Shown here one piece after another: positions 1 to 64,000 of a stretch of 64,000 bases of DNA (position 1 is its first letter; every line of letters begins with the position of its first letter). Source of the stretch: Ligula intestinalis (taxonomy: Eukaryota > Platyhelminthes > Cestoda > Diphyllobothriidea > Diphyllobothriidae); assembly GCA_036362985.1 (NCBI GenBank), contig JAYGXS010000004.1, positions 26,904,083 through 26,968,082 on the forward strand. The letters are read 5' to 3'. The notes beneath the pieces are model-generated. The model was not told the DNA's origin and made no database searches. It saw only the letters and a list, made by a program, of their open reading frames with translations. The position numbers and the translations under genes were made by a program.

Positions 1-451
1 CGGTATTACCGGCAAGCAATATTTGGAGTTTTTCTGGTGGTGGTGGGGGGAAGTTATTCAATAGAACTTTGCCGTTGGAAACAAACATGCCTATTGTCTC
101 ACCAGTCCATTTTTTTGCCGGACAATGTCCGCAAACTTCTACCATCTTCCCAATGGAACCATTTGCATTTTCCGCATAACCAAGACTTGGGTTGTAATTG
201 AGTAAGGCTTTGTTCCACACTTGAGCATTTATGGAAGCAACCAACGGGCCAGAGTCACCAAACCGTATGTAAATTGGTTGCGAAGTGAAGTTTCCAGCAT
301 CAGTTGGGCGTTGATCCGCTCTCTGTGATGCTTGCATAGCCAGACGTCTCGGTAATTCGTTTTGCCGACGTTGAGAATCTCTTAACCTACCTAGCTCTCT
401 TCTTCGAGGGCTGTTGGTAGGTTGGTAGGTTGGTAGCGCTTGTTGAATCAT
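1..451 (-). CDS. Helitron-type Rep/helicase protein, N-terminal fragment (cut by window edge)
   Basis: An open frame runs from an ATG at 451 down to base 1 without a stop: 150 codons, truncated by the window edge. Toward its end it has a C-x2-C zinc-finger-like pair (C107 and C110, in GHCPAKKWTGE), then the block SNGKVLL, a proline run (FPPPPPEKL) and LQILLAGN. This order (zinc pair, W-x-GE, NGKV-L, PP-x-x-L-x-x-LL) matches the region just before the Helitron-like N domain in Helitron transposases, which nick and copy DNA by rolling circle. The first 60 residues are basic and proline rich and I do not recognise them. An in-frame TGA lies upstream, so the frame opens only shortly before this ATG. 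No Helitron terminus (CTRR with hairpin) was identified, so it may be an old copy or a captured fragment. Confidence 0.65.
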   Translation of the reverse strand, partial: MIQQALPTYQPTNSPRRRELGRLRDSQRRQNELPRRLAMQASQRADQRPTDAGNFTSQPIYIRFGDSGPLVASINAQVWNKALLNYNPSLGYAENANGSIGKMVEVCGHCPAKKWTGETIGMFVSNGKVLLNNFPPPPPEKLQILLAGNT

Positions 452-744
452 GGGTTCCCGCTGGAGCCCAAACTGAAGCTGTTTGGGAGACGGAAAAAAG
501 CCGTGACCTCAGCCGGCGTGAGCCAAAGGTCCACGGTTGTGGGTTGGGTGCCTTGCCGGGAACTGCAGGCGAAGAGATGATGGCAGTCATGCGGCGAGAC
601 GCCGCAGTCGGGTATGGGCGGGTCGAGCCAGAGGGCTGTCTGGCTAGTGCGTTATTTGGCAGGTGTCTTTTGCCACCCCTGGACCGAGGCATACCTTCCT
701 ATCAGTTTTTTAATAAAATTAGGTGATGATGATGATTTAAAAGT

Positions 745-1050
745 TTGCGAGAAATAAGACAGGGTTGCACATCCATCCCGCTTCTTTTAGTCGTTTTTTT
801 CATGAGAAAGGCCGAACTAACCGCCATCAAATTAAGCGTGGATGAGATTTCGACCATTGATTCGGTTGCTCTCGTGGAAGTTACTGGTCTGCGGCAACTT
901 CTAATGCTCCAAGAAACGAAGTCACGAGGTCCGGATGGAATGCCTGCAAGGCTGTTGTAAGAGCTAGCCGTAGCGTTGGCAGAACCCCTGTACTTACTCT
1001 TCCGATCACTCGAGATCTTAGCGGCCTCGCACTGTTTGCTCCTCCATCCC
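745..1050 (+). pseudogene. LINE-type reverse transcriptase relic
   Basis: The plus-strand frame ends in KSRGPDGMPARLL, then a stop (958-960), and continues in the same frame as ELAVALAEPLYLLFRSLE. KS-x-GPDG-x-PA followed by LKELA...LAEPL..LF is the entry to the reverse transcriptase domain of non-LTR retrotransposons, so the stop is a point break in a decayed copy. Only the start of the RT is present; no catalytic motif (YxDD) is visible. The exact LINE clade cannot be named from this length. Confidence 0.55.
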
Positions 1051-1119
1051 ATCCCTTCCCCACCCCCGCCCACCCCTGTGGCGTATTCACATCCGCTTGT
1101 CACGTCGGGTGTCAATCAC

Positions 1120-1370
1120 GAGTCTGAAACAGCTGCCTGCCACCAATGATAAAGGGGACAAGCACAGTGACACCGGCACTGTCCCCTGTGTGATCGACGT
1201 ACAGACTGGCGCGCGAAAAACGAGCGGGCGGGGGCACGTCGCGTGTGCCTGACATACGGACGGGCGCGCATGTTCGCGTGCGAGCGTGTGCCCACGCTCG
1301 GTGATCGACTTACAAACAACTGCCATCCACCAATGATAACCGAGATGCACACATAGACAGTCATCACTTT
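1120..1370. repeat. Partial tandem duplication in a GC-rich stretch
   Basis: Two related blocks occur about 190 bases apart. Each begins with a CTGCC-x-x-CCACCAATGATAA string (near 1134 and 1320) and is preceded by a GTGATCGACxTACA-like segment. The sequence between them is rich in GC and in GT/GC alternation. The open frames on the minus strand here look like products of this composition. This may be part of a mobile element related to the neighbouring fragments. Confidence 0.4.
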
Positions 1371-4300
1371 TATTAAGGATACATATAGAGATAAGTAAGT
1401 AAGCAGCGGAAGGAAATTTCGCTTTTTATTTATAGTGCGCTATTTGGTTGTGAAAACTTAAGATTATTTAAACAAGGTCTGAGACCCAATGTAGGATTCC
1501 AACAATTTTCTTAAATTTTTGCATGTGCCAAAATTGTACGTTTCCTGTTTCGTAAGGCCTCACTCGTAAAAATTCGCGATGTCAATATTACCGGCGGCTC
1601 TCAGTTATGGTTCGGGGACACTTAACACGCCCATTTCTGAGCAGTCCCAAGAACACGAAGTGAGTTGCATAGCAGGTTCATGTACGAAAGCGACATAACT
1701 TGCGCTTGCTTTCATTGGATCCACCAATGCTATTGAATGGCCCTAAACTGTTTAGAACATATATAAAGTGACTATGTTTTCCACTGAAACAGATTAGCTA
1801 AAAGAAGTTTTGTAAGTCTTGCAGCGATACCCCTGCAAACATCCAAGAAGAAAAGATTGGTAAAATCGTATTTTGGACTATTCATTATCACACCGGTACC
1901 CTAGCAATCGTCACAATAGGGCAGCGCAATAAGAAAACCAGCCAATGAACAAAAATGTCGAGAGCTAGCTTTGAGGGTGTCTAGACATGTCCGACGATAA
2001 GGAGAACTTACCGTGCACATGTGTGCGGGGGCAGGAGGACGGCCAGTGTTTTGCTTGCGCTTCGTCAGTTCAAAGCGGTGTGGTAGGATAGGCGTGGTAA
2101 AATATTATGCCCAGCATGGGTAAAAGTAGCCGGAGGACTTGAAATAGGGCGATTTCTCAGCCGCCAATACCTTTGCGGTCAAACAGTATTCTAATGATAC
2201 AGAAGAAAAGTACAAATTTTACCGCCAAGTTACCAGATTTGTAATTATGTGTACATTGCACTTGCTTTTGTCACGTAAAGATGGCTACCATCCAAATATG
2301 ATAATCTTACTGAATAATGCTTTCATATATTTCAGTAGCCAGACTTTTATTTACCTCATTCGCTTAAGTTTTCTGTAGTAACACAGCAAAAAATGAGCAT
2401 GTCTCTTCCCAACTGTAGGTCTTACGCCGGCTAAAAAAGACAGTAATTTAGAGCAGTAGTGGGGTACAGCAGTAAATAAGTTACAAAATGATGAGCAAAA
2501 ATAGGCACTTGAGAATTGAGACAGATTATTGGGGACAAGTACATGCAAAGGAAAATAAAACGTATGGATTGTTAACCAGTTCTACATATGTTTTCAGTTT
2601 TTTTCTTTAATTTTATTCAGAAACAAGTCAACAATTTCACTAGCATTGTCATTATGAGCTTTCGACCTTTTTCTGTTATATAACGAAAAACAAATCAATC
2701 TGCTAACTTTCAAAGAAAATTAGTACAGTTCTTAGCTTGATTTTTAGAATACTTTGGCATTCATTCTGTGATCGACGACACGCAGGGAGCCTAGTTATGT
2801 TCGTCTTGTAGCCGGAGTAGTGACATGTTAGATTTCAACCAGGACTTATATGAACCGAATGAACGAGCAATGCTTCGCCAGGCAACTTGTGAAGTGTCAA
2901 ATTCCGACCAGGCGACGTCACTTAAAATTCGTTTTACAGGTAGCGGACTCGGTAGTTGTAAAACAAAGTGATGCATGGCAATTAAATTTAGGAAAGCTTG
3001 AAAATTTCGACCAGGAACTGTCTATAAGAGAATATCCGACACAGCGCAATACTTTAAAGTTAAACCAGAACTGATTACCCGGGAGGTCAATAAGAAGACT
3101 GATTTCACTTGTATTCTCCTAAAAAACCTTCCCCTCAAGGTAAATTAGGGACCGATAACCATATTTACCCCCAAAACGTATACACTAGTGACAGTGGAAT
3201 ACAGAGAGACATTGGTACGCTCAAAATCCCTCTTTGACGGAAAGGAACAGAGGTCAATGCCATATTCAAAAGGCCATTCAAACGATGCTTCCCATTAACG
3301 ATGATATGCCAGAGTACAGCATTTTACCACTTGCTAAACAAATTCGTCCGGTTCATCGATGTCCATCGAAGCGAAATGAAGATCACAGTTCGCCCTTCGA
3401 ATATCAATGCAGAAAAGCATATTCATTTGCAGCCACTTTCAGAAAAACTCCTACTGAAGGTCGCAAGAATCAGAAGTGCGTGTCCACATATAACAATTGA
3501 ACACTGAACACGGAGACTAATGACGCATGAATGTAACAAAATAAGACCCAAAGATCCGCTTGTAAGACTCAGCAATAGCCAATTTTACGCGTTGTAAGTC
3601 GGTTCCCAAGCCTGTACAGCGAGCTTCAAATTCCAAATATATTTGTTTGGTCTCGTTTCTCAAAAACGGACTTTTAGGTACATACCGCAGTCTGATCAGA
3701 TCAAGAAATTTTGTATTTTTTGTAAATAAGGCAGCCTTTTTACTTTTCGGCGTCCTCCAAAATGTCATGTACTGTTTCTCTCTAGTAGCGTACCAAAACA
3801 TCGACAGCCCTCTTTTAGATAGAATCGTACCAAATAAGGTGTAAACTGCTGTACCGAGATTAGTACAAACGTTACCTTTACGATTTTAAAATTAAGTCAT
3901 AAAATGTTTGCATAAACTGTTTTCTAGTCAATTAATCGCACCTCATTGTGGCTGTGGACGCAACGCAACATCAGCTGGTCCTGATTCTGTATTCCTCTCC
4001 TTCGAGTCACTTTACTTGTCTGAAGGATGACACTGAGGTATTGAACGCTGCCCATCCATCGCTTCACAGGAAATTGGAATTACAACAAAGCAGGAATGGA
4101 ATGCGCTATAAGCAGTTTAAGTCAAACCCATGGCAGTTCTTCGGCCTGTCAACAAAGTGTTCTCTACCATCACCTAATTAATGTCAAGTATGAACAGGAA
4201 GTCAAAAGACTGCGAAGAAGCCGTGCTTTTTGCAAAATATATCACAGCCCTCCTTTTCGTTTGCTTGTTTGCTTGCTTGCGTGGATCACCACATAAACCA

Positions 4301-4774
4301 AGCGAGGCTAGATAGCCTAAACTGTGTTTTCCAAGAAGGCTGCCCATGCTACGGCCCAGAGCAGCGGCCTTGGAGTTGTGGTATGACCAACGGAGTGCTT
4401 TTCAATTTAAGCCACCATTTTTTCCTCCCTTCATTCGCGTGTATATTTTCTTACGTATTCGTAAATTAGCCTAACAGGCTTCTTTTATAACGATTTTTAT
4501 CCTTTTTACTTTATCTGAACTACAATGGGTCCATAAGTGCACGAGATCACGAAGCTAGCGCCGTTTTCAAAGCAGTCTTATTTAACTGATATTTGACGAC
4601 TTTTCAAAGACATTTATCCAGGATGTCAAAAATTGTCGTCATTGTCGATGATGGCTTACTTTTGATTTCCCGTAGTTGTGAGTCTGTGTGCCTAATTTTA
4701 TTCCTCTTGAATGGTGGACGTTTTTTGCCGAAAACTTTTAAATCATACTTGTTAAAATCAAGCATATCTCTTTC

Positions 4775-4793
4775 ACTCTCTCTCTCTCTCTCA
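4775..4793. repeat. (CT)n microsatellite
   Basis: An uninterrupted run of CT dinucleotides, flanked by AT-rich sequence. Confidence 0.85.
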
Positions 4794-5221
4794 AATAAAT
4801 CCACCTTCAGACATTGCCACTGATTACTCTACAAAATGTGTGCATAGAGCACCGAATTAATAGATAACCGCGGTTCTGTTGGACAAAAGTCAAAATAAAT
4901 TAAAATGAACTGCAAATATATGGGGTGAAAAACTGGCGTCCCTTGATGCCACACAAACACACACATGTCCTTTCACGTCCTCAGCTGCAGAGCTGGTAGT
5001 TTATTCGCCAAACTATCCGTTTTTGACACCCTTTAGTAGTTGTGCGAACAGCCTTCTCTATACGGTCACGCTAAGGTCGCAAGACATGACTGGCAAAACA
5101 ATTTTGGTAGAGACTATTGATACGCCCCCACCCCCTCTTCCTCCAGCAGGCCGTGGCAAAAGTAACCAGCCGTACTACAGGCAGCTTTATGATCCCTTTT
5201 CAAGTAAATTACGATCTGCTT

Positions 5222-5310
5222 GAAGGTTAGAGTTAAAGTAAGGTAAAGGTTAAGGCTCTTTTTAAGGTAAATATCAGGGTTACGGTGGAGGGTTGAGTTA
5301 AGTTTGATTT
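5222..5310. repeat. Degenerate GTTAG/GTTAAG-rich patch
   Basis: About 90 bases contain repeated GGTTAG-, GGTAAAG-, GGTTAAG- and GGGTTGAG-like words on the plus strand. This resembles a decayed interstitial telomere-type (TTAGGG) tract. No exact tandem hexamers remain, so the identification is weak. Confidence 0.3.
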
Positions 5311-6876
5311 TAGGATTATGAAACAAATATTGTCACTTTTAAGCGAACTTTAGTGCAAGCCGCCTGTATTATGTGGGCGAGCGCTACCAGTTCCGTGTTC
5401 TGTCGGGGTTGGATTGAAACCTCTAAGCAATTCGGACCCTTTTCCTCGTTCTAACAATCGAAAATATGTTGACGTTCAGAATATTTAAGATTGATTTAGA
5501 TTGATCTGGTGACCTGATAATTTAATTTCCGAGTCAGGCCTTCCCAGACGGGATAATCGAGGGCAGGCAGGTAATCCTAGGCACGACAGATCGGAAACTG
5601 TGATGCGAATTTTCACGCCCGACAGCATGGAAGACACTGCTCAGCCCGAATTGGCCCATCACCGACAGGTTTATTCTCTCGCAGGTCGTCAACGCAACGG
5701 GAAAAATGTTTGGTCTTGTATTGGCATCGATGAAATACCCGTAATAAAAGAAATACTTTGCAGATATAAATAACCTTTTTCAAAGAACGTGAGTACATTC
5801 ATTCGCTGAACGGAGGTCCGCCCTAAACAAACAGTTGTCAACCCATGCAGTCTAGACAGATTATGAACTGGCCTTCTATGTGTTTGAGGTCATAAACCGA
5901 GGATATCTACGCGGCTTAATCCCTAAAACCTTTTAGTCAAATAACGCACAGATCCTGTGACAAATTCATAAGAACCAGCAAACACAGAGACCACGCATTG
6001 CTGGAACAACCAGTGCATAATGGCATGCCGGCTACCACCAATTTGTCCGTCGTTTCCGTAGATGTTCACGATGTGCTGCAAAGGGGGACGGGCGCAGGGA
6101 CGGTGACTTTTGTTTGGTCTCATTTACATGCCCCTTATCTTCCGCACTCTTTTCTCCTCTCCGGCATGGACCTGGGTGTCGTGACCAAGTCAAGAAAACC
6201 GGGGGTGGACGAGGGCGCATAGGACTGAGGAGATGGGAATAAGTGCATAGGCGTGTTTCCACACCTCACCGTCATTTGTGGCATCGTGTGTGCGTGTTCG
6301 CATCTCCGAAAATTCCTACCGTGCCCTCGGCTATTCCCAGTATTTGGCTAGTGCACTCACACCAGGGTTCCTATAGGGGAATACCATGCAGCTGGACTCA
6401 TTATGGGTCGTTCATCCTGAGCGATGGGAACCCCCTAAAGTTCCACTAGAGTTGTAGCTCTCTTCGCATGGATTGAATTGTCATAAGGGATATTTAGGTT
6501 ATAGTTAACTCGCTTTATTTTTTTCCACCCACGTTGGTACTATGACAGGGCCAATTTGTTCCATGAAAGACGTCCAAACCACGAATAAGAGCAGATAGAG
6601 AATGTTAAGCTGTTAACCATAGGCAATAGGTCATTATAAGCAAAAGTAAACAAACCCAATCTCTTTCCTTCATATCCTCGTGGTGTGTAGGAAACAATTC
6701 AAACGGTCTAGTTATGCGAAAATTCAGAGTCTACAATTGAACACTAATTTTGACAAACAGCTGTTTTGACTAATCGTAATCAGGCCATTATGCATAAATT
6801 GAAAATAAAGCAGTTCAATATGTACATAGCTTGCAAATGGTAGCTTATCTCGTGTGCGTACGTTAAGTTTACTTAC

Positions 6877-7017
6877 AGCGACTGCATTCTAGTCGCATCA
6901 ACCGAAGCTGGCCGCCGTAGTCCACGCGGCAACTAAACGCTCTGCCTCTGTTCGATCCGGAGCGGACTATTGACAGTCTGGGCTGATATTTCTCTATTCC
7001 AGCCTTGTCGGTGGACT
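6877..7017 (-). CDS. Candidate internal exon, unrecognised (phase 1-1)
   Basis: On the minus strand a good acceptor (pyrimidine-rich tract ending in TTTCAG) and a consensus donor (GTAAGT) bracket 141 bases that stay open in one frame. The frame reads TDKAGIEKYQPRLSIVRS and ends in RLMRLECSRC. Both boundaries are phase 1, so the exon is symmetric. I do not recognise the sequence. It lies downstream of the LIM gene's stop codon, so it is not part of that transcript as modelled. It could be an exon of another minus-strand gene, an alternative 3' exon, or an old repeat with splice-like ends. Confidence 0.3.
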
Positions 7018-8502
7018 CTGAAATCAGCAAGGAGGTACCAGGCCACATCTTCCGCACACGGTGATGATCCCGGGTGGCCTCTGCAATGCCCCCCTTCACT
7101 GGACCGTTCCTCTAAAAGCGGACGTTTTTTCTCATAAACCCCACACCCCCATCAGATCCCCCCACAAGAGCGAAAGTTTTTCTTCAAAAAAATTCCAAGG
7201 AGGTTTATTTTACAGTCTGTTCTTTTTAAAATCAGCTATGTTCCACCTCATGGCTCAGGTCAATTTGCCTCGCCAACAAACTGATATACCATTCTTCTGC
7301 TACCATGACACCCATGTATAAATAGGGAACTCAAAAGCAGCCTACCCGTATATCTCTCAAATATACTGTTACTGGAACTTATGTGTGTTTTAGTAGGCAT
7401 AGTTATGCCTATGTATTTTATTTCAATCGCCGTTCCCCATAGTTAGATTTACCGCATTGCAGCCCATTGCTGAAGGTTGGTGCGCTTTGTCTTACCAGGT
7501 AAATTAGCCTACGCACGTTGCGCTCCCCACAAGAAAACCTTTACCAATCGGCAAAAACGTTTGCCTAACTGCTGTTTCACTCAACTGGGTAAGTTCCTCG
7601 CCTTGACTCGCTCGGTCATAATATGACCGGTCGATAATTTCTACACAAGTCCCATATCTATGAACTTAACCTTTGGCGCATTGCACTACCCAAATGGAAG
7701 CTTTTATTAATCAATAAGGAATTCTGCCTCACTTCTGTACCACACAACCGCGTAATTAAACGCTCTTTTACCCTGTTTACGTCTCACTACATCGCCATCC
7801 TTGTGGGCGTGGGGGAACAGTGACGAACCTATACACACGATATAACGAGTCTCACTTTGTATTTGCCCTCATTTCTGTTTTACCATCCCAAACATAAGGA
7901 GCTCATCTATGTAAGTATTGCCGAATTTGTGCTATTAAGAGAAAATTAGCCAGCGTTTAACTACGTTAAGCATTTGATGCGTCTGATAAGCCAAAGTTAA
8001 AATATGCCCATCGTGCTGGTCAATTATCCACAGATGATGGAGGAAAATTTACTGGAGAAACGGCTAACGCATTTGTGTTAGAGTTTTTCAGGTCATGTAA
8101 CTGATCGGCTTATCGAAAAGTGAGCACAATAAGCTTCTGGCTGACACAAACTTAAAGAAGTAGGGAAAAGAGGGTTTTCATGGCAGGCTTTACAAACCCA
8201 CCGAAAACAGAGCACTTAAAGTTACTTTCAGCATTAAGGTTTCAAGGAATACCTTCAGCAAAATTGCTATTGGGATAGAATAGAAATGAAAGGCAAGAAA
8301 GCTTAATTCGATTGGAAAATTGCAACCGCATGACAGTGCATGATCAATTAGTTCAAAAGAAGAGGCAACTTAGTGTTGGAAGCAAAAACCAACTTTGGTT
8401 TAATTACATATAAGGAGGTATACTCAGCGGAATAATGCCGTTTAAATGACACAGTTTGAGGTTATATGTGTGTGTGACGGAGCCTGTCCTTGTATGCAAG
8501 CA
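7018..8502. other. 3' flank of the LIM gene
   Basis: No supported coding region. This would contain the 3' UTR of the minus-strand LIM gene. The only clear AATAAA I noted on that strand is at 7703-7708, about 800 bases past the stop. I do not claim it as the poly(A) signal. Confidence 0.3.
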
Positions 8503-8643
8503 TTAACGCTCTTCTTCCTCCTCCTCTTCCTCTTCTTCTTCGTCATCGGAATACATGCCTGAGACCACAACACCTTCAGCTCGGGCCGCCGGTGTGTTCT
8601 CAAAAACCCCACTTTCCTTCGGAAGTTCGCTCCAAATGTCGAT
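8503..8643 (-). CDS. LIM-domain gene, last coding exon (acidic C-terminus)
   Basis: This terminal coding exon enters in phase 0 after a strong acceptor (pyrimidine tract ending TTTTTTAG) and runs 46 codons to a TAA at 8503-8505. It carries the last copy of the gene's repeat box (SGVFENTPAARAEGVV), followed by MYSDD and a run of nine glutamates ending in ER. The poly-acidic tail comes from a GAA/GAG tract, and this also explains basic-looking frames on the same strand, which are shadows. The frame was chosen because it enters in phase 0 like the upstream exons and repeats their motif. The tail is probably unstructured and may bind basic partners, but that is inference. Confidence 0.8.
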   Translation of the reverse strand: MDIWSELPKESGVFENTPAARAEGVVVSGMYSDDEEEEEEEEEEER

Positions 8644-10638
8644 CTAAAAAACAATAGGCAGCTATGAGGTAAACTGGTTTTTGCACTACCTGACAATTAC
8701 TTTGCAGCAAAGAGTTATTGCGGGTACAGTGTCATTGTCAAAATTGAAAATTATTTTTCCAGCAATAGAATTGCAAAAAGTCTTGTTGCCTATTCAGTTT
8801 GTATACAGAGCCGTGTGTGGTTTCCGTAAATAAAATTTTAAAGTGAAAATTGCACAATGCTATGTTACTAGTTTAACTGGAGGAGTTTCCAGATATTTTT
8901 AATGTATCCGAAGGTTAGAGGTCTCATGTTTTCATTAGAACTCCAGAGGCGCAATGGCAATTATTATCATTTGAGTGAGTAAATAAATTTAGAAAATGGA
9001 AGCCTTGCAAGCATTCGCGTAGTCCTCCTAATTATGAACAGAGTAAACTCTAAGGTTTAAATAGTGTTGTCATTGTGACAGACAATGAAGAGAGGGTGTA
9101 AGTGAATGATAGTAAGCAGCGTGCCTTTCGTTCTGGTCTTTTTAGAAATCGAAGGAAGTTACGTTAATGGAACAAGCGTTTAAACCATAAACTGGTCGTT
9201 GGATCTTCATACATTTTTTGTTGCTTCGGACGGACGAAAAAGGGAGGAAATGTAGCCCGCACCCCGTTGTAGGCCAATATTAACCAAAGGAAACTAGCTG
9301 TAATGGCAGGTTTGTAATGGACACGAATTGCCCCAGTAGAATGGAATTTAATTGAACAGTGCCCCCCAACGGCACAAAATTTATGCATGTGACATGTTTT
9401 GTAATAAAAGAACATCTAGCGCATTAATTGTGCGTCTGGCCTTTTCACATATGTAAGAAATTTTGATGCATTTTCAACTGTCAGAAAGAAAATGGACTTT
9501 TGTAATGTATGCTTTTCAATTAAGCTGACAATGAGCGAATTCGTAGCACAAAAGGGGGACGATTAAATGAACCCAAAAATTGCTCGCAATAAGTAAGGTT
9601 ACTTGTTCAATAATTCGTTACTACGATACAGACGAACCAGACTTCGTTTATATGATATGGTTACCAAATATATGACTCATTGAAATGATAATTGGGGCAA
9701 AGGAGATAAATTTAACACTAACAAAACCTAAGGAGCCAAATATCCCTGAACAGCAAAGACGTGACTGTATCAGAGGCTATCCTGAAAAGTTAAAATATTC
9801 TGCCTTTCCAGTTTGGCTTTTGAGTGGAGCAACATAAAACTTTTCTATACGCAGTATTTTCAGTTGTCTGTGGCTTGAGCAGCCTTACTTTCCGGGATTC
9901 AATGTTAAGTAAACTGAGGTGAGGAAGCAAGGGTCTTGTCTGAAGTAATACTGACGAATATTCAGAATCCTAGTTTAATTGGAGGCAAGGAAGGGTTTAA
10001 AATCAATTATGCTATATTTGGCAATATAGGCGTAACTTTAATAAACCGTCTTCGAATCTGAATTCATTCGTCTTCTGACCCGAATCGCCATTCAAGAAAG
10101 CCCACAGTGTTTGTTGAGAGTAAATATATCAGCACACGATCCAAACTACCTATGGTACTAAGGCACATTCTGACTGTAAACTACCGTGCACATCTCCAAA
10201 AAGCTCCGTCATTTAATCTTCTCATTCAATATAAGGAAAAGGTTGTGTCCTTGTAGGGTTACAAAATAATCAATAACGGGTACTGAGTAGATAAAACGCC
10301 GCGAAATGCCTATTAACAGATTAAGATAAAACTAAACAATGTCCATGAGTGACTTGACGATAGGCTGCAAATCAATATTATTTAAAAACCCGAGTAACGT
10401 CGTGAAGAAAACTCCCCCTGATCGCGTTTTCGCGAATTACCTAATTCATGGCCTACGCTTAACATTTTATATCAGTGGATCTTAAAATCAGGTATTATAG
10501 TTAAAGTTCTTGGATAGTTCAGAAAGCCGCGACAAGTAGTCTGTTTTTATGTGGTTAATGGACTTTATGCATACACCGGCAAGGTGTAATGCGCAGGTTT
10601 GAGAAATCTACATTCGAAAAAAAGGGCTAGAAACTTAC
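8644..10638 (-). other. Intron of the LIM gene (about 2 kb)
   Basis: Bounded by a GTAAGT donor (10633-10638) and the acceptor at 8644-8645 on the minus strand. No recognisable gene or mobile-element protein was seen inside. Confidence 0.65.
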
Positions 10639-10761
10639 AATTCCCGGTCTTGCCTTCCTCTGGGCTGCTTCTTCGGCCTCTCTCTGGCGCTCAAGGAATT
10701 GCTGCTTGGCGGTGCTTGCAAACTTGCCTCCCTGTTCGCCAGCCTCCTCCACTGCGATGGA
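10639..10761 (-). CDS. LIM-domain gene, exon with half a repeat (phase 0-0)
   Basis: This 123-nt exon of 41 codons has a strong acceptor (TTTCCCAACAG) and a GTAAGT donor, both in phase 0. The frame reads SIAVEEAGEQGGKFASTAKQ and continues QFLERQREAEEAAQRKARPGI. It lacks the Y-E-N-x-P box of its neighbours but keeps the second half of the repeat: S/T-x-x-AK-x-x-F followed by a charged helix. The composition (E, R, K, A, Q) predicts a single alpha-helix, as in many actin-associated proteins. Removing the exon would keep the frame, so it could be alternatively spliced. Confidence 0.75.
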
Positions 10762-11104
10762 CTGTTGGGAAACAAGAGATGTTGCCTTTACGCAACAGAC
10801 TGGCTTTATTTTGGGGGAACAGACAAGGCAATGGGTAAACAACTTCCCTTTCCCGTGACTTACTCCTATGGAGCCACATGACATTAAGCAGGTGTAGCCA
10901 CGTACCTGCTGCATATCTGGAAATGCCACACGGTGGCGCCATCAAATCCTAAGGCGAATAGAAAAAACGCCATATTTTTCCACTAATAAGATGAACTCCT
11001 CGCAGCTGCTTCATGTATAAGACCAACGAAGGAGGCGTGCGTAAGTCGAATCTAGACCATTGTTATCTGAACAAGGCAAAGATCCCGGGATTAGCAGAAT
11101 TTAC

Positions 11105-11640
11105 TGACGTGATATAATTTCGCGACCTCTTATTCAACTGCAAACGGTCAATGCTTATTTATAAGGTAAATAAGCTGTCCAATTGCGTGTCGACCTAGAG
11201 GGCTAAAAACTTGATGGGTAAATAGAGTGTACGCTTTTGGTCTTAGATTTGGGCGCCTGATGAGGGGATAGAGCAGGGGGAGGCAGTTGCTATAGCATGG
11301 CAGTTCATGTTCATTAAAACCTGTGAGACATGGTTCAAGAGGGAGGGCACAGGATGGGGGAGCAGTTAGTCCTAGGGAGGAGGGAGGAGGCGAGAGGAGG
11401 GATGAGTTTATCGATCGTTTCCATGGCAATGCAGGGTTTATCACATGATGTAGCTGCTTACAGAGTTCCGGTTTTCTTCGTTGCATTGCAGCGACCTCCG
11501 CAAACGGTATGAAACGCTCGGTCGTCGCCCGAAGTACCACCTTAAATGCAGTCTTTTGGTTGACTGCATGGCCAGTGTCCAATATGTGTTTCGTGATTGA
11601 ACTCTTGGGGATTTTGTTATCAACCCTATCAAAATTCCCT
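11105..11640 (-). mobile_element. Penelope-like element, GIY-YIG C-terminus and 3' tail
   Basis: The minus-strand frame contains the PLE endonuclease C-terminal signature: DTGHAVNQKTAFKVVLRATT, then R-F, AEVAAM and KPELCKQLHHV. A frameshift near 11,580 joins it to an upstream SITKHIL-like segment. It is followed by the element's 3' tail (LGRHAIGQLIYLINK read-through) ending near 11,105. PLEs are retroelements whose RT is related to telomerase. Only the extreme 3' end is present here, as in most 5'-truncated copies. It lies in the LIM-gene intron between 10,762 and 12,705. Confidence 0.7.
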
Positions 11641-11760
11641 TTTCTAGGTCGACACTTAGTTGTACAGTTAATTTATCTTGTTAATAGGCAACAACCGTTT
11701 GCAGTTGAACGAGGAGTTGCGAAGTTACATGACGTCAGTGTATTTTGTTCCTCTCTTCGC
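11641..11760 (+). mobile_element. Penelope-like element tail, opposite orientation
   Basis: About 100 bases on the plus strand repeat the 3' tail of the adjoining minus-strand copy: TCTAGGTCGACAC, then CAGTTAATTTATCTTGTTAATA, the GTTTGCAGTTGAA string and a TGACGTCAGT end. The two fragments abut with their 3' tails pointing outward. Confidence 0.6.
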
Positions 11761-12705
11761 CTTTTTCGAATTTCTTTCGGGAATACAATGTTCCAATTGT
11801 TGTCCTCGTTAGTCATCCCAACGACGAAGCTGCTATAAACCAAGAGCGAACAGTAGGAATCTTAATGATTTTCTCCCTATAACTCGTGGATCTGTGATGG
11901 AAATGGCTATTTACGGTTTCCTGAAACAAAATGAAATAGTATTCAGACAACACGAAATAGGAACATGAATATCTACAGGGATGAGATCTACGAACGTTTC
12001 TATGACATTGATTTGATTGATATACCCAGGTATAGTGTAAAGAGTAACCTTACATAAAGTCCCGATCCTGCTCTAACGCGGTGCCTTGTCGGAAAGTGTT
12101 GAGGCCTGCGCGCATAAAAAGAGTGGCAGTTCTTATCGTATTTGTTGCCTCTAACCGCTCTCTAATATCCCAGACCGCAACTCCTGTGGAAATTCGAATC
12201 CTCTGCGGCTTTTTACGTTTTTTTTAATAACGCAAGTTTCATAAGAAAACTATCACGGTATTCTAATCGTAGAGACTTTAAAGGCCTCCGAATGGCGGGC
12301 TAACATGTACCTCTGCAGATTGAGAATCGGTTTGCACCGACTCCTCGTTGATATGAGATCTCGGACCTTCATATTTCTTTGAGATCTGCTTCGTATTGTC
12401 TCGTGCCTGGTACGCCAGACTTCTCATTTAACTTTATAAACGACCACACTTACACTTGCCTTCCACATTTTTAACCTGTCTTGTTATTCAGACAAACTGC
12501 ACCGCATAAGTGCGAGGTGTCGAAATGTTGCTTAACTATGTACCCATTCTTGCTCATGTCATCACTGGGCCTACCGCCTGGAGCAGTAATGGACCTCACC
12601 ACACGCGACAGTCGTGATCTCAGAAGTAAACACTCCATCTACTTAAAATAATGAGTAATATACGAAGTCCTAGTGGTAAGTTTGAGCTAAGGCAAGAAAG
12701 AATAC

Positions 12706-12888
12706 CTCCGTCCGCCGGACAGCTTTACTCCTTTCCTCCGCGTCTTTCATGAAACGTTCCTTTGCGGCGGAAGCCCATTTGACAGCGCCAGGCTCTGGTT
12801 GGTCACCTCCCTCATCGTAGTGAACGACGTCCTCTCGGCGCGCGGGCTCGTTCTCGTAGACGCCACCCTCGCCGTGCATATCGATCAC
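12706..12888 (-). CDS. LIM-domain gene, repeat-module exon (phase 0-0)
   Basis: This 183-nt exon of 61 codons is bounded by acceptor TCTCCGTCAG and donor GTATTC (a weaker donor), both in phase 0. It encodes one full repeat: the box GGVYENEPARREDVVHYDE, a Gly/Pro/Asp linker, then KWASAAKERFMKDAEERS. The first box matches NAVYENTPAARPDDVV of the next upstream exon. The second matches its KTAKTMREKF. The charged second half predicts an alpha-helix. Nothing in the exon is enzymatic. Its likely role is scaffolding or actin-binding modules beside the LIM domain. Confidence 0.8.
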
Positions 12889-14932
12889 CTGACGGAGACA
12901 AAAGGACCCAGTAATAATTCAGTTAATAAATGCAGGCTTTGTTTTCGGAAATTCTCTTTTTTCCTGAAACGCGGACAACGTTATCTGTTATTTTAATTGA
13001 GGTTCACTTTATGCTCAATATTTAAAATGTATTATCTTGATCACTCATTAAACATTGAAGTGTTTTGGATGATGGCACAAGAAATCGCTATCCATTACAT
13101 CAAAGTCCGACATTTTAATGGAAAAACCATCGCAGTGCATGCGATTACCTGCAGGGGGGATAATAGGACCCAGTTATAATTCAGCGAATTAGTGCGGGCT
13201 CTGCATTGGGAAAGGTTTTTGTGCTCTGAAGCACGGGCAATGGAACTTGTCATGGTAGTTGCGGTGTACTTCTTACTCGATGTTCAGAATATATTTGCAC
13301 TTTAAGTCATCAAAGATTGAAATGTTTACATGTAGATGGGCGATGGCACACGAAAATCACTATTCAGCGATATTTTCTTACACGTGTTCGCGTAACAGCG
13401 TCTCAACGTCGCAGTAGAGAGACGCATGGATAATCCAAGTTGGTCGAAGCAAACCATAAATTAGCCTGTTTAAAGTATAGTTAGCTTGAATAAAGACGAA
13501 CGCCTAGGAACCTCAGGGTAGATGATCTATACTTGATCGACGTCGAACAGAGTCGGTCAAACCACAGGCTTCTGAAAGACAGTTATGCTATCGAGGAAAC
13601 CCATAGCCGAACGGATCACTTTTTGCCTTGCCAGCGTTCTTTACTGAGCATTCTTACTCAAGAATTTACAGTTGAACGCACTAAATACCGTTTTGCGTGA
13701 CTATTCTTGGAGTGTGAAAAGCAAAAGCACACGAAGGACGGATTTCTGGATTGCTAAACTTTTGGCTCGCACTGATGGAGCACTTCCGAAAGTAACTGTT
13801 GGTTGTTCATAGAACGCTTCCACCTATAAAACTATTTTTTCCGAGCAGATTTACTGGCAGAAAGAAACGTAGATTAAAATCGTAGACTAGACAATCCAAC
13901 GACCCGAAACCCACTTTCTTTTAGCACTAACAGTTACTTCCATGAGAAGACAATGGCAAGAAGGCCGAAGGTGGGCTTAAGCGATGTGGCTACTAAAGGT
14001 AGGTAGTCACTCTACATGAGCTGCAAACAATCTGCTTCCTAACGTCTTTCCTGCTAGGCTTAATTTAAGGGGCCCCTGGTTTCAGATAATTGAGAGCGCT
14101 CTGAAACTCATTTCCAGAAGCCCTCGTAGTATGAAGACCTGATTACGCCGTCAGTTGAGAACCATTCAAGCTATAATTGCATAGTTGTTATGCGTGTTTG
14201 ATTGTTTAGGCTGCAAAGCTAAGTTCCGATCCCTTCGTAGATCACCAACTTCACTAACAACGGGAGTGTGGGCAGCGTGCGGTCATCTTCTATTGCGTGC
14301 GACACGCAGGCATGGATGCCACCGAAGTCTGCTATTCCCTAAAGGTCATATTGGGAGAGAAACATTGCAGTTTGACTTTCGTGCTAAATTTGGCCCAAGT
14401 TAGATCAATATGGGGTGCCAAATGCAACCCAGACAATGGCATTTAACATTAATGGTCTATATTTGTACGCTGCATGCGCTTTGCTCATAGTAACAGGACA
14501 ATTCCCGTTCATCATCGAAAAGTCACTCACGTGATCCGGTTTGGTGAGCCTCCCAACAAGCCCCTGCATTTGCTCAATAAAGAAAGGAATGCGAATCTTT
14601 TTCTTGTGCAAAGGGGCATATATGTGTGTTCATCTTTTGATACTAAAGCATTTAGGTTCCGGCTAAACAGTCACGTTTAACAGTTTGCTGGTCGAAGTAG
14701 CCAACACAACCATTCTAATAGGATTTAATCTCGATACCTGTTATTAAAGTAACTCATTACAAGCTAACATTATTCATATATGATGCAATTATCTGTATAA
14801 GACAGAGCGCCTTAAATAGAGATCATAAGCAGAATCCTCTGTGCAATTTCCGTAATATGTTGGCAGCAAAAAATAGCATGCCATGCTTTAGGTAACGTTC
14901 TCTAATAGGATGGACAGTAAAGGAAAACTTAC
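12889..14932 (-). other. Intron of the LIM gene (about 2 kb)
   Basis: Bounded by the GTAAGT donor at 14927-14932 and the CAG acceptor at 12889-12891. Only short, unrelated frames were seen inside. Confidence 0.6.
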
Positions 14933-15118
14933 TGTTTTCTTTACTTCTTGCTGGAATTTACTGGGGTCAGAAAATTTCTCCCGCATGGTTTTCGCGGTCT
15001 TGAGGCTTAAGAAGTCTTCTTCCGGTTTTTCCCCGGCCACCACATCGTCCGGCCTTGCTGCAGGAGTGTTCTCGTAGACTGCATTCTTTTCGCGCTTCGA
15101 AAGCTCCTGAAGCTCCGC
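14933..15118 (-). CDS. LIM-domain gene, repeat-module exon (phase 0-0)
   Basis: This 186-nt exon of 62 codons has acceptor TTCATCATTAG and a perfect GTAAGT donor, both phase 0. It starts AELQELSKREK, then carries the repeat box NAVYENTPAARPDDVVAGE, an acidic linker, and the second box LKTAKTMREKFSDPSKFQQE. This is the clearest copy of the repeat. It aligns without gaps at both boxes with the 3' part of the exon at 21038-21507 (ESEPKARPPGVVASDD and STKSMREKFKN), pointing to intragenic exon duplication. Confidence 0.8.
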
Positions 15119-16459
15119 CTAATGATGAATAAGGTTTTTTCTGTTATCAGGGAGTTGTACTCATTTGGTTATCAAATGAGAGAAGAAGAACTAGACAAAA
15201 TTCAACACACTGGACGTGTGTATCTAACAAATGCGGGATGTCCATAATTTTTTTCTTAGGTCTACTCAATAACAGTAGCGTTGTGTTGAGGAAAATATTG
15301 GTACAGAAGCATGGTGGCGAGGAAATTGAGCCGGCAAACGCGACAGAGCTAATGGGATGCCTAAATGACACGGGCAGGAGTCGATGCCCGCCTACTATGA
15401 CGGACATGGGAGGGCTGAAGAAACCTCCCTAATCAGCTGTTCTGTCGGACGAGCATTGTGCGTATTTTTCCCAAGGCGGCTTCCTCTGACTTAACAGAAA
15501 CTTTTTGAGAGTCGGATTTTACGCCCAGCTAAGCCATAATGGTTATAGCATTAGCGAAACAGGTTTCTTCGAGCACTGTGCATCAGGATACACTCCTTGT
15601 ATACTCCACAACTGAGAAGTTAACTATGCAAAAGTTTTCGGTAAAAGGCTGTCTTAAAACAACCTCAAGGTTGACGGGCCCTCAACACGCATAAGCTAGG
15701 GTAGCATTTCGGCCACGGAAGTAATCATGATGCTATTTCACGTGGAGTCGGCGTTTTAAGGTGAGAACTTGTTTGAGCTTTTGTCACTTGACTGATATTT
15801 AAGTCTTTCTGCTTTAACCCGCGAAGACGCTTACACCTGATAGGGAGTAAAACCGAAGTTCAGGTTGGGATACCCATTTAGAACAGTTTGTATTACACTG
15901 TAACATATTACAGCAGCGGTTCGTAAAAACGGACACACAAATTCACTTTGCGTTGTAATCAACAGTCTCCTTCTCACTCAAAAAACGAGACATCTTAAGT
16001 AAGCGTTACTACGAATAGCAATTAAGAATTGCAGTACAGGAAGAAGAGTAAATGTCAATTATATCTGCATGGAGCAAATATATCAGTCGATCTCAGGGAA
16101 ATTAAAGGTAAGGACTCAGTTTTTGGGAAAATGACGAGAAAAGGTGCTAGGCGATCCCATATCGCTTCAAGGTCAAGCTCTTGTTTGTATAATACGGCAC
16201 TTGAGGGGTGCTAGGCAAAACTGCGCCGTCGATGACATTTTGCATTTTCGCATGAGTTTCATCTATTTTCCTGGGAGAAATCCAGGTAAAGGCTGATAGT
16301 ATTGTCGGCAACACTATCTGCCCACATTTCCAGCTGCTACGGCTGTCAGGACTTCTGTCGAAGCCAATCGGCAGAGCTGGACCGACGGGTTTCGTTAGCA
16401 GTCAGTGAACATTAGTCAACGAGTGTCAAAACCAAATACTGAAGCTGACTGAAAAAGTG

Positions 16460-17600
16460 ATAAAGATCTGCTAAACTATACACTCGCATTTAAGTGTAAA
16501 TGATATATTATAAGAAATAAAGAGGTTCTCTACGACCAGGAGTGTATTTGTCCGACTTTTCGAACCCTCGCGCGAGCTCATTATCAAGGAATTAGAAAAA
16601 GTACAGCTCACAGTGTAATTAAGTTGGTTCTGCCGGGATTGACCTCTGCCCTCAATCTGCTCGCACAACGTGAGGTAGGCATCAGGAAGCTCGACATGCC
16701 TGTTAATTGAGTCCGCGCGTGAATGCTAGGCTTCCTGCAGCAGGCGTGAAGTTCGGTCGTCTGACCGACCCAGTATTCGCACGCGTTCGAAGTCGAAGCT
16801 GTGCCCTGGCATGGATGCGTGGGCGGGCACCAGGGAATTCTTGTCGTTCCGTTGAACGGCGAGGTCATGCTGGTGCATTCTCGTGAGGACCCGTGTGCCG
16901 GTTTCACCAACATAATTGGCTTGACTTCAAAGACAGTCAATACGGTAAATTACACCAGACTTTTGATTAACGGGTTCTGGGTCCTTGGGCCGCATGAGTT
17001 GCCTGCGGATTGTTGCTTCCGGTCTGTGAGCAACGCCAATCCAAAATTCGCTCACTAGTCGAGCGAATTCTTCATAAACACTAGCGATATATGGTATTGC
17101 TCGTCAGCGTTTCGGTTCTGGCTGTCCCGTTGGTTTTCTTCGTTTGGCTCCTCGCCTGCATTTTTCGACGAAGGCGCCAGGATAGCCATTCATTGTGAAG
17201 AGTTTCTTCAGATACTGGGCCTCGGCCTTCTTGTCGGCTGGTTCGTTGCAGTGAGTTTCTACCCGACGATAGAGCGTTCGCACGCAGCTACGTTTGTGCG
17301 AGACGGAATAGTTGCTGAGGTAACTCAGGAGGCGAGAGGAATTTGTCGCCTTACTGTAAACTGTTGTTTTGAGTTCCCCACCGTCTTTTCTGCACACCAG
17401 CACGTCGATGAACGGAAACTGGCAATCTTTTTTTCCTCCATCGTGAACTGGATGTCGGAGAAGATCGAGTTCAGATTCTCTGTGAAATCCCCAATCTTGT
17501 CTCGACTAATGATGACAAACGTGTCATCAACATACCGAACCCACAATCATGGTCGATCATATTCGAAAGCCAGTGCCTCCATTCGTTGCAGTACTGATTT
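16460..17600 (-). mobile_element. Penelope-like element, RT C-terminus plus GIY-YIG endonuclease
   Basis: Reading the minus strand from 17,560 to 16,470: the RT catalytic motif RYVDDTFVIISRDK is followed, after a frameshift, by the conserved segment LVCRKDGGELKTTVYSKAT, then SHKRSCVRTLYRRVETHC. Next, in several frames, come the GIY-YIG region (EFWIGVAHRPEATIRRQL, YRIDC, RILGRSDDRTSRLLQEA, SINRHVELPDAYLTLCEQIE) and the 3' tail. These blocks, in this order, are the PLE polyprotein C-terminus. Several frameshifts and stops make it inactive. It lies inside a LIM-gene intron. A plus-strand tail of the same lineage follows immediately. Confidence 0.85.
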
Positions 17601-17615
17601 GGCAATCAGACCAGC

Positions 17616-17935
17616 TTCTTGATGCCTACCTCGCGTTGTGCGAGCAGATCGAGTGCAGAGGTTCAGGGCAGAGGTCAATCCCGGTAAAACCGACTTAAAT
17701 ACACTGTAAGCTATACATTTTTTCATTCCGTGACAATGATCTCGCGGGAGGGTTCGAAACTTCGGACAAATACACTCCTGGTCCCAGAGAACGTCTTAAC
17801 TTCTTCAATTCAGTTACCTGGGCCTCGCATATTCTCGACCATTCAGAATGACATATTAATTTATACAGCTCTGCATGCACTAAAGAAGGGAGGTTGAACG
17901 TTCCCTTCATGCAGACTAACTTCAGATGCTGAAAC
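17616..17935 (+). mobile_element. Penelope-like element tail, same lineage, opposite strand
   Basis: The plus-strand sequence repeats the tail of the neighbouring minus-strand copy. It begins within the DAYLALCEQIE coding end and continues through MISREGSKLRTNTLLVPEN and LPGPRIFSTIQND. Compared with the minus-strand copy (SSREGSKSRTNTLLVVEN) it is clearly homologous. Together they form a pair whose 3' ends face outward. Confidence 0.7.
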
Positions 17936-17939
17936 ATAT

Positions 17940-18330
17940 TTTGACTGAGCAACGAGGTGCCTGGAAAAGAAGGTACGTGCACACATACCGGCTTGGCTAA
18001 AAAAGGTGCAACTAGATGGCACAGCCTGTCGAGAAAAATCACCGAATCGATATTAAGTTAGCCTTTCAGGTTGTCTACCGGACACCAGCCAACTTTCCAA
18101 AGGGCCTTCGCCAACGGGTGCTAGCAGCAGCCGAGGTAGTAGCTATACGGCTACCAAGTCCAGTGCTGTGTTGTCAGAAGACACTTATGCAAGCACTTGG
18201 TAACAGTTGTTCACTCTGTGCAACTGACATTAATTTTCGCTCCGCGTACCTGACTTATGAGCAATGCTCAGAGCTTATCCTAATTTCCCCTGCTCCCTCT
18301 CTCCCTCCCTCCCCAAATTAATGACCTCTA
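17940..18330 (+). mobile_element. Penelope-like element fragment of a second lineage (GIY-YIG C-terminus)
   Basis: Starting near 17,945 the plus strand reads, with a frameshift, VRAHIPAWLKK, then KNHRIDIKLAFQVVYRTPAN and FPKGLRQRVLAAAEVVAIRL, LCCQK. This is the GIY-YIG C-terminal half of the PLE lineage with a CSCG...IREHLPAWL signature. It differs from the DDRTSRLLQEAW lineage that it abuts. It is truncated at both ends. Confidence 0.65.
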
Positions 18331-18660
18331 CGCGTCCAGTTCGCCATGAGAGTGGCGTGAAAACAATGAGTTGTAATCATAAGACAGTTATTAACTCTGT
18401 CCAAATTTACTGTTTTCATTATCCATGCAATGGTACCAGCCTGAGGAACTGCTGAAAATATGTGTTTCTCAAATAGACTTTTCAAATTCATAGTTGTGTG
18501 CAACTGCTTGCAATCATAAAGGGAAAATGTATATGCTCAAAAAAGATGAGGGCGACGGTATGTGCTGAAGAGCTGCCAATAACATTCACGTTAAAGAGTT
18601 AAAGGTTTGCGACGCATGCATATGCTAGGCACCCCCCTCAAAGGGTCGAAGGGGACTTAC

Positions 18661-18825
18661 CGCCGGATCAAGGCGTTTGACTTGCCCCTCGGCTGCGGCC
18701 TTCTTGAGGAAAGCCTCTCTGCGTTCGGCCGCAGTGGTCGTGACAACGATGTTGGCCGCCCCACCCTTTTCCCGTGCAATGTTCACCAGACTGTCCGGCT
18801 CATTTTCGTAGACTCCTCCAGGACC
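18661..18825 (-). CDS. LIM-domain gene, repeat-module exon (phase 0-0)
   Basis: This 165-nt exon of 55 codons is flanked by acceptor GTTTTTCTAG and donor GTAAGT, both phase 0. The frame opens with the repeat box GPGGVYENEPDSLVNIAREK, then GGAANIVVTTTAAERREAFL and KKAAAEGQVKRLDPA. The second box has diverged (AAERREAF in place of T-MREKF) and the VV of the first box is replaced. The lysine/alanine-rich end predicts a helix. Upstream and downstream exons share the phase, so each module can be gained or lost without a frameshift. Confidence 0.8.
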
Positions 18826-19851
18826 CTAGAAAAACGTACGCGAAGGAACGGACAGTTGTGAATGCATATACAGTACGATAGTCCATCATCGCATCTTGCC
18901 GATATTGCATCGGAAACTTGGATGAGTACATAAATCCCCCCACCAGAAATTGGAGTTCTTTCAAGCCAATGAGATGAATGTCGATATTTGACCTGAACTT
19001 TCTCTAGAAAGGCTAGTACCTTTGCTGGCGAAAGCTTACTCGCCTTTATGACTAAACTGTAGGCGTTCTGAGTCTGCCGGCTCCCTAAGTGTTTCACCAG
19101 TACGCTCTAATTTAGATAGACAAATCCAACAGATAATGGCGGTCAAGGAAGAGCCCTGTCAAACCTGAGCGCCATCAGATGATGGCCCAAAATCGTTGCT
19201 GATTAGTAAGTTTTTAACAGCAGGACGACACTTCAAGAGCTGAAAGACAGATTTTCGGATTCATGCTGGAACAGTAGTGGTTGCACTTAACGATATCATT
19301 CCACCCACCTGGTCAACGTGACCTTTTGATTTTACATATGGGGCATCTGATGCGGGCGGTATACTCTGTACTGTCATTTTACGGCATCGACGAAGGTAAC
19401 ATTATGCCAAACTACTTTGGCACACCAATTAGAGGCATGCATAAAAATGTTCGAATTTAAAAGACCGCCGAGGCTTTTGGCTTACACCAAACTAGTCTCC
19501 TCATCACAGCACATAAATGGAAGATAACCATCTTTAACATATGTTCTACTTCTGTCATGCAGCCGGCAGTGGTGACGCATATCTGCCTATATTGAGGACA
19601 ACCGAAATTCGAAATTTTGCATTTGCATATGCACGAAAGTAAGCAGCATTATAACGATTTTCTCGCTTGTTTTTTGACCCTACAAACACGCAAACACAAC
19701 AGACTTAGCGAACTGGGACTAAATCTGGCCCAGGTTGATTATTTTCAAGTAAGGTGTACCATGTGCTGGGTCCTAACCATGTCTGCCTGAGATGAATTTT
19801 CTCTATCACGGGAAAAGGATGCGCACTAGGTACAGATAACCAAAAACTTAC
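18826..19851 (-). other. Intron of the LIM gene (1 kb)
   Basis: Donor GTAAGT at 19846-19851 and acceptor at 18826-18827 on the minus strand. No other feature seen. Confidence 0.6.
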
Positions 19852-19998
19852 ATCAAGACTGATTTTGGCTCTCTCTATGACCGGCTCCGCCTTCCCACTT
19901 TCAATGTCCTTCCAGAGAGCCTTAACAGACCGCGTGGCTTCCGAGGTGGCAGGATCGATTGGTTTTGCGTCTTTTCTGTCAGCGTCATCTTTGTCGAA
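19852..19998 (-). CDS. LIM-domain gene, exon with half a repeat (phase 0-0)
   Basis: This 147-nt exon of 49 codons has a textbook acceptor (CTGTTTCTGTGCTTAG) and a GTAAGT donor. The frame starts FDKDDADRKDAKPIDPATSE and continues TRSVKALWKDIESGKAEPV, ending KISLD. The SVKALWKDIE block corresponds to the second box of the repeat (S-M-R-E-K-F-x-x-L-E in the preceding exon). There is no Y-E-N-x-P box. The S-x-x-AL-F/W-E pattern resembles short helical motifs of actin-side-binding proteins, an impression only. Confidence 0.75.
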
Positions 19999-21037
19999 CT
20001 AAGCACAGAAACAGAAAGAGGGATTATTAACCGACTATGTTTCTTCAAGTGCTGCATGTCTACTTAAGTAAGACTCCAGAATGTTACTGATAGGTTTTGT
20101 CTCATTCATGCTCGCGAGATATTGTGTGTATGTTCATCGTACTTCTCTGGATTTTTTTGTTTCTGAGCTTAAATACTTTGTTTGTATGATAATTAATTGG
20201 CCAAGATTCTTACAAACTGTAAAGCAAGTCACGATATCACTGAATAGTTTTGGTCAGAACGGATGAGGCCAAGTAGATTGTTGCTTTCTTTCTTCGGATG
20301 AGTTGTTCTCATTTTTCAATTACTAATACGTTTTCTTACATTTTTCCAGTTATAATTTTTTCCGTGTACCTTTATAATATGCTGTATTTCTACGAACCAG
20401 AGCAGCCACCAGAGTTTTGGAGTCTAATTCCGGAACGGGTACACACGGTTTTTAAATTTCGCTGCAGGAAAGCAATTTCCGCTCTCCATAGGCTTCACAT
20501 TTTCCCTGATTTATCACAGTAAAAGGGATATGTTTGCCACTTAAAAAACCAGCGTATAAGCCTCAGTCTCTGTAATTTTACGGCAACCCGTTTTTACCGC
20601 TCTCACAACGCAATCTGCAGCACTTCAAACGCATATTTGTCTTCCGTTTTTGGTCGCCCACGCCGTGCTAGTGGTCATGTGCCCATGAGTCTCCACCTGT
20701 CGCACGATTCAGGCCCCAGGGACAACCTACAAATTGCTATCATCCAATCAGCAGAGTAACTGATTTTGGAACATTGGTCACATGACTTTTAGCATGGCAG
20801 TGACGCCAGGAGAAGATGGCGTATGCGCGATTGAGGCACTGCAAGCCCACTCTATATAAAAGATGGTATAGGGCCTTATATTTGTTTATTTTACACTGGA
20901 CTATCAGCTACATGAGTCTAAATTGATTGCCAACCAGATTGTGGTTGACATAGGGATATCAAAGGCGATAAACCTGTCAGAAAGATTCTGGCTACAGCGG
21001 CCACTATGGCAACAGTACAGTTTAGGGCAGCACCTAC

Positions 21038-21507
21038 CGTTGTTCCGCCGGTCTTCTCCAAATTCTTAAACTTTTCACGCATACTCTTTGTGCTCTCCCC
21101 AATGGCCTTGAAGTCGTCCACGGAGTAGTCATCTGAGGCCACTACGCCGGGTGGCCGAGCCTTGGGCTCACTCTCCAGCGTACCCACAACCACACCCTCA
21201 CGCGGTGGGGTAATCTCCTTGAGCTTACGTGGTCCATCCTCGTCCGCCGCCTTGGTCGCCTTCTGGGCCTCCTCTATGAACTTGTGTTTCATTGAATCCA
21301 CGCCGGCATAGCGCACTTTGGCCTTGTGTTTTTTCACCTCCTTTGGCTCCAGTGCTGCGCCTTTCTCAAACTTGTCACGCAAATTCGTGGTACGTCCCAT
21401 GTGACCAGCGAGTGAGGCCGCCTCGGCAACATTGGCACTGACTTTAGTTAATTCGCCAGCCTCCTTCATGATCTCCGAGGTGGATTCTTTCCTATTCTTT
21501 TTATCAG
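21038..21507 (-). CDS. LIM-domain gene, exon after the LIM region, with first visible repeat
   Basis: The frame is open from about 21,565 to the GTAGGT donor at 21032-21037 and leaves in phase 0. I place the acceptor at 21508, after the pyrimidine-rich stretch, which gives a phase 1 entry and 156 whole codons. A start nearer 21,557 is also possible. Blocks in order: KNRKESTSEIMKEAGELTKV, RTTNLRDKFEKGAALEPKE, a basic stretch, then LESEPKARPPGVVASDD, GESTKSMREKFKNLEKTGG. The last two are the Y-E-N-x-P and MREKF boxes of the repeat. NLRDKFEKG and SMKHKFIEE look like further copies of the second box. Highly charged and probably largely helical. Confidence 0.75.
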
Positions 21508-22009
21508 CTGCTTCGATCAGAGCAAGTGGAGAGGGAGTTGCGGTAAAGGGGATAGTTACTCTCAAAAAGCGATCAAATAGTTAGAAGGCTCTGAGTAGGC
21601 CCTTAAAGAGTTGTCCAGAATGCTGAATTTATTCCGGTAAAATGAGGTGGCGATTCAAAAGCAAATTTAATAAGAAATCTACGAACAACAATGCCTTATT
21701 GTGAACAGATAATGCGCTGAAATTCAACAGCTTGGTGGGAGTTAAAAAGAACGGATACCCAGAACTTTATTCACGAAAAAAGCATACTGCAAGTAATAGG
21801 ACAACACATTATTATAAATGTGATCCATTATATCGATCCTAAGATGATTACTTCAAGATTGGAATGTAATAATACAACACTATCCTTTAGAGTAGGGTAA
21901 CATTTAAGTGGTTTGCTCCCCTTAGATACTTATAGCCCCAGAATTCTTTCTAACGTGACCAGTGGTATTAGTTCAGTCTGGTTTTTCCTTTATTTTATAA
22001 ATGTAACAA

Positions 22010-22175
22010 TAGTTTTAGTTTTCTTAGTTTTTATTAGCTTGGTTAGTTTAGTTTGGTATACAGAAGTTATTTTAGTATGTTAATTTCACGTTCACGGTTC
22101 CTTAATAGCCTAAAAGCTAAACTACACCTGAAAGTGAACTAATAAACTAAACTAAAACTAAAAATGAAAATTAAC
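22010..22175. repeat. Inverted TAGTTTTAGTTT-type tract
   Basis: A left arm of TAGTTTTAGTTTT / GGTTAGTTTAGTTT words is mirrored after about 80 bases by AACTAATAAACTAAAC / TAAAACTAAAAATG. The match is imperfect and low-complexity. A similar tract occurs near 62,290-62,360. Confidence 0.4.
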
Positions 22176-24040
22176 CACAGAACTAGGGTGTAGGAGTATA
22201 TGATGATGACGACCAACTTGCATTTACCCAAATAAGTAATCGAGAGTTCAATATAACAGCGGTGCAAGGAGAGCACTTTCATTGGTTGGCGTATTGCGCA
22301 CTCCCGTATATACTGTGTCTTAATAAGTGCTTCGAAAAAATCAGATTATTGTGTCTAGTAACTTGAGAATTGTTCGAAGTTAACAGTTTTGTTTCCAGTT
22401 GCGAAAGCTAATTGCCATGCCAAATTTGAAAGGTATACCTAAAAACATTATTTGGTTACGTTGCATTGCCAATGCAGTTTCCGAAACCTCAACAGAGTCG
22501 TCGACTTATTTTTTAGCAGGTTTCCCAGATAGATGGGTGCATTTTTATTTAAATGGCACGGTAAAGGTTGTGCATTTCAATTTATTTTTTCCCATATTAA
22601 AGGCAGATTTTACGCATGTATACTTCAACATAAAAAACGCGATTCCCCCTTAAAGCTTCTGGTACATATCGATTAGATTTTCCGGGTTTTCAATATTAAT
22701 TATTTCGTATTTTGTACAATGTTGTCCACTTACGAACGTTTCTTTTAAAGTGTGAGTTTCCATAGTCAGCTTGTAACAACTTAAGTTGCCCCTGATTGAA
22801 ATGCTTATTGCAGTTATTTTCACCAAAATTCCCTTTAACTATTTCTATTGATGAAGATCATAGGATAACGTTTGTCTGCAAGGCAAAAAATAAATGTGAG
22901 CATTCATGGGAGATGTCATACCATTTCCATGTTAATCGTATCCAGCGCAGTCATTCCTAACTTTTTCCGCATTTAATCATAACAATGAAGTTTTACGGGG
23001 AACCAAAACAGATTCGTTGTTTATATATCTTGTGTGATTTAAGCATATCGCCTAATGTTTTAACTTCAGGGAAGTACTTTGTTTGCGAAATTTTTCTCCC
23101 TTACTGTCCTTCAAATGCTTAAGTATAAATTATGCCAAAGACAATAAAAGCTCTGTGAACTTATCGCAGATCAAAAGCATGTAGTGCTTTGCACAACCGT
23201 AATATCTCTCAAAAGCATGTGAGAGATCTGCTGAGAAAGTACGTTTTGAGATTGACAATCGCTCAAAGTCACGATGCTGCATCGTAGTTTGAAGAGTAAG
23301 AACCCCTTAGACTCCAGTTAACAGTACGATGTAGAGCGTTATTCTCTGTCTAATTTACCTTTTTCTTCGCCTACTTGAAAGTGTACGACGTCCTGGACCC
23401 TATCAACATAAGCATAAATACGACTGCTCTATGATGTGTCTGCTTACACAAATTGCTATTCACATCCTCGTCTGTCAGCTAAGGCCACTCGTACATTGGC
23501 CTTGCGGTCGGATCTAAAGCCGTACTATTCTAATTAAGATTTGATGCAGTGACCGTAGGGTAGTTACTCCTTCTTAATACTTCCGTTGGTAATATTTGTT
23601 CTATTTTATCTGGAAGTATACACCTGTGCGTATTTGAAGGCTCAAGTAAATAAACTGGAAGGTTTGGTAATCGATTAATACTTCACCCTTAATCTCAGTT
23701 TAAAATATTAACCTAGAAAGCCACGCTAGGGCATACCATTTTCAGAAACGAAAAGGTGGTGTAAAATAGGCCACTAGCCCACAATTTCCTTGGCTATGCT
23801 AAATAGCAACACTGGTTTATTTACAAACATATTTTAAGGCGGTCAAATTTTCCTGATCAGTAGAAAGCGGCATACACGTCCATAAAACAAGCTACTCGCG
23901 GTTTTATTCCCCCACCCAAAGTTCACCCTAATGTGTAGAATATAAACAACTAGAAATACTGCTTGACTTACCATATATTTTTTGATGGAAATCAAAAAAT
24001 ATGAGAAGCCGTCCGAACTTGGCAACTCCCATGCTTAAAG

Positions 24041-24230
24041 ATGACAGTGCACCGATTTAATATTCTGTTTTTGTTTCTGTTGCTACAAATAGCTGACTTC
24101 ATTCAAATTTGTACATCTTTTCAGATAAATGTAACTTCTGAGGCCCAACACGTAAGCAAAGTGGCAAACAAAATTTTATCAAAATTATGCAGAGAGTCGT
24201 TGAAGGCTCAATCCATCCTGAACGTATCAG
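24041..24230 (+). CDS. Possible first exon of a secreted protein (speculative)
   Basis: An ATG at 24041 opens a frame reading MTVHRFNILFLFLLLQIADF, which has a short basic N-region and a long hydrophobic core typical of a signal peptide. It continues for about 40 residues to a plausible donor (ATCAG|GTGTGT, phase 1). No continuing exon was identified. The coding strand is opposite to the surrounding LIM gene, so this would be a gene nested in an intron. It may equally be a chance frame in AT-rich DNA. Confidence 0.2.
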
Positions 24231-27200
24231 GTGTGTATAGGTTCGGAAAATAAGCTTCGAACTTTCTTGACCCTTGCTACTTTCAGTGTATCATCGTTTG
24301 CAAACGCAAAGTACACTAAAGGTTAAGTGGAAATCGCGCGTCTGTCCTACAGAATACTCCCGAAGTCAACTGAAAGCGCTGTGATCGACAGTGTCGTGGG
24401 CAAGGAGCGCTGCCCCAATGATCACGTGGCGCGGAGGCAAATGTCGAATGTAAAGACACAGGTCGTGTATCACATAATTGTACCAGAAATAAACCACAGA
24501 CAACTATTCGAGCATCTTCATCTCTGTTATTCACAGTACCAGCAGTACCAGATTGTATTGATTCCTAAATGTATAATACTTGTTCGGTTCCTTTAAATAT
24601 GAACCCTTTTCACCCACTTCTGTAGTCTGACACATTTTCAAAGGCTTCATTTAAATTGGAAACAGTTGGAAGTGTTGATTTAAGGCTCAATTTAAATTGC
24701 GCTATATCGACGAATAATTCCACTATTTTCTATCAAAGCTTAGTCAAACTAGAGCTGGCCTATAGGCTCGCTTTTCAGAATAAAATAAGTCCTAAGATGA
24801 CTTTACCATGGATTTCTCTGACTTTTGAAGTCCAGGTAGCCAGTCAGCCCGGTTAACGGAAATATTATCTAAAAAGAAACCGATTTGATCGCTCGGACAA
24901 GAATGGTATTCGCCTGGCGTTTCGAAATAAACGTCAAGCGAAAAAAAATATTTTCCCAGCGATCACATCTGTTTCTTCCCCATCATTTTCTGCGATCCGA
25001 ATTTTCGCTTTGATTGGAAATTTTTTTCCCTTGGACCTACTTAGGTACCAGTTGTCCATTTCGATGGAATAATTAAATATTTGTCCAGAGACAATGACTT
25101 CCAGAGATATGCAGGTTCTTGTCTGAACTTAACCAAAACTGCATAAACAAAGGTTCCGGCCCACCGACGACGGTGAGTGTAGTCAGGTGTAAGCAAAATC
25201 GTTAACGGCGACGTATGAGAATGCTCATTTTAATGAAAAAGATGTAGATCTGCTTTTTCTGAAAACCTCGTAGTTGACAAGCAAATACTTACGTCATACG
25301 TTCACTCAGGGACACACCATTCTTAGTCCGAAATTTCTTCGGCACCCATAAACGCAAAACAAGTCTATGATCACCGAACATCTTCAGTTGCTCATGTTGG
25401 GAGAGATACTGAAATAGATCGTCTCAACTCCGAGAAGAAAAGCTTGTCAGTTTTTTGTATTTTTGTTTGATCACATCTCGCAGGCCAATGTTTCATAATA
25501 AAAGCCGTTATTCTATCAAAAGTAGTTAAGACAAGGATTGATATAAGGATTGATGCCTTTTCGTGGGAAAGTGGCGAAGGAAACAACTTTTCAGCTTGAA
25601 TAGAATGCATGGTTTGAGTTCAACCAAAGATTATTTAATTTGAGCAGACTGTGAAAGAAATGGTTGATACGAAGACGTTCCTTGTCGTTGAAAACCCAGG
25701 CGTCGTTATTAAAATCTTGATGGAGGGTACATTGACTTTTATTTATAAGGCCTGCGGATTCATTTTTATCATCAATTTTGTGCAAACCACCATTAACCTA
25801 TGCATACTCATAACCGCCGTAGATTAGGAATCCAGTGTGCTCTTAAAAACACGACTTAACCTGACAAAGTGGATTAACGTTTGCTGCCAAAGCGTAATGG
25901 TTAAAGAATATAAAGGTACTGATGAAGGTCACAATATGTTAGTTATACCTGATCAACCCAAAGTTAACCAGTATGAAAAAAATTCAAATATTATCTTAAG
26001 AATTATATCCAAGAGAATTAAGATGCTTTGCCTGAACAGAATACCAACGAGTGTCCTCACTACAGTTTATTTCTATTCATATAAGTCTCCCTCGCATACG
26101 CCAGTTGACTTACCGGCAGCTAGAAAGGAATTGAAAAAAAACTGTCAGTTTATTATAAAATGCTCATAACACATGCATTTAAATGCGCATTCCCATTGCG
26201 TTCACGCATTCTGCGCTAGATATAGCGTTCACTTCATGCTGAAAACAGAATGTCACACATTCTTCAGGGTGCGGACAGTATTTTATAGTTGGCCTAGACA
26301 GGGATGAGTTTGGAGGGCTGGTCCGAGTGAGCGGGCCACTTGAAGTCTGAGTGACGTTGACAAGTCCACTTGTTATTGCAGCGTATCGCAAAGGTGGAAC
26401 TAGAAGATCGGAAAGGGCAGCTTTGAGTGAGTGACCATTCAGTATGAGTTTTACCAAATATAACAGATAATACAATCTTTGTATCAGTAACGATAACAGT
26501 ATAATGTTACAAAACGTAGTTACTCTGAGATAAACTGGACGTTTTAAGCAATTATTTCTGGAATAAATCTCGTTCATCTGCGTGTTAGCACATCAAATCC
26601 AGCGTTAGGTCTCTTTTCCATAGGATACCAGTCCAGAGTGAATGGCATATTTACCATCAATCTTCAGTCTTACTCTGCATAAAGGTTTAGTGCCATATTT
26701 TCTTTCTGTCCACTAGGATCCACGTGACAATTGCACATTTAAAAGACAATCTAATATAACAATTATAAACTTTAAGAATGACTTTGCGGAAACTATGCTC
26801 CAGGTCTGCCAAGTGTCAGTATCGAACAGTAATCTGTTCAGCCACAACAGCGTTCAATTTATCTTAACTTTGCAATCAATATAGCGTACAGTAAATACAT
26901 AATGCACGTTGTAAAAGGCAAAGACCGAGTAGGTTTCAGTCTCCAACCATATTTTCTCGATTAAGAAGAGTTCTGGAGTTCGAATTTAATGCAAACAAAA
27001 ATTAAAACTTTCCTCATTCTGCAGTAGTGGAACTCCGGATCTCTGAGAGTGATAGCAGCAGCAGAAAGTGACTGCGAACCCACATATAAGAGTGAAAATG
27101 CAGAACTATGGCAACTGCGTGGACTGGGAATGGTTTGAAGGTAAGTCCTTTCTCCACGATTCCGCACCCAACGCCGTCCATGGCAATTATACTGCCAGTG

Positions 27201-27559
27201 AACAGCCCTCATGGCTGTAAGCGGAAGAAATATGAGAGGATGCATAACACCTAACGACTTTTGTCTTTTTTTAGGGGAGCAAAACAGCTGAGTCTTTTTG
27301 CGCCTGCTTTTCTGTCTCCCAAAGAACATTAGAGCTGGACTTTACTTGACTACTTGGAACTTTGGCATTTCACCGGTAGTCTTCGACAGTTACGAACAAG
27401 TGCTGACGACGAAGTGGATTGCAGTTTCCACTTCTGCCTTGTTTGTCAGAGTCTGTAACCCAGGTGAATAGCGCAGTGTTGTGCTATAGTTTGGGTGGAC
27501 GCTATAACAGAGCACAAAGGCAAAAGGGAAGGCTCCTGTATCGTTTTCAAATGACGGTG

Positions 27560-28640
27560 GGTTAGTAAAAAGCACCAAACTACGGCATAAATAGCTGCCA
27601 GCTACAGTATGGCAGGTGTTGCAAGCAACAGTCCACAATTTGAAAAAGACCGGTAAGCAATCGCAAAAAAACATTGAGTAGGGCTGCAATACCGTTTATC
27701 ATGCAACCCAATTTCAGTTATTTTCAGTCACGTTAGGATGCCGACTCTGTGAGGAGCTTCTTTCTGACCGCTTCGAAAATGTCAATTCTGTAAAAAATGG
27801 CAGCTTAATAAGTATGCATTTTTATCATTGATTTTGACTGCCTTTATAAATTTAACTATATTGATCGGAGAGCACGCATGAAAAAATCCTCTCTTGTACT
27901 TGTTCAATAGAAAATTACGCCTTCTTTATACAATATTCCTAAAGGAAGTGTTACCTTCGGTTTTAAAAAAGTTTCTTAATTGCAAAATGATTTTGAAACT
28001 TACTGACTGCTAGAACTGAAATAAAGTTTTACAAGCTGCACGCTGTCTTCATTTTGTTTAGGGAAAGGTACGTTCTTGTATACGGTCTGAGGAAGTGTTT
28101 GCATGACTCTCATCGAATTTTGCAATAGACATGGGTTATGCTTTATATATCAGTGGCAGCATTAACAAATTGATGCCTACGATAAACTGTGAATGAACAC
28201 CGCACAGTCATAAAACACTCAAAATTTGAAATTTTTAAAACCGAAGTAAACCCTTCCCTTAAGAATACAATGCTAAGAAGGCGTAATTGCCTATCAAATA
28301 AGTACAATAGAGGATTTTTTCGTGCATGCCGTCCATAAAATATATTTGAATTTATAAAAACAGTCAAAATCAATGATAAAAATGCATACAAATTAAGCTG
28401 CCATTTTTATCGGATCGAAATTTTGCGCAGCGGTAACAAAGAAGCTCATCATAGAGTTGGCATCCTAACGTGACTGAAAATAATTGAAATTGTGTTGCAT
28501 GATAAACGGTATTGCAACCCTACTCAAGGTTGTTTTGCGATTGCTTGCCAGTGTTTTTAAAATTGTGGACTGCTGCTTGCATCACTCGCCATACTCTATG
28601 TGCTGACCATTCAGGCTTAGATTTAGAGCTCTTTTTTTAT
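27560..28640. repeat. Large inverted repeat (arms about 0.4 kb, spacer about 0.25 kb)
   Basis: Sequence from about 27,560 to 27,980 recurs in reverse complement from about 28,230 to 28,640. Shared landmarks are the CGGTATTGCA/TGCAATACCG string, CAGTCACGTTAGGATGCC, the AATCAATGATAAAAATGCAT tract and TTCGGTTTTAAAAA at the inner ends. The two arms encode the same shadow peptide (MQPYS-x-x-FCDCLPVF-x-KLWT-x-AC) on opposite strands. Arms differ by scattered substitutions and small indels. This suggests a foldback element or MITE-like insertion. No transposase was seen. Confidence 0.75.
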
Positions 28641-29095
28641 CTTTATCCCCACTCTTCCTTCTTTTCCTCTGTGACCGTAGTAATGAGTTCCGGAAGACAA
28701 CTGAAACATTTGCCAAGACGTAGGAGTGTGCGTACAAATGTGCCGGATGCATTTTCAACGTGTATTTTGTTTTCATTGAAGGTATGAAGGCCGAGTCTCT
28801 GCCTGTGACCAATCTCTCTGACTATCGATACTGCGAGTCCTGGGAAGTAATTAAGAAGGCGTAAACATGATTGCTTGGACAAGAACTTTCTTTGCCCAAC
28901 GTTTCAAATTCCTTATCGAACTGATAATCGGAAATTGCAGCAGAAAAACGGGTCCATTGTTATCTTTGGTGATGGGTTCGAGAAGGAACCTGAAATTTCA
29001 GGTGATAAACATTTATTGTCCCAACGATCGGGTCTACTTCTTCTCTCTAACTGTATCAACTCTTTGTGTTAGCTAGGAGTCTCAGGCGAACTTAC

Positions 29096-29214
29096 GAGAG
29101 TTCTTCCCCACAGATGGCACACTTGAAGCAGAACCGGTGGAAGATATCGTTTAGTAGTTCCATCCTCTCCTTGATGTCCACATATTTTCCGCAGGCTTTG
29201 CAACTTATTGCAGC
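29096..29214 (-). CDS. LIM-domain gene, exon with first half of the LIM domain
   Basis: This 119-nt exon enters in phase 0 (acceptor CTTTCACACAG) and leaves in phase 2 (donor GTAAGT). The frame AAISCKACGKYVDIKERMEL continues LNDIFHRFCFKCAICGEEL. It supplies six zinc ligands in LIM spacing: C-x2-C-x17-H-x2-C-x2-C-x2-C. The eighth-ligand half (C-x2-C/H/D, 16-21 residues on) should be on the next exon. The K-x-V-x-x-x-ER and FH-x-x-CF-KC-x-x-C style is closest to EPLIN/LIMA1-type LIM domains, where an intron at the same L-S position would be plausible. LIM domains bind protein partners, often of the actin cytoskeleton. The identification of a LIM half-domain is firm; orthology is inferred. Confidence 0.88.
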
Positions 29215-29384
29215 CTGTGTGAAAGATTTTTAAAAAAAAGTTTAAGCGTTCGAGGAATTACTTAGCATATATTGGAGTGCAAATATGAAAATCATTATTT
29301 GAAGGGGTAATCTTATTAAACCGCAATTTCCTAAAAATCCCTACTGTAAACTATGCTGCAGTATATAGATATAGAGTTGTCTAC

Positions 29385-29640
29385 AGTTGTATAAGGGCCT
29401 ACGTCAAAAGGGTGCTAGCAACAGCCGAGACAGTGACTAAGTGGCTGGTGAATCGATTGCAGTGCTGTCAGAATACACTAATACAGATAATTTCTCTTCC
29501 GTGGCCAGGTGCCTGTTGCGTGTCCTGCCTACTACTGATAATAGCCTGATTCACTCCGAGCACGTGACATTACTGTCCAATCCGCGTACACAACCCATGA
29601 CCAAAATTAACTTAAACAGCGAATCTACAAAGGGAAATCG
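29385..29640 (+). mobile_element. Penelope-like element fragment (GIY-YIG C-terminus)
   Basis: The plus strand reads RAYVKRVLATAETVTKWL, then CCQNTLIQ, matching RQRVLAAAEVVAIRL and CCQKTLMQ of the copy at 18.0-18.3 kb. It is a short, 5'-truncated relic immediately upstream (plus sense) of unrecognised sequence. Confidence 0.55.
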
Positions 29641-30944
29641 TCATATGGTAAAACCCTGGTTGATCTTCAGTTCAGTTTTCTAAACCCACAGACATTCAGA
29701 ACGGTCAGAGCATTTTCTTGTGGCATGTCTATTGACACATCAAATAAACGCAGCTGTTGGCTATTTTTTTAAACTTAAATTAGCTTTTCCCACAAGGTTA
29801 CAATAACCCACCTTATGCAACAAGTGCCCTTCCCAGAAAAGAACGCAATAACTCAGTTTACCGTTGGCAAAACTAATATATTAACGATTAGCCAGATATT
29901 TGCCTGCTCGATCCCATGAACAAGAGGCAGGGGAATTATCTGATAGACAGACACACTATTTTCTAGCCACTTTCCCTCCTGTCCTCTGACATTTGACGCG
30001 CAGGATCAAATTCCAACTGGGTCGACGCACTTAAGGTGGGCAGTCGCGCATAACTAAGTTTCAGCAAAATTCCCGACTGCATCGCTCGGCGTTCTGAGCT
30101 TTTCACTATCCACGGGGGGAAATTGTCGCGTAAATGTGGAACACCGCCTTAAGAACAGAGCCTTTAAGGCTCTATATCAAGGTGGATATTAATAATAAAA
30201 CTGTAGAATAATCATTTAATATTCACAACTGCCAAAACGCCGTCAGTAGCATACAAATTCTGACAGCAGAGGTTTTAGTTAAAAACCCACACACGCGCGT
30301 TTTGCCGATCTTGTGCCGTGGCTTTTTTTACTCCATTTTGCTGATCCCCACCGCATTCCGAGGTCATTCCTGTCACCAGATCGATGAACGTGTCGGGCGT
30401 AGGCTGACATGTATAACTTGCTAACTTTTTTTACAGAAGTCTATGCACTATCCAGAATAGTTGGGCAATTTTTGGGACGAACCCAAAGCGTGTACCGGGT
30501 ATTTATTTTGCCAACTTCGTACAGTTGGAGAAGCGTTAGATTGCAGAAATAAATAGATACCTATAAAACATTTTTCTGAGGCCCAAATTGCAGTGTAGTC
30601 CACACATATTATCGGAATTCAGATGTCTCTTAATCAATTGTCTACATTAATCACCAGTGTTTCTTTATTCGGCACTTACCTATCACTCACGGGTTAAAAT
30701 GATTCGAGCAAGCAATGAATCTCTGTACCCCCTCCCCGCCTTCGTCACAATTTTTAATACTTTTCGTAAAATCAGCAAATTTTACTTCACTCGCGTCGTC
30801 CCCTCTTAAACGTTATAGGGGCAGGTCTTCTAAGACCAGTTTGTCAAGTAGATGACTTCACAATTTATCGTAATTTAACTTCGTTAAAAAAACTGAAGCA
30901 TTTTATTCCCGGAAGAAATTTGCTCAAAGCAAAGACGACGAGAC

Positions 30945-31445
30945 TAGCAGAATTTAATGAAGTCATGCGATTTCGTGACTTCTTTTTCAACTGCAACAAC
31001 CTAAGGACTGCATTTAAGGTCATACTCCGGGTGACAACCAGGTGTCTCCGGTGTGTTATGGAGGCCGCTGCAATATGGGTAAGAACCAGAACTCTCTAAG
31101 CAGCTGGATCACGTGATCAACCTCGCATTGTGATGCTAATGATCGGTAAACGCATTCCCCCCCCCACGTCTCCTCCATACCCGTCTGATCGACTGCTGTC
31201 CTGTTCTTTGCCTCCCCCTCCCCACAATCACGCTTGGCAGGCTCTCACTGTAACATGACCTGTCTCCCACTCTTCCCTTTATCATGCGTACCCACATCTA
31301 CGACCAATAACTCCTTCTCTATTTACCTATCAACTTTCAGCCTTCTAGGTCGATATTCAATTGGACAGTTTCTTTTATCTTTAAAATAGGCAACGACTGT
31401 AAGCAGCTGAAAAAGAGGCCACGAAATTACAGTAGCCGCCACAGA
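30945..31445 (+). mobile_element. Penelope-like element fragment with inverted tail at its left end
   Basis: The left 60 bases (GACTAGCAGAATTTAATGAAG to TTTTCAACTGCA) are the reverse complement of the PLE tail seen at 11.1 kb. The plus strand then runs through RTAFKVILRVTTRCLRCV, MEAAAI, a C-rich stretch and the same tail in direct orientation (TCTAGGTCGATATTC, GGACAGTTTCTTTTATC, CACGAAATTAC). It is a short double-tailed insertion with both tails outward. Confidence 0.6.
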
Positions 31446-33060
31446 CCATGCAATTTTCATAACTTTGTATAAGTTTGATCATTACTCGAATACCAATGTG
31501 AATGCATTAAGGACGATTTAGAAAAAATAATGAACTGCATCAGGCATATAAGGTACTTGAAAGAAATATAGGAATTACTGAGTGTTTGTAAAGATAAATA
31601 ACATTTTCTCCATAATCCCCTGATTGTGGAGACATATAAAAGTGCTATAAATTAGAACAATACATTAAGACATTGTGTTTAATTGAAACTTGAAGCAACC
31701 ACTTTCTAAACATAGAAAGAACTTTTGTATTTAAGACATTCTGTTAATTTTAGTCTTACTGGACAAGTATTTATTGAATGTCATCAACAAAAGTGTGTCA
31801 TAAATTTCCTTGTTTTTAATCTCTTCTTTGATAAATTTATAAATTCAGCACATGTTCGACGTTTACACCAAAACCTTTTAAATGAGATAGATATAAGCAG
31901 CATTTACCAAAATAAAATGTTTTCCAATATAAGTATTAATGAAGATAGCAACGTTTTTGATATGCAGAAATGCTTCAAAACAGCAAAACACATTGTCGAG
32001 TGTAAATCTTGTCCGCACTGGAGTTGTGAAACTACTACTCCTAATATTAATTAAGAAACTTTTCATAAAAGGTTACCTCTTTGAAATTGCTTTGATTTAA
32101 TATTCAGCTTACGAACTTCTGCGTTTATTATATTTTTCCAACGTAATGTTATAATAAAATTTGATAATTTTGAGAATTTCTTTAAGTTTTCTGAAGATAA
32201 ACAAATCAAATTGACTAGAGAGGAAAGAACATTTTGTGCTTTTTATAATGAATCACCTTACACATAAGAAGATTAATTCAATATTTAGTTATAAACTAGC
32301 AAATTCAAAAAAACATTGCCATTTTCTGAACTATTTATTATTCTTTCGTCTGTTACGTTTCTAAATAAAGCAAAAGAGGATCGTAAAGAATACAAAAACC
32401 ATTGATTTCACGACTTACGCCAGATAAGGGCTACTTTGTTTTACACACTCGAGAACATGGGAGACATTTGGTTTTTATTGAAAGACATTCAAGGTTAATT
32501 GTTGCATTCAAACAAATAGTCTTTTGTTATTGAATTTTGTGCAAAAAGACTTCACCGAATAGCTAAACATAATATTTTTTAAATACACACCGTCAATGTT
32601 ACTGCAAGCAAATTTGGTCCCTTTAACTTGGCTTCCTTTCAATCTTCAAAATTTTGGATACACTTTTCCAGTTCTGGAAGGGATAGTTTCTATACCTATT
32701 ATACTTATTATGCAGTTCCTTCCTAGTTTTATCAACATTAAAGTGTAGTTTGGTTATCTCTTTCATAATAGTACAGGATATTCATTCCATTTGAGACTAC
32801 TCCCAATTTCCCCAAAACTAATGGCCTTTTCCTTTAGTAAACCGAACTAAAATGACGATTCAATCAAGTAAAAGGCTTTCTTAGCATTCAATAAACTGAA
32901 TGAATTAAAATTCTGTTAATAAATAAATGCTTCAATACCAGGTCTAATTACATTATGAACGTTGCATGGTCATTGGCGACTTCTGTACATAATGTCATCG
33001 AATCCTGCCAGTCTCGTGGGCTTTGTTAAAAAACGTTTCTAAAAGGCTAAATCCGCGTTT
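31446..33060. other. AT-rich island without supported genes
   Basis: Base composition is visibly more AT-rich than the flanks. A 109-codon plus-strand frame (31725-32054) has no recognisable domain, and its start codon is not an ATG I would defend. It could be an unrecognised, older element or an intronic low-GC segment of the LIM gene. Confidence 0.35.
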
Positions 33061-33124
33061 TTCTTGCTATTTAAAGACTTCACCTTGTACTGGTGTTATC
33101 TCCTAGCCAAGTTAACTTTCTCAC

Positions 33125-33342
33125 CTGATTCTTCGAGCTCGAGAGTGGCCTCAGTGGTGGAACGTTGAGTGTTACTGGTGGTTGAGCGGCCTCGCCAGTA
33201 TTTTCAATTTCACTCAACCGAGCAGAGGTTCGTGAGAAATTCTCCGAAATATTGTCACCCAAAGGCGGTGGCAGCTGGCTCACAAAACTCTCTGCAGGTC
33301 TTGCCCTCTGCAAAGTGTCCGGTAGCTGGAGGTTTTGGAATG
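33125..33342 (-). CDS. LIM-domain gene, linker exon (phase 1 in, phase 0 out)
   Basis: The donor is CAG|GTGAGA at 33119-33124, leaving in phase 0 to match the LIM exon. The acceptor TCTCCAG|CATTCC at 33343 gives entry in phase 1 and 2+216 bases, which fits the microexon exactly. An in-frame stop about 39 bases further upstream limits other choices. The frame reads FQNLQLPDTLQRARPAESFV, SQLPPPLGDNISENFSRTS, ARLSEIENTGEAAQPPVTL and ends LSSSKNQ. Ser/Pro-rich and probably disordered. No domain recognised. It belongs to the linker between the N-terminal region and the LIM domain. Confidence 0.65.
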
Positions 33343-36300
33343 CTGGAGACTCGTGCAAGTCATGCAAAAGAAACGACTACATTGCAGTTGGGGCGTTTGT
33401 GCAACGGCAATTCCATCAGCAAGAAAAGCAGTCTTGAAGTGTATGCAAGCCAATATGTGAGATTTATGTAATGCGAATACGACGCGGGGTGATGGCCTAG
33501 CTAAGCAACTTGCTATGAACTAACAGGCATAGTTTTCAAATTTTTTTCAGAATGTGTGTTAAAGTTTTAGAATATTAAATACCACGCTTTGATTTATTTT
33601 CTAACTAAGGAACGTGAAAATCTGGTAAAAATCAGCAACACTTCTAACTCAATCATTACGAATTCTTTATCCTAACTGGACGAAAACTGTGAAAAGTGGT
33701 ACTCATTAATATTAAGAGCAAGGTTTTTTACTAGTCTAGTGTAAAGTTTGCCAAGATCACAGATCGTAATAACGTATTTTACTTTTGGAGGCTGCAACTT
33801 CGACTCGTACTGAAAATGCAAATTGTCTCGCCTTCAGTGCTAGGCAGTTTATTTAAATTAGGTCAGATGGGTTTGCATGCGAAAGGACTTCATTTGCAAA
33901 AGGGTTGCTAGGGTCTAAGTTCATTTTAGCAGCTTGGACTGAACTTTCAGAGAGTAGACTTTCAACTACGACCATGACAGGGATGATGCAGGATAACTTT
34001 TCATCTGGTATATGCCATCTTTGTGAGATATTTACTGGGCAGATGAATAGATGCATGCCTATATTCGTTTAGCCTAATGTCGAAAAAAGGTCTTAAACGT
34101 TAACATACTTCCACGAGTGGAGTAAAAGTTGAAGCTGATTCTAGTAACTTTAGCGAAAAGCGGGGCGTTAAGGACCAAATGCCTCCCCATAACACAAATA
34201 ATTTTTCTCGAATGTGTTGAGCTGAATGCAAGAAATATAAGTTCCGCTGGATGTTAATGAAACTGCAAACTTTAAATGATAGTTTAGCGTTCTCTTCTGA
34301 TCCAGGTGTCTGAGGTACACTCAAAAACTTTTCAGTTGGACGCCTCCGGCCAATTGCAAGTTGATTTGTAAACCATGAAAGGCACAGTCGGGCCCCGCGA
34401 ACGCCAACCCAAAACTCTGCATCGCTGACTTATAAGCAATGGGGAAGAAAGGGTAGGCATATGCTCTTTCAGGCACACTTTACTGAAGGTTTTTGGCACC
34501 TTTTGGATGGGAGAGTGCGTCGATACGCAAAAGTCTAAAAATAGGCTGGCCTGGCGTATACCAATCCATGTGTAGGCGGCCCATCTGTTGCATAGCACCG
34601 TTAAAAAAAAACAAAAACGAAATATATCCAAGGGGATGGGGGACACTGTTGGATTCTTTTGCAGTGCTCTAGGATAAATTTCAACATCTGTACGAACGTA
34701 ACACTATGAAAAGTGACCAAAGACTAGGAAGCCGACAAGCCATAGGAGCAGGAAGGTCTCCAATAAGATGGAATAATAAATGGGGCTAAGCTAATATAAA
34801 CCAATGCGCGGTGGGTTCACTGGATAAGCTACGCGATCATTGGCAGCGAATTTTACCCCTGAAGCAGTTTCACTAGCATAATGAACCTCAATTAAAGACT
34901 CGTGCCTAACTATGACGATGAAACGCTAACAAGCTGTTTCAGAAGTCCACTTTTGAGTATCTGTGCAACGTCAACGTTTTATAGTTCAATTAAATATTCT
35001 TCGAGGAATCACTCACAACTCGTGTAATAAGAATCATAAATTAAAGTCCTTGTGAAGCAAATATCCTGCCTAAGAAGGTTACCAAAATGGGCAGATGAAA
35101 ACTGAAATAAATCTGGAAGTATATATTATGCATTGCATAAGTGTGTCTGAATTGTAAAAGTCTGTGGCAGTTTATCGGTTTTAACAAATTCCAAATTATA
35201 CATACTTAGTAAATTATAAAAACGGCCAAGTAGTTATCACGCCCTATAGAATAAACTTTAACCTTTAAAGGGCCCCTGAGCAAAGTGTCTTGTTCTATGC
35301 ATATTTACTACGATGACAATCCATGCCACAGTCATATCCCGGTGTCCAATATCCGCTGGACAAACCCTAATCACATTGTTGCGTGTGCTTGGCCAGCTGA
35401 CGTGGTTTATCGCCGTTTCGCCTTTCAGCTCTAGGCCAAGCAGTACTATTCCCTTCTATTTGCGCTCACGAAGGTCACGTAAGTTGATACTTATTCCAGA
35501 CATTTCCAAGCTGTTAACGCAGAATATAAATTCTCATGAGAGAGTCAGCATTACCAAATCGAAAGCATTACAACAAATCTATCGATTACAATTGGGGATC
35601 AAGTAAACGACCCTTTAGTAAGAACGACGGACGAGTTTTTTTTTCATGTTTACTCGAGCGGTGCATGATAAACCGCGGTATTTCTTCTATGAAAATTGCA
35701 AATATTCCGGGAAAAACAGACACGGAGATCTTGCGCCCCAAATAGCATTTACACCACACAGACCACTGCACGTTCCTAACGCCTTTACTTCGCTAACCTG
35801 ATCACTCAATATGTTCTACGCAGTTCTTCCTTCTGTCCAAAATCCTTATAAATTAAGTGGGCTTCCTGGTGACTACTTTACGTAATACAATACGTCCAAA
35901 CAGTAAGAAACGACTTCCTTACGACTGTCCGGCAAGCACTCCATTTTGGTGTACCAGACACGACTTGTGAAAGAATCAGCTGTCTCTCCTGAATAAACGT
36001 GTTTGTTTTAGGCTGCGATTGCAAAAGTGAATTATTTTTCTGTTTTTGTATTCAGACAGAAACATCCTACATTAGCGTAAGCGTGTGTATCCTAGGCGTT
36101 AGTCATTTGTCACTTGTTTACAATGGCTGAAGGGGGAAATCTATGTTTTAGAGACCGATATATTATGTAAAAGTAGATATTTCAACTGTGCCGCAAAGAT
36201 TCAAGTCATAATATTCGGAAAATTAAATGGCACAGTGAATGCTTCAATATCTGCAAAAAGCTGGAATTTTAGCATGAGATACTTTCAAACATTGAAAGTG

Positions 36301-37050
36301 ATGCATCACTAAGGGTTATGTTTATTTATCCTTAAAAAGTACGTGGATATGTCTTTTTAATAATGAAACATTTATTAGGGGTTTTGGTAACGATGTCACC
36401 TCTTTAAGCCTTCCACAGGCTATAAAACATGTATTTTCATGCTATGTAGCCTTTCTACCGGATAATTTTGCAGAAGCCTTATCTCTTTAAAAAGCTTAAT
36501 ATCCCCTAGGAGAAACTGCTGTCAGTAGACTTTGCTCCTTATGCAATAAGGTTCACGAAGATGGCCGGTGCCTTTATATATAAGTTGTCTTTCCGAAAAA
36601 ACAGAAAATATCCAATTAATACTGCACTTATTAAATCAAAAATAGAAGATGTGATCGCTGAAGCAAGAAATTTGTTTATCTGGAATTTCGGATTCTCGTT
36701 TGAACCCAGCATCAGAGACACTCGCATTCTTTCCTTCTAAACGGCTTTATGGAACTTGCTTCTATCAGTTAACCTTTTCTTAATAGTCGACTTTCGTTAA
36801 ACATTTTGCGTGTTCTGAAAAGCAGTGGATGTGATTCGGACAATGAGGAATAACAATGCAACTGCATCAATACATTCTGCAACAGTTAATAGATAATGCA
36901 CTGAAACAGGTAATGCAGTGTACCTGTTGACTATGTTTTGTTAAATGGCATTCACCTCATGCTTAATTTAACATGCTTCAAGCAAACAGCAAAGAAACCG
37001 AAAGTCAGATTGTCGGAGCATGCAAGTATACGTGGTACAAAGAGACTCAC
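33343..37050 (-). other. Intron of the LIM gene (3.7 kb)
   Basis: Donor GTGAGT at 37045-37050 and acceptor at 33343-33345 on the minus strand. No coding feature or element protein was recognised inside. Confidence 0.5.
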
Positions 37051-37078
37051 CTGATGCATTGCTGGCAGCTTTCACACT
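37051..37078 (-). CDS. LIM-domain gene, 28-nt microexon
   Basis: A strong acceptor (TGTTTCTCTTTATCCAG) and donor (CAG|GTGAGT) enclose 28 bases. Entering in phase 0 from the 505-codon exon it reads SVKAASNAS and leaves in phase 1. The next exon then completes an Ala codon. The phases fit on both sides, which supports the model. Another frame (CESCQQCI) would contain cysteines but does not fit the neighbours. Microexons of this size are often alternatively spliced. No transcript evidence is available here. Confidence 0.5.
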
Positions 37079-39580
37079 CTGGATAAAGAGAAACAGTAAA
37101 TAAATGCATCTCATTATGTTAGCACATGCCATCATCATATAAAACCCGTGAGAGCCCTACGTAAACTAAACAGCCAACCAACTGCTCATTAACATTAATT
37201 GTACGGGTAAAAAGCAGACATTTTTTTATGATGGAAGCAACAGTGCTGTTGCTGATACTGATTGGGATTATGGGAAAATAAGCTGCCAGCTAATTGCATA
37301 TTGGGTAAATTTGTCCTCGCGTAGTATGATTATATCATCATCCTATAGAAATAAAGGGGCCGGACCTGACCGCGTCTAGAGAGGAAACAAGAGCTTTGTT
37401 TGATCAGAATGAAAGATAAGGCACTAAGGAGACTGTGCTAACATAGAGTTACCAACTTTTTTATATTTCAAATAAACAGTCAACTCATGCAAATTAAAAA
37501 CATACGAAAATTCACTGCCGTGGATGGCAGTTTGATTATCGCAAGTGAGCTGCATTCACTATTGACTTGCGAACTGAGGTCAGGGTAAATTATGCGTGAT
37601 TTTGTTTTTTTTACAGCAGAGATGCTCTGCGCTTACCCCAATCCTTCACCTCACACCCACTGACGGTAAAATAAAGTTTAGGTGACCAGAGAGTAATTCG
37701 GGCAGAGTAGCTGACAAATCTTAAGGACAGTATGTGTGTGCTGCACAGGACATGTCGCCCGCCCATGTGCGGCAGAATGCATACAGTGAGGTCTCAGGTC
37801 AGAAACGGGGAAATGCTATCGACGACAAAGTAAGAAGGAGCTTTTGTGATCAGCCTCCACGACCTTAGAATGACCAAGTTGCCCACTCATTTAATGACCT
37901 TCCATGGCAGGTCTTTCGACACGCGCTAATTTATCCTGCCACGAATGATTTTGTCTGCTTTCACTACATTCGGTGTGCTTATCCTTGTCCATTAGTTTTA
38001 ACTTCGGTCTGACAGTAGAATGTGGCGATTGTGGAACGAAGTTCACAAACATGGCAGAACCATACTTTCAGAGAATTAACGATCCTCATTGACGCATTTT
38101 CACGCTGTTGCTCATTTTCTTGTGCCACTGATTCTGTTACCGAATATTTAGGAAACTGGTGCTCTAAATTAAGCCGTCTGAAGTCTTCAAAGCTTTATGG
38201 TTTGACCTCCCTAATCAAGAAGCTATACCTGTTCTCGGGTCCAGTCGCCTAACCTACGAACTAATCTTAAAGGCACTTCAAGTATGCACTTCTGAGGGGA
38301 AAATAAATGGCCACCTCATGAAATTGACAAAAAAGGCTAAGTACTTCTTTGGGGATTGAATGCTCTTTAATCATAACTTGGCTGGTAATTCAATGTGATG
38401 AGACAAAAAACGTTTATGATAACTAATGTTATATTGAAGATTTATGGTGGGAGGCGCTAAAGCATAAAAATTAAATACATAAGGCGTGTTTAAGTCGCAA
38501 GACACATTTGACTTTAGCAAATCCAATATTGAAACACTTATTGACTGATTAACTGTCTTATCTACAGAAACTGAGCGCTGAAATTAATCTTTACAGTTAA
38601 GATATTCCTTTATAGGTTTTTTACTTTTATGTTATTCTTGAGGAAAACTTTAAGGACTGAAATTTGATTGATTTGAAAGTGTGACGAAAACTGTAGTGCG
38701 TTCACGTCAATACTGTTTTGAAGTAAATGGCCCTGACCCATAAAAGTACATTCTGGACACCATTTCATAAATATTTTTTTCTCTGACACTGATCTGACTA
38801 TAAGGAATGCTTTAAGTTTGTACTGGCGGTTGTAGAAAATGTCCACAAAGCATTCCACTTGCCATTTTCTCTGATTTAGTTGGTTTATGTAATACCTGTT
38901 GAGGGTGCATTGTTAAACTATCAGAGGATTGCTTTAATGATATTTTTTTCACATATCACCAATAACACCAAATACTTTTAAAGCGACTTTATATATGCAT
39001 GCTGATCTTTTCCAGTTATTTTCCGGAAAATTCCCAAGATTTATTTTGCATTTTCTTACAGATTCCTTCATATCTTATTGGACTAGATAACTGAATGTAA
39101 AAGGATAGAAGGTAGAAGTATCTAATGCAAAATTTCAAATCTGTAGGAAATTGTATACGTCGTAGATTAACCTACTGTGATTTTATATGCTCCATAGTCA
39201 TACATTTATAATGATTTAATTAAAAAAAGACATCTGTGGCATTGGTGGTTGGTCTATATTAAAAGCTTAGCGTTCCCAAAAGAGGAATTCAGATAGATTG
39301 CCATGTCGAACCTCTTGCACGTTCCATATCTTTATCGCACTCCAATATCTTTCCTCTTATTTGGATAGGTTGTAGGATCTGTGAGAAAGTTACCTGATTG
39401 AGGTTTAACATTTGCCGAAAATTAACATCGTCAATCATTTTAGTCCATGCAAATGAGGCAATCCAATACGCACGATGGAAAACTCCACGGGACTGTGTAG
39501 TGTCGACTAAGGTCGGAGTCTCATAGTCGTCCTATGAATAGCACAATGTTGCTGTGCTCCACTGCATTTTCTGTAATGCG

Positions 39581-39614
<34 letters not shown>

Positions 39615-39667
39615 CGTGAGAAGATTTTTCACAACCTGAGTGACGCCTAGGACCATCAACGGCTTAC
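37079..39667 (-). other. Intron of the LIM gene with a (TA)n tract
   Basis: Donor GTAAG at 39663-39667 follows the large first coding exon. The acceptor is at 37079-37080. Apart from a (TA)n tract close to the donor, nothing was recognised. Confidence 0.55.
39582..39612. repeat. (TA)n microsatellite
   Basis: About 15 TA dinucleotides without interruption, about 55 bases into the intron from the donor of the first coding exon. Confidence 0.9.
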
Positions 39668-41182
39668 CGAGAGAGTCCCGTAGGTCGGAAGTCTTTCTTC
39701 AGTCGACTTTTTAGGGGCTGTGTCCGTGCTCGATTTCACGGTCACCCCCTCCCGCAGATTATTCACTTCCTGCTGGTACGCCATTCGCTGACTCTTCGTG
39801 TAAGTCCGGTTTATTTGAATGGGTGAACTGGCAAGACGGCGGGGCACTAGTGGGTTCGTAGTCTCCCACTCGTACGCGCCGATTCTGGGGTGCTGCAATT
39901 CATTTCTAGGCTTAAAGTAGGCAGGAGGACTCTGATAGGTCATACATGCTGTATTCTGGACAGCTGGAGGTATTGCATCCGTCTTCTCCTGTTCGCTCTC
40001 AGTCGTAGTAAGAGCTAGGTCCGGGTCCGACCGATACCAAAATGTCGTTTTCCGTGGTAGATACGATTCAGTATGACGCGGAGGATAGCGCTTAGACGTG
40101 ACGATTTCTGTTGGGACATCATAATATCTCGCAGGCGTATAATCCCTAGATAGCCAATTGGAATAGCCTACGGGAAAGGTCTTGTTCGGCGCCGCCGCCA
40201 ACTCCTTCCTCTGTTCTCTGTTCCACGTGGATTTTGACTGAGTCGCAACCTTGTTTAGCTGTGGTTCAGACCGATACAAATCACGCCTACTTTTCTCCGT
40301 TTGTTGACTTTTAAGTGGCCTAATCCTCTGGTTCATGTTTCTCTTTGCAGCGCTCCCGGAGAGGGACCTTGAACTGGCCTGGGTATTCCAAACTGGAGGT
40401 ACATGGCCTCGTAGAGAAGAGAGGCTGGAAGAAGCTTTATAACAGGTTGGCGTGCCGAGTGCCCGTCTGCTCTGTGGTGACCGATAGAGCTGCCTTGCTT
40501 CTCGTATCCGTTGACCCTTCCCAGAAGGGGCTCCCGCGACAAATTTCCAATGCTGATTCGGTCCAGGTGGATAGAAGGGTGGGCGGTCAGTGAGGGAGGC
40601 ATGTCGTGTCAGCGGCGGTCGCCTGTAAAGTCCGGCAAACGAACATGCCGGTGGACTCTCGGCTCTTCTGATAGGAGGGCTGCTTGTTAACCCGAAGTAT
40701 GCTGTTGGTAGAATTATGTATCCAGGCGGAAACTGTAGACTGCTCTTGGTCCCATCCGTTGCTCTTGATGGCTCCAGTACAGAGACAGAAGATAGGTAGG
40801 GCTCAAAGGCGGCGTCTTCCGGAGCAGTAAAGTCACCTGGGAATTTTACACAATTGTCTTTATCAGCCAAACTGTCTTCTTCAATGTATTGCGCAAGGGA
40901 GGCTGCAGACGCGCTGGAGGCAATTTCGCTGCTGCTCCTGCTATCAATTGCCCATGGTGGAGAAAGACTTCCAGTCCACACATCAGGAAAATGTCTTTTT
41001 TCATAGTGTCGCGGCGGTGCATTCAGCATGTACTCGCGAGGTCTGGGCTTATCTGGTCCCGCTGAATGTGCCCTTCGTCCGTCCTCCGGTCGTTTTTTGT
41101 GATGCTGGGTAGTTTTATCACTTGTATTGGCAGTTTTATCACTTGTATTGGCAACTTTATCGCCTTTCGATGGGGTAGCCAT
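39668..41182 (-). CDS. LIM-domain gene, first coding exon (505 codons)
   Basis: This is the longest open frame in the window. I start it at the ATG at 41182 (CTAATGG context). The frame is open a further 26 codons upstream but without an ATG. It ends at donor TCG|GTAAG in phase 0. The protein is Ser/Pro/Arg/Tyr-rich, with no membrane segment and no globular domain that I recognise. It includes an ANTSDKT heptapeptide in tandem (a 21-bp duplication at 41111-41152), a Ser/Ala patch (RSSSEIASSASAASLAQYIE), and a recurring Y-R-S-D/E-P-x-L motif (DLYRSEPQLN, FWYRSDPDLA). It resembles the disordered N-terminal halves of cytoskeletal LIM proteins. Joining it to the LIM exon is inferred from strand, order and matching phases. 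Confidence 0.75.
41111..41152 (-). repeat. 21-bp in-frame tandem duplication
   Basis: Two identical 21-bp units encode a doubled ANTSDKT heptapeptide near the N-terminus of the LIM-gene product. Length polymorphism would keep the frame. Confidence 0.85.
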
Positions 41183-42885
41183 TAGCAAACTGCGACAAGT
41201 AGTTGAGCTCTTCGAGTGTGCTGGCTTTTCAATACCATTTTCGCCGACAGTAGAACGCACTCACCCGTCGGGCAACAGTTACCAATGTCCATACTTTGGG
41301 CGTCACCACGCCGAAGTCCAATTGACTAACAGTTGGGCAAGGACCGGTTGGCGTAGTGCTCTAGCGTGCATGATTATTGACTACCATTTACGCGTGTGTG
41401 CTCACGTGAGTTGAGGGAATAGGGCGTTATCACGCACTCAGTGGCCGTAATTTGCTTAAACTCGCCCTCAAAGGCTGGATTTGCGCACTTATTGACTGGT
41501 CTGGCGTTTCAACCAATCCTAGTCACGCTTCCACCGTCAAGAGTTCGTGCAGTTACTCTAAGCTGTGGGTAGAGGATAACTACAGGTGAATCACATAGAG
41601 GTCCACGGTAAACGTTTACGAAGTAGGCTGCTAAAAAATTCATTCGAAAGTAATTTTAATATTTTTATCTTCACTGCTGCTTATACACTAGACTCCACAC
41701 GCTACTTCTGGGGCTTAAAGACAAAAGCCTGAGTCATTTATGTTTTTCTGTTACAAACCTCTAACAAAATGTTGATTTAAAGCGCGAACTGGTCACTTTA
41801 TATATTTATTCCTCCTCAGCGTATATTAGTTTGCAATGTTTGTGAATCAAAAGTTTGACCGTTTTATGGCATATGACGTACAATCTTTGTCTAAGTCACA
41901 TCTGCCATGGCATTAATATTACGAAGGTGCAGCCAGCTTCCGAAAGGAGTCAGCCAAACTGTATTTAAATACCCATCCATTAAAAGAAATTGCCTTGGAA
42001 AAGACTGACTTGAATGAACGAGGTTTTGGACGTAAAATTACCTTAGAGGCCTTTTCTATAATGGGACTTGTTTTGTTTAAATAACTTACATAAGATAAAG
42101 ATCATTGAATCAGAAAACCACAATAATCAAAAAGAAGGAAATTAAGCGCACATTCTCTATTTATTACTATAAAAATTGCTCGGAAACATGTCCCAAGACA
42201 AATTTATCAGCATTTTTCTAGTCAATCGCATAACTGATCTGTTATTGAAATATAGTTATTGTTTGCGAACATAATTTTATCAACCCATATTGCAGGTTAC
42301 TTCCTATAAAAGAATGTGACAAACGTTTGTGTGATTCCCTAAACCTTAAGGATCTAGTCCTAACAAAAGTCGTGGAATAATACTGATCCAATTCATGTAA
42401 GCATACTTTCAAAATAGCTGGAAGCTGCTGGTTCATTTAAAATTGTTAATTCTGTCAGACCCTGTTTGTCTGACTTAAAGCAAGCATTGTGACATTGTTC
42501 GTTAAAGATTATAACCAGAAACGCTTAAAAATTGTCCATATTCAGTGTAATTTGTATGCATTTAAGGTTTTGGGTTTCTGAAGAGATTTTCAGGGTGGTC
42601 ATTTCGTGCAATGGTTTATTAATATGCTTCATGTTTGACGTATAAGTAATGTCATATTCCACTTCTGTAATGTGATCTTTTTGAAATAATTGGTCATGGT
42701 GACGTCTGGTTGGATTTCTTGGGACAAATGAGTAGATTTATGGGCATTTCAAGAAACTATCTTAATAACCTCGGTTACATATGTTCCAGTGCCACTTGAA
42801 CGGGGAAAACGTAGGTGACCGAATTTTACCCTGTGCACTACCGACTGGTACCCAAACGGCAGTTCACCGACTCGCGAACTCGGCA
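41183..42885. other. 5' flank of the LIM gene
   Basis: This should contain the 5' UTR and promoter of the minus-strand gene. A donor-like ACGG|GTGAGT (minus strand, near 41,259-41,267) and an acceptor-like CTTGTCGCAG just before the ATG could mark a 5' UTR intron. I saw no TATA box in a convincing position and no other gene. Confidence 0.35.
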
Positions 42886-42889
42886 AACA

Positions 42890-43350
42890 GGTTTTCATGA
42901 GAATGCACTAGTATGAACTTGCCGTGGGACGGAATGAGAAACTTTCTTTGGTAGCCGCTCACGCATCCATGCCAACAAACGGCTTTGATTTCGAACACAT
43001 GCGAATACTGGGTCAGTCAGACGACTGAATCTCACACAGGAGGCATTGCACTCGCATGCAGATTCAATTAACAGGCATATCGATCTTCCTGATGCCTATC
43101 TTACATTGTGCGAAAACAATCGATAGCAGAGCTGAAGGTCATTCCCGGCAGATTTGAGCTAAAAAGCAGTGAGCTGTACGATACTTCATTTCTTGACAAT
43201 GACCTCGAGTGAGAGTTCGAAAAGTCGGGCAAATAAAAAAACTGGTCCTAGAGAGCGTTTTTTTGCTATCTATTAAATTACCTGGGCGTCGCCTATTTTC
43301 GACTATTCAGAATTTACTCTTTTTTATTTGCGTAAAATATACCGCACACC
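42890..43350 (+). mobile_element. Penelope-like element fragment (GIY-YIG C-terminus and tail)
   Basis: In shifting frames the plus strand reads GFDFEHMRILGQSDD, HADSINRHIDLPDAYLTLCE, then TSSESSKSRANKKTGPRE and the IFDYSEF tail. This is colinear with the copy at 16.5-17.6 kb, so it belongs to the same lineage, with frameshifts and stops. It is the only PLE in the window for which I saw no inverted partner and which lies upstream of the LIM gene. Confidence 0.7.
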
Positions 43351-46300
43351 ATTCTTCCTCAACGTCTTATGCTAAATGCCAAGACATAATCAACAAGTCC
43401 AGAGGCGGATCAAACGCACATAGCACACACTGCATTCCCATGGAGTGGGAGGGGGAACTTTTAATGAGTAAGCATCAACAGAAACTTCTACCAGGCCCCC
43501 GGGTTGGTTCAATGCTACTTTTCTCTGAGGAGTTATAAGTGGTCGACGTACAAGTAAATTTAGAACAACGATAGGTTCAGCAGTTTTACCTAATTTACCT
43601 AAGAGAGTTGTGAAGCAGTCGTCCTCATAATAACCATGAATTATTGGTTGGCGTCGGAACGCCATCCAACATGACTTTTTAGTTCTCAAAGAATGGTTAT
43701 GCATGTCTACTTGCTGCTGCCTCGTTAGTATCTGGGAGGCACTCAAAAGAAAAAAACATCCACACATTATGCTCCTGATAAACACGACTGAGAGAGTACT
43801 GGACTTTTATTTGTACATTTAGTCTGTTGATAGACAAAACGGTGGAAAACGAGGATATGTGCCTGCACCTCTCTTCTTTTCCTCAGTTATCAGTGGTAGT
43901 CCTCAATACGTATGAACTGACACCAAACAGTTGACTCACTAAATGTTGTCACTGACTTCTCTTTCAGTAAAAATGATAGTTACACTCGTCAGATGCTTAG
44001 AGGCATCTTTGCTCCACTTACATTAGAAAATATATATATGGAGACTATGCAGCGAAATTGTGACCTTTAGTGTCACGATGTAGTTTGAAAGGCAATTGGA
44101 CAGTTCACTCTTATATAAGCGACACATATTCCTGAATGACTGCTGACAACCAGTTATGAACCTCACTTTTTGCTTTTATCCTAGCTCCACTGCATCACTA
44201 CCCCTTTGGTGTTCGTAAAGTTTGTAGAGCACTGCATTTTATGCTGACCATTTTTACTTGCATCTATAGTCCCAATTACACAACATCAAAAGGGCTATTG
44301 ACGGCTCCACCAGTAACCTTTAAATTCATACATATAGAAAATCTCTGCATGTGTGGTGATACAGCATAACATACCATGAAGGCGCGAGTTATAGAACGTT
44401 GGCGACTTCCGCGGTTTCCGACCTAGACAGGAGGGATACCCAACGTACATTAGACTAAACTCGCTATAAGTCATCGTCCGGTCCCCGATTTTCTACGCCC
44501 CAGGTACCCATAGTTTAGCATTGCTACTAGTGGACTCTTCCCATTTCCCGCTCAGTAGCCTTTATAAATCCTAATTCTGAGACAATTACAGATCTTAGAA
44601 TCGACCAGCATTCTTCATTGCAGAGGAGGGGGGCAACTTTACAGTCTCTTGACAAGAATATCATTCTAGCGGCTGCCAAAACATCACATTAACAGCAGTA
44701 CTGCAACGCAAAGGGTATCGGGGGTTCATGGAAAAACACTAAGAATAACAAAGAGGAATATGCAGAGGTAAGCCAAGGTCTTCGCTTGTGTCCTTTTAAC
44801 AAACACGAAGGTGAGGCTCGCATTGGACTCGTGGGATACTTTCACATACAGAACGACAAGCAGGACAAGTTGAACACACTTCGCTGATAGATGCGTCATC
44901 ATAGGCGAGACTGACCTGAGAATGATGGAGCTAACTGTTCAATCAGCCACTAATGAATGGATAGCAGACAACCTATTACTCTTACAGCCTTAGGGGGCAT
45001 TTCTTTAAGGGAGCAAATAATATTTGCACAAAAAGCCTTCTTTCTCTAAATGGAAGTTGTTGTTAATTCATCCATGACAAGTGACTAAGAATGCTATGGC
45101 TTCAGAAAAGTCGACATGGTGACGTATGCATGAGCTTTGTTCCATGGTTAAACAGAGTTGCAGTGCACTAAGCACACAATTTTTCTCTTCCCACAATCAT
45201 TGCATTCCTACTACTCTGAATCTCTGAGCCGACTGAGGGATATTTGCCATCACAGTGCATGACGAAAGTAAAATAACGGGAATGAGCTCAGTTTTAATCT
45301 TGATCTTTACTCCCCCAAAGAGCATTTTCAACCACTCTCAGATTTTCCACACAGCCAGACCAACTAAAGAGAAAGCCACTGTAGATTTAACAAGGGCCTA
45401 CTTATCCTGTAGTGACTAGCTCCACAAGTAGTGTAATTGTGAACGTCTGCTGCTGCTTCCGGCCCCTTAAACAGCCAATCCCAGGCCCATCCACACAGGA
45501 AATCATGTGAAGACTGCCAAGCGGACCTCAGTTTAGAGATGGTACGCTGTTTTTTGGTTGTGCGGTCGTCTGACAGTCAATTGTTAAGCATCAGGGAGCT
45601 TAAACATGGTAAGGGATCGGTTAAAAAGGTTACAAGTCATGGAACGAAAAAATTTTAAATTGTTTACTTAATCATTAGCAGAATTTTATTTTACTATGTA
45701 TGGCCGAAATATAAAAATGGTCTTTTAAAAAAGCTGATTTTTAAAAAGCAGTGGTTAAGCAATGGCTTTTCCTAAGTAATTTTGGCCAAACAAAGTATGC
45801 ACCTCTTAAATACGCTACGGCAACTGGGCTATGTTATGCTCGATCTGAAAGCGGACTTATCTTTCAGCGTAAGGTATTCAACAACTGCCAATTTCAGTAG
45901 GGATATTGTTTGAAGACTACTTATTGGCATGACAGTTTATGTTTCCCTTTACTTCATAATACAGTGCCTTTAAACCCCTTCTACTCGGAACTACGAGAAT
46001 TGGGTCGAATTTCGTCCTCCTCAAAGCAAAGCCTCAATGGGGAGATTGCTAGAGAAAACCTGCTAGTCTTAAGCCCAGAATGTTTACACTTGCAATATCC
46101 CATATGCTGACAGCTGGTTGATAATGCACGTGAAATTTAGCATCTACTTGATTCACAAGTGTAGCAGTTGTCACGCCATTTGCATACTTATAGTGGAAAT
46201 GCATTACGTATGACAGCTCTAATACTTCTGTTACTAGTTAACCTTTATGTTATTGTTACGAATTTGGCTACTTCTTATGTCTGGCAGTAGTGATATCTAC

Positions 46301-47100
46301 TGTATTGTGCCATGCAGTCAACTAAAGTCTGCGAAAGAATTCCGCAACTGTATGCAAGGAACATACTCAGAGACAGCCACAAAAACCGCTGTTTTCACAC
46401 GTTGAGCTCGTCCGTAGAGCCAGTATATAATTGCGCTAAATGACAGCCTTTCCACATTTGAAGAAACTTCAAAATGAATTGGGGTCTTGCGTCCGATATT
46501 TTAAACTTGAAAATATTTTGTCAAATGGCCTAAAGAACCTTTAAATTTAAAGGACTAGGAAACTTATCAGCAAGAAATGGAACGATTAAAGTTCCCAGTA
46601 GAAACTAGGGGGATGCAAATGATTTTCAAATGCGATTGTTATGCTGCACTTTGATTCATCTATTGTCGACGTTGCATACTGTTGTAATCAGACAGCTTAC
46701 TGGGTTTATGCCTTGACTGTAAATGCTTGACCACGCCCTATTGTGATTTAATTTGATTTTCCTTGTTCACCCTCAGAAAATGGAAGGAACATGAAACCAC
46801 CTTCGACATAGTAGGATGTAAAATAGTGGTCACAAGAGAAGAAAGCGTTTGGCTTAAGCAGAGGATTTTGCCGTTGCCTTACTGCGTAATGAATGACGAT
46901 TCACAGCTAAGATTTGCGATCTAGGACTGCAAATTGAAGTAAATACCTGAAATGACACATCGATTGAAAAAAATACACTATTTTAAAAGTAATAAGCATA
47001 CCGCCCCAGATCCTGCAACTGGCATGTTCACCCCCTGTGTGCCTGAGATAGAGGAAAAATTTCGTGTATTCCTGGCTGCTTATGTTATTTTAAATCCGAC
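43351..47100. other. Stretch with no supported gene
   Basis: Only short, unrelated frames on both strands. The 131-codon minus-strand frame at 43390-43785 has no recognisable domain, and part of it overlaps PLE tail sequence. Confidence 0.4.
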
Positions 47101-47905
47101 TGATGTACAGAGACGCTGGCTGCTGTGGACGCACCCAGAGATGCACTTGTAAACAGCGCAAGGAGTTTTTCTCGGCCAGCAGCCACCGCGGCGGCCGCCA
47201 CCCACTTCCAAATTGCTGCTGTCCGCCAATCAGAATTAGGATGGTTTCCGGGCGAGGCATGTGCTGCCTTCCCTCACGCTCTTTTGGACTTGTTTCCTAG
47301 GCTACCAATCATCGTTGCAGAGGCTGTAAGAACCATGCACACTGCCCGCAGATCGAACGTCTATGACCGTGCGCAGTCAGCGGTGGACTTGGCTGTGCAC
47401 TTACAGCCTGTGATGGCTAGTTTTGGTTCAAAAGCACGTGTAAAATTACACCCAGCCCAGAATGCCTTTCACGCAGCAGGTGTCACATGGTAAGCTGTGG
47501 CTGCCAACCCGGTAGAAATAGAGGGATAGCGTCCGAGGAAATTCACCAGTTTGAATTCCAATTTTCCGACAGTCTGGCGCACCCATGATTTCGTCAAAAC
47601 AATACACGTCGAGGCTTTATCGAAATGAACATGGCCGGAAAAGGAAACGGCGACTGGGATGGCCACCTCTGGCCCATTGGCCGTTACCAGCCGGTCGAGC
47701 CGCGGGTGCTGCATCACCTGGGGTAGGGAAGGACTGTCTGATGACGGCTAAAAAGCCAGAAATGGTCATTCCAGCCACCGTAGTCTGTACCAGCAATGTT
47801 AATCTGTCTAAAATACTCTTCGCTGTGCGGCTCCTGGCGGGGCTCAAGAGTGAGTCCCAGGGCAGAAGATAACGAGTGAGTTCTGTTTGCAATATTTGCG
47901 TCAAA
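47100..47905. repeat. GC-rich, repeat-like segment with opposing open frames
   Basis: From about 47,100 to 47,900 the base composition is clearly GC-richer than the flanks. Both strands carry open frames of 80-120 codons (for example 47125-47493 plus and 47617-47904 minus). No domain is recognisable. Such two-strand openness in an isolated GC-rich block next to a gap suggests a dispersed repeat rather than a gene. Confidence 0.35.
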
Positions 47906-47967
47906 GGTAGTTTAAGTAGTCGGCAACAGTAGCTTTTGCAGTCCCCTTCATTAATCCCTACTCTCGG

Positions 47968-47977
47968 NNNNNNNNNN
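47968..47977. other. Assembly gap (10 N)
   Basis: Ten undetermined bases. Distances across it are not reliable, and missing sequence here could explain truncated features nearby. Confidence 0.98.
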
Positions 47978-49500
47978 TTATCGTTTTAATCATGGTCGAG
48001 GATATTATAATTAGATGGGACAAGGAAATATGTATTCTCCTGTGGTAAATTATAGAGGTTTGAGTGTCAGCGTTGAGGATGGGTTAAGGGCAACGACATG
48101 AGAATAGGTTTTCCGGATAATTTTGCTCAAGGTCAACTATCCCATTGGGATCCCTATTCTTATATTGAAGTGTTGACATATATTACATTGAGCAGAGTTC
48201 TGCATAACAAACAGTTAGAATGTTAGTATTTCTAGATTGAAACTTGCAGACGAGTGCGGTCACAGAATATGATACGAACTCTTCCATTAGACGGTACTTC
48301 TGCTGCAGGTGGACAAAGTTACGTCTCTGGAACGGTCGTTTTTGATCCACGAAAATGTAGGAATGAAGCTTGCTGAGCAAACAAAGTGATCAACACACCC
48401 GGAATCGAAAAAGGATTTGATTTATTTTCAATTATTTTTTCCAGTTCATCTTTCGAAAACTGTGCGTGGCTTGGCTTTGCTTTCCCAGTGGTAGAATTAT
48501 CAGCGTCCAAGTTGTCCACTTTCAAAGACTTGTTTCGTGTACTCTACATTAGTAGGAGTCCCCCGCTGTTAACCTTTAGCGGTAGAGGAACGTTCTTTTT
48601 CTCCTCATCTCACGCTGTAGCATTCTGAACCATCAAAAACAATTGAATTGTGAAGTATTTATTTGATGCAGGCTTTTCAGTATTTCTTGCTCTTTTTATT
48701 TCTCTTCGTTCCAATTTTTTTATGACTTTGCAAATTTTTCAGTAATTGGCCTTCAAATGGTTTTCGTGTTATTGAGGTATTTGGGGATCGTATCATATTT
48801 TTATTTTAGTCATTTATTTCGCGAATCTACGGGATAGATCATGAATATTTTAAAGTTGATCATTACCAAGGTCGTAACTCATTTGTTCTCAGCAAGTTAC
48901 ACCATGCACTTTTTACAAGCACCTACATGCATATTGGTGGTTGTCCTTAACTCTATTTTTTTGTAAGGCCCATGCCAACTCTTTCGATATCGAGAGTTCG
49001 TGGATTATTCCGCAATTTCGTAACACAGGTTTTCAGTGTACTATTCATGTTCCATTTTGTCAACTTGGCACACTGAATAAAATGTATATTTAGTTTTGCG
49101 CTTTCCTTAGAAGTTTCACAACAATTCAGTCCAACTTCTGTCATGTATACATATTAGCTTCCAAGGCTCACCTTGACTCAGCGATTAAAACCCTTCCGGA
49201 TCAATTGGCTTAATAGTGTATTTTAGATCTCGAACGATCTTTCAACATTCCATCCCCCACTTAATTGAGGAATATATCAAATTATATTTAAAAACCTTAC
49301 AAGCATTAGCATTGCTCAGCAGACCATACTTCAGTGTTTAGCAGTTTTTTTATCCGTTGATCTATTTTCATCTATTCTATTATATTTTTTAATCTATTTA
49401 TCGTTTAATCTATTCCGGTTCGTTTTTTTTTACGGTTCTTGTGAAACAAATAAAACTCACTACACTTCTTATTGAAAAGAAAGCACTATTCCTCAAAATC
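47978..49500. other. Stretch with no supported gene
   Basis: A 68-codon minus-strand frame (48319-48525) contains a protein-like stretch (QFSKDELEKIIENKSNPFSI) that I cannot assign. It lacks an ATG and convincing splice sites. Confidence 0.35.
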
Positions 49501-49504
49501 CACT

Positions 49505-50060
49505 TTCGAGGGAACCCAGCAAGTAAACTCCTAAAAGCCGTTTCACGAACCTTCCCAGCAGTGAGATTTCGGATACCATTCTGAATCAACCCAAGCTTGA
49601 ATGGGGAAGGTAAGTTTATGTTACCCGCTCAGACCACCTCCCTGTGCAGCTGCTTCTTTACTTGCTACTGTGGAGCAGCTTATATTGATTGCACGAGTCG
49701 GTGCCTATCCAAAAAAATAAGGGAACATCTCTCAACATGGCTGAGAAAAGGTGAATTCAGGCACAGGTGAACCCTTATTCTGGCGCACATGGTTAATTCC
49801 TGACATCGGGTGGACCTACAGCAGAATCGATCGCCATCAGGCTACTTTGAGCGGTCCAATGCGCCCAAAAGAACATCATCGCGCCGCCGCAGTTACCATG
49901 GCCAAAAGTCGCGAATCCACCAGCCAGTAGCTTATCACCTCGCCTGAATCTCACCTAACCCTGATCAGATTTTTAACCCCGATCCCGCCCTTTTCCCTCC
50001 ACCTGCCCTGACAACCGCACTAATTGTTCCACCAACCCGTATGGTTTATTTACTTAATTA
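49505..50060 (+). mobile_element. Penelope-like element fragment (linker, GIY-YIG domain, tail)
   Basis: In shifting frames the plus strand reads LLKAVSRTFPAVRFRIPF, then FTCYCGAAYIDCTSRCLSKK, IREHLSTWLRKGEF and a proline-rich tail. CxCGAxYI-x-x-TSR-x-LS-x-x-I-x-EHL is the GIY-YIG core of one PLE lineage, with the expected linker in front. The Y-I-G of the core is Y-I-D here, and stops follow, so the copy is dead. Confidence 0.7.
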
Positions 50061-50674
50061 TCAGAAAAATGAAAACTTCTGACGGAAAGCTATCCAAAAA
50101 CAAACGTATGTTCGCCAATTTATCTTTTGAACGTTTCAATGGGAGTTCTCGCATTTACACAGATACGGAAGCATGTTTGCACAAAATCCCACTTCCAGAA
50201 ATAAGTAACAAATGATCAATGACGCTATTGCGACCTGCCTATTTTTGTTATGCAGTCGCTTGCCACACCACGCCTTTCATGCGCAAATTCCTCCTTTCCC
50301 ACTTTGTGTACGAATATAATATGTGGCCCTGGTTGGTGCGTTGTCGGTACCTGCAACGACAAGGAGATAACTGCTGTCAGGTTTATGATAGTTACTATAA
50401 ATACAGCTGGAACAATTTTATGTCGTCCTTTTTAAAGGCATGAAAGGTTGCAGAAGCGTAAAGAAAGGAAACAAGTTTCAGACGGGAAGTCGAAATCTAT
50501 GGTGTTATTGCAATTTCAGTCCGCATAAAAAACAAATAGTAAAAAAGGAGGCCCTCATAAATAAATCTCTTGACCGAACAACTTGGTTTAGAAACGCGGA
50601 ATCATCTTTAACGTCAACAGCACAATTTATTGAATATAAAGCAATAAAACGATCAAAAATAGAAAGCAGGCAAA

Positions 50675-51200
50675 AGAAGCAGGACTTATTAATATTAATA
50701 AATTTCGTGACAGCTTCTCAGCTGTATCGTTTCGCTGCGTGAGGAACATAGCGAGGAGACATAAAGCAGTTGGGAATTTCACAGAATTATTGGTATAACA
50801 GCAAGGACCGTGGTTCAGTTTCAATAATAATTGACAAAGAACGGTGCGTTCAGTCAAGTTATGGGAAGTAGTGGGTGAGGGAATTAATGAAAAACGTGGG
50901 AATTAAATTCAGTGACCAATTACCAGGGCAATTGGAGGTTGACCACCTGGGCAAGCTGCTTGCATAGGTGATGTTTCTCCCATCTGATGAAGCAGCTTCT
51001 AAAAAGCGCAGAATTTGGTTTGTTCGGGACTGAACAATTACTTGAAACGCTGTCTTGACGTCGAGAGAATGATCGCTGTCTAGTAGATGCTTGGTAATAG
51101 AGGACCTTGGTATGCTGTCTTCTTGCTTGGAACGCCACTTAGGCAAGTGCTCAGTGGCCCGGCTGCCAGTTGCTTTTGCATACGCCCAATTTACTTGCAT
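50675..51200 (-). mobile_element. Penelope-like element, GIY-YIG C-terminus and tail
   Basis: The minus-strand frame reads RSSITKHLLDSDHSLDVKT, AFQVIVQSRTNQILRFLEAA, then SSLPRWSTSNCPGNW and the tail. It is colinear with the minus-strand copy at 11.1-11.6 kb. The tail region (50,680-50,800) reappears in reverse complement near 51,500-51,610. Confidence 0.7.
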
Positions 51201-51499
51201 CCGAAAGTACGCGCGAATTCATACACACAATTTGGGGTGGCGTGCAATGGGAAGGCATCCTTTGCCCTTGTTACTGGAATGCTTTTAGTGGAACTTAAGA
51301 AGACGAGTTTTGCTGCGTTATAGGTAGTTTCTATAGAACAGCGTCACCATCGCTTGCCTGTATTGGAAATTATGTCACCCTTGAAGGGTAAGGATATAAT
51401 GGCGGGCTTCTTTGGAACTGAGTGTTCCATCATTTTGGCCGAAGAGAACTGCTCTACTTCTGAATAAAGCGTGCCGGATAGCCACAGTCGTGTAGGGCT

Positions 51500-51615
51500 G
51501 AACAACAGTCCTTGCTGTTTTGCCATTAATTCTGTGAAATTTCCAACTGTCCTATGTCCTATGTTCCTCATGCAGCGACAAGATGCAGCTGAGCAACTTC
51601 AATTAATCCTGCCAT
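51500..51615 (+). mobile_element. Inverted second tail of the Penelope-like element
   Basis: Reverse complement of 50,680-50,800, including the CATGAGGAACATAG, GAAATTTCACAGAATTA and CAGCAAGGAC words. It forms the outer right end of a double-tailed insertion. Confidence 0.65.
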
Positions 51616-54009
51616 GTATAACTGTTTTAAATTTGTTTGTGAATAAATGATTAAAAAATTGCTACATGTATATGCATGGGTCCACTCCCAGATACCTCAC
51701 AAGGACAACAATCGAAAGAACCAAACTTGAGTCATACAAAGTTTTTTGACGTCACAAATGATGTAAACCTGAATCTGTTTATAGTCGTCTTAATGGCTAT
51801 AACGATGTTAGAGGCCGACGAAAATAACTTACTGATAGTTACGTAGAAGGGGGCTTAAATCATAAATACTGTTTTAACTTCATCGAGATATTTTCGGGAA
51901 AAGAATGCACAATCCAAGCAATAACGTCCGTGTGGGGAATGTCTGACCAACGAGAATTGTTACGAGCTGATAAACTGCTCAGCCGTTGAATTAACGTTCA
52001 TAGTCCCCAGAAGAAATTAACTCCACTTGTTTATGTAAAATCCTGTGCCAATAAGTTCAAATAGTTGAAAGATAGGAACGTGTCATGGATATTCTAAGTT
52101 TTAATATGGGGGATTTCTAATATATGAAGCCTGTATATATTCAAGTTGGTAGTAATCACATCAACTTTACTCATATTACTTAGTTTTGATGTATGCTTGC
52201 ACGTTTCATTTTTCATATTTTTGGCTGTGTTTCATGCTTAAATCATCTCCTTAGCATATACATTCAGCCGCTCCCTGAGTGGTATGGACACATTTGCTGC
52301 AAGGAAGATTCGAGAACGAATATAAACGCGAAGTCCCCTATGATAACCTATGATCAGGCTTAAAATCTGGTAACACCACATCCTTCTATATTTTACATAT
52401 TCTCTTTCACTAAGAACGGTGAACGGACTTAAGGATTAGCGGACATGACGATTCGTTAAATCTTGGTCTAGGCCCAACCAGAATGCGCCTTGTGCATGGC
52501 TAGCTGCCGACCAGATTTTCACTCGAAAATACTATCCAGACATATTCATGTCAGCAGAAGCTCAAAATTCCTATCTGTGTGTCTGCCAACATTTTTTAAA
52601 ACGTGAGTGCTTAGAGCTGTCACTCCACCCTTGCTGCTGACATCAATGTCTTCTTTTCTCGTTTATGTCCTTAAAAAAAGAGTAAGTCCTGCTCCTTGTC
52701 AAATGGTAATTTATAAAAGAATAACTTGCCTGAGAAAATAATTTTTTGCTGACAGTAATAAGGAAGATACACATAACGCTGCAGTGAAGCTAACTGAGCC
52801 CGAATAGTTGTTATATCACATACGGTCTACTCATATGCGGGGTCGCATCCTCGTTTCAGCATTGGTAGGTTATTTAAGACTTCGTAGCCACAAATAACCC
52901 CAGGCTCGTGTCAAAACGGGAATCGTGGTAACAGGTGTCTGAGGAATAGGACCGCAACTTAGACAAATAGTGAAATGTGTGCAAGAAAACATAAAAATCA
53001 ACATGTCTCCCGAAATTTAGTCCATAATATTGATATGATATTGATATTTGTAAAAACTAAGCAAAAGCTACTCTCAGTAAATGCCGTGTGTGCATATGGC
53101 TATGGGAATGTAATGCCGAAACTGCAGAGCATTACTTCTGATAGCTATGGAATAAAAAAACCAACCCAAATCAAGCTATTTAGCTTAGACCCATGTGGCT
53201 TGCATAGCATATCCTTCCCCTCTTGTCCAGCCATCAACAAGAGATTTTGGGTTTTTATCTCCTTCCTCTGAATACGTGTCGCTTATGCAAATTATTGGAA
53301 CCAAAGTGGATTTCACTGCGTTTTCCAAAACCTGTACAGTGCCCACACCCAAAGTTAAGATTTTGAAACAAAATATGCACTTGAATCCGTATGAAGATTT
53401 GGATTAATCTGTTTTCACCGTTGCCCTAGTAACTTGGTAATACTTGAGTTTAGCAAGACATCATGGAAGAAGCCGCAGTATGAGGACCTCTATTTTTCAC
53501 ACAATAGGTCATATAAACAGATTTTGTATTTCCATACATGGAAGTCCGTTTGTTCTAGCCTTTGAAATTTCCCAACGCCTAAAAATTCCAAAAATTTTGA
53601 TCCCAAATACTTTCGTCTAATTGCCCGTTCTTCTGCACTTCAGAGTTGCCGTAGGTACCCCTTTATAATTTTCATATAAGGCCAGGCGTAGTACCCTAGG
53701 TGCTGTGGCTGTTGTCGTCCACTCTACTCTATGCAACACAGGTAAGGGTATGTTTTGTTATGGTCACACATCATCTCCTCCTGACGAAAATATCCACATG
53801 CGGCTCCCCTGACTGGGTTGTTTCTTGGCTTGGAGATTGATTTACTTCCCGCACTCAGTGTGCGCAGTCCGGTAGGCCGAAGTCTACCGTGGATGCCTTC
53901 CAGGTTCCTCTCACATCTCTCTGCAAAATGATGACTTCAGATCGTCAACTTACTGTCTGCATGTTACAAATACTGGCCAGTTGGTTGTTGGTTATTATCT
54001 TATGACAGG
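51616..54009. other. Stretch with no supported gene
   Basis: AT-rich sequence with short, unrelated frames only. Confidence 0.4.
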
Positions 54010-54860
54010 AGTTGACAGCAGGATTTACTGAAGTCAATAAATTTCATGACGGCTTCTCAACCACGCCCTGTAGTTGCATGAGTTTGATAACGAATGCGAC
54101 ATTCAGCACTTTATAGTTTCACAAAAAATGACATGGCATAACAGCAAGGATCACAGTTCAGGTTAACTAATAATCAGATAAAGGACACTGCATTTAATTA
54201 ACGAATAGGGAGGAGGAGTTGGGGGCAGTTAACGAAAATCATTTGGGATTAAAACTTATTGCCCAATTACGTCGGTAATTGGAGGCCGACCACATGGTCA
54301 AGCTGCTTGCATATGTCGGTTTTCTCCCGCCGTATGTAGGCAGCTGCCAACTTGCGCATGTGTTGATCTGTTCGTGCCCGAACAAGTACTTGAAACCCTG
54401 TTTTGACGTCACCAGACCTACCGCTCTCTATCAGATGTTAAGCAATAGAGGACCGTGGTACTCTATCTTTTTGCTTGAAAAGCCAATTGGGCCAGTGCTC
54501 AGAGGCCCTGGCTCAGCTGATTTCTGGCAACATACGGCGGCAGAAATCCGACCTATGCAAGCAGCTTGGCCATGTGGTCAACCTCCAATTATCCTGGTAA
54601 TTGGCCACTTAGTTTTAATCCCAAGTGATTTTCGTCAAATTCCCTCGTCCCCCTTTCCTTCCTATACGTTGGCTTAATGCAGTGTCCTTTATCTGGTTAT
54701 TGCTCAAACTGAACCACGATCCTTTCTGTTATGTCATGTCATTCTGTGGAATAGTAAACTGTTGTAGGTTGTGTTCGTTATTAAGCCTGTGCAACGACAG
54801 GGCACAGTTGAGAAGCCGTCACGAAATTTATTGACATCAAAAAATCCTGCTCTACACGCC
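54010..54860. mobile_element. Double-ended Penelope-like insertion forming an inverted repeat
   Basis: Bases 54,010-54,340 recur in reverse complement at about 54,525-54,860. Shared landmarks are the outer AGCAGGATTT and AATAAATTTC-x-TGACGGCTTCTCAA words, AGATAAAGGACACTGCATT, and the inner GGTCAAGCTGCTTGCATA. The spacer (about 190 bases) carries a minus-strand GIY-YIG C-terminus with a degraded TGH-like segment. The structure equals two PLE 3' ends joined head to head, tails outward. Confidence 0.75.
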
Positions 54861-55099
54861 TGTTTTAAATTTGTACCTGAGAACCACTGCTTCAAATAAT
54901 CTTAGGAATTTAACTCATCTTCAATTACTGATGGAGGGCCCGTGGGGGTATAGTATTTTTAAGAGGTTTGGCAGATTAGTATTTTACTTAAAAATCAGAA
55001 AGGAAGAAGAACAGTTTGCTGACATATGTAAGCTTTCGAGAAGTTCTTATCAGGCCATTACATTCATGGAAGAACGCGGTCAGTGGTAAAGCATGCGAT

Positions 55100-55800
55100 C
55101 AATTATTTTCGTCGTTTCACGGCGGTGAGTCATGGGACTAGGGGCGGGCAGAGCGTGGGTCGAATAAAAGAAGGCTAGTGATGCGACGGTGAGCGTTTGG
55201 GGGAGCCGGTCCATGGAGGACGGGGGAGAGAGCGCGGGCAATTGCATGCAGTTAAGTCAAAGTTTACCATGCCAGGCGGTTCTTTTATGCACTCGAGGCT
55301 TACTTCCTCAACCTGATAGCGGTCGCTTCTCTGATTGCGAGCAGACGCTAACCCAGAGACTTGCAATAGTTCCGTAGGACAGTATAAATCGTTCGGATGT
55401 CTTTGTTGGGGGCCATACGAAGTCCGGAATCAATTATGTGCGAGCAAATAGGGCTGTTTATGCGTCTGGCTTCTCTTTTTCTCAGCCATGCTGGGCGGAT
55501 TTTTTTCATTCTTTTAGATAGGCATCAACTAGTGCTCCAGTGCATTCGTCGACACTCCTATTTTCAGCTGATTTGTCAATAGGAACTGGCAAATTTAACC
55601 GTCTATTCCGGTGCCCGGGACGTTTGTAAACAACGATGGGACGTCGAGAGAGAGCAGCAGCATGCCACTTGTGTTCACGTCCTTGATGTCGGAGATAAAT
55701 TTGAACATATCTCGATAGTTACTTTAAGCCATCTGATACGTTAAGGATTTGAGTTTCTCTGCTAGCCCCTTGGTTATCGCATGATACGGCCAGTTAGACA
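55100..55800 (-). mobile_element. Penelope-like element with RT motif A joined to GIY-YIG fragment
   Basis: On the minus strand near 55,600-55,760 the frame reads MFKFISDIKDVNTSGMLLLS, LDVPSLFTNVPGTGIDG: the RT motif A region (S-x-DV-x-SLFTNVP). It is followed, after lost sequence and frameshifts, by PAWLRK-like GIY-YIG sequence and the tail (SLECIKEPPGMVNFDLTAC). The catalytic Asp of motif A is visible, but motif C (YVDD) is missing from this copy, so there is an internal deletion. Confidence 0.65.
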
Positions 55801-56295
55801 TTTCCAAAATCGCGTATAACTTACTCCTGTGAAGGAGGTTGTATTGGTCACACGAGTCGCCACCTATTTGCAAGAATAAGAGAAAACCTACCGGCATGGC
55901 TGGGTAAAAGTGTAACCAGGCGCATAAACAGCGCTATTTGCTCGCACATTGTTGATTCCGGGCCTCGTGTAGCCCTAACGAATCATCAGGTCCCACCAAA
56001 CTAACCCAAGTCTCTGGTTCAGCACCTGCTCACAACCAGAGAAGCGACCGCTATCATGTTTATGAAGACGGTCGTGTGTGCACTAAAGAACCTCCTGCAA
56101 GATCCGCACCTGGCATGGTAAACTGTGACTTTACTGTATATACTTGCCCGCGCTCTCCCTCCGCCCGCCCTATTCCTCCTCAGTTGACTAGTTCAACCAA
56201 ACCCTCACTGCCGTGTAATTTGCCTTCCTCCATTGATCTCCGCTCAGCCCGCCTTTACTCCTATGACTCATTGCAATGAAATGGCGAACATAATT
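55801..56295 (+). mobile_element. Penelope-like element, GIY-YIG fragment in opposite orientation
   Basis: The plus strand reads GHTSRHLFARIRENLPAWLG, INSAICSHIVDSG, then TTREATAIMF, CALKNLLQDP and a proline-rich tail ending near 56,290. It is the same lineage as the minus-strand fragment directly to its left, giving another head-to-head pair. The hammerhead array begins 110 bases further on. Confidence 0.7.
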
Positions 56296-56675
56296 TACCG
56301 CATATTTTGTCTTTGACCCTGTTCCAATGTAAATGCTAGGGCCCGATGAGAGTACTTTCGACAACTGCTAACATTGATTATCTAGTTGGAATTTTCGGAA
56401 GTTTAAAAAACGTGTCTCGGCCTTTTAGCAAGTACCTAGGCTGTCAGTATGGTAAGGTACACCGTCAATTTATTCTACTAACGACTGTCTGATGGCAGCA
56501 TGCGCATATTTCACAGAGGCTGGCGGGTTTCAACTAGAATATACACTTGCAATTTCGATCTACGCCTATAGACCTTAAATAGACTGATAAATACCGCGCT
56601 CAGAAATTAATTTCTCCGCAGATAAAAAGCTGAACTTTCAAAAACCGGTATATCAATCAGAAAGCAGATAGGGAA

Positions 56676-56758
56676 AGCTGGGCTACCCACTGATGAGCCA
56701 GAACCCTCACAGCTGTGTCAAGCAGCAACAGAATACCGGCAAAACCCATGTCTGGGCC
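56676..56758 (+). ncRNA. Type I hammerhead ribozyme, copy 1 (degraded)
   Basis: The core CTGATGA (56690-56696) is preceded by CCCA, which pairs with TGGG directly after the predicted cleavage site GTC (56750-56752). Stem II pairs GCCAG with CCGGC with one mismatch. The GAAA box is mutated to AAAA and the stem III palindrome reads CCCATG instead of CACGTG, so this copy is probably inactive or weak. The stem II arm contains a nested GCTG/CAGC hairpin. Confidence 0.75.
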
Positions 56759-57012
56759 TTTTAGCAAGTAACTAGGCTGTTAGTATGGTACGTTTCAACG
56801 TCAATTTATATTACTAACGACTGTCTGATGGGAGCATGTGTATATTTCACAGGGGTTAACGGGTTTCAACACGAATTTATGCTAACAATTTCGGTCTTCG
56901 CCTTTAGACCTCAATTACACTGATATTTACCGCGATAAGCAATTAATTTCTCTGGAGATTAAAAAGCCGAACTTACAAAAACCGGTATAGCAAACGGAAA
57001 GCAGATAGGGAA

Positions 57013-57096
57013 AGCTGGGCGACCCGCTGATGAGCCGGAGCCCTCGCAGCTGTGTCAAGCAGCGGAAGAATACCGACGAAACACGTGTCTGGGCCT
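57013..57096 (+). ncRNA. Type I hammerhead ribozyme, copy 2 (near-intact core)
   Basis: CTGATGA (57027-57033), GAAAC (57078-57082) and cleavage triplet GTC (57087-57089) are all present. Stem I pairs CCCG with TGGG (one G-U). Stem II pairs GCCGG with CCGAC (one mismatch, restored when compared with copy 1). Stem III is the self-complementary CACGTG, the very short stem typical of retrozyme and PLE hammerheads that work best as dimers. All core residues required for self-cleavage are seen. Confidence 0.8.
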
Positions 57097-57147
57097 TTTA
57101 GCAAGTATCTAGGCTGTTAGTATGGTAAGTTACAACGTCAATTTTCA

Positions 57148-58028
57148 AAACAATCAGAAATTAGTCTCGTGTGTCTTTTCTCCGTGATTTTCTTCCTTCT
57201 GAATCATTGGGCATTTTATCCAAGGAAATGTCCTCAACCTGGTATCCTGAAGTTACTCTGACATCATGTCGTTTTTTTCTGCTGTAAGGTTTTGGGTGCG
57301 CAGCGAAGTTAGTTTTGCGCGACAGGAATTTTCTGTTGAAATTCGTTAGATTTTGTAAGTTAAGATATCTACTGATACAGATGTTAGTAGCTACATTCTA
57401 GTAGATAGAAATTCATGATGATAAAGGGCATTGGATCGATTATATGCTCGTAGGAAAAATTGATGAGACAAGAATGCAAACCTCCTGTCTCTATTTATTT
57501 TGCTAGGAAGAAGGAAAGCTTGCATGTTTGGTTCAGTTTCCTCAAGGAAACATGTGAGGTTTTGATAAAATCGGGGGTTGCGGAATATCCACGAAATTTC
57601 CTAAGTTATTCATTATAACAGCACCAAACCCTTTCATTTGTGCCTTGTGCTATCAAAGATCACGGCTATATGCAAAAAAACTGTTCCTATTAATCCCGTC
57701 TGGAACCGGAAAACCTGATGCTTTTTTTGCGAAAATCAGTGAAAGGCCTTACACAGCTTTCCATAAACAAGAAATGGATTCATCTCTAGAAGATTTTCTT
57801 TCTCAATTTCTGATGAAAGGAAAGTTCATGTAATATTAAAAATGGTATAGCTCTGGTTTCATCTGACAATTATATTTCCATTTATTGGTCACAATTACGG
57901 GTAGTAACCCCGTTTTCGGAATTTCATACATTGTCAAAAAAGTTGGACTTTCTAAAGAAAATATTAGTACTTCTTATATTTCCCTTAAGCTGCGAATTCG
58001 CTTGAAGTTTTTCATTATTGCTTCACAG
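57148..58028. other. Stretch with no recognised gene upstream of the Tudor-like exon
   Basis: A 62-codon plus-strand frame (57645-57833; PSGTGKPDAFFAKISERP, then MDSSLEDFLSQFLMKG) has protein-like composition but no defended start or splice sites. It may be an exon of the same plus-strand gene as the following candidate. Confidence 0.3.
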
Positions 58029-58115
58029 TTGTCGTACATGCGTAAATGCTGGTTTGCGAGCGATGATCAATGTGTCGCACATTTCACCAGTGATGGCCTA
58101 TACTTTAGACTGGCA
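58029..58115 (+). CDS. Candidate exon with Tudor-like motif
   Basis: A strong acceptor (TTTTTCATTATTGCTTCACAG) precedes LSYMRKCWFASDDQC, VAHFTSDGLYFRLA. A possible GT donor follows at 58116, and the frame stays open to 58157. The pattern W-x3-D-x2-C-x-A-x-F-S/T-x-DG-x-x-Y/F-x-x-x-V matches the first strands of SMN/SPF30-type Tudor domains, which bind methylarginine. The usual G-Y-G-N end of the domain is not in this exon, and no neighbouring exon is certain. The donor is weak. This may be a short exon of an unidentified gene or a processed remnant. Confidence 0.35.
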
Positions 58116-58339
58116 GTTGACTGGCAGTTAGCATTCAAAAAGCAAGAAAATGCATACTGACCAGGGCAGGAACACTATGAATAATTCAAGTAAATACATC
58201 TTACTTGCAACATTTAAGTAGAAATTATTACTGAACAATCTAGCACTTCGCTATATAAAAACCACTAGTCAGTTCGTAATCATATCATTTCGGTACTTCA
58301 TGATCAGGCCACCACATTTGCACGGAGAATGACTTCGTG

Positions 58340-58870
58340 ATTTATTACTAAAAGTTATATGTGTTTCGGGGGAATAGGCTCAATTACACTCCTCGTTCTC
58401 ATGCCAAATGAGTCAATGTTTTGAACTGGGAGAGCGGAGCTGTGGAGGGGACAAATGGGTGGGGTGTGAACGCTGTCTTGGCTGTAAACCCGCGGAGTGC
58501 GTATGACTGTTATCAGGGGATTAATGTGATGTGTAATTATCATTTGGATTCCACCTGGGGAGATAAACTGTCCGTATAAAGGTCTGCTAACATTAAAGCG
58601 TTGGCTTCGCTGACAGAATGGCCAATTTTTCGGGCGCAATTTGGCGCAGAAATTTAGAAGACCTTGCTGGTGCTCGATAGTGAAGTTGAGAGGCTTCTTT
58701 GGATTTAACGTGATGCTTTGCATCCCTTAAATACGCAAGAATATATGTGTTTTCGCGTGCACATTCGTTTTCATGCGCCCCTTTGCACAGCCAATATGTT
58801 ACGTCCCATGGGAGAAAGGGAATGAGAAAAACACGCATTGGTGTTGCTTCCAACGGCACTCAGTGTTTAC
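58340..58870 (-). mobile_element. Penelope-like element fragment, third lineage
   Basis: The minus-strand frame reads CKGAHENECARENTYILAYL, RDAKHHVKSKEASQLHYRAP, ARSSKFLRQI, then KLAILSAKPTL. This keeps the PLE endonuclease C-terminal pattern (H-x3-H-x-V...R-A...F-L-R-x-x-EA-x-AI...KP-x-L) but with different residues from the other two lineages. A second, shifted frame (58355-58723) continues the tail. Assignment to PLE rests on this pattern only. Confidence 0.45.
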
Positions 58871-59937
58871 CCGTCTCCCCCCCCCCAAACCATTAAAAAA
58901 GAGTCTGACTTTCGCTCAATCATTCCCCTGCTGCGTCTGTTTCGAAAGGCAATCTTATAAATGGGTTTACCTTTTCTACAATTGTAATGGCAGGGTTTGA
59001 GGCACGCTCCTTGGTATTGCAGAGAAGCAATCTCGCTGCAAATTCACTTTCGCGGAGTCTGTTCCGAAGCCGTTGGAGCCCTGATTCTAGAGTCTGAAGA
59101 GAGCAGATACGTCATTCTCTAACAGTCAATCCCAGGATTAAATTTTAGTCTAGATTTATGGGAACAACACCATGGCAATTAATGTATTTTCCAGTCTTTG
59201 TTTTCTTTTCATAATACTTTAAATTGGTTGCACTCATTCATTGCCTTTATCGAAGGAAACCAAGAAAAACTATTTCGAAATACGCCTTAGTCTCTGCAGC
59301 ATACTTTAATGAGGGGTATGCCTGGTTAAACTTCTAACCTGGGCTGTCATTAGATAATATTGCTGGCCAAGACAAGGGAGACTGGAGTGACCACTTCTAG
59401 CTTATTAGCCAGACAAGAGCTTCGAGCTTTGGGTGGCGGACCACTTGGGGCTGGGTATGACTGGCTGATGGCAACGCATACCTCAGTTTATGCGACAATA
59501 CTAGTTTCCTAGAACTACTAGCCGCTGTTAGGGCCCCAGAAATGAGGTTCAAGGTGGAGCGCGACAGGTGCGTTCCGTTTGCAGTGGGCCATCAGTGCTG
59601 GTGGTAAAACTTGTCAGGCAACGGATATCACTCCGTACCGATCGGAGAAATTCAGGTCATTGATAGTGTCCTTGAGTCTCGCTTACTGAACCCAGTCCAT
59701 GAAAACCTTTGCAATAAATGCCACCAATTTGCCTGTCTAGCTGGCCATTGCAGAAAAAATGGGAATTTTGTTTGCGTCGCGCAACTAGGGCTTTTCGGTT
59801 TTCCACTGTCACGCCTATGCGGTAGTCTGTTTGCCTAATGCAGTCAAATTACTAGATCATTCTTTCTACCACGGTTCCAACAGTAATCAGGGATAATAAT
59901 CTAACGAGAGCATCCTCCGTCCATCACTGTTAATATT
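58871..59937. other. Stretch with no supported gene
   Basis: A GC-richer block (about 59,400-59,620) looks like an old repeat, but no protein motif was recognised. A 75-codon plus-strand frame at 59611-59838 contains NKCHQFACLAGHC and is not assignable. Confidence 0.35.
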
Positions 59938-59985
59938 GAGAAGAAGAAGAAGAAGAAGAAGAAGAAGAAGAAGAAAAAGAAGAAG
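59938..59985 (+). repeat. (GAA)n microsatellite
   Basis: About 16 GAA triplets with one AAA interruption near the right end. It adjoins the left outer end of the next PLE pair. Confidence 0.9.
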
Positions 59986-60139
59986 GTGCGATCGCTGGGA
60001 CAAAACCGTTTTTTGGCTGACGTTTCGGATTTCGTCGCAGGCTCATCCTCCGAGACATTAGCAGAAATGCGTAGCTAATGCGCAGGGGATTGCGGCATTT
60101 ATAGGATGCAGTCATTATGTTACTGGATACATATGGAGC

Positions 60140-60400
60140 TTAATGGCTCCCCCTATCGTGGGTAGATGCCCGCTTGTGCACTACATGCTTGATGGCTGGT
60201 GTACGGGTCGTGACGGGCTGAACTTTCATCGCCCACACTAAAGTTGTGCAGGATGATTGCTCGACCATCTGGTTGCCTGGCATTGGCGTTAGAATGGGAC
60301 CTGCGTTTTCGCTTGTATTGACCATAAATGTTCTTGATGGCCTCGACTAAATCAAAGGTGTCCAATACAAGCGAACATGTGAGTGCCAGGAAGTAATTTA
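60140..60400 (-). mobile_element. Penelope-like element, C-terminal tail
   Basis: The minus-strand frame reads NANARQPDGRAIILHNFSVG, DESSARHDPYTSHQ, ending at IYPR near 60,153. PDGRAII-T/L-x...DE-x-SA is the recurrent tail of the PLE lineage with FESWFTGPQS. The tail also appears on the plus strand at 61.0-61.1 kb. Confidence 0.6.
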
Positions 60401-60609
60401 GAAGAAGAAGAGGACGACTCGATTGATGGGTATTCAGACAAAATGGCTTCCCGTGCATCTTCCTCAACCAGTGCCTACGCAAACGAGATGGCCAAAAAAG
60501 TCGCACCGACCCCAAAATTTTGTGAGCAATCCCGTACGTCAGAAACTTCTCGGAAGCTGTCGGCCACCTTCTCACATCACTTGGAGTTGGTGTCACACAC
60601 AGGCCAGAA

Positions 60610-61140
60610 GAAACCATAAGGCGTCAGATAATGAAACTGAAAGACCCACTGCCACGGCAAGAAACATATTGATCCGTCTGCAGGAGCTTTTAGTTGCGGG
60701 CAGAGCAACTATGTCGGAGAAAATGACAGGTTTCTTAAGACACGAATTGCCGAACACGCGGCAGCAGTGCGGTGAAATGATGCAAATTCTCAAAATGCCA
60801 CATATTTAAATTTAATGAGGCCGAAATTCTTGCAAGAGGTGACAATCGGGTGGTCCGAGAACGATTTGAATCATAGTTTACGGGCCCCCAATCCTTCAAC
60901 AAATGCAAAGATTTGCTTTATCCATATTTGGTGCTGAGATTCAAGTTGGCCAAAGCAAGTCGCCGCTTGGGGAACGGACAGGCCACCGCCTCATCCTATA
61001 CCAGGACCGGAGGGCCAGATGACCGGGCAATCATCACGCCCGAGTCCACCACTCGTGATGAAGGGTCAGCAGGTCAGAGCCCGCATGCCGTTCAACAGAC
61101 CACCAACACTCAAGAAGGCAATTACGGTTAATTGTCGTCG
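60610..61140 (+). mobile_element. Penelope-like element, GIY-YIG domain and tail
   Basis: In shifting frames the plus strand reads QSNYVGENDRFLKTRIAEHA, AAVRRNDANSQNATY (one stop), EILARGDNRVVRERFESW, FTGPQSFNKCKDLP, LVLRFKLAK and finally TRTGGPDDRAIITPESTTRD. These blocks are the GIY-YIG second half and C-terminal tail of a PLE lineage in their usual order. Together with the minus-strand tail at 60.15-60.4 kb it forms a pair with tails outward. Confidence 0.75.
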
Positions 61141-61307
61141 TATGTTTGCAGTAATTACTGCATCCTATAATTACTGCAGACTCCTGTGCATGTGCTATCC
61201 TATCTGCTATTGCTCTCTGACTATATCTGTGATGACGAATCCACGACGAATATCGAAACCTTAGGCAACTAAAAGTATTTTCCCAGCGATAGAGTCGTCT
61301 TCTTCTC

Positions 61308-61580
61308 AAGGGTATCCCTCAACCTTCAGGGCTACAGACAATTTTAAAGTGGCTTGAACTTTTCTACCAGCTATTTTTGCAGTGATGTGGTAGTGTACAT
61401 TTAGCATATCCAAGATGAGACGTAGGCCACACCTTTTTCTGTGAATTCTTGGAAGACCGTACACTCTGGGTATTGCCGTACACGCAGGTCTTAGGCTTTC
61501 ATGGTCCTTGGTAGGCAGAAGCTCTACTTTGTGAAGACAATTGAACACTTTCTTTAACCACGAAGTACCATTAAACATAC
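61308..61580 (-). mobile_element. Penelope-like element, RT N-terminal fragment
   Basis: The minus-strand frame reads WLKKVFNCLHKVELLPTKDH, ESLRPACTAIPRVYGLPRI, HRKRCGLRLILDMLNVHYH. R-P-x-x-T-x-IPR-x-YGLP-K/R-IH-x...LR-x-I-D is the conserved entry to the PLE reverse transcriptase. It stops before motif A. This is the only such N-terminal RT piece recognised here. Confidence 0.75.
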
Positions 61581-63329
61581 ACCTTATTTCTGACTCCTAA
61601 TGAGTTTTTCTCATGCACATCCCTATTTATCCATGTGAGTACTCACTATTTTCCTCCTTGGTGGTAGACCACTAGATGTATGTAAATCTTCGATCAAAAT
61701 TGAGTATAAATATTCGCTTGTACCTAATTAATTTGTCATTAGATTGAATTTTTCGGACCATATAAAAAACAAGCATTTCCGTTTTATTTTATATGTACAT
61801 AGGGACAGCTGATGATATATATGACACTACATTCTATAAAACTGCTTCCATTTCATTGCACCCTCAACCTTCTATTTGCCACTCATCCGAATGAGTCCGT
61901 TTATATCTATGCCGAATAAGATTTCCAACAATGTGGCCTCTGCCGACGTGTGTCTTTCGACGCTCGCCGATCAAAATAGATGTAACGAACCGCGCACGAA
62001 CCAGTCGTCAATTCGAAGGCGCTAACGAATGATTCAATCTCCCAACCTTATCATGTTAACGGTAATCTGCGGCTTTTACTGAAAGGAATTTGAATAATTG
62101 GTGAAAGTTTAAAGTTAACTTATGATGTAAAGTTTACTTTGCACGGTGACAGACTTATATGCGGATGTTCTCTGATGTATAGACTTATATATCTACTATG
62201 TGCAATTTTGTAGGCGGAATTATGTTTATTGCTGCCCTCCAAAACTTGGAAAACTTTAGCTCTAAGGGGTACTTTTAGGCTCATTTGTTTCAGTTTTAGA
62301 TTAGTTTTTAGTTTAGTGCCTTGTTTATTAGATTAATATTATTTTAAGTTTTAGTTTTGACATACGATTTCTTGTCGGCTAATCATACTACATCATCCGT
62401 TTAAATGCATGAGAAGCTATTGTGCGTTTTCAACAATTGGGGAAACGTTATTTTTAATAGTTTTATGTAATTCCTAAATTTCCATACAAATTTTATATTG
62501 GTTTGTAGCATATTTTTGGGTACGTTTGCACATATCTTGGTTCCTATCGGTTGTTTTCGTCATTTCAACTATTGCGTGCAAATTTCTGGTTATTTTAATC
62601 ACTATTTCGCATAATCTTTTTGCTTTCATACGCTAATCTTTCTTTCCTGTAATATAATCCCAATTTCTACCAACCTCGCAAGAAACAGTGATAAGACCGG
62701 TGATATATAAGTCCCTCGGTATATGATAATATTGCCCTTTGCACGTTGAAAAACTGTCAGTTAATCAGGCTGCAGTAAAAATTTGAGGCAATTCGCATAT
62801 TAACGCATGTTTTTTTAATTTGTTAAGCTAAACGTATATTAAGAAATTATGTTGAATAGATAGTAAAACATGCATGCATGGGAGGTTTTAAAGAACAAAA
62901 GGCTTCTTAACACAATATGCTGTAGTATGTGCAGAAACTTCAGGCAAGTACGTTCATTCCCCTGATTTCATTATGTTTGCCAAAATAGTACCACAGCTCG
63001 TTCAATCATAAAATTTGCTATCAAACTCTTTCTCAAAAGATAAACTGAATTGCGACAGCATTAATTTTTAACTATAGCAACGTACAGAAAATTGATACTT
63101 GATTTTTTAGCAAGTGTTATCCTCAATTTCTCTATTAATTGAGTCACATTCATGGCAAAAACGAATCACCTTCTCTAAAATCCGGAGACTTTTGAAGAAT
63201 CTCTGAAAAGGACTGGATTAACTACCCGAATTCACAGCAATTTGGGCCTATTTCTTTCTGATATTTGTAATCAAATAGAACATAAGCTTTGATTTTAGGA
63301 GATTTTGGCGAATTTGCTCAATTAAATTA
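61581..63329. other. AT-rich stretch with no supported gene
   Basis: No open frames of note. A TAGTTTTAGTTT-type tract at about 62,290-62,360 resembles the one near 22.0 kb. Confidence 0.45.
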
Positions 63330-63430
63330 AACCAATTGTGAAAAAATCGTGGCCTCGGTGGCAGTCGAACCCAAACAGCAGCGAAGGCCTTTGCACAGCC
63401 TATTTAAGAATATTCGAGCCATGACGCCAC
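63330..63430 (-). mobile_element. tRNA-derived SINE, inverted copy
   Basis: The reverse complement contains GGCTGTGCAAAGGCC, the B-box-like GGTTCGACTGCC and CACCGAGGCCACG, followed by a TTTTTTCACAATTGG tail. This matches the plus-strand copy 300 bases away. The A-box half is poorly preserved. Confidence 0.6.
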
Positions 63431-63644
63431 ACCATGAGCCGTGAATTTAATCACACTTCGATCGATTTTACCCACCCAGCTTACTGCTTGTATGAAATCC
63501 ACCTATACGTAACAGCAAACTAACTGCCTAAGCAGGATTTTCTTCGCAGTTATCTAGAATCCACCAGAATGACAACTAGGTTCACTTGATTATTAGAGAG
63601 GGCTTGGCAGATTTGCTTACTTGTGAAAAAATTCACGGGGCACG

Positions 63645-63765
63645 GTGAGCCTGGTAGCTCAATGGTAGAGCATTGGCTGTGCGAAAGCCTTTCCTGCTGT
63701 GTGGGTTCGACTCCCACCGAGGTGGTGAATTTCTCACAATTTAGGCAACTGAGACAACATTGGTG
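63645..63765 (+). mobile_element. tRNA-derived SINE (A and B box preserved)
   Basis: An A-box region (TAGCTCAATGGTAGAGCA), an anticodon-like stem-loop (GGCT-GTGCGAA-AGCC) and a perfect T-arm (GTGGG-TTCGACT-CCCAC) are in tRNA order. The acceptor stem has mismatches and the variable region is 11 bases, so it is not a functional tRNA gene. The unrelated 3' region (AATTTCTCACAATTTAGGCAAC) is shared with the inverted copy, as expected for a SINE body. Internal RNA polymerase III promoter boxes are intact. Confidence 0.7.
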
Positions 63766-64000
63766 TTAATTCCGCGTGTGCTTTTGTAGCAGATTAGAGG
63801 TAGTGACCTTGGCATGCTGCTCGGCATGTCAGAACACCGCATGAACTTTTAAGAATTTTTTTTCTCATAAAATTTATTTTTGAGCGCGCACGTGACGTCA
63901 GCCCTCGAATTTTGCTTTCGAAACGACATGATTTGTTAATTATTTAAATGGAAAATCGAAGCTGAAAATTTATCCGAAGAGCAATTGGCGAGCGTACGTA

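Follow-up and report, generated by a model that had tools for sequence, protein, structure and literature searches.

Organization of the tandem array

The window analyzed here, a stretch of 64,000 nucleotides of the Ligula intestinalis genome (C4:26904083-26968082), contains on its forward strand a tandem insertion at 56406..57144 (+), corresponding to positions 1089-1827 of locus L024 and consisting of a partial unit, two units and a second partial unit. Positions within the unit are given as phases, counted from the first base past the predicted hammerhead cleavage site, and the insertion runs from phase 326 to phase 54. The 5' partial unit (56406..56416, +) comprises the last 11 nt of the unit, with GTC at its end. 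Unit 1, of 336 nt, occupies 56417..56752 (+) and is followed by unit 2, of 337 nt, at 56753..57089 (+), which serves as the phase reference. The 3' partial unit (57090..57144, +) covers phases 0-54 and stops within priming window A (ACAACGTCAATTT), one of two preferred end sites described below. The other, priming window B (phases 212-227), lies inside unit 2 at 56965..56980 (+); unit 1 reads GCTGAAC at this site and unit 2 GCCGAAC. Tandem Repeats Finder, run on the window, reports 2.2 copies with a period of 336/337 at 56405-57144, and the tandem array of two units of 336/337 bp proposed in the first-pass annotation is present at 56417-56752 and 56753-57089.

The 337-bp unit has a GC content of 44% and is non-coding, the longest stop-free stretch in three tandem units being 56 aa. 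The two units of the window differ by 0.18, and the insertion is therefore old. Judged by its sequence, the array is a single old, decayed insertion of a dispersed tapeworm family, probably of retrozymes.

The hammerhead motif

The second hammerhead copy (57021..57095, +) is of type I and has an intact core, with CTGATGA at 57027-57033, GAAA at 57078-57081, the palindrome CACGTG at 57082-57087 and GTC at 57087-57089; cleavage is predicted after 57089. Its fold comprises a short stem I, a stem II of 5 bp with one C-A mismatch (57035/57076), a long loop II, in which an extra stem may form, and a stem III of 2 bp (A-U and C-G) capped by the palindromic loop ACGU (ACACGTGT, 57081..57088, +). With so short a stem III and a palindromic loop, the hammerheads would probably act as pairs. 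The core of the first copy (56690..56752, +, from CTGATGA to GTC) is broken: AAAA replaces GAAA at 56741-56744, with the loss of the catalytic G12, the palindrome has been lost and reads CCCATG, and stem II contains an A-C mismatch. The first-pass annotation had counted two complete type I hammerheads, which describes the core of copy 2 correctly and that of copy 1 not.

A scan of both strands of the 64 kb with a type I motif, written after copy 2 had been seen and allowing one stem II mismatch, found one site (copy 2), whereas 200 base-composition shuffles gave 0.025 sites on average. At the gathering cut-off Rfam reports no hammerhead in the window; the Hammerhead_1 model scores 19.4 bits there and 22 bits at L029, the sole locus listed among six retrozyme loci (ten sources searched), against a curated cut-off of 34. 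The match to a covariance model that had been suggested as a check of the motif thus stays below threshold. The low score is likely caused by loop II, which is much longer than in the Hammerhead_1 model.

Near-complete hammerheads were collected from the fetched loci, with L046 excluded, and the core is intact in 102 of these 262 copies. For all 23 base pairs tested, the frequency of formation is close to that expected from independent decay. It is literally true that the two copies in the window restore each other's stem II mismatch, which the first-pass annotation had taken as compensation in favor of a real fold; since no covariation is seen in the 262 copies, this carries no weight, and the two mismatches represent two independent losses from an intact source. 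In viral contigs, a 28-mer taken from the hammerhead/stem I region had no matches.

A dispersed family of decayed copies

The genome searched comprises 644 Mb in 2377 contigs. With up to two mismatches, a 25-mer taken from around the cleavage site has at least 1607 sites in it, and the reversed pattern has none; a similarity search yielded at least 152 matches from 38 scored of 2839 candidates. The further genomic copies expected by the first-pass annotation are accordingly present. Over 183 units, identity to the majority sequence has a median of 89% and reaches 98.8% in the best preserved one. Units within one array are on average 0.138 apart (33 loci), and units of different loci 0.125 (49 loci), as expected if near-identical templates gave rise to each insertion, which subsequently decayed. 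Some arrays are long, reaching about 9 kb in L036 and about 7 kb in L043. The long array of L043 contains sub-blocks of related units, and one unit pair of L030 is 0.9% apart, the smallest distance recorded (0.009), in an array at 14%; the sequences of L043, L036 and L030 are consistent with later local duplication on top of insertion.

These long arrays with related sub-blocks, of the kind that later recombination gives, together with the close unit pair of L030 and the decay of all copies without covariation, would also fit ordinary satellite DNA spread and enlarged by unequal crossing-over, in which the hammerhead is a relic without a role. Such an origin appears improbable, given the 1607 sites distributed genome-wide and a divergence within arrays (0.138) that is not below that between loci (0.125), indicating little homogenization. 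Target duplications above chance, fixed end sites, and inverted and half-unit forms in the insertions examined, all described below, also speak against a satellite.

The best reading of the element from its sequence is that of a metazoan non-LTR retrozyme, forming a new family in a diphyllobothriid tapeworm, with RNA activity that is predicted. The first-pass annotation had proposed a retrozyme, and the type I hammerhead, the non-coding tandem unit of 337 bp with 44% GC, the 1607 sites, the target duplications and the insertion anatomy common to the loci examined agree with this. A literature search found no retrozyme in tapeworms and no PLE-type end anatomy for retrozymes, and the literature retrieved for retrozymes and cestodes concerns other elements; the suggestion that the family is undescribed is consistent with this result.

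Target duplications

A flank match score of at least 7 was obtained for 13 of 54 insertions, whereas 300 random re-pairings of flanks gave 0.87 on average and 4.2 at most. The matched stretches may include bases fitting the unit too, and the other 41 insertions stay under 7. Clear target duplications are present in L012, L031, L034, L047, L050, L057, L062 and L070. The retrozyme of L009 is inserted in a copy of a Penelope-like element (PLE) that is 93-94% identical to the PLE of locus L071. The uninterrupted L071 has the L009 target once, and the two flanks overlap there by 14 bp. The copy in the window has only a weak duplication candidate, AATTTTC, which was left out of the count.

Two preferred insertion ends

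The loci were aligned to tandem copies of the unit from the window, and for each insertion the phase of the last RNA-sense base before the flank was recorded as a primed end. The discovery loci were chosen by similarity to the array in the window, and two windows, A (phases 44-60) and B (phases 212-227), were fixed from the first loci before more were fetched. Site A lies about 51 nt and site B about 218 nt past the cleavage site. Together the windows cover 33/337 of the unit, so that 9.8% of ends would be expected in them by chance. In the discovery set they contain 32 of 42 primed ends. A first hold-out set, formed by the first 22 unfetched places of the 25-mer site list, taken in order, gave 28/34 (binomial probability 4e-23 at 33/337). 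In the second, comprising 12 loci of contig C2 in list order with one place skipped near C2:16532600, 12/14 ends fall in A or B, and the remaining two are at phases 41 and 211. The hold-out loci were found via a 25-mer just before A and represent the insertions that carry it. Two loci picked because they are inverted have two of their four ends in A or B and the others at 40 and 210.

Over all four sets, 74 of 94 primed ends are located in the windows, 46 in A and 28 in B. Some of the 20 ends outside are a few nucleotides off or just before an indel; those of L020, L056 and L058 and the second end of L027 are outside without such an explanation. For this strict count we set aside L046, any cluster at an edge or N gap, and segments of less than about 70 nt. 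When the alignment was loosened and the windows were widened, 62 of 77 ends in loci L009-L070 fall in A or B, after 14 clusters were dropped (N gaps, edges, weak matches and the duplicate contig L046).

In the 31 direct insertions of this looser alignment the primed end is A in 20, B in four and elsewhere in seven, and the 5' ends are spread, with two in A and five in B. At the sites the ends are spread over 10-16 nt. Neither A nor B disturbs the long arrays, which continue across both, and insertions also run through the cleavage site. Four short direct insertions of about half a unit, extending from just past B to A under the stricter alignment (L052, L063, L152 and L157), look as if synthesis started at A had halted where B was occupied or cut. 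The same four would be expected if A and B were places at which the RNA is cut, linear pieces being then copied from their 3' ends. This explanation is unlikely: the ends are scattered, both sites are crossed undisturbed in long arrays, the 5' ends of the direct insertions are not confined to them, and a PLE protein starts internally, as reported in the available text of PMC11167929.

In the predicted fold of the unit from the window, A and B are situated at hairpin loops. Over 25 natural units the openness of A reaches a rank of 72% only, and the predicted circular fold as the cause of the two sites was set aside as weakly supportive only.

Inverted insertions pair A with B

Head-to-head inverted insertions are frequent, accounting for 9/33, 11/23 and 2/12 of the insertions in the three unpicked sets. 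Both of their outer ends are primed ends, and the four sets together contain 24 such insertions. Nineteen combine an A end with a B end, none has two A or two B ends, and in five at least one end is outside the windows. With the looser aligner, 16 of 23 inversions in L009-L070 are of the A+B type, and A+A and B+B are again lacking. L027, with ends at A and 322, is inverted by the looser alignment and was counted as direct in the strict one, its second piece being shorter than 70 nt. At 23 inner junctions the two arms overlap by at least 2 nt in 12 cases and by 0-1 nt in four, and seven contain filler or unaligned sequence. In L034 (1089-1183) the inverted arms with a TAG-rich filler match Rfam mir-230 at 36.3 bits, below the cut-off of 72.7, which is a false hairpin made by the inverted insertion.

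LINEs also produce duplications of 7-14 bp, and head-to-head inversions whose junctions share short homology are among their products too; a retrozyme moved by a LINE-type enzyme, its inversions being ordinary L1 twin priming, would account for target duplications of this size and for the overlap of 2 nt or more at 12 of the 23 junctions. A LINE-type enzyme is nonetheless an unlikely source. Both outer ends of the inversions are internal and fixed, inversions are frequent in all three unpicked sets, no common poly(A) tail was seen by eye at the printed 3' flanks, and the end words match those of a PLE sharing the two-site anatomy, in a comparison that covered the ends of one PLE family. Simple L1-like twin priming was dropped as the origin of the inversions because the outer ends are both fixed and of different kind.

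Many copies with inverted arms, some of them with target duplications, might also suggest a DNA transposon or other inverted-repeat element having A and B as termini. We regard this as highly improbable, since A and B differ and the arms copy one strand of the same unit; moreover, the arms are of variable length, and many insertions are direct and have just one fixed end.

Penelope-like elements of the L071 family

A reverse transcriptase fragment on the reverse strand of the window (61306-61596, -) has relatives genome-wide: all 150 scored candidates, of 2824, match it, and their open frames reach 887 aa. The 887-aa frame of L071 contains the Pfam domain RVT_1, the only match at E 0.001, with no match to the GIY-YIG endonuclease at this level. 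It has 827 relatives. Among the 120 listed, many are from flatworms, and GIY-YIG (PF01541) is annotated in two of these 120. Direct repeats are located at both ends of the L071 frame (1169-1261 and 3949-4041), and an inverted piece in front of them (646-768) exceeds the 3' repeat in length by 30 nt. By its sequence L071 has a PLE layout, with pLTR copies in direct and inverted orientation, one of which carries a tail of about 30 nt. Each repeat contains a minimal core resembling a hammerhead, in which a palindrome takes the position of stem III; related PLEs have other palindromes there (AACGATCGTT, ACATATGT and ACAATTGT). The core in L071 is not listed as a hammerhead by Rfam and was missed by the type I motif scan.

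The L071 family has 536 hammerhead sites in the genome, and 60 ends were fetched. Like the retrozyme, these PLEs end at two sites: among the first 40 ends, 24 are at site 1, 13 at site 2 and three elsewhere. The next 20, which include four chosen as inverted pairs, comprise ten at site 1, seven at site 2, two elsewhere and one that runs into the open frame. In three of five inverted PLEs (L071, L112/L113 and L125/L126) a site 1 end is combined with a site 2 end; one of the others has ends at 62 and 52, and L128/L129 has two site 1 ends. The same 30-nt flank is present on both outer ends of L128/L129 (C1:114687457-114690356), a pattern that an inverted duplication of the site or an error in the assembly would produce. 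For the PLE pairs, target duplications were judged by eye.

PLE remains are abundant in the window. Remnants of a PLE open frame lie head-to-head at 55535-56166, some 240 bp upstream of the retrozyme array, with 55535-55819 (-) corresponding to L071 residues 354-448 and 55816-56166 (+) to residues 714-828; by sequence this looks like an inverted PLE insertion. A tblastn search with the L071 frame found more fragments at 58443-59333, 49453-49925, 17937-18201, 51018-51412, 61354-61509 and 11421-11633.

Junction words shared by retrozyme and PLE

The modal ends of the PLE are CTTTTCAA^T at site 1 and TTCGCTGAA^C at site 2, and those of the retrozyme are CGTCAA^T at A and AAGCTGAA^C at B, where the caret marks the junction. 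Two junction-spanning words are common to both elements, the 5-nt TCAAT (TCAA^T) and the 8-nt GCTGAACT, which includes GCTGAA^C. The chance of sharing words of 5 and 8 nt in exact register at a random pair of positions is about 0.0045 and 0.0002, respectively, and the joint chance with free assignment of sites is 2e-6, or 4e-5 if a register slip of 2 is allowed. When only the junctions of L071 itself are used, the 8-nt word is found for B, and for A just TCAAT with its register shifted by 3 nt. Mapping of 40 PLE ends preceded the comparison of modal junctions, and the modes were chosen after the data had been seen; the ends of one PLE family were examined, and the word at site 1 has 5 nt only. 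Because the modes are post hoc and one PLE family was compared, we treat the match to the L071 family as strong but not final evidence; some other PLE or LINE family may fit A and B better.

The insertion ends thus point to a PLE enzyme as the machinery that copies such retrozymes into DNA. On the evidence of these sequences, the array in the window is probably a decayed insertion of a non-LTR retrozyme that measures about 337 nt, carries a type I hammerhead and was written in by a PLE enzyme. We lean slightly towards the more specific proposal that an L071-type PLE is the helper, a dimeric particle of which would prime the strands of a staggered cut at the look-alike sites A and B of one RNA circle.

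Proposed route of insertion

The proposed route starts from features read directly in the insertions, namely the two end sites, the rule that A goes with B, the target duplications, the run through the cleavage site and the parallel with the PLE. Tandem retrozyme copies would be transcribed, and the hammerheads, probably paired, would cut the transcript to monomers, which would be closed to circles as in other animal retrozymes. A PLE particle would then take up the retrozyme RNA as a template, which would be circular or multimeric, given that insertions continue across the cleavage site. The PLE protein would make staggered cuts in both target strands, roughly 7-14 nt apart, and each target 3' end could prime inside the RNA, one at A and the other at B, internal priming at these sites being suggested by the insertions that end there. 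Synthesis would cross the cleavage site and might circle several times, producing tandem units. If both strands are primed, the two cDNAs would meet and join, often via short homology, giving a head-to-head inversion, and if one strand is primed, a plain array would result.

With an L071-type helper, the two start sites on a single circle would explain why an A end is paired with a B end, and tandem and inverted copies alike would be accounted for. PLE-type inverted insertions would then arise when a single particle uses two sites of the same RNA to prime both strands of the target.

Comparison with known elements

Several properties of the tapeworm element agree with the description of metazoan non-LTR retrozymes in the available text of Cervera and de la Pena 2020 (PMC7229834): the type I hammerhead, units of 170-400 nt, a range from dimers to long multimers, a GC content below 45-50%, target duplications of more than 4 bp and co-existing PLEs. 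The tapeworm family differs from the retrozymes described there in its host group, its sequence and its very long loop II, and the two fixed internal ends and A+B inversions do not form part of that description. The axolotl retrozyme hammerheads HHR_Amex1/2 have a helix III of 1-2 bp with a tetraloop and are more active as dimers, according to the same available text (PMC7229834). Compared by description, the tetraloop of HHR_Amex1 is palindromic, like the loop of the tapeworm hammerhead, in a different host (PMC7229834).

Regarding the enzyme, the accessible part of PMC11167929 reports that the purified protein of an Anolis PLE (Poseidon) extends both target strands and starts inside the RNA at two adjacent sites, mostly in an AC-rich stem loop. 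The two adjacent start sites are linked there to the optional tail of genomic PLE copies (PMC11167929). The Anolis PLE also carries a hammerhead, as the tapeworm retrozyme does; its purified protein showed no difference in start site between the strands (PMC11167929), whereas A and B of the tapeworm retrozyme are used on opposite strands. For rotifer PLEs (Penelope of Adineta), the text available from PMC3846280 describes possible inverted pLTRs, a 31-bp tail and duplications of 8-10 bp, some copies having none. Of the PLE features described in these sources (PMC11167929, PMC3846280), an inverted terminal piece and short target duplications are seen in the tapeworm retrozyme as well, and two internal starts and the priming of both strands are proposed for it. 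PLEs encode their enzyme, whereas the retrozyme has no open frame, and the two sites are about 30 nt apart in the L071 PLE and about 167 nt apart on the 337-nt retrozyme unit.

Flatworms have other hammerhead repeats, and SM-alpha is a hammerhead satellite of schistosomes. The W-elements of schistosomes are likewise flatworm repeats with hammerheads, and a function has been reported for some of them (PMC8490949, available text). No two-site end anatomy was seen in that text for schistosome satellites (PMC8490949).

Because PLEs and retrozymes both carry hammerheads and co-occur, PLEs were named strong or likely candidates for the mobilization of animal retrozymes in 2020, in the parts available of PMC7229834 and PMC7761336. 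The end sites, the A+B rule and the junction words bring a specific helper and specific start sites to this question. If true, the L071-type PLE would be, as far as known, the first named helper of an animal retrozyme, with a mechanism of entry. Assessed by sequence, the element itself joins the known metazoan non-LTR retrozymes, and what is new is the evidence on the manner of its insertion and on the enzyme.

Other features of the window

An open reading frame of 534 aa is located on the reverse strand at 39656-41260 (-). It has three homologues at E 0.001 or better, all from Diphyllobothriidae: Dibothriocephalus latus (88% over 63%), Schistocephalus solidus and Spirometra. These homologues place the window in a diphyllobothriid tapeworm; a COX1 search gave no match. 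At 63648-63725 a tRNA match exceeds the Rfam cut-off with 35.6 bits and contains an odd variable stretch; it may represent a tRNA gene or a tRNA-derived repeat.
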